From Bacteroidales bacterium (GTDB lineage: Bacteria; Bacteroidota; Bacteroidia; Bacteroidales; UBA932), in NCBI GenBank assembly GCA_024401925.1, contig JAKSKD010000019.1, forward strand, positions 1 to 33,135: DNA of 33,135 nucleotides. Reading direction: 5' to 3'. Positions within the stretch are counted from its first letter, which is position 1; each line of letters opens with the position of its first letter. The notes under the pieces were generated by a model that was not told the DNA's origin, ran no database searches, and worked only from the letters and a program-made list of their open reading frames with translations. Positions 1-33,135 of the stretch are shown here, one piece after another. The translations under genes were made by a program, and so were the position numbers.

Positions 1-71
1 CTCCTACAGGATTCAAACCTGTAACCTTCTGATCCGTAGTCAGATGCTCTATTCAATTGAGCTAAGGAGCC
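1..71 (-). tRNA. tRNA-Arg (anticodon ACG), 3' end cut by window start
   Basis: On the minus strand a cloverleaf reads from 71 to 1. The 5' acceptor strand GGCTCCT would pair with AGGAGCC, of which only AGGAG is inside the window. The anticodon stem TCTGA/TCAGA encloses the loop CTACGGA, giving anticodon ACG, which reads CGU/CGC/CGA arginine codons after A34 deamination. The T arm has the stem ACAGG/CCTGT around TTTGAAT. The last two acceptor bases and the discriminator are missing only because the window starts here. It lies 15 bp behind the rplS stop on the same strand, so it is probably co-transcribed with rplS. Confidence 0.93.
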
Positions 72-86
72 GGGGAAAGGTCAGGA

Positions 87-458
87 TTATGCCTCGACCT
101 TTGTCATTTTCTTCTCACGGATGCGGGCCTTCTTACCTGCAAGGTTGCGGAGGTAGAAGATACGTGCACGACGTACGCGACCGTATTTGTTGACTTCGAT
201 TTTCTCGATGAAAGGAGACTCGAATGGGAATATTCTCTCAACACCGATGCCGCCTGATACTTTGCGGACTGTGAAGGTGCGGGTGAATGGGGTGGCGCCG
301 CTGATCTGAAGTACTACGCCCCTGAAGTTCTGGAGTCTGTCCTTGTCACCTTCCTTGATTCTGTAGGTGACGGTTACTGTATCTCCGGCCTTGAATTCTG
401 GATAAGAAGCTACTTTCTCATTTGCGAAAGCCTGCTCTACTACTTTAATGAAATCCAT
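87..458 (-). CDS. rplS: 50S ribosomal protein L19
   Basis: L19 is a large-subunit protein at the interface with the 30S subunit. The 123-aa product has the usual family length of about 115-125 aa. Family landmarks visible are the FKAGDTVTV stretch near residues 23-31, the LQNFRGVVL core near 42-50, RTFTVRKVSGGIGVERIFP near 60-78 and the basic tail GRVRRARIFYLRN. The start is ATG at 458. No clear Shine-Dalgarno site precedes it, as expected in this phylum. It has its own strong promoter (534-564) and is followed at 15 bp by tRNA-Arg. The usual neighbours rpsP, rimM and trmD are not in the window. Confidence 0.98.
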   Translation of the reverse strand: MDFIKVVEQAFANEKVASYPEFKAGDTVTVTYRIKEGDKDRLQNFRGVVLQISGATPFTRTFTVRKVSGGIGVERIFPFESPFIEKIEVNKYGRVRRARIFYLRNLAGKKARIREKKMTKVEA

Positions 459-533
459 GTTTTTCTTTAATTTTAATGCGCAACGTCACGGTACCTTAAT
501 TTAAAAATGTGAGAGGTTGCTTTTTGTGGATTG

Positions 534-564
534 CAAAGGTATAAATTATTTTCAGTCCTACAAA
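534..564 (-). promoter_or_regulatory. Bacteroidetes-type promoter of rplS
   Basis: Read on the minus strand, TTTG (564-561) is followed after 19 nt by TACCTTTG (541-534), matching the phylum consensus TTTG-N19-21-TAnnTTTG. Transcription would begin near 525-530, giving a leader of about 70 nt for rplS and the following tRNA-Arg. The -33 element lies within 10 bp of the dnaJ stop codon, so the 109-bp gap between dnaJ and rplS mostly holds this promoter and leader. Confidence 0.8.
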
Positions 565-567
565 ATT

Positions 568-1752
568 TTAGAAAATATTTTTCTCTTTTTCGAACACGGC
601 CCTGTCGTCTCTGCTGAGATCTACCTTGAAACTGTCACTGTTGCGCATGCTTTCAAGTATCTCCTTCTCCGAGCGGCTCAGTTTGTGCGGCATCCAGACT
701 AGTATCTTGACGTAAAGATCGCCTCTGCCGTATCCGTTGACTGACGGGAGACCTTTGCCTCTGAGCTTTTGGATTGTGCCGGATTGGGTGCCAGGCTCGA
801 TTTTCAGTTTTTCGCTTCCTCCGAGACAAGGAATTGTGACCTCACATCCCAGAAGCGCGTCTGTGACAGGAATGATATGGGTGTAGAAAAGGTTGTTGCC
901 GTCACGTTTGAGTTGCGGGTGCTCCACCTGCTCTATGATGAGAAGGAGGTCTCCGTTCACTCCATTATGTGGCGCGGCATGTCCTTCGCCCCTCACGGTA
1001 ATCTGCATTCCGTCTTCGACTCCAGCAGGCACTTTTATCTTCACTGTTTCCCTTCTGCGGCTGAGGCCGGTTCCGTCACAGTTGCGACAAGGGTTGGATA
1101 CAATCTTTCCTTCTCCCTGACATTGCGGACAGGTCGAGTAGGTCATTGTACGTCCGAAAATGGTGTTGGTCACGTGCTGAACCTGACCGCTTCCCTTGCA
1201 GGTAGGGCAGGTCTTTATGTCTGAGGCATTCTTTGTGCCCTTTCCACCGCATTCCTGGCAAGGGCGGTTGCGCTCTATACTGATTTCTTTCTCCGCGCCA
1301 TTTGCGATTTCCTCAAGTGTCAGTTTTACCCTGGTACGTATGTCGCGCCCTCTGAAAACCTTGGGCTGCTGCTCTCCGCCGCCGAATCCGCCGAACCCGT
1401 TTCCAAATCCCCCAAATCCGCTGAAACCTCCGAATCCGCCTCCGAAGAGGTTGTTGAGGATGTCGTTGAGGTTGCCGAATCCCTGGCTGAAGTCGGGACC
1501 CGCGGCTCCGTCCACTCCGGCGAAACCGAACTGGTCGTACTTCGCCTTCTTGTCCGGGTCACTCAATACGGAATAAGCCTCCGAGGCTTCCTTGAACTTC
1601 TCCTCGGCGGTTTTCTTCTCTGCATCTGTGCCGCTCACCCATCTGTCAGGGTGCCATTTCAGGGCCGCTTTGCGGTATGCACTCTTTATGTCGTCGGCCG
1701 AAGCTCCTTTCTGGAGCCCCAACACCTCATAGTAATCTCTTTTCTCTGCCAT
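568..1752 (-). CDS. dnaJ: Chaperone protein DnaJ (Hsp40)
   Basis: DnaJ delivers substrates to DnaK and stimulates its ATPase. The 394-aa product has the full type I layout. The N-terminal J domain has HPD at residues 34-36, followed by a Gly/Phe-rich linker at about 100-126 with many GGF repeats. A zinc-finger domain carries four CxxCxGxG modules (CQECGGKG, CPTCKGSG, CPQCQGEG, CRNCDGTG), and the C-terminal substrate-binding region follows. A short insertion after HPD (WVSGTDAEKKTAEE) lengthens the J domain, as is common in this phylum. The ATG at 1752 lies 2 bp after the grpE stop, so grpE-dnaJ form one operon. No CIRCE element was seen upstream. Confidence 0.98.
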   Translation of the reverse strand: MAEKRDYYEVLGLQKGASADDIKSAYRKAALKWHPDRWVSGTDAEKKTAEEKFKEASEAYSVLSDPDKKAKYDQFGFAGVDGAAGPDFSQGFGNLNDILNNLFGGGFGGFSGFGGFGNGFGGFGGGEQQPKVFRGRDIRTRVKLTLEEIANGAEKEISIERNRPCQECGGKGTKNASDIKTCPTCKGSGQVQHVTNTIFGRTMTYSTCPQCQGEGKIVSNPCRNCDGTGLSRRRETVKIKVPAGVEDGMQITVRGEGHAAPHNGVNGDLLLIIEQVEHPQLKRDGNNLFYTHIIPVTDALLGCEVTIPCLGGSEKLKIEPGTQSGTIQKLRGKGLPSVNGYGRGDLYVKILVWMPHKLSRSEKEILESMRNSDSFKVDLSRDDRAVFEKEKNIF

Positions 1753-1754
1753 AT

Positions 1755-2294
1755 TTATGCGCCTACTACTACCTTGGCGTAGCGGATAACCTTACCTTTC
1801 AACAGATAGCCTGTCTGTACTACATCAATGACAAACCCCTTCTTGGCTTCATCCTGCACAGGGAACTGCGTCACAGCCTCGTGGAAGTCCACGTCGAACT
1901 TTTTGTCCCTTGCATCTATGACCTCAAGTCCGCGGGTCTTGAGATAGTCCATCAATTTATTATATATCAATGCTGTTCCTTCTTTTGCCGCTTCATCGGA
2001 AGACTTTGACAGCAGCTCCATAGCTCTCTCGCAGTCGTCCAAGACTGGGAGAAGTCCCTTGATGGTATCTTCTGCTGCAGTGCCGATAAGGTTGAGCTTT
2101 TCTTCTGCGGAGCGACGCCTGAAGGTTTCGAATTCGGCCATAAGGCGCAGGTAGTCATCCTTTTCCTTCTTCACCTGCTCCGTGAGTTCCTGGACCTGTT
2201 TCTGGGCTTCCTTCAGCGCATCTTTCTGCTTCTTTTCCTCTTTCGTTTCCTTAGGTGCGGCTTTCTTCGCCGTTTCAGTTTCTGTTTTTGCCAT
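1755..2294 (-). CDS. grpE: Nucleotide exchange factor GrpE
   Basis: GrpE releases ADP from DnaK. The 179-aa product has a Lys/Glu/Ala-rich disordered N terminus (about residues 1-30) and a long coiled coil (about 28-85, with heptad-like EAQKQVQELTEQVKKEKDD). The C-terminal wing ends in the GrpE signature region FHEAVTQFP...GKVIRYAKVVVG. The start is ATG at 2294. It is the first gene of the grpE-dnaJ pair, and the terminator of the upstream GH3 gene (2324-2360) separates the two transcription units. I found no convincing TAnnTTTG promoter in the short gap before it, so its promoter is unassigned; a stress-type promoter is possible. Confidence 0.97.
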   Translation of the reverse strand: MAKTETETAKKAAPKETKEEKKQKDALKEAQKQVQELTEQVKKEKDDYLRLMAEFETFRRRSAEEKLNLIGTAAEDTIKGLLPVLDDCERAMELLSKSSDEAAKEGTALIYNKLMDYLKTRGLEVIDARDKKFDVDFHEAVTQFPVQDEAKKGFVIDVVQTGYLLKGKVIRYAKVVVGA

Positions 2295-2317
2295 TATATA
2301 TTTCGTTATTTTTTCAA

Positions 2318-2360
2318 TAAAAAACCGGATGGCAGTCCTTCAAAGAATTTGCCATCCGGT
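2318..2360 (-). terminator. Rho-independent terminator after GH3
   Basis: A perfect 11-bp inverted repeat, ACCGGATGGCA at 2324-2334 and TGCCATCCGGT at 2350-2360, encloses a 15-nt loop. Read on the minus strand it is followed at once by a run of six T residues (2323-2318). It lies 22 bp behind the GH3 stop codon and ahead of grpE, so it ends the long minus-strand transcript that starts with the POT transporter. Confidence 0.88.
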
Positions 2361-2381
2361 AAATTATGACAATATGTCAGT

Positions 2382-4712
2382 CTATCTTACTGACAGAAGT
2401 TCGAGCTCCTGTGAAGGAGCCATTGCGTTGTTTGCTTCCCAGGTGTAGGCCTTGATGTTGAGGACTGCGTTGGCCCTGATGTCAGCGACACTTGCACCGA
2501 ACTGGAAATTGTATTTGCCTGCTGCGGTCTCCCAGCGTGAAGCTGCCTCATTGAATGAAGCGAGGTCGTAAGGCATTACGCTGAAGACGAGGGTCTCGCT
2601 TTCGCCAGGCTTGAGTTCTCTGGTCTTTCCGAAGGTCTTGAGCTCCTTTGCCGGTTTCTCAAGTCCGCCTGCAGGTGCCGATACATAGACTTCAACAACT
2701 TCTCTTCCTGCAACTTTGCCTGTGTTGGTAACGGTGACAGAAGCGACGATATTGCCGTTCTTTGTCATCACAACGGTCGGCTTGCTGTATGAGAATGTCG
2801 TGTATGAAAGACCGAATCCGAACGGATAGGAAACCTCCTTGCCGACTGTGTCGAAATATCTGTAACCTACCCAGATACCCTCATTGTACTTGGTGTAGTC
2901 GATATTCTTGCGCGGCTGAGGCTTGTGGTCGCTCCAAGGGTTCACATTGACCCTTTCAGCGGCTGGACCTCCGAGAGGGAAGTTGAGTGATGAAGGATGG
3001 TCGAAGAAGTTGACAGGGAAGGTCATAGGAAGTTTTCCGGACGGATTTGCCTTGCCTGTGAGGACATCAACGACTGAATTTGCGCCTTCCTGGCCCGGAG
3101 ACCAAGGCAGAACGATTGCATCCACGAGATTCCTCCATGAGTAGGTCTCGATGACGCCGCCGATATTGAGTACGACGATGACTTTCTTTCCTGCCTGGTG
3201 GAATTCGGAGCTGACATTGTAGATGAGCTCGCGCTCGGTGGCTGAGAGCTCGAAGTCCTCGGCGGTGCGGTCTGCGCCTTCACCTGCGTTCCTTCCAATC
3301 ACTACGACCGCGAAGTCATTCTTTGCGGCCTGTGTTTTGATCGCTGCTGCAGGAACTTCCACCTCTTCGAGCTTTGCGTTGCCGAGAAGTATCCAGTTGG
3401 ATGAGCCTGCAAGTTTACTGTATGCGTGTGTGTAGTCCACTGATTTCTGATAGAAGTCTGCGAGGTCTGCGTCAAGTGTGAAGCCTGCATTTTCGAATGC
3501 TTCTTTCATATTGACGACATATGCCTTGTTGACATTGCCGGAACCTGTGCCTCCGGCTACGAAATCAAGGGATGTGATGCCGTAGAGAGCTACATTTCCC
3601 TTGCCCTGGAGAGGGAGGGTGCTGTTTTCGTTCCTGAGGAGGACGATGGACTCGTCTGCAGCCTTGCGGGCTACCTGAGCGTGTGCTGCGAGGTCAGGCC
3701 TGTTGGAGAATTTATATCCCTTGAAATTAGGAGTCTTGACGATGTATTCAAGGATGCGGCGGACATTCCTGTCAAGATCGGCCTCGGAGAGACTTCCGTC
3801 CTTGACGGCTGCGATGATACGGTCAATCTCCACCTGGTTGCCCGGCTCCATGAGGTCATTCCCTGCATGTACAGCCTTCACTGTCCCTGCTTTTGCTCCC
3901 CAGTCAGTCATTACGATGCCGTCATAGCCCCATTCATCGCGGAGAATGGTTGTGAGAAGGTCGTGCGACTGCTGTGTATAATCGCCGTTTATCTTGTTAT
4001 ATGAGGACATCACGGTCCAAGGCTGTCCTTTCTTTATGGCAATCTCGAAATTCTTGAGATAGAGTTCGCGGAGGGCGCGCTGGCTGATGATGGCGTCATC
4101 TTCGTTGCGGTTTGTCTCCTGGTCATTTCCTGCGAAGTGCTTTACGGAAACGCCCACTCCGTTGCTCTGGATGCCCTGTGTAAAGGCTGCTGCCATATTT
4201 CCGCTGAGGACTGGGTCTTCTGAGTAATATTCGAAATTTCTTCCGCAGAGAGGGTTTCTGTGGAGGTTGATACCAGGGGCGAGTAGAACGTCCACGCCAT
4301 ATTCGAGTACCTCATTTCCCATTGCGGTGGTCACCTCTCTCATAAGGTTGAGGTCCCAGGAACTTGCAAGCAGTGTTCCGATAGGGAAGCCTGTGCAGTA
4401 GAAAGTGTCGTCGGTACCTTTTCTGGTAGGGCTGATACGGAGACCTGCAGGACCGTCTGCAAGCACTGTATTAGGTATTCCGAGGCGGAAAACCGGTCTT
4501 GTGTTTCCGGCTGCCCCGGGAACCTCGTTGATTACTCCGGAGGTGACACCTTCCACGATGGCGGCTCTTGCTCCTCCAACTGAGAGGGATGCTTTTTCTT
4601 CGAGAGTCATTGCCTTGAGCACCTCATCGATGTTATCGCTCCTGAGTTGCGGCTGAGCGAAAACAGGGATTGCGATTGCGAACAATGCAATTGATGTAAG
4701 AATCTTTTTCAT
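2382..4712 (-). CDS. Secreted glycoside hydrolase family 3 (beta-glucosidase-like)
   Basis: GH3 enzymes release terminal beta-linked sugars by a retaining mechanism. I start at ATG 4712 because it begins a clean signal peptide (MKKILTSIALFAIAIPVFAQ). The ATG at 4742 would add ten residues and overlap trkA by ATGA. From 4712 the protein is 776 aa. The N-terminal barrel holds the substrate-binding KHFAGND segment and the nucleophile Asp at about residue 270 in GIVMTDWGA. The C-terminal alpha/beta sandwich contains a GxNAGEGADR loop typical of the family. A fibronectin III-like domain follows (from about residue 650). It is the last gene of the nine-gene minus-strand run and is unrelated in function to TrkA upstream. 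Substrate (glucoside, xyloside) cannot be decided from sequence. Confidence 0.93.
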   Translation of the reverse strand: MKKILTSIALFAIAIPVFAQPQLRSDNIDEVLKAMTLEEKASLSVGGARAAIVEGVTSGVINEVPGAAGNTRPVFRLGIPNTVLADGPAGLRISPTRKGTDDTFYCTGFPIGTLLASSWDLNLMREVTTAMGNEVLEYGVDVLLAPGINLHRNPLCGRNFEYYSEDPVLSGNMAAAFTQGIQSNGVGVSVKHFAGNDQETNRNEDDAIISQRALRELYLKNFEIAIKKGQPWTVMSSYNKINGDYTQQSHDLLTTILRDEWGYDGIVMTDWGAKAGTVKAVHAGNDLMEPGNQVEIDRIIAAVKDGSLSEADLDRNVRRILEYIVKTPNFKGYKFSNRPDLAAHAQVARKAADESIVLLRNENSTLPLQGKGNVALYGITSLDFVAGGTGSGNVNKAYVVNMKEAFENAGFTLDADLADFYQKSVDYTHAYSKLAGSSNWILLGNAKLEEVEVPAAAIKTQAAKNDFAVVVIGRNAGEGADRTAEDFELSATERELIYNVSSEFHQAGKKVIVVLNIGGVIETYSWRNLVDAIVLPWSPGQEGANSVVDVLTGKANPSGKLPMTFPVNFFDHPSSLNFPLGGPAAERVNVNPWSDHKPQPRKNIDYTKYNEGIWVGYRYFDTVGKEVSYPFGFGLSYTTFSYSKPTVVMTKNGNIVASVTVTNTGKVAGREVVEVYVSAPAGGLEKPAKELKTFGKTRELKPGESETLVFSVMPYDLASFNEAASRWETAAGKYNFQFGASVADIRANAVLNIKAYTWEANNAMAPSQELELLSVR

Positions 4713-4738
4713 GTTGTGTGCATTAATTATGGTTATTG

Positions 4739-6097
4739 TCATTTGAAGAATTTGTCCACTTCTTTGACTGCCTCAGGCAGTGCGAACACTGCTACTCTGT
4801 CATAGGCCTCGATCTGGGTCTCTCCCACGGCAATGAATGATTCGCTGCCGCGGATTACACCTCCGATGATAGCTTCTTTAGGAAAATCCAGGTCCTTCAG
4901 AGCGGCCTTGGTGACCCGGCTGTCAGGGGCGGCGGTGTATTCGAGGGCCTCGGCATTGGTTCCGCTCATATATTTCACAAAGCGGGCCTTTCCGCTGAGG
5001 GTGAACTTGAAGATCCTTCCTGCAGTGATGAGTTTTCTGTTGATTACGGTGTCCACACCCATTTCTTCCGCCAGCCTGATGTATTCGAGATTCTCCACTC
5101 CGGCAACGGTCTTTGCAATGCCGAACTTCTTGGCGGCTACGCAGGCGAGGATGTTTGCTTCGTCGCTGTCTGTCAGTGCTACGAATGCGTCAAAGTCCTT
5201 AATTCCTTCTTCGAGAAGAAAATCGGAGTTACGTCCGTCTCCGTTGGATATCAGTATGGCGCTGTCCAGCTTGGAACTGAGATCCAAGCATCTCTCGCGG
5301 TCTTTTTCGATGATTTTGACCCGTCCGAGCTGCTTGCTGAGGGATTTTGCCACAAGCTCGCCAGTGGTGCTTCCACCCATTATCATTACGCTGTCAACCT
5401 CCACGCTGCTTTTTCCGAAAAGTCTGAGCAGGTCAGGAAGTCCGTCCCTTAAGGTGATGGCGTACACAAGGTCGTTGTATTGGAATTTGGTGTCGAAACG
5501 CGGAATTATTGTCTGCTCGTCCCTGCTGATTGCGATAACCCTGAACAGGAGAGAATCATCTGCAATGCTTGCGGCGAATTCCCCGAGTTTGAGGTCGATG
5601 AGAGGGGAGTCATCATCCAGCTTGAATACTACTATCTGCAACTTTCCTCTTGCGAAATCCATTGATTCTGTGGTGCCGGTGTGCTTGATCTGGTCAGTGA
5701 TTTCATCTGCGGCAATCTTCTCCGGGTAGAAAAGCAGCTCCACACCCATCTCCTTGAACAGCAGCCTGTTCTCCGGAGTGAGATATTCCTCGTCACTGAT
5801 TCTGGCCGTTACCTTCTTGGCACCGAGGTTTTTGGCCAGTATGGCACTGACGATGTTGATTTCCTGATTTGTATATGGAAATACGGAAATAAACAGGTCG
5901 GCTTTGTGTGCACCAGCTTCCTTGAGGGCTTTGATGGAGGTAGGATTACCGTTTACGACAGCTACATCTGCAACTGAGGAAATCCTTGCCAGACGGGATG
6001 CGTCGCTGTCGAGCACGCAGATATCCCCGCCTTCGTGGCTGAGCATCTTGGCAAGATGGGAACCTATTTCTCCCGCACCTACAATGACGATTTTCAT
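4739..6097 (-). CDS. trkA: Trk system potassium uptake regulator TrkA
   Basis: TrkA is the cytoplasmic NAD(H)-binding gating subunit that assembles on the TrkH/TrkG potassium channel. The 452-aa product has the duplicated RCK layout. A first Rossmann domain carries GAGEIG at residues 7-12 and an acidic residue ending strand 2 (VLDSD), followed by a TrkA-C domain. A second RCK-N domain has GGSTTGE near residue 240, followed by a second TrkA-C. The start ATG at 6097 overlaps the stop of the glycosyltransferase by 4 bp, so translation is probably coupled. The channel gene trkH is not adjacent here, although it often is in other genomes. Confidence 0.95.
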   Translation of the reverse strand: MKIVIVGAGEIGSHLAKMLSHEGGDICVLDSDASRLARISSVADVAVVNGNPTSIKALKEAGAHKADLFISVFPYTNQEINIVSAILAKNLGAKKVTARISDEEYLTPENRLLFKEMGVELLFYPEKIAADEITDQIKHTGTTESMDFARGKLQIVVFKLDDDSPLIDLKLGEFAASIADDSLLFRVIAISRDEQTIIPRFDTKFQYNDLVYAITLRDGLPDLLRLFGKSSVEVDSVMIMGGSTTGELVAKSLSKQLGRVKIIEKDRERCLDLSSKLDSAILISNGDGRNSDFLLEEGIKDFDAFVALTDSDEANILACVAAKKFGIAKTVAGVENLEYIRLAEEMGVDTVINRKLITAGRIFKFTLSGKARFVKYMSGTNAEALEYTAAPDSRVTKAALKDLDFPKEAIIGGVIRGSESFIAVGETQIEAYDRVAVFALPEAVKEVDKFFK

Positions 6098-7086
6098 ATG
6101 TCTCTATTAACTAATGATTTTACAAATATAAATCCTTTATTCAGACCGTCAATTTTTCCGGAGGTCCTTTTCCCTTTCGGGAAACCGTGCCTGAGTTCCT
6201 TGAATTCTTTGTGCGCCTCCTTTACGCTCCGGGCATATTCCTTCTTCCCGTTCAGTGTGTACACAAATCCCGCGCAGCAGTCCAGGCATTTTCTGATGCC
6301 GAAAACTATCCTGGCCCTGACTGGTCCGATACTCTGCGTCAGATTGTTCTCCAGGAGCAGGAGATTGTTGCGGTAGTTGAGCTTCAGCTTGAATGGTGAC
6401 TCGTTGGAAAGGGTCCCTCCACCGATGTGGTAGATGCAGGATTGAGGAACGTTACAAACCTTGTATCCGGCGAGCTGGGCCCTCCAGCAGAGGTCTATCT
6501 CCTCCATATGTGCAAAGAACCTGTCGTCGAAGCCTCCAAGCCTGCGCCAGAGTTCTGCCCGAATCATAAGGCAGGCCCCGCTCACCCACAGAACATTCTC
6601 AGGCTTGTCATACTGTCCCTTGTCCTGCTCGACTTTATGCATGATTCTGCCTCTGCAGTAAGGGAATCCGAAGCAGTCCAGCCATCCTCCTGCCGCCCCG
6701 GCATATTCGAATGCAGACCGGTTGCTGAAGGAAAGAATCTTCGGGCCGCAGATGCCGCACTCCGGATGGGAGTTCATCCAGGCGTCAAGAACCTTGAGCC
6801 AGTCCGGAGCTACTTCCACATCTGAATTGATAAGGACATAGTTGTCCGCATCAATTTCTTTCAAAGCGCGGTTGTATCCTCCTGTGAAGCCGAAATTCTG
6901 CTCGAGCTGAATAATTCTGACAAGAGGGAAGCGGGTATGGACAAACTGCAGCGAACCATCTTCCGATGCGCTGTCCGCAACCACCACTTCCGCGTCAAGC
7001 CCCCGGCAACTTTCGATAAGTCCCGGAAGGAAGCGTTCGAGGTAGTCCCTGGTGTTCCAGTTAAGAATTACAACAGCAGTCTTCAT
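6094..7086 (-). CDS. Glycosyltransferase family 2 (rhamnosyltransferase-like)
   Basis: The 330-aa product has the GT2 (GT-A fold) pattern of cell-envelope glycosyltransferases. VVILNWNTRDYLERFL opens the nucleotide-sugar domain, VVADSASEDGS follows, and a metal-binding acidic motif lies at INSDVEV (about residues 86-92). The acceptor-side motif GACLMIRAELWRRLGGFD is followed by FFAHMEEIDLCWR, characteristic of WbbL-like enzymes. The C-terminal quarter is basic and may contact the membrane. The ATG at 7086 lies inside the 3' end of the slyD gene (26-bp overlap), and its TGA overlaps the trkA start. Sugar donor and acceptor are not predictable. Confidence 0.9.
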   Translation of the reverse strand: MKTAVVILNWNTRDYLERFLPGLIESCRGLDAEVVVADSASEDGSLQFVHTRFPLVRIIQLEQNFGFTGGYNRALKEIDADNYVLINSDVEVAPDWLKVLDAWMNSHPECGICGPKILSFSNRSAFEYAGAAGGWLDCFGFPYCRGRIMHKVEQDKGQYDKPENVLWVSGACLMIRAELWRRLGGFDDRFFAHMEEIDLCWRAQLAGYKVCNVPQSCIYHIGGGTLSNESPFKLKLNYRNNLLLLENNLTQSIGPVRARIVFGIRKCLDCCAGFVYTLNGKKEYARSVKEAHKEFKELRHGFPKGKRTSGKIDGLNKGFIFVKSLVNRDI

Positions 7087-7681
7087 CTTTATGTTCTCCG
7101 TGGTGGCAGCAGCCTCCTTCGTGGTCGTGATGATGGCAGCATCCGCCGTCTCCGTGATGGTGGTGTCCGCCGCATCCGCAAGAACATTCCTCTTCAGGAA
7201 GGAATTCTCCGTGGAGGCCTTCCTTCAGTTCCTTTTCGGTGGCGTCGCGCACTTCGAGAATCTTTCCTGTGAAATGCATTGTTTTGCCGGCCATAGGCGG
7301 GTTGAAGTCCATTGTGACGTCCTTCTCCTTGATCTCCACAATCATTCCCTGACATACTTCCCCTGCGGAATTCAGCATAGGAATGAAACGCCCGACTTCG
7401 AGAAGGTCATCTCTTATTTCTCCGTTGATCATGAAAGATTCCTTCGGGATGTCGAAGACCTTTTTCAGATCATACTCGCCATACCCTTCCTCCGGGACTA
7501 TCGTGCATTCGAAATCATCTCCCGGCTCTTTGCCCTCTACAGTGGCCTCGAGTTTCGGGATGAGCATATGCGTGCCCTGGATGTAGTCCAAAGGCGCATT
7601 TTCGTCAGCCTTGTCCACAATCTTTCCTTCAACTTCCAGTTGGTAGGTCATCACGACGACCTTGTTTTCCGAAATTTTCAT
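7061..7681 (-). CDS. slyD: FKBP-type peptidyl-prolyl isomerase, SlyD-like, with His/Cys-rich tail
   Basis: SlyD-type proteins combine prolyl isomerase and chaperone activity with metal binding, and in other bacteria deliver nickel. The 206-aa product begins with the FKBP half VVVMTYQLEVEGKIVDKA and continues with LDYIQGTHMLIPKLE. The insert-in-flap chaperone region lies at about residues 70-125, and DFNPPMAGKTMHFTGKILEVRDAT closes the FKBP fold. The last 42 residues hold 11 His and 10 Cys in CC/HHH clusters, a likely soft-metal (Ni, Zn, Cu) binding tail. The tail codons overlap the start of the downstream glycosyltransferase by 26 bp. PmbA lies 6 bp upstream. Assignment to SlyD is firm; the physiological metal is unknown. 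Confidence 0.93.
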   Translation of the reverse strand: MKISENKVVVMTYQLEVEGKIVDKADENAPLDYIQGTHMLIPKLEATVEGKEPGDDFECTIVPEEGYGEYDLKKVFDIPKESFMINGEIRDDLLEVGRFIPMLNSAGEVCQGMIVEIKEKDVTMDFNPPMAGKTMHFTGKILEVRDATEKELKEGLHGEFLPEEECSCGCGGHHHHGDGGCCHHHDHEGGCCHHGEHKDEDCCCNS

Positions 7682-7687
7682 ATTGTT

Positions 7688-9019
7688 CTATGCGCTAATG
7701 TCAACGTTTGAAAATGCTAATGTAGGAATAAGTTTTGAAAAGCACGGCCTTGCATCCTCTCCGGCAGCGATAAGATTGTTCCAAAGTGAGATGAAATTGC
7801 CCGTCATCACCATCTCCCGTACAGGGTGGACGATCTTCCCGTCCTTGAACAGGAAGCCGCTGAAGCCGTACGAGAAGTCTCCCGTGGCCGTGTTGCTGTT
7901 GCCTCCGTTGAAGTCCGTGATGAGGATTCCGTCTCCGCAAAGTCCCATTATGTCCACGTGGTCCATGCCCGGCTTGGGGAAAGGAAGAATCCTGGCACGT
8001 GTGATGTCTTCCACGGTCGGTTCCATTCCCAGTTTCCTGGACATGTATGTGTTGATAAAATATTCCTTTACCGTTCCTTTCTCTATCACTGAATGCACTT
8101 TTGTAGCCACACCCTCCGAGTCGAAGAGCCTGGATCCTGTGAACCCAGCGCTCCTGCACTCGTCTACGATGGTGAGTCCTTCGGAGAACACCTTCTCACC
8201 AAGCCTGCCGAGCAGGAAAGAGTTGTTCTGCTGGATCGCATAGCCTCCGAGGGCATTCAGTACCGGACTTACGACTTTTGATGCCACTTTGCTGAGGATG
8301 ACGGCATTGTATTTTCCGCTTTCCGCAGGCTTCGGACCGAACTGGGCCACAGCATCGTCATATGCCTTCCTTGCGCATCCCTTCAGGTTGAAATCCTTGA
8401 GGAATGTGGACGCATCCCACCAGAAACTGCTGAATTTGTTCCCGTTGCCGTCTGAGACAGTCATTTCTACACCATATTCGAAGGAAGTCTCGGTATGGCG
8501 GCATTCCAGTCCGTCGGTGTCAACGACTAGCGTGTCATACAGGCAGTCGGAATACTCGGCCTCTTCTGACACCGGTTTCAGCTCATTATATATTGAGGCC
8601 TTCAGTGCACGGTTGATACGTGATTCCGGAGTAACTGCTTCATATTCTGCGTCATAAAGTCCCAGCTCATCTCCTTTTCCTGCATCCTTCGCCTTGCGGG
8701 AAGGGTCCGGGAGCCTGCGGCAGCTGTCTTCCGCGAAAATGGAGGTTGTCTTCACGGCTTTTGCCACAAAGCCCTTCAGACTGTCCTCGCAGATGTTGTT
8801 TGTGGAATATGTCCCGTAACGGCCGGAAACGAAAAGTGAAAGGCTTATCGAACGATCCAGACAATGGCTTACCTTGTCAATCTCTCCGTTGAGCGTGCCC
8901 ACGAGGTCCATCACGCTCTTGTTCAGCGTGACCCTCGCCGCAGAAGCGCCTTCAGCCTTCGCGAATTCCAGGCATTTCAGGGCCAGAGCCTTTTCTTGTG
9001 AATCTATCCTGTTGTCCAT
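7688..9019 (-). CDS. pmbA: TldD/PmbA family protein, TldE (PmbA) subunit
   Basis: TldE/PmbA pairs with TldD to form a metalloprotease that threads and cuts unfolded peptides; in E. coli it matures microcin B17 and degrades CcdA. The protein from ATG 9019 is 443 aa, near the family length of about 440-450. It lacks HExxxH, as expected for the non-catalytic subunit. Family landmarks are the N-terminal EGASAARVTLNKS, the central SGKYNAVILSKVASKVVSPVLNALGGYAIQ and the C-terminal NGGNSNTATGDFSYGFSGFLFKDG. An upstream TTG at 9037 is open, but I prefer ATG 9019, which leaves 1 bp after the tldD stop. The tight pairing supports the joint function. Confidence 0.95.
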   Translation of the reverse strand: MDNRIDSQEKALALKCLEFAKAEGASAARVTLNKSVMDLVGTLNGEIDKVSHCLDRSISLSLFVSGRYGTYSTNNICEDSLKGFVAKAVKTTSIFAEDSCRRLPDPSRKAKDAGKGDELGLYDAEYEAVTPESRINRALKASIYNELKPVSEEAEYSDCLYDTLVVDTDGLECRHTETSFEYGVEMTVSDGNGNKFSSFWWDASTFLKDFNLKGCARKAYDDAVAQFGPKPAESGKYNAVILSKVASKVVSPVLNALGGYAIQQNNSFLLGRLGEKVFSEGLTIVDECRSAGFTGSRLFDSEGVATKVHSVIEKGTVKEYFINTYMSRKLGMEPTVEDITRARILPFPKPGMDHVDIMGLCGDGILITDFNGGNSNTATGDFSYGFSGFLFKDGKIVHPVREMVMTGNFISLWNNLIAAGEDARPCFSKLIPTLAFSNVDISA

Positions 9020-9020
9020 A

Positions 9021-10463
9021 TCATTCGCCTCCCACAATAAGGTTTTTTATCAGTACGGTAGGGATGCCGCAGGTGACCTGTATGCTCTGCTCCTTACCGC
9101 AGGTCCAGGTGCCGTTGTCAATCTTAAGGTCATCCGCCACCATCTCAATGTCCGCAAGAGCCTGCGGGCCGTTTCCTATGATGTTGATATCCTTTACAGG
9201 CGCTGCCAGACGCCCGTTCTCAATCATATATCCGCTCCGTACATAGAATGTGAAGTCCCCTTCGCCTATCTGCACTTCTCCGTTGCCGAATTCGTCCACA
9301 TAGATTCCTTTCTTCACCGATGCGATTATGTCATCCGCCTTTGCCGTGCCGCTGTCCATATACGTGGCCCTCATGCGCGGGATAGGCATATACCGGAAAG
9401 ACTCGCGGCGTCCGTTGCCGGTGGGTGTAACTCCGTAATAACTTGCACTTATGCGGTCGTGTAGGTAGGATGTCAGAACTCCGTCCTCCACCATATATGT
9501 CTTCTGGCCCGGTACGCCTTCATCATCGAAATTGATTGAGCCTCTGTTGAATGGAATTGTGCCGTCATCTACTATGTTGATTCCCTTGGAGCAAATCCGT
9601 TGTCCCATTTTGTCAGAGAAAATCGACTGGCCCTTTCTATTGAAATCGGCCTCAAAAGCGTGCCCCATAGCCTCGTGGAGCAGGATTCCGGAAGCTCCGG
9701 CCCCCATTACGACGTTCATCTCTCCTCCTTTCGGCCTTTTTGCCTCGAACCTCTCGTCCACTCTGTCCAGGACCTTTGCGACCATCTCGTCCATCAGCTC
9801 CGGGGTGAGCATTTCAGCTCCCATCATGAAACTTCTGGAGGCATTCTGCCTTTCGATCCTGTCTCCCTGGCGGACTATCGCGGAGAGAGTCAGGTTCGTG
9901 GTCGGACGGGTCTCGTATTTGAGTTCTCCGAGGGAGTTGAACATCAGGATGTCGCTGACCCTGCCGCTTATTCCGGCAATGAGGTTGGTCACCCTCGGGT
10001 CTTTCGCCCTCACTTTCCTGTCCAGCTCCTCCAAATATGGCACATATGCAGCGAGGTCGGCATTGCTCCAGTCATTGACGATAGGGTAGCGGTCCGCTGC
10101 CGGATTCGGACGTCCTACATAGCGCCTGGTATAGCGTGGACTGCAATTGTCTGATGGCCCTGCGTTTGCGGCAATGGCGGCGGCTGCCTTCGCCGCACCT
10201 GTCATTGCGATCCGTTCGGTGGTCTCGCAATAGGCGTATCCTGTCTTCTCTCCGCTGAGGACACGTATCCCGACGCCATAGTCTATGTGAAAGCCGCCTA
10301 CACTGACCTCGGAATCCTTGAGCATCAGGTTGTAGTAGCCCGTGTTTTCGAAATACAGGTCGCTGAAATCTCCTCCGTCGTGCAGTGCTTCTGCGCAGAG
10401 GGAGTAAAGCAGATCCTCGTCAACCTTGAATGTATTCAGATAATATTCTTTACTCTTAATCAT
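9021..10463 (-). CDS. tldD: Metalloprotease TldD (catalytic subunit)
   Basis: This is the catalytic partner of PmbA/TldE. The 480-aa product carries the zinc-binding HExxxH motif as HEAMGH at residues 263-268, within GASGILLHEAMGHAFEAD. It also has the family segments VGGFHIDYGVGIRVLSG near the N terminus, DDEGVPGQKTYMVEDGVLTSYLHDR in the middle and the C-terminal GTWTCGKEQSIQVTCGIPTV. The start is ATG at 10463, 6 bp after the zeta-like kinase stop. Nothing in the window shows a bacteriocin or antitoxin substrate unless the neighbouring zeta-like kinase is functionally linked, which is untested. Confidence 0.96.
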   Translation of the reverse strand: MIKSKEYYLNTFKVDEDLLYSLCAEALHDGGDFSDLYFENTGYYNLMLKDSEVSVGGFHIDYGVGIRVLSGEKTGYAYCETTERIAMTGAAKAAAAIAANAGPSDNCSPRYTRRYVGRPNPAADRYPIVNDWSNADLAAYVPYLEELDRKVRAKDPRVTNLIAGISGRVSDILMFNSLGELKYETRPTTNLTLSAIVRQGDRIERQNASRSFMMGAEMLTPELMDEMVAKVLDRVDERFEAKRPKGGEMNVVMGAGASGILLHEAMGHAFEADFNRKGQSIFSDKMGQRICSKGINIVDDGTIPFNRGSINFDDEGVPGQKTYMVEDGVLTSYLHDRISASYYGVTPTGNGRRESFRYMPIPRMRATYMDSGTAKADDIIASVKKGIYVDEFGNGEVQIGEGDFTFYVRSGYMIENGRLAAPVKDINIIGNGPQALADIEMVADDLKIDNGTWTCGKEQSIQVTCGIPTVLIKNLIVGGE

Positions 10464-10469
10464 ACTCCA

Positions 10470-11054
10470 TCAAAGCTCTTTTTCTTGGTGGGCGATGTCC
10501 CAGATAGCCTTGTATTTTTCCATATCCTTGATCCTTGAAAGAAAACTGTTGCCTTCCGCAATGACTGAAAACGGATTCTTGGAACTGTCTGCCAGTATCC
10601 ACCTGTCACACAGTCCGATATAATCCCTGAAAAAGTATTCCATACCGCGCTTGTATCTTCGGCGAATCACATCTTCGGGAATATTGTGTCCTCCTGCAAG
10701 TACCCTGTCCCGAACCCTCATTATGGCCATTTCCGGAGATTTCAGCCAGAAATATAGGAGCGTTATTTCATATCCTCTGGACTTTGCGTCCTTGACCATA
10801 TTGATAAGACTTCTTGTTGCGAGTGTGGTCTCGATGCCAAAATCCGAGCCCCTGTTGAGGAGGTATTTGAATTTTAGCAGCATGTAGCGGCTGGCGGAGA
10901 TGGATGCTGCTGAAGGGTCGAACGGAGAGAGGCTCTTTGCGAATTCGTCAGAATTGACGAACTGGTAGCATTCCAGCATCTCAGGCAGCAGCGTATATGA
11001 CGCCGTCGTCTTTCCACTGCCGTTACAGCCTGATATGATGTACATCTTAGGCAT
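10470..11054 (-). CDS. Zeta toxin-like P-loop kinase (COG4185-type)
   Basis: The 194-aa product starts with a beta strand and Walker A, IISGCNGSGKTT (residues 6-17). An acidic motif FVNSDEF (about 32-38) corresponds to the catalytic Asp region of zeta-type kinases, and FGIETTLAT follows near 72-80. Next comes RVRDRVLAGGHNIPEDVIRRRYKRG, an Arg-rich lid typical of COG4185 predicted ATPases/kinases. Classical zeta toxins phosphorylate UDP-GlcNAc; the substrate of this chromosomal branch is unknown. No small epsilon-like antitoxin lies beside it. Instead it overlaps the TIGR02757 gene by 8 bp and lies 6 bp before tldD. ATG 11054 is chosen; the Met at residue 4 would also keep the fold. Confidence 0.8.
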   Translation of the reverse strand: MPKMYIISGCNGSGKTTASYTLLPEMLECYQFVNSDEFAKSLSPFDPSAASISASRYMLLKFKYLLNRGSDFGIETTLATRSLINMVKDAKSRGYEITLLYFWLKSPEMAIMRVRDRVLAGGHNIPEDVIRRRYKRGMEYFFRDYIGLCDRWILADSSKNPFSVIAEGNSFLSRIKDMEKYKAIWDIAHQEKEL

Positions 11055-11739
11055 CTTTGCTCACTCCGTATCCGAACAGCGCGAAATCCCCGAGACAAGG
11101 GTCATCAGGGAAAATCGTGCGGAACGCATCTGTTATCTCAATTGCCGTGCCGATGTCCTTCTGATGCCTTTTTGTCAGTCCCAGAGCGATGGCTTCGTCA
11201 TAGACATGTACATCGAGCGGTATGATGAGGTCTCTCCTGTCACTCTTCTTCCAAAGACCGAGGTCCACCTTCCCGTCATCCCTGACCATCCACCTGCGCA
11301 TCATATTAATCTTCTTGTTTGCCGCTTTCGGGTCTTCCTTCTGACCGAAGATATCCGACCTCATCCGTGCAGCGCTCATTCCCTCAAGGGATTCCTCGCT
11401 CGAGTAGAAGTCCTTAAGCCTTTTGCAGATTGCGGCCGTATCGGACCATTTCACTGTCCTGTGGATGCTGGTGCTGTCATCCCGGTAATCTCCGGACAGG
11501 ACATAGCTGTATGGCTTCCACTCCATATGTTCGAACAACCTTTCACAGTCCCTCACAATCATACATCTCCGTCCCCAAGCGAAATGCGCCGCGAAGACTG
11601 CCGCAATTTCCACATCCTGCAGACTTGCTCCACGGTTCATGAATTCCCTCGGAAACGATATGGGGTCCATTTGAAAATAGAATGGGTCGTTGTATTTCCC
11701 GGCCCATTCTATCAGTTGTTCTTTTATTTCTTCAGTCAT
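11047..11739 (-). CDS. TIGR02757/DUF2400 family protein of unknown function
   Basis: The 230-aa product matches the pattern I know for TIGR02757 (DUF2400). It has an early YNDPFYFQMDPISFPREF segment, then DVEIAAVFAAHFAWGRRCMIVRDCERLFEHM, and a central helical region with LKDFYSSEESLEGM. The C-terminal part reads MMRRWMVRDDGKVDLGLWKKSDRRDLIIPLDVHVYDEAIALGL. It has no signal peptide or membrane segment and is probably cytoplasmic. The family's biochemical role is not established. Its ATG (11739) shares one base with the POT transporter stop (TAATG), and its 3' end overlaps the zeta-like gene by 8 bp, so the two may be translationally coupled. Confidence 0.83.
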   Translation of the reverse strand: MTEEIKEQLIEWAGKYNDPFYFQMDPISFPREFMNRGASLQDVEIAAVFAAHFAWGRRCMIVRDCERLFEHMEWKPYSYVLSGDYRDDSTSIHRTVKWSDTAAICKRLKDFYSSEESLEGMSAARMRSDIFGQKEDPKAANKKINMMRRWMVRDDGKVDLGLWKKSDRRDLIIPLDVHVYDEAIALGLTKRHQKDIGTAIEITDAFRTIFPDDPCLGDFALFGYGVSKDA

Positions 11740-13439
11740 TAAGCCGTTGCCGCTTCAATCTTCTTCAGCATAGCCAACATAATCCCTCCTGCGATGATGC
11801 AGAGAGCCATAAGGATAGCCCAGTTAGCCCAGAGCGGAACCCTCATCCAGAGGAGACCAGGGATCGAACTGAGGTAATTGCCTATTGCAGTTGCAGCAAA
11901 CCAGAGACCCATCATAAGACCCTTGTATTTAGGAGGAGCGACCTTCGATACGAAGGAGATTCCCATAGGGCTGAGGAGAAGTTCAGCAAAGGTAAGCACT
12001 AGGTAGGTGCTTATCAGGTACATAGGAACGACCGGATCAGGGGATACTGTTCCCTGAAGTTCTGCAGGGGATGCCTGACCAAGTGAACCGAGTATCATAA
12101 TGAGGTATCCGACTGCGGCTACGAACATTCCCAGGGCAATCTTCTTAGGCGCAGAAGGTTCCATTCCCTTAGGATGTTTTTCGGATTTCTTGTCAGCGAG
12201 TGCCGAGAAGATGGCCATCGAGATAGGGGTCAGGAATACAACATAGAAAGGATTGAACTGCTGGAAGAGCTGAGGCTGAATCTCGAACGGATTAGCCATA
12301 CCGCTGTAGAGATAGTAAGCTCCGCCCCAGAGAAGGGCTGTAATGACTCCGCAGGTGAATTTTCCTTTCTTGCTTTCTGACTGGAATGTTCCGAAGAGGG
12401 TGTAGATGGATGCAGCGATGAGGGCGAGGGACCAGATGTTGAAACCGATTCTTGTCCAACCTTCAGCGAATGACTGGGTGTAGTCGCGTGCGAACCAGGT
12501 GAGAGACTGTCCGTTCTGGTGGAATGCCATCCAGAAGAAGATAACCACTGCGAAGACAAGGCAGAGAGCGACAACTCTTTCCTTGGTCTGCTTCGGGGTG
12601 AGTTCTTCAATCTTTTCTCCGGAAGCAGCTGCTTTTTCTGCGGCCTGCTTTGCGTTGACGTCAGCGTGCTTGAACCATCCCCGGCATGCGAAATAGATTG
12701 CAACGGAAATAATCAGGGAGGCGCAGGCAACTGCAAAGCCCATATTGTATGAACTTGAAAGATTCTCGATGTAGTATGAACAGAAGGCTCCGAGTTCCAT
12801 TGAGGAGGCATCTCCAGGCATAATTGAAGCGAGGTTCCTGAGGTTCTCGGTGTTCTCCGGAGTGATGGTGCCGGCAAGGAACTGATGCGCGAGGGCAGGG
12901 ATGTCGGCCTTGTAGATAAGTCCTGCCTTAGCAAGGAACTTGTTTGTGATGGCGGTAGCTGCGGATGGAGCGAACATAGCACCGATGTTGATCGCCATAT
13001 AGAAAAGGCTGAATGCCGAATCGCGCTTTGCGGAGTATTTCGGGTCGTCGTAGAGGTTCCCGACGAGAACTTGAAGGTTGCCCTTGAAAAGTCCCGTTCC
13101 GATTGCGATGAGAAGCAGGGCCCCGAGCATCAGTGTGATTCCGAGCCCATTGGCGGCTGTAGGAATGGCGAGTGCCACATATCCTAAGAACATGACGCTG
13201 ATACCGGTCACGACGCATTTGCCGTAGCCGATCTTGTCAGCAAGCCATCCTCCGACTACAGGCATGAAATAGACTGCAGCAAGGAAAATTGAATAAACCT
13301 GGCTCGCGGTAGCTTGCTCCCAGCCGAACTTAGCCTGGAGGAAAAGCATGAAGATTGCGAGCATAGTGTAGTAGCCGAAGCGTTCGCCCGTATTCGCAAG
13401 GGCGAGGGCGAAAAGTCCCTTTGGTTGTCCTTTGAACAT
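11739..13439 (-). CDS. POT family proton-dependent di/tripeptide transporter
   Basis: POT/PTR2 proteins import di- and tripeptides with protons through a 12-14-helix MFS fold in the inner membrane. I use ATG 13439 (MFKGQPKGLFALA), giving 566 aa; the longer open frame to 13523 starts at a non-ATG codon and crosses the divergent promoter region. The family motif ExxERFxYY appears as NTGERFGYY at residues 16-24. The transmembrane-rich segments, GGWLADKIGYGKCV loop and C-terminal SPMGISFVSKVAPPKYKGLMMGLWF (PTR2 signature region) fit. Long hydrophobic stretches run throughout. It is the first gene of the nine-gene minus-strand run, so its promoter near 13478-13485 may drive all nine genes. Confidence 0.93.
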   Translation of the reverse strand: MFKGQPKGLFALALANTGERFGYYTMLAIFMLFLQAKFGWEQATASQVYSIFLAAVYFMPVVGGWLADKIGYGKCVVTGISVMFLGYVALAIPTAANGLGITLMLGALLLIAIGTGLFKGNLQVLVGNLYDDPKYSAKRDSAFSLFYMAINIGAMFAPSAATAITNKFLAKAGLIYKADIPALAHQFLAGTITPENTENLRNLASIMPGDASSMELGAFCSYYIENLSSSYNMGFAVACASLIISVAIYFACRGWFKHADVNAKQAAEKAAASGEKIEELTPKQTKERVVALCLVFAVVIFFWMAFHQNGQSLTWFARDYTQSFAEGWTRIGFNIWSLALIAASIYTLFGTFQSESKKGKFTCGVITALLWGGAYYLYSGMANPFEIQPQLFQQFNPFYVVFLTPISMAIFSALADKKSEKHPKGMEPSAPKKIALGMFVAAVGYLIMILGSLGQASPAELQGTVSPDPVVPMYLISTYLVLTFAELLLSPMGISFVSKVAPPKYKGLMMGLWFAATAIGNYLSSIPGLLWMRVPLWANWAILMALCIIAGGIMLAMLKKIEAATA

Positions 13440-13477
13440 TGTTGTATTAATTTTTTGGTTTATTTTCGCTAAACGCA

Positions 13478-13485
13478 CAAATATA
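13478..13485 (-). promoter_or_regulatory. Candidate -7 element for the POT-to-GH3 operon
   Basis: On the minus strand TATATTTG (13485-13478) matches TAnnTTTG and lies 38 bp upstream of the transporter ATG. No good TTTG is seen about 20 bp further upstream, so the match rests on the -7 element only. It sits within the 75-bp divergent gap shared with the lipid A acyltransferase promoter. Confidence 0.4.
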
Positions 13486-13501
13486 ATAAAATAAAATTGG
13501 G

Positions 13502-13509
13502 TATCTTTG
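13502..13509 (+). promoter_or_regulatory. Candidate -7 element for the lipid A acyltransferase operon
   Basis: TATCTTTG matches the TAnnTTTG consensus but ends only 5 bp before the ATG at 13515, which implies a leaderless or nearly leaderless message. No clear -33 TTTG is present at the expected distance. The short spacing is odd enough that the true start could lie downstream, but the N-terminal sequence from 13515 fits the family. Confidence 0.4.
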
Positions 13510-13514
13510 TAAGG

Positions 13515-14432
13515 ATGAGACAAATTGGCATCATATTGCTGAAAGGCATCCTGCGACTTCTGAGCCTTCTACCGCTGAAAGTGCATTATGCGCTGTCAGG
13601 ATTCCTGACATTCCTAGCTTCTGATGTCCTCCATTATCGCAGACAAGTTGTGGATATCAATCTGGCAAGGTCTTTCCCGGACAAGGAATATGGCGAGTTG
13701 AAGCAGATACGCAAACAGTTCTACCGTCATTTCGGGGAAGTTCTCGCCGAAGCCGTATGGTTTGGCGGTTGTCTGGATTATCGAAGGCTGCAGAAGCAGA
13801 GAATCGCTGTGATAGACAATCCGGAGGAATTTACAAAACTCTACAATGTCTCTCCGAGCGTCATAATCCTCACTTCGCACACAGGCAACTGGGAACTTAC
13901 AGGCGGTCTGACCTTCTACTCATATGATAAGGCTGTCCCTGAATTTAATGAAAGAAATGTCAAAGTGGTGTACCGCAGGCTTTCAAGCAAAGTATGGGAC
14001 AAGGTGATGAACGACAACAGGATAGCCCCGCTGACGGACAAGGCCCATTTTGACGGGTATCTGGAATCTTCGGAAGTCCTTCGGTATGCAATCAGCCATA
14101 AGGATGAAAAGAACTTCTACATAATGATCACTGACCAGTATCCGTATGAAATCGCTTCGGGAATGAAGGTCAACGATTTTATGCATCAGAAGACCGTCAG
14201 CATCGGCGGAGGCGCACATTTAGCCCACAAATACGGCTACAGCGTGGTCTATCTTGGCATGAGGAGTGAAAGCCGGGGACACTATTCAATTCATTTGGAG
14301 ACTGTATGTGAAGATGCGCGGACGATGTCTGTGCGTGAAATAATGGATAGATATTATGAACTGCTCCAGAGGGATATCGAGGCTCAGCCTTGGAACTACC
14401 TTTGGACGCATAAAAGATGGAAAAAAATATGA
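13515..14432 (+). CDS. Lipid A biosynthesis acyltransferase (LpxL/HtrB family)
   Basis: This family adds secondary acyl chains to Kdo-lipid A or its precursors at the inner membrane. The protein from ATG 13515 is 305 aa, the usual size. It opens with an amphipathic/hydrophobic anchor (IGIILLKGILRLLSLLPL) and carries the catalytic HX4E as HTGNWE at residues 122-127. ITDQYPYEIASG and the AHLAHKYGYSVVYLGM segment also fit the family. A TTG six codons upstream (13497) extends the frame but overlaps the promoter element. The TGA overlaps the ATG of the DUF4831 gene, so the two are translationally coupled. Acyl-chain specificity is not predictable. Confidence 0.92.
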   Translation: MRQIGIILLKGILRLLSLLPLKVHYALSGFLTFLASDVLHYRRQVVDINLARSFPDKEYGELKQIRKQFYRHFGEVLAEAVWFGGCLDYRRLQKQRIAVIDNPEEFTKLYNVSPSVIILTSHTGNWELTGGLTFYSYDKAVPEFNERNVKVVYRRLSSKVWDKVMNDNRIAPLTDKAHFDGYLESSEVLRYAISHKDEKNFYIMITDQYPYEIASGMKVNDFMHQKTVSIGGGAHLAHKYGYSVVYLGMRSESRGHYSIHLETVCEDARTMSVREIMDRYYELLQRDIEAQPWNYLWTHKRWKKI

Positions 14433-15430
14433 AACGTTTATTTCTAACGGCAGCCGGGCTCCTTTTGTGCATTATCGCAGGAGCTCAGGACGGAACTGTT
14501 ACATATGCGTTGCCGCGCACTTGTATCACGCTCGAAGTTGAAGCCGTGAAAGAGACTTTTTTTGCAGGACCATATGCGAAGTTCTCGGAGAAGTATCTCG
14601 GAGTGGAGGCTCGTCAGGAGGACGGAACATCTTATCAGCTCCAAAGCGTAAGAATGGTGCCGTGCGTTGAGGCTGACCCGTCAGTCGTGCTTTCCGCAGC
14701 ACTTCCCAAAGGGGGCGTTCCTGACAGTTTCTTTTCGCTGACATCTCAGGGACTTATCTCAATCCCGGCTGCGGCTTCGCCAAAGGAGTCCGAATGGAGG
14801 TTCACTTCTCTCGTGAATTCCGATTTCGCAGGCAAAGGAATCAGCTCGAACCTCACTTCTGAGGCCGCAACTCTCTATAGGAACGTGAAAGAGCAGTCCG
14901 CATACAACAAGATATCTGTGCAGCAGAGTATGGTGGTGGAGAAATCGGCTGAGGCCAAGGCGAAGGAGACCGCAGATATGATCTTTGAACTGAGACGTAC
15001 CAGGGTGCAAATTGTCACTGGAGATACTGACGCATCTTTCAGCGGCGAGGCAATGGCTGCAGCCCTTGACGAAATAGACAGGCTCGAGAAGGAGTATACA
15101 TCACTTTTCGTGGGCTACAGTAATTTCCAGACTCAGAAATTCAATTTCGACGTCATCCCTCAGAAAGGCACCAATATGTATATTGCCTTCAGGCTTTCAG
15201 AGACCGAAGGGCTTCTTCCGGCAGAATCCGCTTCCGGAAGACCTTATGTCCTTAATGTAACTGCTGCCGAGAGCCTCGCACCTGCAGCTGTGTCAAAATC
15301 CAAGACAGCGGTGTTGTACAGAATACCTGCTGTCTGTACGGTAAGGCTTATGGACGGGGCGACGGCTCTGTTCCAGACACGTGTGCCTGTGTATCAGTTC
15401 GGTACAGAGGCTGCATACCCGATGAACTAA
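14429..15430 (+). CDS. DUF4831 family secreted protein
   Basis: The product from ATG 14429 (333 aa) has a signal peptide ending near AGAQ and then TVTYALPRTCITLEVEAVKETFFAGPYAKFSEKYLG, the pattern I associate with the Bacteroidetes family DUF4831. The middle part (about residues 140-205) is Lys/Glu/Ala-rich and helical, with KSAEAKAKETADMIFELRRTRVQ followed by the short TGD motif. The rest is beta-rich, with SETEGLLPAESASGRPYVLNV. No enzyme motif is visible; it is probably periplasmic or outer-membrane associated. The four-base ATGA overlap with the acyltransferase hints at a role linked to the cell envelope, but that is inference. Confidence 0.8.
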   Translation: MKRLFLTAAGLLLCIIAGAQDGTVTYALPRTCITLEVEAVKETFFAGPYAKFSEKYLGVEARQEDGTSYQLQSVRMVPCVEADPSVVLSAALPKGGVPDSFFSLTSQGLISIPAAASPKESEWRFTSLVNSDFAGKGISSNLTSEAATLYRNVKEQSAYNKISVQQSMVVEKSAEAKAKETADMIFELRRTRVQIVTGDTDASFSGEAMAAALDEIDRLEKEYTSLFVGYSNFQTQKFNFDVIPQKGTNMYIAFRLSETEGLLPAESASGRPYVLNVTAAESLAPAAVSKSKTAVLYRIPAVCTVRLMDGATALFQTRVPVYQFGTEAAYPMN

Positions 15431-15447
15431 CAATTAACTGAAATATT

Positions 15448-16902
15448 ATGACAATTAAAGATCTTGAGCCGAAGATTGTATGGAACAATTTTTATGAGCT
15501 CACACGCAGACCTCGCCCGTCAAAGCACGAGGAAAAAGTCAGGGAATTCCTTCTCCAGTGGGGTAAGGAACATAATATCGAAACCATTGCCGACAAGACA
15601 GGCAATGTGATATTCCGCAAACCGGCCACTCCTGGTTTCGAGAACCGTCGCGGAGTTATCTTCCAGGGCCATATGGATATGGTTCCTCAGAAGGTTGCAT
15701 CGTCAAAGCATGATTTCCTCAAGGACCCTATCGAGACTGAAGTACTTGGAGAGTGGGTTGGAGCCAAAGGAACCACCCTCGGTGCGGATAACGGTATCGG
15801 CATCGCTCTTGGAATGGCGATCCTTGAATCCAAGGACCTCCAGCACGGGCCAATCGAGGTCCTCTGCACATATGACGAGGAAACGGGAATGACTGGTGCT
15901 GAGAATTTGGAGCCGGGAATGCTCAAAGGCGATATCCTCATTAACCTTGATTCTGAGGATGAAGGCGAACTCTGCATCGGATGTGCCGGTGGACTTGATG
16001 CCATTGCTGAATTCAGCTACAAGACATTGAAGACTCCTGCAGGTTTCGTGGGATACAAATTAGGTGTTAAAGGACTTCAGGGAGGACATTCCGGTATGGA
16101 TATCTCCCTCTATAGGGGTAATGCCAACAAGATCCTTGCACGCACCGTACTCCCTGCAATCGAGAATCTCTGCGCTCTTGTTTCAGATTTCACCGGAGGC
16201 AGCCTTCGTAACGCCATTCCTTTCGAAGCCGAGGCTCACGTGATGGTACCAGCCGGCAATGAGGAAGAGTTCGAGAAAACAGTTGAGAAATTCTTCGGAG
16301 AGGCTAAGGCAAGATATGCCGAGAGCGATCCTAATATGGAGACATATTGCGAAAAAGAGGCTCCCGCAGCAGAATACATTGAGACTGACGCCATTTTGCG
16401 TGCTCTCAAATCCGTCATCATCTGTCCTTCAAACGTCATCCGTATGAGCCGGAGTATGGAAGGACTTACCGAAACTTCCACCAACCTCGCCATCGTACGC
16501 TGCGAGAACGGCAAGATCAGGATTGCATCCCTGATGAGAAGCGCTCTGGATTCATCCAAGTCCGACCTCGCTCTCAGACTCAAGTATATCTTTGAACTGG
16601 CAGGCGCTGACATCCGCTTTGAAGGTGGCTACCCGGGCTGGGTCCCACGTCCGGAACTTCCTATCATCAAGCTTATGAACGACGTTTATAACAAGATGTT
16701 TGGAAAGGATATGATGATACGCGCCACACACGGCGGACTTGAGTGTGCTATCATGGGTGCGACATATCCGAAGTGGGAGATGGTCTCAATAGGACCTACC
16801 GTTGTCCATCCTCATTCACCTGACGAGAGGGTGAAGATCGATACCGTAGGTATGGTCTGGGAGTATCTCAAGGTCCTGCTTACCAATATTCCTTGCAAAT
16901 AA
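15448..16902 (+). CDS. pepD: Aminoacyl-histidine dipeptidase (peptidase D, M20 family)
   Basis: PepD is a cytoplasmic two-metal dipeptidase that cleaves Xaa-His dipeptides such as carnosine. The 484-aa product has the complete M20 ligand set: GHMDMVPQK (first His and Asp), GADNGIGIALGMA (bridging Asp), DEETGMTGAENL (catalytic Glu and metal Glu), NLDSEDEGELCIGCAGG, and the C-terminal PTVVHPHSPDERVKI (last His). The lid/dimerisation domain lies roughly at residues 190-390, including the GGHSGMDI segment. It starts 17 bp after the DUF4831 stop and probably shares its transcript. No signal peptide is present. Confidence 0.96.
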   Translation: MTIKDLEPKIVWNNFYELTRRPRPSKHEEKVREFLLQWGKEHNIETIADKTGNVIFRKPATPGFENRRGVIFQGHMDMVPQKVASSKHDFLKDPIETEVLGEWVGAKGTTLGADNGIGIALGMAILESKDLQHGPIEVLCTYDEETGMTGAENLEPGMLKGDILINLDSEDEGELCIGCAGGLDAIAEFSYKTLKTPAGFVGYKLGVKGLQGGHSGMDISLYRGNANKILARTVLPAIENLCALVSDFTGGSLRNAIPFEAEAHVMVPAGNEEEFEKTVEKFFGEAKARYAESDPNMETYCEKEAPAAEYIETDAILRALKSVIICPSNVIRMSRSMEGLTETSTNLAIVRCENGKIRIASLMRSALDSSKSDLALRLKYIFELAGADIRFEGGYPGWVPRPELPIIKLMNDVYNKMFGKDMMIRATHGGLECAIMGATYPKWEMVSIGPTVVHPHSPDERVKIDTVGMVWEYLKVLLTNIPCK

Positions 16903-16923
16903 GAGAATAAATTCATATCTTTG
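16893..16923 (+). promoter_or_regulatory. Bacteroidetes-type promoter of rpsF-rpsR-rplI
   Basis: TTG (16893-16895) is followed after 20 nt by TATCTTTG (16916-16923), a good match to the TTTG-N19-21-TAnnTTTG consensus. The -33 element lies inside the last codons of pepD. Transcription would start near 16928-16931, leaving about 58 nt of leader before rpsF that includes most of the hairpin at 16924-16958. Confidence 0.78.
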
Positions 16924-16958
16924 CAGCCCTTTGGAAAAAATGTGATTCCAAGGGGCTG
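16924..16958 (+). promoter_or_regulatory. Leader hairpin upstream of rpsF (possible S6/S18 autoregulatory site or pepD terminator)
   Basis: The arms CAGCCCTTTGGAA (16924-16936) and TTCCAAGGGGCTG (16946-16958) pair over 13 bp with one G-U, enclosing a 9-nt loop. It begins directly after the -7 element. The S6:S18 complex is known to bind a leader RNA in front of rpsF in many bacteria, but I do not see the CCG-bulge signature of that described motif. Read as the 3' end of pepD mRNA it could instead act as a terminator, although only a mixed A/T stretch follows. Function is therefore open. Confidence 0.55.
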
Positions 16959-16987
16959 AATTTATTATTTATTAAACCATTAACAAA

Positions 16988-17407
16988 ATGTTAAAACAGT
17001 ACGAAACCGTTTTCATTGCAACTCCCGTTTTGTCTGAGGCTCAGATGAAGGAAGCGGTTGCCAAGTACACACAGCTCATCAAGGATAATGGTGGCGAAAT
17101 CGTGTACGAAGAAGACTGGGGACTTAAGCAGCTTGCTTATCCTATCCAGCACAAGACATCAGGATTCTATTACCTGATTGAATTCAAGTCAGAGCCAGAA
17201 TTCGTAGCAACTCTCGAAACTCAGTACCATCGTGACGAGCGTATCATCCGCTTCCTCACAGTCGCTCTCGACAAGGATGCCGTTGCATATGCTGAGCACA
17301 GAAGAGAAATGAGAAAAGCGAAGGCTTCCGCACCTAAGGCTGAACCAAAGGCTGAAGTTGAGGCTGCCCCTTCAAATGATGAACCCGTAGAAAACAAGGA
17401 GGATTAA
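16988..17407 (+). CDS. rpsF: 30S ribosomal protein S6
   Basis: S6 binds the central domain of 16S rRNA together with S18. The 139-aa product has the S6 core [20 protein letters not shown], then [32 protein letters not shown], a ferredoxin-like alpha/beta fold ending near residue 100. The Lys/Ala/Glu-rich C-terminal tail (about 105-139, ending NKED) is a common acidic extension in S6 proteins. It is the first gene of the operon rpsF-rpsR-rplI, 2 bp ahead of rpsR. No single-strand-binding or priB gene separates rpsF from rpsR. Confidence 0.98.
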
Positions 17408-17409
17408 TT

Positions 17410-17688
17410 ATGGCACAGACATCAGAACAGAATGGAGAAATCCGTTATCTCAACCCTCCTTCAGTAGAGGTTAGAAAGAAGAAATACTGCCGTTTCAAGA
17501 AGGCAGGCATCAAATATGTAGATTACAAGGATCCTGAGTTCCTCAAGAAGTTCCTCAATGAGCAGGGTAAGATTCTCCCTCGCCGCATTACCGGTACTTC
17601 ACTCAAATTCCAGAGGAAAGTTTCCCAGGCTGTCAAGAGGGCACGCTCTCTCGCACTCCTTCCTTATGTTACTGACCTTCTTAAATAA
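17410..17688 (+). CDS. rpsR: 30S ribosomal protein S18
   Basis: S18 forms a heterodimer with S6 on the small-subunit platform. The 92-aa product has a short extra N terminus followed by [19 protein letters not shown], then [24 protein letters not shown] and [14 protein letters not shown], which are the S18 hallmarks. Only one Cys (YCRF) is present, so it is unlikely to be a zinc-binding form. It starts 2 bp after rpsF and is followed by rplI at 8 bp. Confidence 0.98.
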
Positions 17689-17696
17689 TTGAGAGT

Positions 17697-18137
17697 ATGA
17701 AAATCATTTTGAAAAAAGAAGTTGCTAATCTCGGCGAGGCCGGAGATGTAGTAGAAGTTAAGACTGGTTACGCTCTCAATTACCTTGTACCTCAGGGATT
17801 CGCTATCGCTGGTACTCCTTCAGCTCTCAAGCAGCACGAGGAGACTATCCGCCAGAGGGCTCACAAAGAGGCTAAGCTCGTTGCTGATGCTGAAGCAAAG
17901 GCTGCAAAGATTTCTGCAGTTCCTGTAAAGGTTGCAGCAAAGGTTACCGAGGGTGGCAAACTCTTCGGATCAGTTGGCGCAACTCAGGTCGCTGAAGCTC
18001 TCGCAGCAGCAGGCTGTGAGGTTGAGAAGAGATTTATCAGTGTTCCTGAGATTAAGGAACTTGGTGAATATGAAGCTACTGTAAAGATTTACAAGGCTGT
18101 TTCAGCAACCGTTAAGGTTGAGGTCGTAGCTGAGTAA
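17697..18137 (+). CDS. rplI: 50S ribosomal protein L9
   Basis: L9 binds 23S rRNA near the L1 stalk. The 146-aa product has the N-terminal domain MKIILKKEVANLGEAGDVVEVKTGYALNYLVP with the GYALNYLVPQGFA rRNA-binding signature. A long connecting helix (about residues 45-75, Ala/Lys/Glu-rich) follows, and then the C-terminal domain with GGKLFGSVGATQVAEAL. Last gene of the S6 operon; an intrinsic terminator lies 21 bp after its stop. Confidence 0.98.
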   Translation: MKIILKKEVANLGEAGDVVEVKTGYALNYLVPQGFAIAGTPSALKQHEETIRQRAHKEAKLVADAEAKAAKISAVPVKVAAKVTEGGKLFGSVGATQVAEALAAAGCEVEKRFISVPEIKELGEYEATVKIYKAVSATVKVEVVAE

Positions 18138-18158
18138 TCCTTTATGAAATCATAAATT

Positions 18159-18187
18159 AAGGTCGGATTTTTCCGGCCTTTTTTTTG
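18159..18187 (+). terminator. Rho-independent terminator of the rpsF-rpsR-rplI operon
   Basis: AAGGTCGGA (18159-18167) pairs with TCCGGCCTT (18172-18180) through 9 bp with one G-U, closing a TTTT loop. A run of T residues follows (18179-18186, eight in a row). It lies 21 bp after rplI and is a textbook intrinsic terminator for the plus strand. Confidence 0.93.
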
Positions 18188-18194
18188 TCGTCGA

Positions 18195-18225
18195 TTGGAT
18201 AAATGCCTGATTTATTGTATTTTTA
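18195..18225 (+). promoter_or_regulatory. Candidate promoter of the epimerase gene
   Basis: TTG (18195-18197) is followed after 20 nt by TATTTTTA (18218-18225), one base off TAnnTTTG. The position, just behind the ribosomal operon terminator and about 20 bp ahead of ATG 18246, is right for a new transcription unit, so I report it despite the imperfect -7 element. Confidence 0.45.
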
Positions 18226-18245
18226 TAAAAAATAGATTTTCGATT

Positions 18246-19439
18246 ATGTACAGATTCTCCGAGAGCTTGAAGAATGAGCTTGTGGACAACATCCTTCCTT
18301 TCTGGATGTCGGGTATGAGGGATGCCTCCGGTGGCTTCTACGGCAGAATGGATGGAAAAGGAACAATGTACAGGGATGCGGAAAGAGGCGCCATCCTTAA
18401 TGCCAGGATATTATGGACATTCGCATCGGCGTACCGCGTCTTCGGCAATGAAGAATATCTTGAATCCGCTCTCCATTCTTTTCGGTACATTACTAAATAC
18501 TTCATAGACAGGCAGTATGGCGGCGTGTTCTGGAGCCTGAATCCCGATGGCAGCCCGAAGGACACCAAGAAACAGTTCTATGCCATTGCGTTCATGATAT
18601 ATGCTCTTGCGGAACTTTACAGGTCAGCTGGCGTGGATGAGGCACTCGATCTTGCAAAGGAACTTTTCCTGTGCATAGAGGAACATAGCTCGGACAAGAA
18701 AGGATCCGGATATATTGAAGCCTGTACGTGCGATTGGGGGACTATCAGTGATATGAGGTTGAGCGACAAGGATCAGAACGATGCCAAGACTATGAATACG
18801 CATCTCCATATCCTTGAGGGCTATACTAATCTTTATAGGGTATGGAAAGATGAGAAGTTGGCCGGGGCTCTTGGGAGTCTTATTGAGATATTCCTGGACA
18901 GGATCATCAGGCCTGACGGACATCTAGGCCTTTTCTTCGGGGAAGACTGGAGTCCTCATTCCACGGCAGTTTCATATGGACACGACATAGAGGCATCCTG
19001 GCTTCTCTGTGAAGCAGCGGAGGTGCTGGGAAATGCGGAACTGCTGGACCGCGTGAAGGCCGTGTCCGGAAAAGTTGCGTCGGCAGCCATTGAGGCATAT
19101 TCTCCGGATGGAGGAATGGAGTATGAATATGATCCGGTAAATGGACATCATAATCTTTCGAGGGACTGGTGGGTGCAGGCTGAGACCATAGTCGGATGTG
19201 TGAACCAATTCCAGTTGACAGGCGAGCAGTTATGGCTTGAAAGAGCACTCTCGGAATGGGAGTTTATCCGCAGGCATATCATCTGCCCTGAAGGCGAATG
19301 GTATTGGGCGGCTGTCCCGGACGGGAATGGAGGTTTTGTCCCGAACACTGATGATGACAGGGCAGGTTTCTGGAAATGTCCGTACCACAACGGACGTATG
19401 TGTATGGAAATCGTCGAGAGACTGTCCGAGACCGATTAA
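18246..19439 (+). CDS. Cellobiose 2-epimerase / N-acylglucosamine 2-epimerase family
   Basis: Cellobiose 2-epimerases convert the reducing-end glucose of beta-1,4-linked disaccharides to mannose, or back. The protein from ATG 18246 is 397 aa, matching the family, with no signal peptide, so it is cytoplasmic. The (alpha/alpha)6-barrel pattern is clear, with Arg54 in GAILNARILWTFA, TMNTHLHILEGYTNLYRVW (His186, His188), SYGHDIEASWLL (His246), RDWWVQAE (Trp308-309) and CPYHNGRMCMEIVER (His381). These positions fit the catalytic Arg and His residues of characterised enzymes. A TTG at 18195 extends the frame, but into the promoter. The following acetylesterase and GH3 genes suggest use on imported gluco- or mannooligosaccharides. 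AGE-type GlcNAc epimerase is less likely. Confidence 0.87.
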   Translation: MYRFSESLKNELVDNILPFWMSGMRDASGGFYGRMDGKGTMYRDAERGAILNARILWTFASAYRVFGNEEYLESALHSFRYITKYFIDRQYGGVFWSLNPDGSPKDTKKQFYAIAFMIYALAELYRSAGVDEALDLAKELFLCIEEHSSDKKGSGYIEACTCDWGTISDMRLSDKDQNDAKTMNTHLHILEGYTNLYRVWKDEKLAGALGSLIEIFLDRIIRPDGHLGLFFGEDWSPHSTAVSYGHDIEASWLLCEAAEVLGNAELLDRVKAVSGKVASAAIEAYSPDGGMEYEYDPVNGHHNLSRDWWVQAETIVGCVNQFQLTGEQLWLERALSEWEFIRRHIICPEGEWYWAAVPDGNGGFVPNTDDDRAGFWKCPYHNGRMCMEIVERLSETD

Positions 19440-19443
19440 TTTG

Positions 19444-19451
19444 TACATTTG
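19444..19451 (+). promoter_or_regulatory. Possible internal -7 element before the acetylesterase
   Basis: TACATTTG matches TAnnTTTG in the 42-bp gap between the epimerase stop and the acetylesterase ATG, 30 bp ahead of the ATG. No good -33 partner is visible in the epimerase 3' end, so this may be a weak internal promoter or chance. Confidence 0.3.
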
Positions 19452-19481
19452 ACAGCATGTAAGTAATAACACTAATACAAT

Positions 19482-20936
19482 ATGAAAACATTTTACAAGA
19501 TTCTGGTTGCAGTCATTGCCATTGCATTATGCGTTCCTGCATTCGCAGGACTTTCACCGAAATATCCTTGCAGTGACGGAATGGTCCTCCAGCAGAACAC
19601 CAAGGCCCTGATATGGGGACACGGGGATGCCGGGAAGAAGGTTAAGGTTACTACATCGTGGAACAAGGCTTCATATTCCGTTACAGTAGCAGAAGACGGA
19701 GTATGGCGCGTATATGCCCCTACTCCGTCGGCTTCATATAACCACTACGAGATTCAGGTCAAGAGCGGCTCAGAGAAATATACTATCACCGATGTCCTTG
19801 TCGGAGAGGTCTGGGTGGCTTCGGGACAATCTAATATGGAAATGCCGTTGCGTGGCTTCTACAATTGCCCTGTCGCGAATTCGAATTATGTCCTCGCAAA
19901 TCCGGCCGGTGCCGACAATGTCAGAATGTTCACGGTTGGAATCGACCCTCAGTATGAGCCTGTCAGCGACGTGGCTATCACAAGGGGTTGGGAAAAGGCA
20001 GCTCCGGGCGCTGTTGCTGAGATGAGTGCGACTGCATATTTCTTTGCTGAGCAGTTGAACCGTTCTCTTGATGTGCCTGTAGGTATTCTCGCACTGCCTC
20101 GCGGAGGCGCACGCGTCGAAAGCTGGCTTCCACGCACAACAGTTGAAGGATACGGCACTGAGGACTGCTCTCCGGAGGGCCAGGCCAAACTTTTGGATTA
20201 TACACGTGCATATGTAATGTATAACGGTATGGAACAGCCGGTGAAAGGATATACTGCCCGTGGCTTCATCTGGTATCAGGGATGCAGCAATGTCGGTGCT
20301 GATGAGGAGTTTGTCCCAAGGATGGTGGAACTTGTACGCCAGTGGCGTGAGGACTGGGGAGACAAGGATAACAATATGCCTTTCTATCAGGTAGAGATCG
20401 CTCCGTATGCATATGATGGCGGCCAGTATGAAAAGGCTCCGCTACTTCGTGCAGCACAGCATGAGGCCGCAGCTCAGATCCCGAACGGAGGTATTATCTG
20501 CACTAATGACCTTGCATACCCATATGAAGTCAAGAATATCCACCCGTGCCAGAAGCAGCCTGTCGGATTGAGACTTGCCTATATGGCCCTTCATCGCGAC
20601 TATGGTTTCGACCGCATATCATACGTATCTCCTGAGGCTGTAAGCATTTCAAGGGATGCTGACGATCCTTCAATGCTTCTTGTCAAGTTTACATCCTGCC
20701 CTAACGGAATTGACCGTGAGCACGGTGTAATAGGTCTTGAAATCGCAGGGGAAGACGGAGTATTCTATCCTGTCGAGGATGTGTATATGCGCTGGCAGAA
20801 CTGGGAACTGCAGGTTAAATCTCCTAAGGTTTCTCACCCTGTGACAGCACGTTACGGCTGGGGTGATTTCCGCCCTGGCAACCTTCATAATGCAGAAGGG
20901 CTGCCTTTTGTTCCGTTCAGTTTGACAATTCAATAA
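19482..20936 (+). CDS. Secreted SGNH-family sialate/sugar O-acetylesterase
   Basis: These enzymes remove O-acetyl groups from sugars or polysaccharides. The 484-aa product has a signal peptide ending near PAFAG. A beta-sandwich N-terminal region (SDGMVLQQNTKALIWGHGDAGKKVKV) precedes the SGNH domain. The nucleophile Ser117 lies in the GQSNME block (VASGQSNMEMPL); GILALPRGGARVESWLP and RGFIWYQGCSNVG follow, and the catalytic His is near residue 354 in KNIHPCQKQPVGLRLAYMAL. The usual WYQGESN block has Cys in place of Glu here. It lies 42 bp behind the epimerase and 6 bp before a lipoprotein GH3, so the three probably act together. Acetyl-hemicellulose esterase is as likely as sialate esterase. 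Confidence 0.87.
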   Translation: MKTFYKILVAVIAIALCVPAFAGLSPKYPCSDGMVLQQNTKALIWGHGDAGKKVKVTTSWNKASYSVTVAEDGVWRVYAPTPSASYNHYEIQVKSGSEKYTITDVLVGEVWVASGQSNMEMPLRGFYNCPVANSNYVLANPAGADNVRMFTVGIDPQYEPVSDVAITRGWEKAAPGAVAEMSATAYFFAEQLNRSLDVPVGILALPRGGARVESWLPRTTVEGYGTEDCSPEGQAKLLDYTRAYVMYNGMEQPVKGYTARGFIWYQGCSNVGADEEFVPRMVELVRQWREDWGDKDNNMPFYQVEIAPYAYDGGQYEKAPLLRAAQHEAAAQIPNGGIICTNDLAYPYEVKNIHPCQKQPVGLRLAYMALHRDYGFDRISYVSPEAVSISRDADDPSMLLVKFTSCPNGIDREHGVIGLEIAGEDGVFYPVEDVYMRWQNWELQVKSPKVSHPVTARYGWGDFRPGNLHNAEGLPFVPFSLTIQ

Positions 20937-20942
20937 TAACAT

Positions 20943-23219
20943 ATGAAAAACTACATTCCGACATTAGCGCTTGCTGTAATTATTGCGGCATCATGTTCGT
21001 CTCCCAAGGGAAATTCCCCATATGAGGCACAGATAAAGAAACAGATTGACAGGATGACTCTCGAGGAAAAGGCCGGCCAGATGGTTCAGATTACCATTGA
21101 CGCAGCCCTTGACCCGTCCACCGGTGAATTGAACCAGTCTGCACTTGATGAGATGATAGGGAAATACAAAGTCGGCTCATTTCTTAATGTAGTCGGTGGG
21201 GTATGCCCGTCCGCAGAGTGGATGTCGGGAATTGTGACGGCCTTGCAGGAAAAATCGATGGCGGAACTTGGCATACCGACCGTTTACGGACTGGATATGA
21301 TACACGGCGCTACATATCTTGACCAAGGTACTTTTTTCCCTCAGGAGGTGAATCTGGCAGCTACATTCAATCCGGAACATGCAGCGAATATGGGACGTAT
21401 CCTTGCGTATGAAACGCGCTCGATGCAGGTTCCTTGGGTGTTCTCGCCGGTAATGGACCTCGGGCGCAATCCTCTCTGGCCCCGCCAGTACGAGAGTTGG
21501 GGCGAAGACCCTTATGTCCAGACCGTAATGGCGGAAGCCGAGACACGTGCCATCCAAGGAGCTGACTATAATAATGTCGGTTTGGAGAATGCGGCTGTAT
21601 CCATCAAGCACTATATGGCTTATGGCGTACCTGCAACGGGAAAGGACCGTACGCCTGCATATATTCCTGATTATGAGCTACGCGAGCGCTATTTCCGCCC
21701 GTTCAAGGCCTGCATCGAGGCAGGTGCGCTGACCCTTATGGTCAACTCCTCGTCAATCAACGGGGTCCCTGTCCACTCAAGCCACAAGTTGCTCACGGAG
21801 TGGACCAAGGAGGAGCTGAACTGGGACGGTATGATAGTGACCGACTGGGCCGATATCGACAACCTTTTCCAGCGAGACCATATCGCAGCTGATAGAAAGG
21901 AGGCACTCGTGCTTGGAATCAATGCCGGAATCGATATGATAATGGATCCTTATCGTGCTGAAACTGCGCAAGATATCTGTGACCTTGTCCGTGAAGGACG
22001 TATCCCGATGTCGAGGATAGATGATGCCGTAGCGCGCGTTCTTCGTCTTAAATATCGTCTGGGATTGTTCGACAGTCCTACCTGGGAATTTGACTATTCA
22101 AAGGTCAACTGCCCTGAATTCGTGGCACAGGCTACTGCCGCTGCCGTGGAATCGGAGGTGCTGCTCAAGAATGACGGTATTCTGCCACTCAAGGAGAATG
22201 CACGCATTCTTGTAACTGGTCCTAATGCGAATTCGATCCGTACATTGAACGGAGGATGGTCATACACATGGCAGGGAACTGACAATCCCGCATATGTGGA
22301 GAGATTCAATACAATTTACGAGGCACTTTCGGCAAGGTTCAGCAATGTGAAGTACGTGCCGGGCATAACTTACAAAGAATATGGGGACTGGCAGGAGGAA
22401 GATGCCTCAGGCATAGGACAGGCCGTAGCCGCTGCCGCAGGCTGTGATGTGATTGTTGCCTGTGTCGGTGAGAACACTTATTGCGAAACGCCCGGAAACA
22501 TCAATGACTTGTCGATGTCAGCCAACCAGCGCAATCTCGTGAAAGCTCTGGCAGCAACAGGAAAGCCGGTGGTTCTTATCCTTAATGAGGGACGTCCGCG
22601 TGTAATAAACGACATTGAGCCGCTTGCCTCGGCTGTCGTTGATATAATGCTCCCTGGAAACTATGGAGCCGATGCTCTTGCGGCCCTTCTTTCCGGAGAT
22701 GAGAACTTCAGTGGAAAACTGCCTTTCACTTATCCGAAATGGGTGAATTCACTCCATACTTATGACTACAAAGTCACCGAACATCGCGAAGTTATGGACG
22801 GAGCGTACAATTATGATGCGGTGATGGACGTACAGTGGTCTTTCGGAGATGGCTTGAGCTACACCACGTTTGCTTATTCAAACCTCTCTGTTACTCCTGA
22901 GGAATTCACTGCTGGGGACGAGATTACAGTTTCAGTGGACGTCACCAACAGCGGGGACGTGAAGGGCAAGGAAAGCGTACTTGTGTATAGCAGCGACCTT
23001 GTGGCATCCATCATTCCTGACGTGAGAAGGCTTCGTGCCTTCACGAAAGTGGAACTCGCTCCGGGTGAGACGAAGACAGTTACGTTAAAGATTCCTGCAA
23101 GGGAACTTGCATTTGCAGGCGATGACGGAAAGTGGCATCTTGAAGAAGGTGAATTCCGCATCAGCGCCGGTGGCCTCGGTGAAATCATTAACTGCACCGC
23201 CACCTCCGACTGGAAATAA
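20943..23219 (+). CDS. Lipoprotein glycoside hydrolase family 3 (BglX-like beta-glucosidase)
   Basis: The 758-aa product has a lipoprotein signal with lipobox AASC (Cys18), so it is anchored to a membrane facing the periplasm or the cell surface. The residues after Cys are SSPKGN, without the acidic surface-export signal. GH3 landmarks are MTLEEKAGQMVQI, GLDMIHG (near 116-122), AVSIKHYMAYG (Lys222-His223) and the nucleophile Asp301 in GMIVTDWADI. A C-terminal sandwich domain follows, with VGENTYCETPGNINDLSM, and then a fibronectin III-like domain (about residues 655-750). Only 6 bp separate it from the acetylesterase. The overall look is BglX-like; it likely trims beta-linked glucosides or cello/glucomannan oligosaccharides. 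Confidence 0.93.
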   Translation: MKNYIPTLALAVIIAASCSSPKGNSPYEAQIKKQIDRMTLEEKAGQMVQITIDAALDPSTGELNQSALDEMIGKYKVGSFLNVVGGVCPSAEWMSGIVTALQEKSMAELGIPTVYGLDMIHGATYLDQGTFFPQEVNLAATFNPEHAANMGRILAYETRSMQVPWVFSPVMDLGRNPLWPRQYESWGEDPYVQTVMAEAETRAIQGADYNNVGLENAAVSIKHYMAYGVPATGKDRTPAYIPDYELRERYFRPFKACIEAGALTLMVNSSSINGVPVHSSHKLLTEWTKEELNWDGMIVTDWADIDNLFQRDHIAADRKEALVLGINAGIDMIMDPYRAETAQDICDLVREGRIPMSRIDDAVARVLRLKYRLGLFDSPTWEFDYSKVNCPEFVAQATAAAVESEVLLKNDGILPLKENARILVTGPNANSIRTLNGGWSYTWQGTDNPAYVERFNTIYEALSARFSNVKYVPGITYKEYGDWQEEDASGIGQAVAAAAGCDVIVACVGENTYCETPGNINDLSMSANQRNLVKALAATGKPVVLILNEGRPRVINDIEPLASAVVDIMLPGNYGADALAALLSGDENFSGKLPFTYPKWVNSLHTYDYKVTEHREVMDGAYNYDAVMDVQWSFGDGLSYTTFAYSNLSVTPEEFTAGDEITVSVDVTNSGDVKGKESVLVYSSDLVASIIPDVRRLRAFTKVELAPGETKTVTLKIPARELAFAGDDGKWHLEEGEFRISAGGLGEIINCTATSDWK

Positions 23220-23370
23220 TCTGATTAATTTCATATTACGTTCTTCACCGAAGACCTTTCGCACTTCGTGCTCCATCCAGTCACTCACTGCGTTCGTGAC
23301 AGCCGCTCACGAGGCCGCGGCCGGCCACGGGTCCCTGGTGAAGAACGTAATATGAAATTAAAGCATTATT
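23215..23370 (-). repeat. Structured intergenic repeat, copy E1 (minus orientation)
   Basis: This element fills the gap between two convergent genes. A perfect 25-bp inverted repeat (23225-23249 against 23337-23361) closes a GC-rich interior. AATAAT/ATTATT at 23215-23220 and 23365-23370 extends the pairing across both flanking stop codons. Read on the minus strand, the 84-nt core (23335 to 23252) runs from GGGACCCGT through TCGTGAGCGG and GGATGGAGC to AAGGTCT. It matches copy E2 at about 68 of 84 positions without gaps. Three internal hairpins can form, e.g. GCAC-GAA-GTGC. I do not recognise a named family; REP-like element, bidirectional terminator or small structured RNA are all possible. 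Confidence 0.88.
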
Positions 23371-23920
23371 TAGTGCGGAAATTCTCCGGGTATTTCGGAG
23401 TGAGGTGCCAGGATTCCGCAACCTTCTGAAGGCGGTCCGTGTCCGCTCTGGCATCATCCGTGAGTTCCAGCTTGTACGGCATTGCAATCTCTTTCTTTCC
23501 CCAGTCGAAATACCCCATATAGACAGGACAGCCGGTCTGCTTTGCAATAGTGTGATATCCGGTCTTCCATTTTCTTACGGGCTTGCGCGTGCCTTCCGGG
23601 CATATCGTGAGCTGGAATGGCCCCGGTTTCTCCATTTCGTGGATGATGTTCATCATCAGGGCTGTGGAGTTGGACCTGTCCACAGGAAACCCGCCCAGAC
23701 TTTTGAGAATCCAGCTTAAAGGCCACACAAAGGATTCTTTCTTAATCATGGTTTTCATCTTGCGACCGTAAGAGCGATAGTAGAGGTAGCCTATGGCAAA
23801 ATCCCAGATGCTGGTGTGCGGCACGCCCAGCAGGATTGCCTTTTCATCGTTGAACGGAGGCGGTATCGATCTCCACCCCAGGACCTTTGTAAGAAGAAAA
23901 TTGCAGAATTTTGGGCTCAT
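23366..23920 (-). CDS. PlsC-like 1-acylglycerol-3-phosphate acyltransferase family protein
   Basis: The 184-aa product belongs to the lysophospholipid acyltransferase superfamily. The HX4D catalytic block is PHTSIWDF (near residues 34-41), KKESFVWPLSWILKSLGGFPVDR forms block II, and the substrate block is ICPEGTRKPVRKWKTGYHTIAKQTGCPV. The protein is short relative to typical PlsC (about 240 aa) and lacks a clear N-terminal membrane helix. It resembles the small acyltransferases common in Bacteroidetes. It starts 3 bp after parE, and its TAA lies in the outer edge of repeat E1. The acyl acceptor is not predictable. Confidence 0.87.
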   Translation of the reverse strand: MSPKFCNFLLTKVLGWRSIPPPFNDEKAILLGVPHTSIWDFAIGYLYYRSYGRKMKTMIKKESFVWPLSWILKSLGGFPVDRSNSTALMMNIIHEMEKPGPFQLTICPEGTRKPVRKWKTGYHTIAKQTGCPVYMGYFDWGKKEIAMPYKLELTDDARADTDRLQKVAESWHLTPKYPENFRTK

Positions 23921-23923
23921 ATA

Positions 23924-25837
23924 CTATATATTTACGTCTTCGAGTTCCTCCTCAGAACGGAGGTTCTCGCGGATGAAGTTCTGTCTGTCTATTGTATTCT
24001 CGCCCATATAGAAGGACATTATGTCGGTGATTGATTCCTCATCGGCAAGCTTGACGCTGTCGAGCCTCATATTCTCTCCTATGAAGTCCACGAACTCGTT
24101 AGGCGAGATTTCTCCCAGACCTTTGAACCGTGTAATCTCAGTGCCGGTCTTGAGGTCTCTGATGGCCTTTTCTTTTTCTTCCGGGGAGTAGCAGTACCGT
24201 GTCTCCTTCTTGTTGCGGACGCGGAAAAGGGGAGTCTGAAGAATATGTACGTGCCCTCTTCGGATAAGATCCGGATAGTACTTCATGAAGAAGGTCAGCA
24301 CCAGCATACGGATATGCATTCCATCATCATCGGCATCGGTTGCCACGATGATGTTGTTGTATCTGAGGTTCTCAAGGTCGTCCTCCACACCGAGTGCCGA
24401 TACCAGAAGATTCAGTTCCTCGTTCTCGGCAACTTTCTTGCGGCTTTCCTTGTAGCAGTTGATAGGCTTTCCACGGAGGCTGAACACGGCCTGGTTGTTG
24501 GCATTGCGCACCTTGGTGATGGTCCCGCTCGCGGAGTCTCCCTCGGTGATGAATATGCTGGATTTTTCGATGTCGGCTTCGGTCTTTTCTGTCACCTTGT
24601 CATTGTAGTGATAGCGGCAGTCCCTGAGCTTCCGGTTATATACGTTAGCCTTCTTGTTCTTTTCCCTTGTCTTTTTCTGGATGCCGGAGATTTCCTCCCT
24701 TTCCTGCTGTGAAGCCTTAATCTTCTCCTCAATGATAGGAACGATGTCCATATGCATATGGAGGTAGTTGTCTAACTTCTTGGAAATGAAGTCGTTGACG
24801 AAATAGCGGATGGTGGGTCCTACATCCATCTTTATAGCCCCGTTCTCGTCTTTCTCCTGCTTCTCCCACATATAGGTGGATCCGAGCTTGGTCTTTGTCT
24901 GGGCCTCGAAAGTAGGCTCCTGAATCTGTATGCTGATGGCTCCTACAACGCCCTGACGGCAGTCCTGCGGGTCGTAATTCTTCTTGAAGAACTCCTTGAG
25001 AGTCTTGGCTATGGCTTCGCGGTAAGCTGCAAGATGGGTTCCTCCGTCACGGGTGTTCTGCCCGTTTACGAATGAGGAGATGTTCTCTCCATACGCGTTT
25101 CCGTGGGTCAGCACAATCTCAATATCCTCGCCTTCGAGATGGATTGGAGGATAGAGAGGGGCTTCTGCAAGGTTCTCGTTCACGAGATCCAGAAGACCGT
25201 TCTCTGACTTGTACTGGATGCCGTTGAAAACTATGGTGAGTCCTTTCTTGAGATAGGAGTAGTTCTTTGCCATAGTCTCCACATAATCCATATTGTAGTG
25301 GTATTCTCCGAACATCAGAGGGTCTGGGGTGAAGGCTACCAGCGTACCGTTCTTCTCCTTGGTGGTGCCTTTACCGCTGTCCACGAGTTCGCCGCGTTCG
25401 AATTTGGCCCAGGAATTCTCACCATTCCTGTTGGAGCATACATAGAATTCGGAAGAGAGAGCATTTACTGCCTTAGTTCCCACACCATTCAGTCCCACTG
25501 ACTTTTTGAATGCTTTGTCGTCGAATTTTCCTCCCGTGTTGAGGATGCTGACAGCCTTGATGACGGAATCCAGAGGAATGCCGCGTCCGTAATCGCGTAC
25601 GGTCACCTGCTCGTTCTCAATGCTGACGATGACTTGCTTTCCGAAGCCCATCGCGAATTCATCGATGGAGTTGTCAATGATTTCCTTGAGGAGCACATAG
25701 ATACCGTCTCCTGGATTTCTTCCGTCGCCGAGGCGTCCAATGTACATTCCGGGACGGCGTCTGATGTGTTCGACGCCTTCCATAGTGACAATCTGCTCGT
25801 CACCGTACTGTATGTTCGTAGCTTTCTGCTCTGCCAT
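23924..25837 (-). CDS. parE: DNA topoisomerase IV subunit B
   Basis: ParE is the ATPase subunit of topoisomerase IV, which decatenates daughter chromosomes. I use ATG 25837 (MAEQKATNIQYG), giving 637 aa; a TTG start 30 bp upstream would run into the preceding gene's end. GHKL motifs are EIIDNSIDEF, DYGRGIPLDS and GLNGVGTKAVNALS; the transducer and TOPRIM follow with FITEGDSASGT and ATDADDDGMHIRML. The N-terminal block DGIYVLLKEIIDNSIDEF is the form I associate with Bacteroidetes ParE; GyrB usually has LVYEVVDNSIDEA. ParC is not adjacent on this window. It is the middle gene of DUF1573-parE-acyltransferase. Confidence 0.92.
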   Translation of the reverse strand: MAEQKATNIQYGDEQIVTMEGVEHIRRRPGMYIGRLGDGRNPGDGIYVLLKEIIDNSIDEFAMGFGKQVIVSIENEQVTVRDYGRGIPLDSVIKAVSILNTGGKFDDKAFKKSVGLNGVGTKAVNALSSEFYVCSNRNGENSWAKFERGELVDSGKGTTKEKNGTLVAFTPDPLMFGEYHYNMDYVETMAKNYSYLKKGLTIVFNGIQYKSENGLLDLVNENLAEAPLYPPIHLEGEDIEIVLTHGNAYGENISSFVNGQNTRDGGTHLAAYREAIAKTLKEFFKKNYDPQDCRQGVVGAISIQIQEPTFEAQTKTKLGSTYMWEKQEKDENGAIKMDVGPTIRYFVNDFISKKLDNYLHMHMDIVPIIEEKIKASQQEREEISGIQKKTREKNKKANVYNRKLRDCRYHYNDKVTEKTEADIEKSSIFITEGDSASGTITKVRNANNQAVFSLRGKPINCYKESRKKVAENEELNLLVSALGVEDDLENLRYNNIIVATDADDDGMHIRMLVLTFFMKYYPDLIRRGHVHILQTPLFRVRNKKETRYCYSPEEKEKAIRDLKTGTEITRFKGLGEISPNEFVDFIGENMRLDSVKLADEESITDIMSFYMGENTIDRQNFIRENLRSEEELEDVNI

Positions 25838-25859
25838 ATAATGAGTTTTGCTATTTTCG

Positions 25860-27032
25860 TTATTCAATTACGCCGGTGATGAAAAGGTTCACCAGAGGAC
25901 GGAGAGGGGAGTTGGTTGTGAGGGTGAGGAGAATAAGCACTTCGCCCTTCGACAGCCCTGTCGTGTCAAGTTCGGCTGTGACAACTCCTTCCTTTCCAGG
26001 TTTGATGTCTGCAGGAATCGTAGCTGAGACCTTCTTGCTGTCCGAATTTATGCTGTAAATCTTCAAGTCCTGCTTGCCTAGATTCTTGCATTTGAAGCTT
26101 ACGGTAAGTTTCTTTCCGGCCTTGACCTTGTCAATAGAGTAATTAGTATGTTCGAAATATGGATTTGCACCGGCATTCTTCTGTTCTTTGGTCCAGGAAT
26201 CAAAATTCTCCTTTGTGAATGCCCAGATGCCAATTTCTGATTTGCCTGCACCAAGCCTCTCATTCGCGTCAGTCTGCAGGGCTTCCGCACCAGCTCTTTT
26301 CTCCGTCTTCGCGGTGGACGCTACAATCGCTTTCTGCTCCTTCCCATCAATAACCGGTGTGGCATAGTAGAAATTCTTACCCCATTTACTTCTGTCTGCA
26401 CTGATAGTGTAACTGACCGTCGCCGTAGTGCCTGCCGGGACAGGATTCGGGCTTATGCTGATTGCAAGGCCGTCGGAGACATTGCGGAATTCCACCTTGA
26501 TTGGGGCTTTTCCTATATTGGCTGCGAGGAACTGTCCGCTTTTCTGGGCACCCTGCTGGAGGTTTCCGCCTTGTATTTCCGTCTCCTTAAGGGCGAAATT
26601 GCCGAAATGTATGGAGTACAGATCCTTCAGAGGAGCCTGAACGTGATGGGCTGCACCGCGGAGCTTGAGTATGACAGGCTGCTTGAGGTCGGAAATGTAG
26701 CAGGTGATGGACTTGTCGAACATTGTCTCTCCGTCTTCATTCTTATATGTTGCGGAAACAGTACCTGTCTTGCCCGGCTGGATTTCCTCTCTTGTCCATT
26801 CTACATCGGTACATCCGCAGGATGATATCACGCTGAGAATCGAGACAGGTTTCGTGGAGACGTTGGTAAGTGTGAATGTACAACTTACTGGACCGTCAGT
26901 AGTCATTATGTCGCCGAAATCGTGGACGGTCCTGTCGAATTGTACGATTCCTCCAACCTTCTGCTGGGCATAAGAAAAATTGATGCCCAGACATAGCACC
27001 AATATGGCTGATGTGATTTTTCCTAACTTCAT
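25860..27032 (-). CDS. DUF1573 domain-containing secreted protein
   Basis: The 390-aa product has a signal peptide ending near NFSYAQ. It then has a DUF1573 domain with the marker FDRTVHDFGDI, the cytosolic-looking but secreted immunoglobulin-like strand pattern CTFTLTNVSTKPVSILSVISSCGC (Cys-Gly-Cys near residue 71) and a TVSATYKNEDGE turn. Two further beta-sandwich units follow (about 130-225 and 285-390), the last with KLTVSFKCKNLGKQDLKIYSINSD. Such proteins are abundant in Bacteroidetes and have no proven activity. It is the first gene of the operon with parE 22 bp downstream, and it is divergent from the ferredoxin operon across 107 bp. Confidence 0.88.
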   Translation of the reverse strand: MKLGKITSAILVLCLGINFSYAQQKVGGIVQFDRTVHDFGDIMTTDGPVSCTFTLTNVSTKPVSILSVISSCGCTDVEWTREEIQPGKTGTVSATYKNEDGETMFDKSITCYISDLKQPVILKLRGAAHHVQAPLKDLYSIHFGNFALKETEIQGGNLQQGAQKSGQFLAANIGKAPIKVEFRNVSDGLAISISPNPVPAGTTATVSYTISADRSKWGKNFYYATPVIDGKEQKAIVASTAKTEKRAGAEALQTDANERLGAGKSEIGIWAFTKENFDSWTKEQKNAGANPYFEHTNYSIDKVKAGKKLTVSFKCKNLGKQDLKIYSINSDSKKVSATIPADIKPGKEGVVTAELDTTGLSKGEVLILLTLTTNSPLRPLVNLFITGVIE

Positions 27033-27068
27033 ACTAGGATGTAAAGTTACAAAAATCCTTCCATATGA

Positions 27069-27100
27069 TTTGATAATTCCGATTAATCGGCTTATTTTTG
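27069..27100 (+). promoter_or_regulatory. Promoter of the ferredoxin-lysR operon with spacer palindrome
   Basis: TTTG (27069-27072) is followed after exactly 20 nt by TATTTTTG (27093-27100), a full match to the Bacteroidetes consensus. The spacer contains the perfect 12-bp palindrome CCGATTAATCGG (27079-27090). A dimeric regulator bound there would block or remodel polymerase contact. The start of transcription would be near 27105-27107, giving a leader of about 35 nt before the ferredoxin ATG. Confidence 0.78.
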
Positions 27101-27139
27101 TACTACTGAGAAGTGAAATTATAAACCAAATTTTATATT

Positions 27140-27313
27140 ATGGCACACAAAATCAATCCTGAAACCTGTGTAGCTTGTGGAGCTTGCCAGGCTGAATGCC
27201 CATCAGGAGCCATTTCCGAGGGCGATGTTTATTCAATCGATCCTAATGTCTGCATAGATTGCGGAGCTTGCGCTGACGCTTGCCCTACAGGTTCTATTTC
27301 TGCAGCCGAATAA
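27140..27313 (+). CDS. 2[4Fe-4S] ferredoxin, 57 aa
   Basis: This small gene translates to MAHKINPETCVACGACQAE and onward, ending SISAAE. Two CxxCxxCxxxCP motifs are present (CVACGACQAECP near residues 10-21 and CIDCGACADACP near residues 38-49), the clostridial-type bacterial ferredoxin fold of 55-60 aa. It carries electrons at low potential in the cytoplasm. The pyruvate:ferredoxin oxidoreductase encoded just beyond repeat E2 on the other strand is the obvious donor; that link is inference from proximity. A strong promoter lies 40 bp upstream. The HTH protein follows after 10 bp, so the two are co-transcribed. Confidence 0.96.
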   Translation: MAHKINPETCVACGACQAECPSGAISEGDVYSIDPNVCIDCGACADACPTGSISAAE

Positions 27314-27323
27314 ATCCTGAGTC

Positions 27324-27620
27324 GTGCTTGAAGATTTCAGGTTAAAAGTTTTTATGACAGTATCTCAGACGCGCAGCTTCACTGAGGCCGCGCGTCTTCT
27401 TGGTATATCCCAGCCCGCTGTCAGCCAGAATATCAGCGAACTTGAAAAACAGACGGGAGCCCAACTCTTCAACCGCTCCCGCACAGAGGTCACCCTGACC
27501 GAGAAAGGTCGCATCTTCCACTCTTTCGCCCGGAAGATTCTCAACACCTACGAAGACCTCGACCTTGTCTTCTCCAATCCGGATGCCTTTGGCCCTCTTT
27601 CCGATATCCTTTTAAAATGA
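27324..27620 (+). CDS. LysR-type HTH-only protein (98 aa, no effector domain)
   Basis: The product shows a complete LysR-type winged HTH: FRLKVFMTVSQTRSFTEAARLLGISQPAVSQNISELEKQ (about residues 5-43), then LFNRSRTEVTLTEKGRIFHSFARKILNTYEDL, with the start of the linker helix. It ends at 98 aa, whereas LysR regulators are about 300 aa. The ligand-binding domain is absent, and repeat E2 begins only 27 bp after the stop. GTG 27324 is chosen because an in-frame TGA precedes it and the next ATG (27354) would cut the first helix. It may be a genuine short regulator, perhaps autoregulating the ferredoxin promoter, or the remnant of a truncated gene. The clean ending favours the first view slightly. 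Confidence 0.8.
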   Translation: MLEDFRLKVFMTVSQTRSFTEAARLLGISQPAVSQNISELEKQTGAQLFNRSRTEVTLTEKGRIFHSFARKILNTYEDLDLVFSNPDAFGPLSDILLK

Positions 27621-27647
27621 TTTTGCATTCCTGACGGACTTCATTCG

Positions 27648-27774
27648 AGCGGGCGACTGGCTCCTTCGGGACCCGTAGCTGCCCGCGGCTTCGTGAGCGG
27701 GTGGATCGCACGCAGTGCGAGACGGGATGGAGCGCGTAGCGCGGAAGGTCTCCGAAGGAGAACAGTCGCCCGCT
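27648..27774 (+). repeat. Structured intergenic repeat, copy E2 (plus orientation)
   Basis: The outer arms AGCGGGCGACTG (27648-27659) and CAGTCGCCCGCT (27763-27774) pair perfectly. After a small internal loop, CTCCTTCGG (27661-27669) pairs with CCGAAGGAG (27752-27760). The interior holds hairpins CCCGC/GCGGG (27682-27701), TCGCAC-GCA-GTGCGA (27706-27720) and GCGC-GTA-GCGC (27732-27742). The 84-nt core (27668-27751) is homologous to copy E1 about 4.3 kb away in inverted orientation. The outer arms share no sequence with those of E1. Like E1 it sits between two convergent genes, the LysR-type HTH gene and the PFOR gene. Confidence 0.88.
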
Positions 27775-27783
27775 TGTAGGCAA

Positions 27784-27823
27784 TATAAAAGAAAATGAAG
27801 GTGGCCGTCCGGTCACCTTCATT
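27784..27823 (-). terminator. Rho-independent terminator of the PFOR gene
   Basis: Arms at 27794-27806 and 27811-27823 (AATGAAGGTG... against ...CACCTTCATT) pair over 13 bp with one G-U around a GTCC loop. On the minus strand a T-rich tract (TTTTCTTTTATATT) follows. It lies about 20 bp behind the PFOR stop codon. Between it and repeat E2 only about 10 bp remain, so the whole 222-bp intergenic region is explained by E2 plus this terminator. Confidence 0.85.
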
Positions 27824-27842
27824 CAGATATATCAGTGAAGAC

Positions 27843-30800
27843 TTATTTCGTAAGTCTCTTGTAAGTCTCGAGACGGATCTTAGCAAATTCCTCTGTCTTC
27901 TGGAGAAGTTCCTCAGCCCTTTCAGGGAAGAGCTTGTAGAGGGATGCGAAACGAACCTCGCCCTTCAGGAAGTCCTGGAACTTGGTCCAGTCCGGCTCCT
28001 TGCTGTCAAGAGTGAACGGATTCTTGCCTTCTGCCTCAAGAGCAGGGTTGTAGCGGTACAGATGCCAGTAACCGCAATCAACAGCGAGCTTCTCCTCCTT
28101 CTGGCTCAGACCCATACCGGCCTTGAGTCCGTGGTTGATACAAGGTGCGTAAGCAATGATGAGAGATGGTCCGTCATATGCCTCAGCTTCCTTGATGGCG
28201 TTCATATACTGAACAGGACTTGCACCCATTGCCACCTGAGCTACATATACATAACCATAGCTCATAGCCATCATTCCGAGGTCCTTTTTACGGATCTTCT
28301 TACCTGAAGCGGCAAATTTTGCGATAGCGCCGGCAGGAGTTGACTTTGAGGACTGACCGCCTGTGTTTGAGTAAACTTCGGTATCAAGCACGAGGATGTT
28401 TACATTCTCGCCGCTGGCAAGAACGTGGTCGAGTCCACCGTAGCCGATATCATAGCTTGCACCGTCTCCACCGAAGATCCACTGGCTTCTGCTAGGAATG
28501 TAGTTCTTGAGTTTGAGAATTTCCTTGCAGGTGTCGCAACCGCATGCTTCCATCATAGGAACAAGTGCATCGCAAACCTCACGTGTAACAGCATAGTTGT
28601 TTCTATTCTCAAGCCACTTTTTGAAGAGAGCCTTTATCTCATCAGAGCATTTCTCGCACTCAAGTCCTTTCTCCATAAGGCTGGCAACAGTCTCGCGTAT
28701 TCTGTCGGAACCGAGATGCATACCGAGACCGAACTCGCAGAAGTCTTCGAAGAGGGAGTTCTGCCAAGCCGGACCGTGGCCCTTGTCATTTGCACAGTAC
28801 GGTGATGACGGGAATGCAGCGCTGTAGATTGAAGAACAGCCGGTAGCGTTTGCAATCATCATATGGTCACCGAACAGTTGGGTGATATTCTTGATGTATG
28901 GTGTCTCGCCGCAACCTGCGCAAGCTCCTGAGAACTCAAAGAGAGGCTGTGAGAACTGGGCGTTCTTCATATTGCTCTTAGGGTCGAAAAGCTTCTTGTA
29001 CCCGATCTTTGAATTGAGCCAGTCGAATTCTGACTGAGCAACTTTCTGCTCCTGGTAATCTCCCATTGTGAGCGCGCCTTTCTCCTTTGCAAGGCAGACA
29101 TCGACGCAGTTGCCGCAACCTGTACAGTCATCGACAGAGATTCCGAGCGAGAACTTGTATTCCTTGAGTGTTGCTTTTCCATCTGCAACCTTCACTGACT
29201 TAGGTGCGCCTGCAGCCTCGTCAGCGGTAAGGATGAACGGACGGATGGCAGCGTGAGGGCAGACAAATGCACAGGTGTTGCACTGAATACAGCTTTCCGG
29301 ATTCCATATAGGAACATTTGTCGCAATGCCGCGCTTCTCGTAAGCGGCTGTGCCGACAGGCATTGTACCGTCCATATAAGGAAGGAATGCACTTACAGGA
29401 AGGCTGTCTCCGCACTGTGAGCTTACAACATCGGCAACATCCTTTACGAAAGGAGTAGCAAGACGGTCTGCATTAGGATTGACGAACTTGGCGTTGATCT
29501 TGGCCCAGTCTGCCGGAACCTTGACCTCGACATATTCTCCACCGCGGTCGATGGCTGCGTAGTTCATATTGACAACGGACTCTCCCTTCTTGCCGTAGCT
29601 CTTGAGGGCGGCGTCCTTCATATACTTGATTGCATCTTCTGCAGGGATGATGCCTGTGATGCGGAAGAATGCGCTCTGGAGGATGGTGTTGGTCCTTCCT
29701 CCAAGACCGATTTCAGCGGCGATCTTGGTCGCATTGATGATATAGAGCTTGATCTTCTTGCGTCCGATGACAGCCTTCACAAAGTTAGGAATGCGCTCGA
29801 GCGTCTCTTTTTCGTCCCATATTGAGTTGAGAAGGAAGCTTCCTCCCTCCTTGATACCCTTGAGAACGTCATACTTGTAGAGGTATGAAGGAACGTGGCA
29901 GGCAACGAAATCAGGAGTGTTTACAAGATACGGAGCCTTGATGGATTTCTTTCCGAAACGGAGGTGTGAGCAGGTGTATCCGCCGGACTTCTTCGAATCG
30001 TAATCGAAATAGGCCTGGCTGTAAAGGTCGGTGTGTGTTCCGATGATCTTGATGGTGTTCTTGTTTGCACCTACGGTACCGTCTGATCCGAGTCCGTAGA
30101 ACTTGCACTCGGTGGTGCCAGGCTTAACTATTGAGATCTCACTCTTGATCGGGAGGCTCTTGAATGTAACGTCATCGATGATTCCGATTGTGAAATCGTT
30201 CTTCGGAGACTTGCGGTCGAGATTGTCGAATACTGAAACAATCTGTGCAGGAGATGTGTCCTTTGAAGAAAGTCCGTAGCGTCCTCCTACGATGAGAGGT
30301 GCGTTTTCTCGGTCCTGGAAAATGGTCTTGATGTCCATATAGAGCGGCTCTCCAAGTGAACCCGGCTCCTTGGTGCGGTCGAGAACAGCAATCTTTTTGA
30401 CTGATTTAGGAAGGACTTTGAGAAAATATTTCTCTGAGAACGGACGGTAGAGATGAACGGTTACGAGACCGTATTTGCGTCCGTGCTCTGCGAGATAATC
30501 GATGGTTTCCTTGATGGTCTCGGTGACAGACCCCATAGCGATGATGATGCTCTCGGCGTTCTTGTCTCCGTAATATTCGAACGGACGGTACTGGCGTCCC
30601 GTAACTTCTCCGATTTCGCCCATATAGCGTGCGACAACATCAGGAACTGCTTCGTATGCCTGATTGCGTGATTCGCAGACCTGAAAATAGACGTCACCGT
30701 TCTGGTTGGTTCCGCGGGTTACAGGAGACTCCGGATTGAGTGCCCTCTGACGGAAGTTGTCAAGTGCCTTCTCGCTGACCATAGCCTTGAGGTCTGCCTC

Positions 30801-31367
30801 ATCGATGGCCTCTATCTTCTGGATTTCGTGTGATGTCCGGAATCCGTCAAAGAAGTGGAGGAAAGGAATGCTGGACTTGATTGTGGAGAGATGTGCCACA
30901 GCTGCAAGGTCCTGTGCCTCCTGTACTGAACCTGAAGCGAGCATTGCGAAACCTGTCTGGCGGCAGGCCATTACGTCCTGATGGTCTCCGAAGATTGAAA
31001 GGGCGTGAGTGGCGAGTGTTCTCGCTGAGACGTGGAAGACTGTAGGAAGCATTTCTCCTGCAATCTTATACATATTAGGAATCATCAGAAGAAGACCCTG
31101 GGATGCGGTGTATGTAGTAGTCAGAGCACCGGCCTGGAGTGAACCGTGAACGGCTCCCGCTGCTCCTGCCTCGCTCTGCATTTCTGTTACTTTCACTGTC
31201 TCTCCCCAAAGGTTCTTTTTGCCGTGAGCGGCCCATTCGTCGATGTTCTCGGCCATCGTTGACGAAGGTGTGATAGGGTAGATGGCTGCGTGCTCGCTGA
31301 ACAAATATGCGATATTCGACGCGGCCTGGTTACCGTCACAGGTGATGAATTTCTTCTCTTTAGCCAT
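27843..31367 (-). CDS. nifJ: Pyruvate:ferredoxin (flavodoxin) oxidoreductase
   Basis: PFOR converts pyruvate and CoA to acetyl-CoA and CO2 and reduces ferredoxin, the core step of anaerobic pyruvate fermentation. The 1174-aa single-chain protein has the full domain order. It starts with the pyrimidine-binding domain (YPITPSSTMAENIDEWA), followed by the transketolase C-like domain and the gamma domain (GGRTNTILQSAFF). The double-cluster ferredoxin domain has CIQCNTCAFVCPHAAI and CTGCGNCVDVC. The TPP domain has FSGACAGCGETPYIKN, NATGCSSIY, GDGASYDIGYGG and DTEVYSNTGGQSSKSTP. Start ATG 31367 lies 32 bp behind fabD, so they are probably co-transcribed. A small ferredoxin gene lies nearby, convergent. 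Confidence 0.98.
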   Translation of the reverse strand: MAKEKKFITCDGNQAASNIAYLFSEHAAIYPITPSSTMAENIDEWAAHGKKNLWGETVKVTEMQSEAGAAGAVHGSLQAGALTTTYTASQGLLLMIPNMYKIAGEMLPTVFHVSARTLATHALSIFGDHQDVMACRQTGFAMLASGSVQEAQDLAAVAHLSTIKSSIPFLHFFDGFRTSHEIQKIEAIDEADLKAMVSEKALDNFRQRALNPESPVTRGTNQNGDVYFQVCESRNQAYEAVPDVVARYMGEIGEVTGRQYRPFEYYGDKNAESIIIAMGSVTETIKETIDYLAEHGRKYGLVTVHLYRPFSEKYFLKVLPKSVKKIAVLDRTKEPGSLGEPLYMDIKTIFQDRENAPLIVGGRYGLSSKDTSPAQIVSVFDNLDRKSPKNDFTIGIIDDVTFKSLPIKSEISIVKPGTTECKFYGLGSDGTVGANKNTIKIIGTHTDLYSQAYFDYDSKKSGGYTCSHLRFGKKSIKAPYLVNTPDFVACHVPSYLYKYDVLKGIKEGGSFLLNSIWDEKETLERIPNFVKAVIGRKKIKLYIINATKIAAEIGLGGRTNTILQSAFFRITGIIPAEDAIKYMKDAALKSYGKKGESVVNMNYAAIDRGGEYVEVKVPADWAKINAKFVNPNADRLATPFVKDVADVVSSQCGDSLPVSAFLPYMDGTMPVGTAAYEKRGIATNVPIWNPESCIQCNTCAFVCPHAAIRPFILTADEAAGAPKSVKVADGKATLKEYKFSLGISVDDCTGCGNCVDVCLAKEKGALTMGDYQEQKVAQSEFDWLNSKIGYKKLFDPKSNMKNAQFSQPLFEFSGACAGCGETPYIKNITQLFGDHMMIANATGCSSIYSAAFPSSPYCANDKGHGPAWQNSLFEDFCEFGLGMHLGSDRIRETVASLMEKGLECEKCSDEIKALFKKWLENRNNYAVTREVCDALVPMMEACGCDTCKEILKLKNYIPSRSQWIFGGDGASYDIGYGGLDHVLASGENVNILVLDTEVYSNTGGQSSKSTPAGAIAKFAASGKKIRKKDLGMMAMSYGYVYVAQVAMGASPVQYMNAIKEAEAYDGPSLIIAYAPCINHGLKAGMGLSQKEEKLAVDCGYWHLYRYNPALEAEGKNPFTLDSKEPDWTKFQDFLKGEVRFASLYKLFPERAEELLQKTEEFAKIRLETYKRLTK

Positions 31368-31399
31368 AATATATCAGATGTTTTATTAGTTTTTTTTGG

Positions 31400-32281
31400 T
31401 TATTCAATTCCTTCAATGGTTACTTCAGTTCCCGCTATTCTCTTGACCATCCCCTGTAGCGTCTTACCTGGGCCGACTTCAACAAATCTTTCTACACCAT
31501 CCGCTACCATATTCCTCACAATCTCTGTCCATCTTACCGGGTATGTAAGTTGCAGCAGCATGTTTTGCTTGATTTCTTCCGGATCTGTCACTGGCGTTGC
31601 AGGAACATTCTGGAAAATCGGGCAGGAAGGGGCTTTAACGGGAGTCTCCTGTATGGCCTTCGCGAATTCCAGACGTGCCGGTTCCATAAGAGGGGAGTGG
31701 AAAGCTCCTTCTACAGGAAGCATCAAAATCCTTCTGGCTCCTGCCTCGGAAAGTCTTGCACAGGCGCTTTCAACTGCCGCTTTCTCTCCGGAGATAACCA
31801 CCTGCATATCGCTGTTATAGTTGGCCGGAATGACGATTCCGTCTGTTTCAGCGCATATTCTGTCAATCGTCGCGTGGTCTGTTCCGATGATGGCAGCCAT
31901 TGCTCCCGGTGCGTATTCGCAGCATTTGCGCATCTCGGTGGCGCGTCTCGCCACCAGCCTGAGACCATCCTCGAAGCTGATGGACCCTGCCGCTGTAAGT
32001 GCGGAGAACTCACCGAGGGAATGTCCGGCAACCACATCCGGACAGAAGTCGTCCATTGTCGCGGCAAGGATAAAAGAATGAAGGAAAATGGCAGGCTGGG
32101 TCACTTTCGTGGCTCTCAGGTCTTCTTCACTTCCTTCAAACATTATTTCGCTTATCTTGAATCCCAGAATGTCATTGGCCCGCTCGAACATGTCGCGGGC
32201 AACAGAGCTGTCATCATAGAGATGCTTGCCCATGCCAGGGAACTGTGAGCCCTGTCCAGGAAAGATATAAGCAGTTTTCAT
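31400..32281 (-). CDS. fabD: Malonyl-CoA:ACP transacylase
   Basis: FabD moves malonyl from CoA to acyl carrier protein for fatty acid synthesis. The 293-aa product has FPGQGSQFPGMGK at the N terminus, the nucleophile Ser88 in GHSLGE (residues 86-91), the Arg-containing RRATEMRK segment, the catalytic His195 in VEGAFHSPLM and the C-terminal VEVGPGKTLQGMVKRI. Length and order match the family. The start is ATG 32281. No other fab gene is adjacent in the window. It probably heads the fabD-PFOR transcript. Confidence 0.97.
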   Translation of the reverse strand: MKTAYIFPGQGSQFPGMGKHLYDDSSVARDMFERANDILGFKISEIMFEGSEEDLRATKVTQPAIFLHSFILAATMDDFCPDVVAGHSLGEFSALTAAGSISFEDGLRLVARRATEMRKCCEYAPGAMAAIIGTDHATIDRICAETDGIVIPANYNSDMQVVISGEKAAVESACARLSEAGARRILMLPVEGAFHSPLMEPARLEFAKAIQETPVKAPSCPIFQNVPATPVTDPEEIKQNMLLQLTYPVRWTEIVRNMVADGVERFVEVGPGKTLQGMVKRIAGTEVTIEGIE

Positions 32282-32309
32282 CGCTTTTACGCCAATTTAT
32301 ATATTCTAA

Positions 32310-32317
32310 CAAAAATA
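32310..32317 (-). promoter_or_regulatory. Candidate -7 element of fabD
   Basis: On the minus strand TATTTTTG (32317-32310) matches TAnnTTTG, 28 bp ahead of the fabD ATG. The -33 partner is not obvious. It lies back to back with the tRNA-Arg promoter element. Confidence 0.5.
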
Positions 32318-32340
32318 GCAATATTTTTAATAAAATGGAG

Positions 32341-32348
32341 TATCTTTG
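32341..32348 (+). promoter_or_regulatory. Candidate -7 element of tRNA-Arg(CCG)
   Basis: TATCTTTG matches TAnnTTTG and ends 12 bp before the first base of the tRNA, the right distance for a short 5' leader. A good TTTG -33 element is not visible. Confidence 0.55.
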
Positions 32349-32360
32349 CTATGAAAATTT

Positions 32361-32432
32361 GCTCCCTTAGTTTAATGGATAGAATTTAGGATTCCGGTTC
32401 CTACGATAGGCGTTCGATTCGCCTAGGGGGTA
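32361..32432 (+). tRNA. tRNA-Arg (anticodon CCG)
   Basis: The cloverleaf is complete. Acceptor GCTCCCT pairs with AGGGGGT with wobbles at positions 1 and 3, followed by discriminator A. The anticodon stem TAGGA/TCCTA encloses TTCCGGT, giving anticodon CCG for CGG codons. The T arm is AGGCG-TTCGATT-CGCCT. CCA is not encoded. The D arm is TTAGTTTAATGGATAGAA. A decayed integrase downstream suggests that the 3' end served as an attachment site. Confidence 0.95.
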
Positions 32433-32450
32433 CAAATAATGAAATCTTCT

Positions 32451-32508
32451 GAAACTGTCCGAAATGTTTTGAACTCAAAATCAACGAGTTAGCATCTCGG
32501 ACAATTTC
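32451..32508 (+). repeat. Long imperfect hairpin 18 bp after tRNA-Arg(CCG)
   Basis: Nested complementary blocks form one 58-nt hairpin: GAAA/TTTC, TGTCCGA/TCGGACA (32456-32462 with 32497-32503), ATG/CAT, and AACTC/GAGTT (32472-32476 with 32486-32490), with single mismatches between blocks and a 9-nt loop. No T-run follows, so it is a poor terminator. The place, between a tRNA and an integrase remnant, fits a recombination or regulatory site of an integrated element, but no function is shown. The rest of 32433-32605 holds no gene. Confidence 0.6.
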
Positions 32509-32533
32509 GTTGAAAACCACCTGTTTTCGCTTA

Positions 32534-32555
32534 GGTTGACAAAAGGTTGACAAAA
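32534..32555 (+). repeat. Tandem 11-bp direct repeat (2 copies)
   Basis: GGTTGACAAAA occurs twice head to tail at 32534-32544 and 32545-32555. The second copy supplies a TTG that stands 22 bp before TACATTTG (32572-32579), which resembles a promoter with a slightly long spacer for the integrase. One helical turn of spacing suits side-by-side protein binding, e.g. integrase arm-type sites or a repressor; this is inference. Confidence 0.55.
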
Positions 32556-32605
32556 ATCAGAAATATTTTCCTACATTTGTATCGTATGATAAACTATGGG
32601 AAGAT

Positions 32606-33135
32606 ATGAAGATAAGTTGCAGTCTATCAAGCAAGTCCGACAAGGCCACGGGATATTTTCATCTTCCACAGTTGTATCGGCTGTCGTGTCAGCGATCTGA
32701 TGCGTATGACCAAAAGCAACATTGTCGGCAATTCCATCGAATATGTAGCGGGCAAGACGAAGGACAGTTCGCTGAAAGTGCTTCACGTCCCCCTGATGTC
32801 AATCTCCAAGGAAATTCTGGACCGCTATCCCGAAGGGCCCAAACTTCTTCCTTTCATCAGCGCACAGCGCTACAATCACGCCATCAAGAAAATCTTCAAG
32901 GCTGCCGGAGTCACAAGGATGGTTACAGTCATAGACCCCTTGACAAGAGAGGAGAAACAGGTCCCCATCAACAAAATCGCCAGCAGCCATATGGCGCGCA
33001 AGACTTTCTGCGGCAATCTGTACCGCAGCGTCAAGGACCCCGACCTCGTGGGCTCGCTGTTCGGTCACGCCCACGGTTCTGCAGCCTTCACCCGCTATCG
33101 CGACATTGATGACGATATGAAGCAGGAACTTGTCA
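32606..33135 (+). pseudogene. Tyrosine recombinase/integrase, 5'-truncated and frameshifted, continues past window
   Basis: The C-terminal catalytic domain of a Bacteroidales integrase is read from about 32649: RDIFIFHSCIGCRVSDLM (first catalytic Arg in GCR), then KTKDSSLKVLHVPL. HMARKTF (HxxR) is near 32988, GHAHGS near 33064 and FTRYRDI (tyrosine nucleophile) near 33090. It is open to the window edge. The preceding LSSKSDKA lies in another frame; removing one base at about 32648 would join the frames as LSSKSDKARDIFIF. The arm-binding and core-binding N-terminal domains (about 200 residues in intact relatives) are absent between here and the tRNA. A 145-aa reading frame from ATG 32700 exists, but it lacks the first catalytic Arg. 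Confidence 0.8.

Follow-up and report, generated by a model that had tools for sequence, protein, structure and literature searches.

What are the two structured repeats in this window, the whole stretch of 33,135 nucleotides analysed here, in which a common core is closed by unrelated stems? An earlier note, which described the pair, suggested a functional RNA or a mobile hairpin. The copy E1 (23225-23361, minus strand; R1 match 23243-23344, E 2.7e-21) fills the gap between a GH3 gene (plus) and an acyltransferase gene (minus). E2 (27647-27775, plus strand; R1 match 27660-27760, E 7.8e-21) lies between a short LysR-type HTH ORF (plus) and a large minus-strand ORF, presumably pyruvate:ferredoxin oxidoreductase; both gaps are convergent, as noted previously. 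The cores (E1, 23252-23335, minus; E2, 27668-27751, plus) align without gaps over 84 nt (E1 position = 51003 minus E2 position) with 68 identities and 16 differences, and the next-best placement of the E2 core without gaps, on either strand of the window, matches at 38/84. Our comparison reproduced the three compensatory pairs reported before: 27682/27701, in the pseudoknot described below, is C-G in E2 and G-C in E1; 27706/27720, in P3, is T-A and A-T, respectively; 27734/27740, in P4, is G-C and A-T. Read from the sequence, the closing stems are indeed mutually unrelated and each self-complementary. In E1, the 25-nt arm 23225-23249 forms 25 perfect pairs with 23337-23361; in E2, the outer arm 27647-27659 pairs with 27763-27775, and 8 inner pairs are added. 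The element strand folds with z-scores of -9.3 (E1) and -5.6 (E2), and the opposite strands of both copies folded better than 200 of 200 shuffles. A search of its own genome with the inner 20 nt of the E1 arm gave no second site at up to two mismatches and a single match with three.

That a fold is conserved while its sequence changes can now be judged from 119 copies and holds for them. Conservation covers a core of about 85 nt, made up of the inner end of P1, P2, an H-type pseudoknot, and then P3 and P4; the E1 core interval given above contains P2, the pseudoknot, P3 and P4. On the plus strand of E2, the P2 hairpin (27674-27693) is formed by 27674-27679 with 27688-27693, and the pseudoknot (27682-27701) by the P2 loop 27682-27686 with 27697-27701. 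P3 spans 27703-27723, and P4 (27732-27742) reads GCGC-GTA-GCGC, its loop being of the GCGAAGC type in many copies. Among the 119 copies, 91.1% of the cells of the whole fold are paired: 92.9% in the P2 helix, where both sides changed in 6 of 7 pairs, 99.6% in the inner pseudoknot helix (95.8% for its outermost pair), 80.0% in P3 on the sequence alignment, and 92.4% in P4. The pseudoknot pairs had been left out of the search models. Covariation, at 0.356, exceeds every shuffle (0.131 shuffled), where the shuffles ignore relatedness. Wobble pairs do not tell the folding strand, because the bias of G.U over A.C is significant neither in the core (58 vs 42, p = 0.13) nor in the arms (56 vs 43, p = 0.23). 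The median element is 130 nt long with a stem of 21 pairs, stem extension being lenient. The pseudoknot as such, like the in-gene copies and the hairpins at core-less sites presented below, is an addition to the earlier description.

Further copies in related genomes, which the earlier note had named as support for its claim, are abundant: among 37 genomes from the genus, which appears to be Cryptobacteroides (gut Bacteroidales), 28 carry the family, with up to 23 copies each, and none of 24 genomes outside it does; a second model added four other genomes of the order. A match to an annotated RNA family, named there as counter-evidence, did not turn up, as the Rfam search of the window yielded two tRNAs alone at the gathering threshold and, at E up to 10, sub-threshold matches without a sensible family. 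A single IS-linked copy, taken together with its flank (L002:1425-1730), gave no match in a blastn search of plasmids and phages, and searches of an open-access library found no earlier description of the element. Intergenic copies lie in 34 convergent, 36 co-directional and 10 divergent gaps; the corresponding numbers for control gaps are 8, 21 and 22.

About one fifth of the copies lie in frame within genes, among them uvrA, uvrD, polA, recG, dnaX and tilS. Both orientations occur, 28 of 38 copies being opposite to the gene strand. These 38 were called by codon-scored ORFs (L124 and L207 lack a Pfam domain, and L030 fell outside the Pfam scan), and locating them via open frames biases the count. 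The inserts in RecG (+132 nt), UvrA (+111 nt) and TilS (+129 and +213 nt relative to G027) keep the frame and are stop-free, and all 29 TilS gaps measured by tblastn are multiples of three.

Comparison of orthologous loci showed that occupancy is low: 1/30 for RecG, 3/30 for TilS, 2/30 for PrmC, 1/30 for UvrA, and 4/30 upstream of mutL. RecG of G015 contains its 132 extra nucleotides between motifs which adjoin in G008, the nearest relative by identity in the search; by eye, no hairpin resembling the G015 arms was seen at the RecG sites of relatives. UvrA of G027 has exactly 111 nt more than that of G440, with 88-89% amino acid identity on each side. Here the empty site of G440 is itself a coding hairpin of -30.6 kcal/mol (G023, -13.9; G439, -12.9); the conserved codons for F-x-x-R-F-E overlap the outer arm, and where this arm differs between the two species, the other follows it. 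At a second PrmC site, the element is present in G027 and G439, and in G023, G004 and G011, which lack it, the site holds perfect inverted repeats of 8-12 bp; in G440 no perfect inverted repeat of at least 6 bp was found there. At PrmC site 1 of G027 the core is present, and it is absent from the other 29 PrmC loci read; within G027, the copy in the U32 peptidase gene has a core 98.7% identical to it. A recent insertion explains this site more simply and is preferred; conversion at a later time is possible. Upstream of mutL, orthologous copies are shared across species (G019, G005, G061, G062), and their arms differ by compensatory changes (AGGGCC/GGCCCT vs AGGTTC/GAACCT). G019 maintains differing core types.

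The two arms of one copy have a median Watson-Crick fraction of 0.73 (at least 0.8 in 66 of 201 copies), those of different copies 0.41 (at least 0.8 in 0 of 996). Of the 36 pairs within one genome whose cores reach 95% identity or more, 23 have unrelated self-complementary arms; these pairs come from five genomes, G001 contributes 11 of the 23, and a tandem copy makes two pairs count twice. The other 13 share arms, some being tandem, IS-linked or larger duplications. L065 (AroB) and L074 (UvrA) lie in separate genes, yet have common arms at 0.81 and 0.92. At shared sites, arms are inherited between species, and in the L034, L052 and L244 pairs they diverge more than the cores (0.62-0.83 vs 0.79-0.85). 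A local origin was indicated by a small excess only: the best 18-mer arm match reached at least 14/18 at the own locus in 5 of 134 cases and at other loci in 0 of 133, and a match of 17 at L081 is a partial tandem copy. Some intergenic arms (L067, L093, L131, L102) contain terminator-like A and T tracts. Perfect hairpins number 45 in 322,841 bases, compared with 7 in a first-order Markov copy, an excess of which much may be ordinary terminators. Those of at least 15 bp are rare outside the elements, with 4 in 322,841 bases; given the median element stem, pre-existing hairpins alone are therefore insufficient for the long arms. Moreover, a purine-rich consensus, though weak, at -25 to -17 signals that the arms are not simply host sequence. 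The idea of arms as pure host sequence was rejected; the UvrA site supports it, the RecG site does not.

We infer that the family behaves as selfish DNA with the way of life of REPs or RPEs. With a probability of about 0.6, E1 and E2 are members of a selfish REP/RPE-like family, in which the core occupies the apex of an often site-private palindrome. Between the two options of the earlier note, the mobile one fits better, because copies are dispersed, sites vary between species, and many copies lie in genes in both orientations; the functional RNA is the weaker, given wobble pairs without significant strand preference. As a mechanism, the core would enter a host hairpin, single-stranded or cruciform, at its tip; this hairpin could be terminator-like between genes and a coding one within genes, so that each copy would display the host's own arms. 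These might be lengthened via inverted copying of the flank, and in-gene copies would persist solely where the added loop is tolerated and stop-free. The movement step taken alone, core into hairpin tip, is a tentative proposal, a little short of even odds. More doubtful is a whole class of hairpin-tip parasites, whose pseudoknotted core would enter any host palindrome at its apex and lengthen it by inverted flank copying, thus leaving near-identical cores on site-specific self-complementary arms. Several results weigh against the preferred reading: the 13 pairs of near-identical cores with shared arms, including L065 and L074; the RecG sites of relatives and PrmC site 2 of G440, where no matching hairpin or inverted repeat was seen; arms too long to come from pre-existing hairpins alone, with their weak consensus; and the searches for a target-site duplication and a mobilising enzyme, which found neither.

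The distribution of arms and cores could also result from concerted evolution, a possible if rather unlikely alternative. The copies would be old and inherited in place, and gene conversion within a genome would homogenise the cores and halt where homology ends; drifting arms would stay paired because template switching copies one arm from the other. The orthologous copies upstream of mutL, with their compensatory arm changes, are in agreement with this, as are the faster diverging arms of L034, L052 and L244 and the wobble pairs of the arms, which lack the strand bias that DNA-level correction would not produce. However, the RecG, UvrA, PrmC and TilS sites are filled in one species and empty in relatives, PrmC site 1 of G027 shares its nearly identical core with the U32 peptidase copy, and differing core types persist in G019.

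The convergent bias, the A and T tracts of some arms and the strong covariation would also suit a structured RNA or bidirectional terminator of use to the host and retained at gene 3' ends and in mRNAs. We regard this as improbable, since about one fifth of the copies are in genes, mostly opposite to the gene strand, most orthologous sites, among them 26 of 30 mutL loci, lack the element, and wobble pairs show no significant strand preference. Equally little credence is given to a non-autonomous IS, a MITE or a REP dimer that a resident transposase (IS1182-like or Y1/RAYT) would mobilise. L002 and L006 are indeed located immediately 5' of a DUF772/DDE_Tnp_1_6 transposase gene, which we take to belong to an IS1182-like IS, and L003/L004 retain the same flank. 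Against this, no sequence common to the copies beyond the arms and no target-site duplication above control were found, and the arms differ between many copies, unlike the shared terminal inverted repeats of MITEs. Y1_Tnp, present in 32 of 61 genus genomes, gains no support as a partner from copy number: in 37 genomes (incomplete assemblies) copy number is uncorrelated with it (Spearman -0.07, p 0.68), and, with the same incompleteness, it occurs in 6 of 13 genomes with at least 5 copies and in 3 of 9 without copies. Excision from mRNA as a spliced intron or ribozyme, to which the compact fold, the long closing stem and the position inside conserved genes might point, is barely credible: in-gene copies are frame-keeping and stop-free, neither of which an intron needs (detection via open frames biases this count), and by eye 0 of 46 intergenic copies in gaps below 330 nt resembled a split gene.

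On the preferred selfish-element reading, the family is unusual: a folded DNA or RNA core caps a palindrome, often one private to that site, between genes and even in frame within repair and RNA-modification genes. Common as small palindromic repeats are, they seldom display a higher-order fold or hint at how they spread. As core and closing arms often differ in history, the mobile unit and the target of a palindromic repeat become testable. Annotation is affected too: repeat-derived loops of about 40 residues occur in some of the repair and RNA-modification enzymes in these gut bacteria. Among known systems, mitochondrial double-hairpin elements are thought to be mobile; they are organellar and resemble the family by name alone. 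IS elements which target REP palindromes, as described by Tobes and Pareja 2006 (PMC1525189), likewise use palindromes as insertion targets; here, in contrast, there is no transposase gene, and the insert would be a small non-coding apex core. Rickettsia palindromic elements (RPEs; Ogata et al. 2000 and 2002, as related in PMC10969869 and PMC3733652) are palindromic, about 150 bp long, and found between genes and in frame in protein genes. Our element shares the in-frame position within conserved protein genes and even a target: RPE-1 lies in the gene of tRNA pseudouridine synthase B (PMC3733652), and copy L277 lies in truB. Compared by description, the two differ in that each RPE has a conserved peptide (PMC10969869), whereas our element has a covarying pseudoknotted core and arms that are often wholly different between copies. 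GTAG- and CGTC-tagged REPs, in the account of Di Nocera et al. 2013 (PMC3733652), are tetranucleotide-tagged stem-loops of 20-40 bp (stems of 8-9 bp and loops of 4-5 nt in CGTC families); GTAG repeats are associated with RAYTs, and for CGTC repeats no dedicated transposase is known. The element described here exceeds such stem-loops (median length 130, stem of 21 pairs, core of about 85 nt, pseudoknotted interior), and neither tag is enriched: GTAG and CGTC occur in 5.7% and 9.4% of 192 outer 5' flanks (30 nt) and in 9.4% and 11.9% of 202 3' flanks (40 nt), two control tetramers giving 10-13% and 12-27%. The likeness to tagged REPs lies in position, namely near gene 3' ends, in convergent and co-directional gaps, and within the DNA repair genes for UvrA, UvrD and DNA polymerase I (PMC3733652). 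In-gene copies have again settled in genes of DNA replication, repair and RNA modification, as PMC3733652 reports for REPs and RPEs elsewhere, a recurrence which wants explaining.

The two copies of the element in the window, E1 (23225..23361, minus strand) and E2 (27647..27775, plus strand), share an ungapped core as the earlier note had claimed, with 68/84 identical positions; the second-best match of the E2 core within the window is 38/84. The 16 differences include the three compensatory pairs described there: in the E2 frame, 27682/27701 is a pseudoknot pair, 27706/27720 belongs to helix P3 and 27734/27740 to helix P4. E1 and E2 each fold better than every one of the 200 shuffles, whichever strand is taken. 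Another inverted repeat, GAAGGTGGCC...GGTCACCTTC (27786-27824), located between E2 and the next gene, is probably the terminator of that gene.

The fold alignment comprised 119 of the 128 hits found in the window and the fetched loci by R1, a covariance model built from four copies; nine hits were omitted on grounds of length or identity. In these 119 copies, the P2 hairpin, the H-type pseudoknot, P3 and P4 together show standard pairs in 91.1% of cells; slid pairing schemes, which served as control, were only 29-50% paired. Covariation was 0.356, compared to 0.131 ± 0.006 after shuffling, and 0/500 shuffles reached 0.356; 'further pair types' alone showed no excess over shuffles (93/500). The inner pseudoknot helix is paired in 99.6% of cells and its outermost pair (25/50) in 95.8%, while pairing of P3 is just 80% on this sequence alignment. 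At pseudoknot pairs 28/42 and 29/41, both sides are changed in 49/119 and 51/119 copies, respectively, which are counts of cells and not of independent events. The pseudoknot pairs are absent from R1 and from its better successor R2, yet were drawn from some of the 119 aligned copies. Wobble pairs gave no indication of which strand folds.

The source assembly (1.86 Mb, 67 contigs, the window being contig C11) contains six places detected by blastn with E2 as query, E2 itself counted, and 16 R1 matches with E ≤ 1, including 12 for which E is below 1e-6. In a scan of 61 genomes (E up to 0.001), R1 matched 28/37 genomes of the same genus, with 1-23 copies each, and 0/24 from other families of the order. 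R2, run over 393 genomes of the order (E up to 1e-5), gave five positives, namely the source genome, one genome of another genus in the same family and three from other families; two other same-genus genomes among those listed had none. Scanning named contigs with a degenerate pattern gave at least 120 matching stretches. Among the 80 matches listed, many of which originate from ruminant gut, 79 are titled Bacteroidales, Bacteroidia or Candidatus Cryptobacteroides (the name Cryptobacteroides occurring in three) and one Elusimicrobium. These titles suggest that the genus of the window is Cryptobacteroides. The copy in an Elusimicrobium-titled contig (L228; RUG13725) may reflect transfer or a binning error.

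The arms enclosing the core pair within one copy; arms from different copies do not. When all pairs of the 128 copies are compared, the arms of pairs with low core identity are on average ~0.49 identical; this mean is 0.58 and 0.63 in the core-identity bins 0.90 and 0.95, and 0.78 for identical cores (n = 7), four of these seven pairs being IS-linked or tandem. A comparison within genomes, limited to loci with a mapped genome, comprised 36 pairs whose cores were at least 0.95 identical; the arms were unrelated (mean <0.65) in 23 of them and related in 13. L029 and L058, both from genome G001, combine identical cores with unrelated 22-nt arms. A weak purine-rich consensus is present in the arms. 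At orthologous sites arms are inherited: the element upstream of mutL in four species (4/30 loci with R2) displays compensatory arm changes, and short hairpins were seen by eye at some core-less mutL upstream regions (29/30 read). Those of L390, L391 and L393, where other species carry the element, end in ATGACG (e.g. GATCCCCGATCAGGTCGGGGATGACG) and look like CGTC-tagged REPs. Repeats of type CTCGAAATGACA upstream of mutL in L389 and the peptides CHSERSEES / TGAERSGEI in the L035 and L074 proteins look like copies of a second dispersed palindromic repeat, which would also lie within DnaX and UvrA.

Several copies have particular neighbourhoods. In L081 the full copy is preceded, ~100 nt upstream, by a tandem copy of the 5' part with the same arm, and L039 (G013 C2:46-764) is a tandem triplet with a spacing of ~305 nt. 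A subgroup (L002, L006; remnants L003, L004) lies directly 5' of an IS1182-like transposase gene, with which it has ~200-300 nt of flank in common. At L012 (G000 C6:42093-42112), 20 nt match the core weakly, with a tRNA-like sequence and a tyrosine integrase gene close by.

Copies between genes are biased towards convergent gaps, with 34 convergent, 36 co-directional and 10 divergent cases versus 8, 21 and 22 in control gaps; these were counted with a home-made gene finder, duplicates kept and 15 contig-edge copies unclassified. The same gene finder placed 33/128 copies within genes; a stricter rule gave 38/191 distinct copies with enough flank, two of the 38 hosts lacking a Pfam domain. Host names were read from Pfam domains, some loci entering via a looser rule only and some being mutually orthologous. 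The hosts, which include genes for DNA repair, replication and RNA modification, are UvrA (2 loci), UvrD (3), DNA polymerase I, RecG, DnaX (4), TilS (2), TruB, SpoU methylase (2), an RNA methyltransferase, a MiaB-like protein, Methyltransf_4 (2), a PrmC-like protein (two copies), THUMP-like (3), AroB (two copies), YgiQ-like radical SAM (3), PurL, PBP1C, U32 peptidase, GH92 and others. The RecG inter-motif span is 237 nt in G015 versus 105 in G008; among the 30 orthologs read, different inserts lengthen it to 213 nt in G027 and 165 nt in G009, the remainder lying at 105-126 nt. In TilS the corresponding gap measures 18 nt in G027, as against 147 nt in G023 and 231 nt in G011, all 29 measured gaps being multiples of 3; R2 also detects the element in TilS of G004. 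In TilS of G011 (L170), a long perfect hairpin replaces P4, the arms are very long and the frame is kept.

Core-less sites could be read in a few cases, picked where orthologs were at hand. UvrA of G027 is longer than that of G440 by exactly 111 nt, and the G440 site forms a coding hairpin (-30.6 kcal/mol) whose right arm encodes a conserved F-x-x-R-F-E; the left arm differs between the species in the way that pairing requires. At PrmC site 2, where six loci were read as DNA, G027 and G439 carry the element, core-less G023, G004 and G011 have perfect inverted repeats of 11, 12 and 8 bp, and G440 has no perfect inverted repeat of at least 6 bp. The TilS site of G027 is flanked by an 8-bp inverted repeat. 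Exceptions to this pattern are RecG and the PrmC site of G440.

These observations ask for a mobile core combined with a site-specific palindrome. The core may insert at the apex of a hairpin, the flank being copied to some extent in inverted orientation. We favour this route: the G027 UvrA insert brings a complement of host GCGGAGGC, which sits at the tip of the G440 UvrA hairpin. The main rival is that old copies exchange core sequence through gene conversion. Copy number did not track Y1 transposases.

No Rfam family reached its threshold for the element. According to PMC3733652, in-gene Rickettsia palindromic elements (RPEs) or REPs occur in genes for excinuclease, UvrD, DNA polymerase I and tRNA pseudouridine synthase B, and the element resembles RPEs and intragenic REPs in its way of life. 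It differs from those described there in its pseudoknot, its size and the lack of their tags.
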